DNA from: Deltaproteobacteria bacterium
GTDB lineage: Bacteria; Desulfobacterota; Desulfarculia; Desulfarculales; Desulfarculaceae
Assembly: GCA_021815655.1 (NCBI GenBank)
Contig: JAKAGJ010000092.1
Location: 1 to 7,425 of the forward strand
DNA: 7,425 bases
Direction: 5' to 3'
The notes beneath the pieces were generated by a model, which did no database searches, was not told where the DNA came from, and worked only from the letters and a program-made list of their open reading frames with translations. Numbering within the stretch: position 1 is the first letter of the stretch; the number at the start of each line of letters is the position of its first letter. Of this stretch, positions 1-7,425 are shown in pieces. The position numbers and the translations under genes were made by a program.

Positions 1-1
1 A

Positions 2-154
2 GGCACCGCCTACATCAGCCACGAGGAGCGCCCCTTTGCCATCGGCTTCTTCAAGCTGGCCCAGGAGCGCTTTCAGATACGCGCCACCCAGCGCAGCGTG
101 GCCGGCGAGGACGGACCCACCCAGGTTATTCTTTACGCGCTTAAGAAAATCTAA
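2..154 (+). CDS. C-terminal end of a probable class I SAM-dependent methyltransferase (5' partial)
   Basis: The frame is open from the window edge to a TAA at 152-154 and gives the last 50 residues of a protein whose start lies outside. The tail reads AYISHEERPFAIGFFKLAQE, then FQIRATQRSV, and ends TQVILYALKKI. A segment with 'ERP...FF', followed by an acidic loop and a final hydrophobic strand, resembles the C-terminal strands of class I (Rossmann-fold) methyltransferases of the methyltransferase-16 type. The SAM-binding motifs would be upstream and cannot be checked, so substrate and exact family are unknown. It converges on the minus-strand ubiE gene with only 43 bases between the stop codons, and a terminator-like hairpin begins inside its stop codon. 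Family assignment is an inference from a short tail. Confidence 0.5.
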   Translation, partial: GTAYISHEERPFAIGFFKLAQERFQIRATQRSVAGEDGPTQVILYALKKI

Positions 155-174
155 CCCGGCCGCGGTCGGGTTTT
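153..174 (+). terminator. Intrinsic terminator of the methyltransferase-like gene
   Basis: An 8-base-pair stem (AACCCGGC at 153-160 pairing with GTCGGGTT at 165-172, one G-T wobble) closes a 4-base CGCG loop and is followed by two more T's, making TTTT at 171-174. The stem begins inside the TAA stop codon. The T run is short, so strength is uncertain. Confidence 0.55.
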
Positions 175-186
175 GGGGCGAACTGG

Positions 187-215
187 CCGGGCGGGGTTTA
201 TCCCCGCCCGGTTTT
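187..215. repeat. REP-like palindrome overlapping the 3' end of ubiE
   Basis: A perfect 10-base-pair stem (CCGGGCGGGG at 187-196 with CCCCGCCCGG at 202-211) closes the loop TTTAT. The 22 bases at 189-210 recur identically at 5517-5538, so this is a dispersed palindromic repeat and not a one-off terminator. On the plus strand TTTT follows at 212-215, so it could act as a second terminator for the rightward gene. On the minus strand no T run follows. The loop holds the stop codon of ubiE (198-200). Confidence 0.75.
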
Positions 216-929
216 GGGAGGGGCGCTGGCCTTCTCGGCCACGTGCACCCAGGCGATGCCTCGGGTCAGGGCGTGGGAGCGGGGGGTTATCAGGCCGGCC
301 TGGGCCATTTCCCGCCGGAAGTCGGCCGGGGCGGGGAACTCCAGAATGGTCTCGGCCAGGTAGCGATAGCTGGCCTGGTCGCCGGAAACCATGCCCCCCA
401 GCCAGGGCAGGAGCCGCGAGAGGTAGCGCAGGTACATGGCCCGCACCAGGCGGCCCTGGGGCGCCGTGAACTCCAGCACGTACAGGCGCCCCCCCGGCTT
501 GAGCACCCGCCGCATCTCGGCCATGGCCGCCACCCGGCGAGGAATGTTGCGGATGCCGAAGGCGATGGTCACGGCGTCGAAGGTGGCATCGGCAAAGGGC
601 AGGCGGGTGCCGTCGCCGGCCAGGAGCGCCAGCCTGGCCCCGCTGGCGCGCTGCTTTTTCTGGGCCGGGCCCAGCATGGCCGGCACCAGGTCCAGGCCCA
701 CCACCAGGGGCTTTTGCGGCAGGCCCGCCACGGCCAGGGCCAGATCGCCGGTGCCGGTGGCCACGTCCAGCACCCTGGCGCCCGCGCCCAGGCGCAGGCT
801 ACGCGCCACGAAGCGCCGCCAGCGCACGTCCTCGCGCAGGCTCAAGACGCGGTTCAGCAGGTCGTAGACCGGCACCACCTGATTGAATATGCGCCTCACC
901 TGGCGGATCTGCTCGGCCTCGTCCCTCAT
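198..929 (-). CDS. ubiE: Demethylmenaquinone / 2-methoxy-polyprenyl-benzoquinol C-methyltransferase (UbiE/MenG)
   Basis: This 243-residue protein has the normal length for UbiE/MenG, which uses SAM to methylate the ring carbon of demethylmenaquinone (or the matching ubiquinone precursor) at the cytoplasmic face of the membrane. Visible features are the N-terminal block IFNQVVPVYDLLNRVLSL (14-31), the SAM-binding motif I VLDVATGTGD (53-62), GDGTRLPFADATFDAV (105-120), the family signature FGIRNIP (124-130), VLKPGGRLYVLEF (142-154) and the quinone-methyltransferase block SYRYLAETILEFP (187-199). The start is the ATG that overlaps the stop of the upstream DUF6178-like gene by 4 bases (ATGA, 926-929), which implies translational coupling. 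The last codons (TGRG) and the stop lie in a REP-like palindrome, so this tail may be acquired. In an anaerobic desulfobacterotal host menaquinone is the likelier product, so menG would be an equally good name. No isochorismate or futalosine pathway genes are in view. Confidence 0.93.
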   Translation of the reverse strand: MRDEAEQIRQVRRIFNQVVPVYDLLNRVLSLREDVRWRRFVARSLRLGAGARVLDVATGTGDLALAVAGLPQKPLVVGLDLVPAMLGPAQKKQRASGARLALLAGDGTRLPFADATFDAVTIAFGIRNIPRRVAAMAEMRRVLKPGGRLYVLEFTAPQGRLVRAMYLRYLSRLLPWLGGMVSGDQASYRYLAETILEFPAPADFRREMAQAGLITPRSHALTRGIAWVHVAEKASAPPKTGRG

Positions 930-2686
930 CGCTCGATCACCAGCCCCGCCAGGTAGCGCGGGTCCATGGGTGCGTTTTTGGCCAACCCGCCCAGCTCCCG
1001 CTGGATGTGGCCCAGAACCTGGCGCAGGCTCTCGCTGGCCAGGGAGGCCTCGGCCGGGTCGGGCAGGGCCTGACAGGCGGCCTGGGCCTCTCTGGCCAGA
1101 TCGCCCTTGAGCCCCTTTTGCAGGGCCGTCACCGCCTCGGCCAGGCTCGCGGCCGGCAACGGCGCCAGACCGGTCAGCCCCAAGGCCCGGCGGGCCAGCC
1201 AGGTGGCCACCACCATGCTGAGCTTGATCTGCTGGGGGTCGGCGGGCCAGACCTCGGCGCCCAGCAGGTCCACCAGCTCCTGGCGCTCAATGCCCAAAAG
1301 CTCAAAAAGCAGGCGCCCGCCAAACTCGGCCAGGCTCAAGTAATGCCTCGACTGCTCCAGGTCGCTCAGGCTCAGGAAGGCCCGGTACTCGCGCCCGGCG
1401 CCCAGGCCGGGATCATAGCAGCGGGGGCGCGGAAATAACAGCCCCCCCAGCCAGCGGTCCAGGGGCTCGTCCAGCAGGTGCAGGCTGGTGGGCAGGCCGG
1501 CCAGCCAGCCCTCGCGCAAGAGCAGCCAGGCCCGGCGGTTCATCTGGCGGATGGCCGCCGCCCCCTGGCGGGCCAGGGCCGGGAGCGGCAGGCGCTCCAG
1601 TATGGCCGCGGCCGAGGCGCCCTGGGGGCCGGCCAGAAGCTCCAAACCAAGGTTGACCAGGCCCAATCCCTCGCCGGCGGCGCGGGCCACGGCCTCGGGC
1701 TGGGCCGGGTCGGCGTCCAGGGCCACCACCGCGCAGTTGGCCACATAGGCCAGCTCGGCCTTGAGGGCGTCCAGGGTCGGCCCCTCCAGCCCCCCGGCCA
1801 GGCTGGGCAGGGCCTGGTCCGGCGGCATAAGCCCCAGCAGGGAGCCGGAGCGCGGCGGGCTCTTTTCCGGGAACCCCAGGGAAAGCTTGGTGGGGAGCTT
1901 TTGCCAGTCGGCCTCGCCGGGCGGCGGCACGGCCCACAGCTGAAGTGCCTCCAGGCGTTCGGGGAAGCCCTGGTCCATCATGCGCCCGCGCCTGAAGCGG
2001 GCGGCGTCCTCGGCCATGCCGGAGGCCGATTCCCAGAGCATGGCCTCCAGCACCTGGTAGTAACGGTCCTCCATCTCGCTTTTCAGCAGCACCAGCACCT
2101 GGGCCGGGAAGGCCGCCGAGGCCTGGTCGTGAAACTCGATGAAGTACACGCCGTCCAGGGTGAAGGAGGGCAGGTCGTCGGGCGGCTCCTGCTCGTCCTG
2201 GCTGGCCAGGAACTTGACCACCTTGAACCAGTGGGCGAACAAGAGCGCCAGCACCTCCAGGTCGCAGGAGATGAGCCAGCGCTCCAGGCGATCGCTGCCG
2301 GCCTCCAGCACCAGGGGCAGCCAGACCTCGTAGCGCGAGGGCGCGAACTCCTCCTTGACCCAGCCCGTAAGGTCCAGGAGATAGCTGAGCTGCTCGTCGC
2401 CGGACAGGCCCAGCAAAAGGCCGGCGTCCTCGGGACCCAGCTCCAGCACCGTGGCGGCGAACTCGTCCGGCGCCAGGGCCCGCACCAGGGCCTCGGAGTC
2501 CTGGGCCAGGGTGATGAGCTTCTCGCGCTGGGAGGGGCTGGCCGCCAGCACCGCGCGCAGGCGCTCTTCAAAGCTCAGTCCGTGCCACAGGGCCTCGGCG
2601 GCCCGGGGGTCGCTCTTTTCCAGCTCCAGCAGGGAGCCGGGGTTGGCCAAAAGGCGGCTGATCTTATGGTCGTCCTGGTCGTTCAT
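926..2686 (-). CDS. DUF6178-like protein of unknown function
   Basis: This 586-residue protein is rich in Leu, Ala and Glu, and looks soluble and mostly helical, with no signal peptide, membrane segment or catalytic motif that I can name. The N-terminal part (KISRLLANPGSLLELEKSDP, then ALWHGLSFEERLRAVLAA) and the middle (DGVYFIEFHDQASAAFPAQV, then EMEDRYYQVLEAMLWESASG) resemble DUF6178, known mainly in Deltaproteobacteria; this is recalled and not searched. I chose ATG 2686 (MNDQDDHK) because AGAGGA lies just upstream of it. An in-frame ATG at 2701 would add five residues but has no Shine-Dalgarno. Its TGA overlaps the ubiE ATG (ATGA), so the two are one operon and probably translated together. 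The context suggests, but does not prove, a role near quinone or membrane metabolism. Codon use and GC match its neighbours. Confidence 0.8.
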   Translation of the reverse strand: MNDQDDHKISRLLANPGSLLELEKSDPRAAEALWHGLSFEERLRAVLAASPSQREKLITLAQDSEALVRALAPDEFAATVLELGPEDAGLLLGLSGDEQLSYLLDLTGWVKEEFAPSRYEVWLPLVLEAGSDRLERWLISCDLEVLALLFAHWFKVVKFLASQDEQEPPDDLPSFTLDGVYFIEFHDQASAAFPAQVLVLLKSEMEDRYYQVLEAMLWESASGMAEDAARFRRGRMMDQGFPERLEALQLWAVPPPGEADWQKLPTKLSLGFPEKSPPRSGSLLGLMPPDQALPSLAGGLEGPTLDALKAELAYVANCAVVALDADPAQPEAVARAAGEGLGLVNLGLELLAGPQGASAAAILERLPLPALARQGAAAIRQMNRRAWLLLREGWLAGLPTSLHLLDEPLDRWLGGLLFPRPRCYDPGLGAGREYRAFLSLSDLEQSRHYLSLAEFGGRLLFELLGIERQELVDLLGAEVWPADPQQIKLSMVVATWLARRALGLTGLAPLPAASLAEAVTALQKGLKGDLAREAQAACQALPDPAEASLASESLRQVLGHIQRELGGLAKNAPMDPRYLAGLVIER

Positions 2687-2721
2687 GCGTCCTCTGTCCA
2701 TGCCGGGCCAGGCGGGAACCT

Positions 2722-2750
2722 AATGCAAGCCTTTGGGCCCGTGCGATCAA
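2722..2750 (-). promoter_or_regulatory. Weak sigma-70-type promoter candidate for the DUF6178-like/ubiE operon
   Basis: Read on the minus strand, TTGATC (2750-2745) is separated by 17 bases from TGCATT (2727-2722). That is 4/6 and 3/6 matches to consensus. The predicted start of transcription would be about 30 bases before the chosen ATG at 2686. This is a weak match in a short AT-richer stretch, so treat it as a guess. Confidence 0.22.
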
Positions 2751-2783
2751 ACCATGTCAGACGTGCCGAAATAATCATCCAAT

Positions 2784-2828
2784 GAATGTCATCGCCAGCG
2801 TGGCGGAGCAATCCTCCCCGCATTGGCT
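2784..2828. repeat. Degenerate copy of the widespread 'TGTCATTGCGAG...GAAGCAATC' interspersed repeat
   Basis: The bases GAATGTCATCGCCAGCG at 2784-2800 followed by TGGCGGAGCAATCC at 2801-2814 match the pattern of a common bacterial intergenic repeat (TGTCATTGCGAGC...GCGAAGCAATC), known for yielding spurious peptides such as VIASEAKQS. Here the plus frame reads VIASVAEQSS. The core CGCCAGCGTGGCG is a 5-base-pair hairpin. This is a pattern match from memory and diverged, so moderate confidence. Confidence 0.45.
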
Positions 2829-2840
2829 CGACCGTCACGG

Positions 2841-2872
2841 CCCCTCGGGGGGAGCCGGCGCGGCCCGAGGGG
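2841..2872. terminator. GC-rich hairpin downstream of the radical SAM gene
   Basis: CCCCTCGGG (2841-2849) pairs perfectly with CCCGAGGGG (2864-2872) around a 14-base GC-rich loop. It starts 8 bases past the stop codon of the minus-strand radical SAM gene. There is no T run on either strand, so it may be a processing or stabilising hairpin, or part of a Rho-type terminator, and not a classical intrinsic one. Confidence 0.35.
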
Positions 2873-2880
2873 GCGATGGC

Positions 2881-4692
2881 CTAAACCGACCCGCCATTGC
2901 CAGCGGGGGCGCCCTGCCCGCAGACGCCGCAGCGGCGGCAGGTGGCCGGCGCGCAGGCCGGTGACTCCTTGCCCGCCAGGGCGCGTTGGGCCTCTTGCCA
3001 CAAATAGGCGCGGCTGATGCCGTGGTCGATGAAATCCCAGGGCAGCAGTTCCGCCAACTCCCGCCGCCGGCCGGCGTAAAAATCCGGGTTCAGGCCGGCC
3101 TGGCTAAAGGCCGCCTTGGGCTCCATGCCCTGGGCCAGGCCGGCGATGACCGGCCCCAGGCGGCGGTCGCCCCGGGCCAGGGCCGCCTGCATCTGGGCGT
3201 ATTTGGGCACGTCACAGGTTACCTTGAGATTGGCCAGGGGTTTGAGCTCCTTCTGCACCCGGGCCATGCGCGCCTTGATCTGGGGCAGGGGGGCCATGGG
3301 CTCCCACTGGAAGGGCGTCCAGGGCTTGGGCACGAAGGCGTTGAGGCTCACCGTGACCTGCCCCAGGTGCCCCCGGCTGCCGGCGGCGCTGACCACCTGC
3401 TGGCGCAGGCGCCGGGCCAGGCCGATCAGCTCGGCCACGTCCTCGTCCTGCTCGCTGGGCAGCCCCACCATGAAATAGAGCTTGAGGTTGGGCACCCCGC
3501 CCTGGATCAGAAGCTCGGCGGCTTTTAGCAGCTCGTCCTCGCTGAGGTGCTTGTTGATGACCCGGCGCAGGCGGGCGCTGCCGGCCTCTGGCGCCAGGGC
3601 CACGGTCTGGTGGCGGCTCTGGGCCAGGGCTTCCACCAGCCCCGGCCCCAGGCGGTCGGCGCGCAGGGAGCTGACCGAGAGCTTGCCACCTTCCCTGAGC
3701 ACCCGGCCGGCCAGCTCGTCCAGGCCCTCGATGTCGCTCACCGCCGCCGAGACCAGCCCCACGCGCCCCCACTGGCGGGCGGCCTGGCCGGCGGCCTCCA
3801 GGAAGTCGGCGCCAGAGCCCAGGCGGGGGGGGCGGTAGAGGTGTCCGGCGGCGCAGAAGCGGCAGGCATGCGCACAGCCGCGCCCCACCTCCATCAGGGC
3901 CATGTCGCCGAACTGGGGGCCTTGGGCGTTGAACACGCTCCTGGCCAGGCCGGCGGCCGGCCCCTGATACTTGGGCGCGCTCACCCGCGCCGGCACTTCG
4001 GCCAAGGGCGCGAAGGACTCCAGGGTGCCGTCGGCCTGATAGCGGGGCTCATAAAGACTGGGGGCGTAGAAGCCCTGCACCCGCTGGGCCAGGCCCAGCA
4101 AGGCCTGGGGCCGAGGCAGGTGCCCCCACTCCAGGAAGGCCTCCAGAAAGGGTTCCAGCACCACCTCGGCCTCGCCCAGCAAGAAGCCGTCCAGGAGGCC
4201 GGCCAGCGGCTCGGGGTTGAGCATGGGCACCACCCCGCCGGCGACCACCAGGGGGCCTCGGCGCTGGCCGGCATCCAGGCCCAGCCCCGCCAGGTCCAGC
4301 ATGGCCCCCAGGTGGGGGGCGTCGTTCTCAAAGGACAGGGTGGCCAGCACCAGGTCGAAGTCGGCCAGGGGGCGCGAGGATTCCAGGGTCAATAGCGGCG
4401 CGCCGGTCTTGGCGTACAGCGCGGCGGCCTGGCGGTCGGGCAGGAAGGCCCGCTCGCACAGGGCGTCGGCGCGGTCGTTGATGCTGCCGTACACCGTGGC
4501 CAGGCCCAGGTTGGCCAGGCCCACGGCGTAGGTGTTGGGGTAGATCAGGGCCACATTGAGGCGCCCGCCGGGCTCCTTGCGCACCGCCCCCTGCTCGCGG
4601 GCCAACAGGGCGCGGTGGTACTGCACCAGGGGCTGGGTCTGGCGGGGCAAGGTCTTCTCCTGATTGGGCAATGGGCCAAGGCCCTTAGGCAT
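2881..4692 (-). CDS. Radical SAM protein, TIGR03960-like, with C-terminal cysteine cluster
   Basis: This 603-residue protein begins at ATG 4692. The N-terminal Rossmann-like domain (about 45-190) starts LNVALIYPNTYAVGLANLGL, as in B12-binding-type radical SAM proteins, but I see no DxHxxG cobalamin motif. The radical SAM cluster motif is C273-x3-C277-x2-C280 (GRGCAHACRFC). ALAPEAGSARLRRVINK (365-381) and LKLYFMVGLPSE (403-414) are typical core strands. The C-terminal PWDFIDHGISRAYLWQEA (551-568) and a second cluster C580-x4-C585-x2-C588-x2-C591 (RRCGVCG) match the TIGR03960 group, whose reaction is unknown. The cluster could bind an auxiliary Fe-S centre. The frame stays open upstream to 5223, but that part is antisense to the neighbouring gene and unlike the family, so it is excluded. 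No strong Shine-Dalgarno precedes 4692. The gene is divergent from a winged-helix-like gene. Substrate unknown. Confidence 0.85.
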   Translation of the reverse strand: MPKGLGPLPNQEKTLPRQTQPLVQYHRALLAREQGAVRKEPGGRLNVALIYPNTYAVGLANLGLATVYGSINDRADALCERAFLPDRQAAALYAKTGAPLLTLESSRPLADFDLVLATLSFENDAPHLGAMLDLAGLGLDAGQRRGPLVVAGGVVPMLNPEPLAGLLDGFLLGEAEVVLEPFLEAFLEWGHLPRPQALLGLAQRVQGFYAPSLYEPRYQADGTLESFAPLAEVPARVSAPKYQGPAAGLARSVFNAQGPQFGDMALMEVGRGCAHACRFCAAGHLYRPPRLGSGADFLEAAGQAARQWGRVGLVSAAVSDIEGLDELAGRVLREGGKLSVSSLRADRLGPGLVEALAQSRHQTVALAPEAGSARLRRVINKHLSEDELLKAAELLIQGGVPNLKLYFMVGLPSEQDEDVAELIGLARRLRQQVVSAAGSRGHLGQVTVSLNAFVPKPWTPFQWEPMAPLPQIKARMARVQKELKPLANLKVTCDVPKYAQMQAALARGDRRLGPVIAGLAQGMEPKAAFSQAGLNPDFYAGRRRELAELLPWDFIDHGISRAYLWQEAQRALAGKESPACAPATCRRCGVCGQGAPAGNGGSV

Positions 4693-4717
4693 GTTACCAC
4701 AGGCCCCCGCCCGCCAC

Positions 4718-4763
4718 CACGCCGGCCGCGCCGGCCGGCGCTTGACCCGGCCCGGCCGGCGTG
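4718..4763. repeat. 10-base inverted repeat in the divergent intergenic region
   Basis: CACGCCGGCC (4718-4727) is the exact reverse complement of GGCCGGCGTG (4754-4763), with 26 bases between that are themselves full of GCCGGC palindromes. It sits between the divergent radical SAM and winged-helix-like genes. It could be a transcript hairpin or a binding site, or simply a by-product of GC-rich sequence. Confidence 0.4.
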
Positions 4764-4770
4764 TCACTGT
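4742..4770 (+). promoter_or_regulatory. Promoter candidate for the winged-helix-like gene
   Basis: TTGACC (4742-4747, 5/6 to the -35 consensus) is 17 bases from CACTGT (4765-4770), which is a poor -10 but is preceded by TGT as in extended -10 promoters. Transcription would start about 45 bases before the ATG. An inverted repeat, CTGTT-GA-AACAG (4767-4778), overlaps the -10 box. Confidence 0.3.
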
Positions 4771-4822
4771 TGAAACAGGCGGGGCCGCCGGCCCCGGCGC
4801 CACCCTAACAGCGGGAGCGGTC

Positions 4823-5281
4823 ATGGAGCAGGATAAGCAGCGGGAGTTCCTGGAGCGCTTGATCCAGGCCGGCGAGCAGGCCAGCATGTGGGAGCTGGGC
4901 CAGGCCATGGGCCTGGACCGGGGCGCCACCGAGGCCCTGGCCACGTCCCTGCTGGCCCAGGAGGCCCTGCAGATGGTCAGCCTGAGCGGCAAGGTATGCC
5001 TCACCGAGGCTGGCCGCCAGATGTGCGGCCCTGGCGGAGGCAGCAACGATCTGGCCCGCCTGCTGGCCGACCTGGAGGGTGCCGGCGGCCTGGGCCTGAG
5101 CGGCCCGGCCCGCCAGGACTTCCTGGCTGACCTGGCCACCCTCAAGGCCCAATTGGGCCGTAGCCAACCCTTGGCGCCGGTGATTAAGGCCTGCCTGGCC
5201 GCCCTGGAGAGCGCCCTGGCCAAATCCCCGGCCCCGGAGGCCGCCGGCTTGCTCCAGCGCGCCTCGTCCCTGCGCGGCTAG
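4823..5281 (+). CDS. Small winged-helix-like protein, putative regulator
   Basis: This 152-residue protein is not one I can name. Residues about 5-65 look like a winged helix: helix FLERLIQAGE, then MWELGQAMGLDRGATEALATSLL as a helix-turn-helix-like pair, then a strand-wing segment ALQMVSLSGKVCLTEAGRQM. The LTEAGR element is typical of the wing in MarR-like and related families. The rest is Ala/Leu-rich helix with a glycine-rich linker (CGPGGGSND). There is no membrane segment or catalytic motif. I chose ATG 4823 because GGGAG lies 5 bases upstream; the frame extends to 4664, but that part is Pro/Arg/Gly-rich and reads as non-coding. It is divergent from the radical SAM gene, a common position for a local regulator, so control of itself and that gene is a reasonable guess only. 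The tandem repeat array begins 3 bases after its stop. Confidence 0.72.
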   Translation: MEQDKQREFLERLIQAGEQASMWELGQAMGLDRGATEALATSLLAQEALQMVSLSGKVCLTEAGRQMCGPGGGSNDLARLLADLEGAGGLGLSGPARQDFLADLATLKAQLGRSQPLAPVIKACLAALESALAKSPAPEAAGLLQRASSLRG

Positions 5282-5283
5282 GC

Positions 5284-5441
5284 CGGGTGCCCCCGGCGGG
5301 GCTTAACCGGGTCGGGTAGGCTGGCTTCCTGGCCAGCGCCGCCGGCTCCCGTCGGGGCCTTGACGAACAGTCAGCAGTCAGGGAGCGGGTGCCCCCGGCG
5401 GGGCCTAACCGGGTCGGGTAGGCTGGCTTCCTGGCCAGCGC
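5284..5441 (+). repeat. Tandem pair of a structured repeat (56-base copies, 102-base period)
   Basis: Positions 5284-5339 and 5386-5441 are identical at 55 of 56 bases (T5303 against C5405). Each copy folds into two hairpins: GCCCC-CGGC-GGGGC near the start and CTGGC-TTCCTG-GCCAG near the end. A further piece, CGGCTCCCGTCGGGGC, follows the first copy only. The same family appears in inverse orientation at 7260-7425, sharing the first 18 bases (GGGTGCCCCCGGCGGGGC) exactly and later blocks with changes. No protein frame is supported here. Confidence 0.85.
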
Positions 5442-5463
5442 TGAGCAATAGAAGGAACAAAGC

Positions 5464-5538
5464 CGGGCGGGGATAACCCCCGCCCCTACACCAAGATGCC
5501 ATTTCTCTTAATGTAGGGGCGGGGTTTATCCCCGCCCG
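5464..5538. repeat. REPIN-like inverted pair of palindromic repeats
   Basis: The 26 bases at 5464-5489 and the reverse complement of 5513-5538 differ at one base only, with a 23-base AT-richer spacer. Each arm is itself a palindrome (GGGCGGGG, 4-5 base loop, CCCCGCCC) with a CTAC/GTAG tail on the inner side. The whole can form one long 26-pair hairpin or two short ones. It lies between the convergent winged-helix-like and selenoprotein genes, where it could stop transcripts from both sides. A third, single copy is at 187-211. With the tandem repeats it fills the 299-base gene-free stretch 5282-5580. Confidence 0.85.
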
Positions 5539-5580
5539 CTCTGCCTATCAACCTAAGGCTGGCCTCGTCCGCTGGCCCTG

Positions 5581-5904
5581 CTAGCAGCTACAGGAGGTGC
5601 TGCCGCAGCTGCCGCCGCCGCCCAGGGGATGGGCCGTGGAGAGCACGAAGCCCTGCTGCCAGCCGTTGTCCACGAAGTCCACCTTCACATCGCCGCTCTG
5701 GCCGCTAAGTTCCTTGTCGATCAGGTAGGTGAGCCCGTCGACCTCGTACTTGTCGTCGTTTTCCTTTGGTTCGTCCAGAACCAGTCGGAGCGACGGACCG
5801 CTTCAGCCGCCGGCTTGCAGAAAGACCCGCAAGGCGGAGTCCAACTGCTTCTCCTGCATGAAGGCCTTGATGGCCTTGCTGGCGCTCTCGGTAACCTCGA
5901 TCAT
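5581..5904 (-). CDS. HesB/IscA-like selenoprotein with in-frame UGA (Sec34)
   Basis: Reading TGA 5805-5803 as selenocysteine gives a 107-residue HesB/IscA-type (A-type Fe-S carrier) protein ending at TAG 5581. Residues 1-33 run MIEVTESASKAIKAFMQEKQ to RVFLQAGG, then Sec34, then SGPSLRLVLDEPKENDD, YEVDGLTYLIDKEL (53-66), VKVDFVDNGWQQGF (73-86), and a tail of Gly and Cys (GGGGSCGSTSCSC). In the family the residue after 'GG' is the conserved first cysteine (GGCSGPS), so TGA replaces exactly the metal-binding Cys; TGC to TGA is a single base. Coding potential continues cleanly to the end, and a SECIS-like hairpin follows. HesB-like selenoproteins are an established bacterial family. GGAAGGG lies 8-9 bases upstream of the ATG. 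The role is probably Fe-S assembly or redox, exact partner unknown. A nonsense-mutated pseudogene is the alternative but less likely. selA, selB, selC and selD are not in the window. Confidence 0.85.
5767..5783 (-). promoter_or_regulatory. Bacterial SECIS element candidate for Sec34
   Basis: On the minus strand TGGTTC (5783-5778), loop TGGAC (5777-5773) and GAACCA (5772-5767) form a perfect 6-base-pair hairpin inside the coding sequence. The loop starts 25 bases after the TGA, within the 16-37 base window known for bacterial SECIS elements, and has a G at its second position as those elements require for SelB binding. The fit to these rules is seen; function is inferred. Confidence 0.7.
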
Positions 5905-5953
5905 GGTGTTTCCCTTCCTGCCCTCTCTAATGGGGCTTGGTTGCTTTTCCCAA

Positions 5954-5982
5954 AATATGGCAACGATTTTCCCGAAGGGCAA
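5954..5982 (-). promoter_or_regulatory. Promoter candidate for the HesB-like selenoprotein gene
   Basis: On the minus strand TTGCCC (5982-5977) is 17 bases from CATATT (5959-5954), each 4/6 to consensus, and would start transcription about 45 bases before the ATG. GTTGC (5940-5944) and GCAAC (5960-5964) flank the -10 box as a 5-base inverted repeat, a possible operator. The rest of the 194-base gene-free leader (5905-6098) is clearly more AT-rich than the window, notably 6030-6080, and shows no RNA gene I can recognise. Confidence 0.4.
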
Positions 5983-6098
5983 GGGGATCAGTCATTTTTT
6001 AGGCCGATGCCCCCAGGGAGACGGTAGCCTATGCGTGAATAAGCCGATAAAACAGTATATTATTGCTATGTTATGCCTGACTGCCCCGGCCGGCGGCC

Positions 6099-7136
6099 TC
6101 AGGCGCGGCGAGTGACCACATAGGAGGCCAGGCCCAGCATGGTCTGCAAGTCCAGGCTGGGCCGCCCCTGGGCCAGCAGCGGGGCCAGGGCGGCCTGGGC
6201 GCGGGCGGCGTGGTGATTGGCCCAGGCCATGGTGGCCTCCACCCCTCCCTGGCGGCGGATGATCTCCTGGGCCTCGGGCAGCGCCTGGGGTTCCTGGCGG
6301 CTTCGGCGGGTCAGTTCCAGCAGGCGCTGGCGCGCCTGGGGCGCCGCGTGGTCGCGGGCATGGATAAAGGGCAGGGTGATCTTGCCTTCCTCCAGGTCAT
6401 GCCCCACGGGCTTGCCGAATTCGTGCTCGCTGCCCACGTAGTCCAGGGCGTCGTCCACCATCTGGAAGGCGATGCCCAGTTCCATGCCGTAGTCGTAAAA
6501 GGCGCGCACCGTCGCCTGGTCGGCCCCGGCGTGGATGGCCCCCATCTGGCAGGCCGCGGCCAGGAGCACGGCGGTCTTGGCCACGATCACCTTCAGGTAG
6601 CCCTCATGGCTCAGGTCCAGATCGTCGGTGTGCAAAAGCTCCAGCACCTGCCCCTCGGCCATGTGGGTGGTGCAGTCGGTGAGCGCCTGCACGAAACGGT
6701 GGTCAGCCACCTCCACCGACAGGGAATAGCTCTTGGAGAACAGGAAATCGCCCACCAGGATCACGGCGTCGTTGCCGTATTTGACCCGCGCCGCCGGCCG
6801 CCCGCGCCTTAGGCCCGCGTCGTCCACCACGTCGTCGTGCAACAGGGTGGCGGCGTGCAGGTATTCAAAGATGGCCGCGTGGCGGGGGTCGGCCTGGTGC
6901 CCCAGGGCGCGGGCCGCCAGCAAAAACAGCACCGGCCGCAGGCGCTTGCCCCCGCTGAAGATGATGTAGCCGCTGACCTCCTCGATGTAGGGCACGTGGC
7001 TCTTGAGGTTGGCGGTGAGCGCCTGGTCCGCCGGCTCGGCCAGGGCCAGGACCCTGGCCCGCACCTCCTGGTTGCTTAAGGGGTTCAGGAGGGGCTGAAG
7101 GGCCGGGGGCTCTGAGGGCAGGTCGTGGGTCGACAC
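6099..7136 (-). CDS. ispB: Long-chain polyprenyl diphosphate synthase (octaprenyl-type, quinone side chain)
   Basis: This 345-residue trans-isoprenyl diphosphate synthase condenses isopentenyl diphosphate onto an allylic primer to build the quinone tail. Visible motifs are GGKRLRP (62-68), the first Asp-rich motif LLHDDVVDD (DDVVD 101-105), RRG (110-112), GDFLFSKSYS (129-138), the conserved KTA (187-189), the second Asp-rich motif FQMVDDALDY (DDALD 228-232) and EEGKITLP (249-256). The fifth residue before the first motif is Ala96, a small side chain, which is usual for long-chain enzymes and not for farnesyl synthases. Length and the EYLHAATLLHDDVVD context match IspB. The start is GTG 7136 with CGAGGT 6 bases upstream; longer frames to 7388 run through intergenic repeats and are rejected. 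ubiE, on the same strand about 5 kb away, acts later in the same pathway. Exact chain length cannot be read from sequence. Confidence 0.9.
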   Translation of the reverse strand: MSTHDLPSEPPALQPLLNPLSNQEVRARVLALAEPADQALTANLKSHVPYIEEVSGYIIFSGGKRLRPVLFLLAARALGHQADPRHAAIFEYLHAATLLHDDVVDDAGLRRGRPAARVKYGNDAVILVGDFLFSKSYSLSVEVADHRFVQALTDCTTHMAEGQVLELLHTDDLDLSHEGYLKVIVAKTAVLLAAACQMGAIHAGADQATVRAFYDYGMELGIAFQMVDDALDYVGSEHEFGKPVGHDLEEGKITLPFIHARDHAAPQARQRLLELTRRSRQEPQALPEAQEIIRRQGGVEATMAWANHHAARAQAALAPLLAQGRPSLDLQTMLGLASYVVTRRA

Positions 7137-7142
7137 GGCGAT

Positions 7143-7198
7143 ACCTCGCGCAGCAGTAGACGTTGCACCCCTGTACCCGAACCCGAAAACCTTGTCAA
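7143..7198 (-). promoter_or_regulatory. Promoter and Shine-Dalgarno of the polyprenyl synthase gene
   Basis: On the minus strand a perfect TTGACA (7198-7193) is followed after 17 bases by TACAGG (7175-7170), a 3/6 -10 box. Transcription would begin near 7163. The Shine-Dalgarno GAGGT (7147-7143) lies 6 bases before the GTG start, which decides that start over upstream options. Confidence 0.55.
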
Positions 7199-7259
7199 CC
7201 CACTGGGTAGGGGCCGGGCCGCCAATGGTCGGCCTTTGGAATGCTTGGCGGACTGGAAG

Positions 7260-7425
7260 GGGAGCCGACAGCCCTGGCCTGGTCCATGACCTGCCAGACC
7301 CGGCATGCCCCGCCGGGGGCACCCGGAGGCCGTGGCTTTTGTATCGGAAAGCGCCCCTACGGGAGCCGACAGCCCTGGCCTGGTCCATGACCTGCCCGAC
7401 CCGTCATGCCCCGCCGGGGGCACCC
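7260..7425 (-). repeat. Second tandem pair of the structured repeat, inverse orientation (101-base period)
   Basis: Positions 7260-7324 and 7361-7425 match at 63 of 65 bases, with a 36-base spacer. Read on the minus strand each begins GGGTGCCCCCGGCGGGGC, as in the 5284-5441 array, and ends CGGCTCCC; the copy at 7361-7425 also has CATGAC...GTCATG as an inner stem. The GTAGGGGCG next to the 7361 copy is also the tail motif of the REP palindromes at 5464-5538. The array runs to the window edge and may continue. No gene is seen in 7199-7425. Confidence 0.8.

Follow-up and report, generated by a model that had tools for sequence, protein, structure and literature searches.

A HesB/IscA-family gene with a predicted selenocysteine codon and SECIS hairpin in a Desulfarculaceae bacterium

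On the minus strand of the window (the whole stretch of 7425 nucleotides analysed here), we infer with a probability of about 0.93 that the gene at 5904–5581 encodes a HesB/IscA-family protein whose UGA codon 34 is decoded as selenocysteine (Sec), with a predicted SECIS hairpin 25 nt downstream directing the insertion. HesB-like selenoproteins are already established, and the gene adds one well-supported new member. The window is the whole of contig C93 of its bin (G000; 3.16 Mb in 641 contigs, 71.3% complete), and the nearest named relatives are two Desulfarculus sp. MAGs (95% protein identity).

The reading frame and its family

The predicted gene runs from ATG to TAG (5583–5581) and has 107 codons plus the TAG; its product reads MIEVTESASKAIKAFMQEKQLDSALRVFLQAGG-U-SGPSLRLVLDEPKENDDKYEVDGLTYLIDKELSGQSGDVKVDFVDNGWQQGFVLSTAHPLGGGGSCGSTSCSC*. 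The only TGA is codon 34 (5805–5803, minus strand), and further lesions are absent across the 107 codons. The original prediction had placed one such frame here with a single TGA at codon 34, and both its coordinates and its reading are right. An A/G-rich stretch, AGAGAGGGCAGGAAGGG, lies 5' of the ATG. The predicted Sec opens the motif USGP (residues 34–37), which fits the UxGP criterion of the HesB-like selenoproteins in the literature, and the protein ends in a Cys-rich tail, GGGGSCGSTSCSC (residues 95–107; 5584–5622, minus strand), in which Cys100, Cys105 and Cys107 are candidate ligands.

The protein exceeds the curated cut-off of the NCBIfam profile NF038090 (IscA_HesB_Se; 123.3 bits, cut-off 85), with residues 1–102 aligned to positions 1–101 of the 101 in the profile, and that of PF01521 (32.6 bits, cut-off 26.3), so that the proposed HesB/IscA type is borne out. 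The NF038090 match covers both sides of the TGA, as expected from the family similarity that had been claimed to continue beyond it. There is no substantive difference from NF038090, whose name itself marks a family with selenoproteins; no paper on this profile was found in the paper collection searched. The protein stays under the cut-offs of the equivalog models for IscA, SufA and ErpA (TIGR02011, 40.6 of 150.6 bits; TIGR01997, 37.8 of 136.2; NF010147, 39 of 117). With the HesB-like selenoprotein of the literature (TIGR01911, HesB_rel_seleno, e.g. that of Methanococcus maripaludis) the window protein shares the HesB/IscA homology and the UxGP Sec; it is however a sister subfamily outside that model, since it scores 45.6 bits, below the cut-off of 66.35. 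In the text available to us, a survey of 2006 counts 11 bacterial HesB-like selenoproteins in its Table 1, several of them from Deltaproteobacteria (PMC1794560), and a 2026 review treats HesB-like proteins as the UxGP family under TIGR01911 (PMC13188914). Between them these excerpts report several deltaproteobacterial members, in agreement with the original prediction, and the family is also listed in the portions of PMC9312934 and PMC1088965 consulted. The corresponding part of a paper on A-type carriers (PMC2682760) does not treat Sec forms.

Annotation of the family is affected by the UGA. Among 75 homologues in the protein collection, 48 are 60–80 residues long and 44 of these 48 begin behind the UGA, nearly always with LRLVLDEP or VLDEP; some of the short homologues are called hypothetical protein, for example in Dethiosulfatarculus sandiegensis. 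That ordinary gene calling would truncate such genes had been anticipated, and in these relatives it does. Taken at face value, the 44 short entries would mean two short proteins as annotated, a 33-residue N-terminal piece and an internally started piece of about 68 residues. Both pieces however form one fold in the IscA structures and the Cys relatives are continuous, and the short annotations are not independent evidence because gene callers unaware of Sec share one blindness. We regard two separate proteins as very improbable and reject the split as a gene-calling artefact. The window thus holds one more real gene that standard gene calling splits in two.

A predicted SECIS hairpin behind the UGA

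The predicted bacterial SECIS hairpin (5783–5767, minus strand) has a 6-bp stem, UGGUUC/GAACCA, and a loop UGGAC (5777–5773) that starts after 25 nt behind the UGA. All 47 of the distinct Sec genes examined form its five inner pairs, and none of the 20 distinct Cys genes does. In the Sec genes the element takes the form GG(U/C)UC, a 5-nt loop and GA(A/G)(C/U)C, together occupying nt 23 to 37 when numbering starts with the UGA's own U as 0. The loops of 46 Sec genes are UGGAU, UGGAC or, once, UGGCU. The Cys twins at nine loci where a Sec and a Cys form stand in tandem (L021, L023, L030, L090, L091, L092, L098, L105 and L108) have no SECIS hairpin. A first comparison had used 18 distinct Cys rows, with the far locus L028 left out and the L050 row shifted by one codon. 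For the set of 47 and 20, one Sec gene (L114) and three Cys genes (L053, L086 and L028) were added. Three matches were dropped, namely the Cys twin of genome G016 (one gene, present in both L029 and L050), which by eye is without the hairpin, and L084, which has neither Cys nor Sec at the place of residue 34.

When the 46 Sec rows (the set of 47 without L114) were resampled synonymously in 1000 trials, with codons drawn at the frequencies that these genes, pooled, show outside the hairpin stretch, the hairpin was left in a mean of 2.8 genes and a maximum of 8. The window's own hairpin contains Val GTT, Glu GAA and Pro CCA; in four window genes these three account for 4%, 16% and 3% of the Val, Glu and Pro codons. 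The comparison of 47 Sec with 20 Cys genes is a clean example of codon choice betraying a SECIS element.

RNAalifold and the pair counts both used the Sec rows other than L114, 46 of 47, and RNAalifold returned exactly the five inner pairs. One of them varies, being C-G in 29, U-A in 16 and U-G in 1 of the 46 sequences; a Val/Ala difference on one side goes with GAA versus GAG for a constant Glu on the other. Three of five measures, among them the covariation score (0.200), exceeded all of 500 shuffles that keep the relatedness of the sequences, and the other two did not. Because U-A is seen only within the window's own family, the variation at this pair may go back to a single ancient change.

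According to the excerpt of the 2026 review (PMC13188914), the bSECIS model asks for an apical loop of 3–9 nt, a stem of 4–16 bp, a G in the first two loop positions, a distance of 16–37 nt from the UGA and a free energy at or below −7.5 kcal/mol. The window hairpin agrees with all of the geometry given there (5-nt loop, 6 bp, G at loop position 2, 25 nt). The 6-bp hairpin alone folds with −7.1 kcal/mol, just short of −7.5, and the 45 nt after the UGA with −13.5; the 56 nt from the UGA reach −18.7 kcal/mol, with a z of only −1.85. Folding of single sequences gave no clear signal among 11 sequences (z −1.85 to +1.07), which were not in one register, ten segments starting 6 nt before the UGA and that of the window at the UGA itself. 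Over the 27-nt stretch the folding energy averages −9.3 in Sec genes and −7.9 in Cys genes, a small difference. Only the comparative tests of the hairpin are informative. A search of the window against Rfam, which may hold no bSECIS model, gave no match. The original prediction contained no SECIS-like hairpin.

Conservation of the UGA and the selenocysteine machinery

The original prediction suggested looking for Cys or Sec homologues aligned at residue 34, and twelve relatives were obtained from genome contigs. TGA stands at the same codon in eleven of them; the exception is a far Chitinophagaceae protein, with Cys there. The order is represented by 21 genomes: a TGA form occurs in 17 (the codon was checked in the sequence of each), a stop-free form alone in three (G010, G017 and G018), and one (G015, 70% complete) gave no match. 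In a sample of the phylum the NF038090 cut-off was exceeded in 125 of 297 genomes; among the 150 matches listed, 118 have an in-frame TGA (one has two) and 32 have none, as counted by eye and with the exact codon position checked in the fetched loci. No relatives of the window gene were found in viral contigs.

Behind the TGA, the window gene differs from the two closest loci, L017 and L018, by 14 and 19 synonymous and by 3 and 3 nonsynonymous changes, over about 50 synonymous and 170 nonsynonymous sites (dN 0.018 and 0.018, dS 0.354 and 0.54). Against seven farther loci of the family, dN is 0.135–0.279 and dS 0.48–0.739 (one value saturated) in the same segment, and dN is 0.138–0.293 before the TGA. 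The segment beyond the TGA is under purifying selection, like the segment before it.

These data bear directly on the possibility that a nonsense mutation to TGA has disabled a Cys-type hesB gene, which a lone in-frame stop in a family with Cys members could suggest. Against such a pseudogene stand the same TGA codon in relatives across the phylum (118 among the 150 matches listed), the low dN/dS after the TGA relative to the nearest relatives, 107 codons without another lesion and the codon choice specific to the hairpin. We reject it on conservation and dN/dS, and its chance is negligible; the TGA is not decay, because it is kept in 17 of the 21 genomes of the order and purifying selection acts behind it. 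Further frameshifts or stops in close relatives, named at the outset as the mark of a decaying gene, were looked for and are absent.

Nor is TGA plausibly a sense codon for Trp or Gly throughout the organism. One relative, P0011, is recorded with W at the place of Sec, as a pipeline using such a code would write, but two of the five other genes of the window end in TGA, the bin has selB and a selD whose TGA stands at the UxxK place, and a SECIS-like hairpin follows the TGA. A general sense codon is rejected because two other window genes terminate with TGA, and we consider it extremely improbable. The record of P0011, GGWSGP, comes either from a pipeline reading TGA as Trp or from a true Trp.

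A protein tree built on 67 rows by 108 columns requires seven changes between Sec and Cys, three of them forced by the starred branches. The tree, in which 30 of 63 inner branches are open, gives no direction of change.

The original prediction implied a Sec-insertion system in the host, and the bin holds part of one: selB (365 bits, cut-off 242) and selD (L014, on contig C140; 369 bits, cut-off 125). The selD frame has an in-frame TGA of its own, in GUAAK. By its sequence the host selD is probably a selenoprotein gene itself, GUAAK fitting the UxxK motif that the excerpt of PMC13188914 lists for SelD selenoproteins. Searches of the 71% complete bin found neither selA nor tRNA-Sec, the four matches to the latter below threshold being Trp, Leu, Gly and Tyr tRNAs. 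A gap in the bin is the simpler reading, because it is 71% complete and spread over 641 contigs. In two genomes of the same genus, G013 and G014, selA, selB and tRNA-Sec (anticodon TCA checked) are all found; L017 and L018 apparently come from these two genomes, judging by the shared protein and, for G013, the shared coordinates. The implied system therefore stands as to selB and selD in the bin, and as to selA and tRNA-Sec in G013 and G014, with the latter two missing from the bin. A complete genome without sel genes would have spoken for decay; sel genes are present here, and the gap is selA and tRNA-Sec in a 71% complete bin.

In the order as a whole, selA exceeds its cut-off in 17, selB in 18 and the tRNA-Sec model in 13 of the 21 genomes, although some of the weaker tRNA-Sec matches may be other tRNAs, the TCA anticodon having been checked in two. 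G018 (92% complete) has the Cys form, and selA, selB and tRNA-Sec are all without a match over the cut-offs. G010 has matches to selA, selB and tRNA-Sec and yet the Cys form only, and G017, with selA and selB but without a tRNA-Sec match above the cut-off, likewise has the Cys form only. G010 and G017 speak against a simple rule linking sel genes and the Sec form.

Insertion of Sec at UGA by SelB and Sec-tRNA(Sec) is established in other bacteria. In the host, SelB with Sec-tRNA(Sec) would bind the hairpin at the time when UGA34 is in the ribosome, leading to Sec insertion in place of termination.

Fold, possible role and neighbourhood

An AlphaFold2 model of the protein, built from 18 sequences, has a mean pLDDT of 80, with residues 96–107 below 50. 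Its top structural match is E. coli IscA (1r94; TM 0.72/0.79, E 4.8e-7), and IscA and SufA chains head the ten PDB matches at E 0.001 or better. Identity to IscA in the structural alignment is 26%. Cys35 of E. coli IscA (PDB 1s98/1r94) is the counterpart of residue 34, so the TGA does fall at the conserved metal-binding Cys, as first proposed. The two proteins have the same fold and differ in that the window protein has Sec34 where IscA has Cys35. The protein shares its HesB fold and PF01521 match with the A-type carriers (IscA/SufA/ErpA).

In IscA, Cys35 is the first cluster-ligand Cys, and the tail has a C-G-C pair instead of the Cys100, Cys105 and Cys107 of the window protein. Sec34 would then occupy the site of the first ligand, the Cys-rich tail completing the site, and could bind iron or an Fe-S cluster through its selenolate, in a role like that of an A-type carrier in an anaerobe. 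Family and fold suggest this metal binding and carrier role; it is a reading from fold and position, as the search for canonical carriers was limited and the neighbours are not isc or suf genes.

That search used PF01521 on seven near genomes. The window-type gene was the only match in G000, G013 and G014, and the other four genomes had none; canonical IscA, SufA or ErpA was detected in none of the seven, in a search whose reach is limited because in those four it overlooked the NF038090 genes, of Sec and Cys form alike. Among control genomes 9 of 14 gave a match.

Sec and Cys forms of the gene are close neighbours, their starts no more than about 1.1 kb apart, in four of the 21 genomes of the order (G001, G005, G011 and G016) and, by eye, in at least 14 further genomes of the 297-genome phylum sample, which makes at least 18 relatives in all, from several families of the phylum. 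In the window's own bin only the Sec form was found. One speculative and rather unlikely proposal is that the Sec-bearing HesB is the sole A-type carrier, that Fe-S delivery would depend on selenium through a selenolate-ligated cluster, and that in the relatives the adjacent Cys twin would form a mixed Sec/Cys dimer or a selenium-dependent switch pair with it. The tandem pairs, together with the lack of any other detected PF01521 protein in the near relatives, turn the selenium dependence of Fe-S delivery into a testable question.

It is also quite possible, as far as the role alone is concerned, that Sec is inserted and the protein is a selenol redox protein or a handler of selenium or metal, not an Fe-S carrier. 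The 2026 review states, in the part available, that most uncharacterized selenoproteins are likely redox proteins (PMC13188914). The M. maripaludis HesB-like protein was found by mutagenesis and 75Se labelling; the section of PMC11097638 concerned calls its function not clear and cites an unpublished observation that M. maripaludis still fixed nitrogen. The typed neighbours in the window, not being isc or suf genes, are consistent with a redox or handling role as well. On the other side, the protein has the IscA fold with Sec at the place of IscA Cys35, inspection of the sequence finds no UxxC or CxxU motif at Sec34, and the search of G000, G013 and G014 gave no further PF01521 protein.

The typed neighbours of the hesB gene in the window are a polyprenyl synthase (upstream), a radical SAM protein (2881–4716, minus strand; TIGR03960 378 bits, under the cut-off of 462), a DUF6178 protein and a UbiE-type methyltransferase. 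By tblastn the radical SAM gene shares a locus with hesB in 7 of 13 loci, an opposite-strand ORF (4664–5281) in 8 and the polyprenyl synthase in 2, where absence of a neighbour means little because several of the 13 loci are short. The opposite-strand ORF has no match in Pfam or NCBIfam. In its 205-residue frame the similarity to the 8 relative loci begins at residue 53 or 54, so that the protein is probably about 152 residues long with a start at 4823 (4823–5281, plus strand).

Between this ORF and hesB lie two direct copies of 56 nt (5284–5441), 98% alike and 102 nt apart, with relatives elsewhere in the bin and at 7290–7425. An inverted repeat with 33-nt arms at 5464–5538 belongs to a dispersed palindromic family. 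A 257-nt query that spans it together with the direct copies (5284–5540) gave 81 matches in G000, 85 in G013, 82 in G014 and 46 in G017, numbers that exceed those of the elements because palindromes match on both strands.
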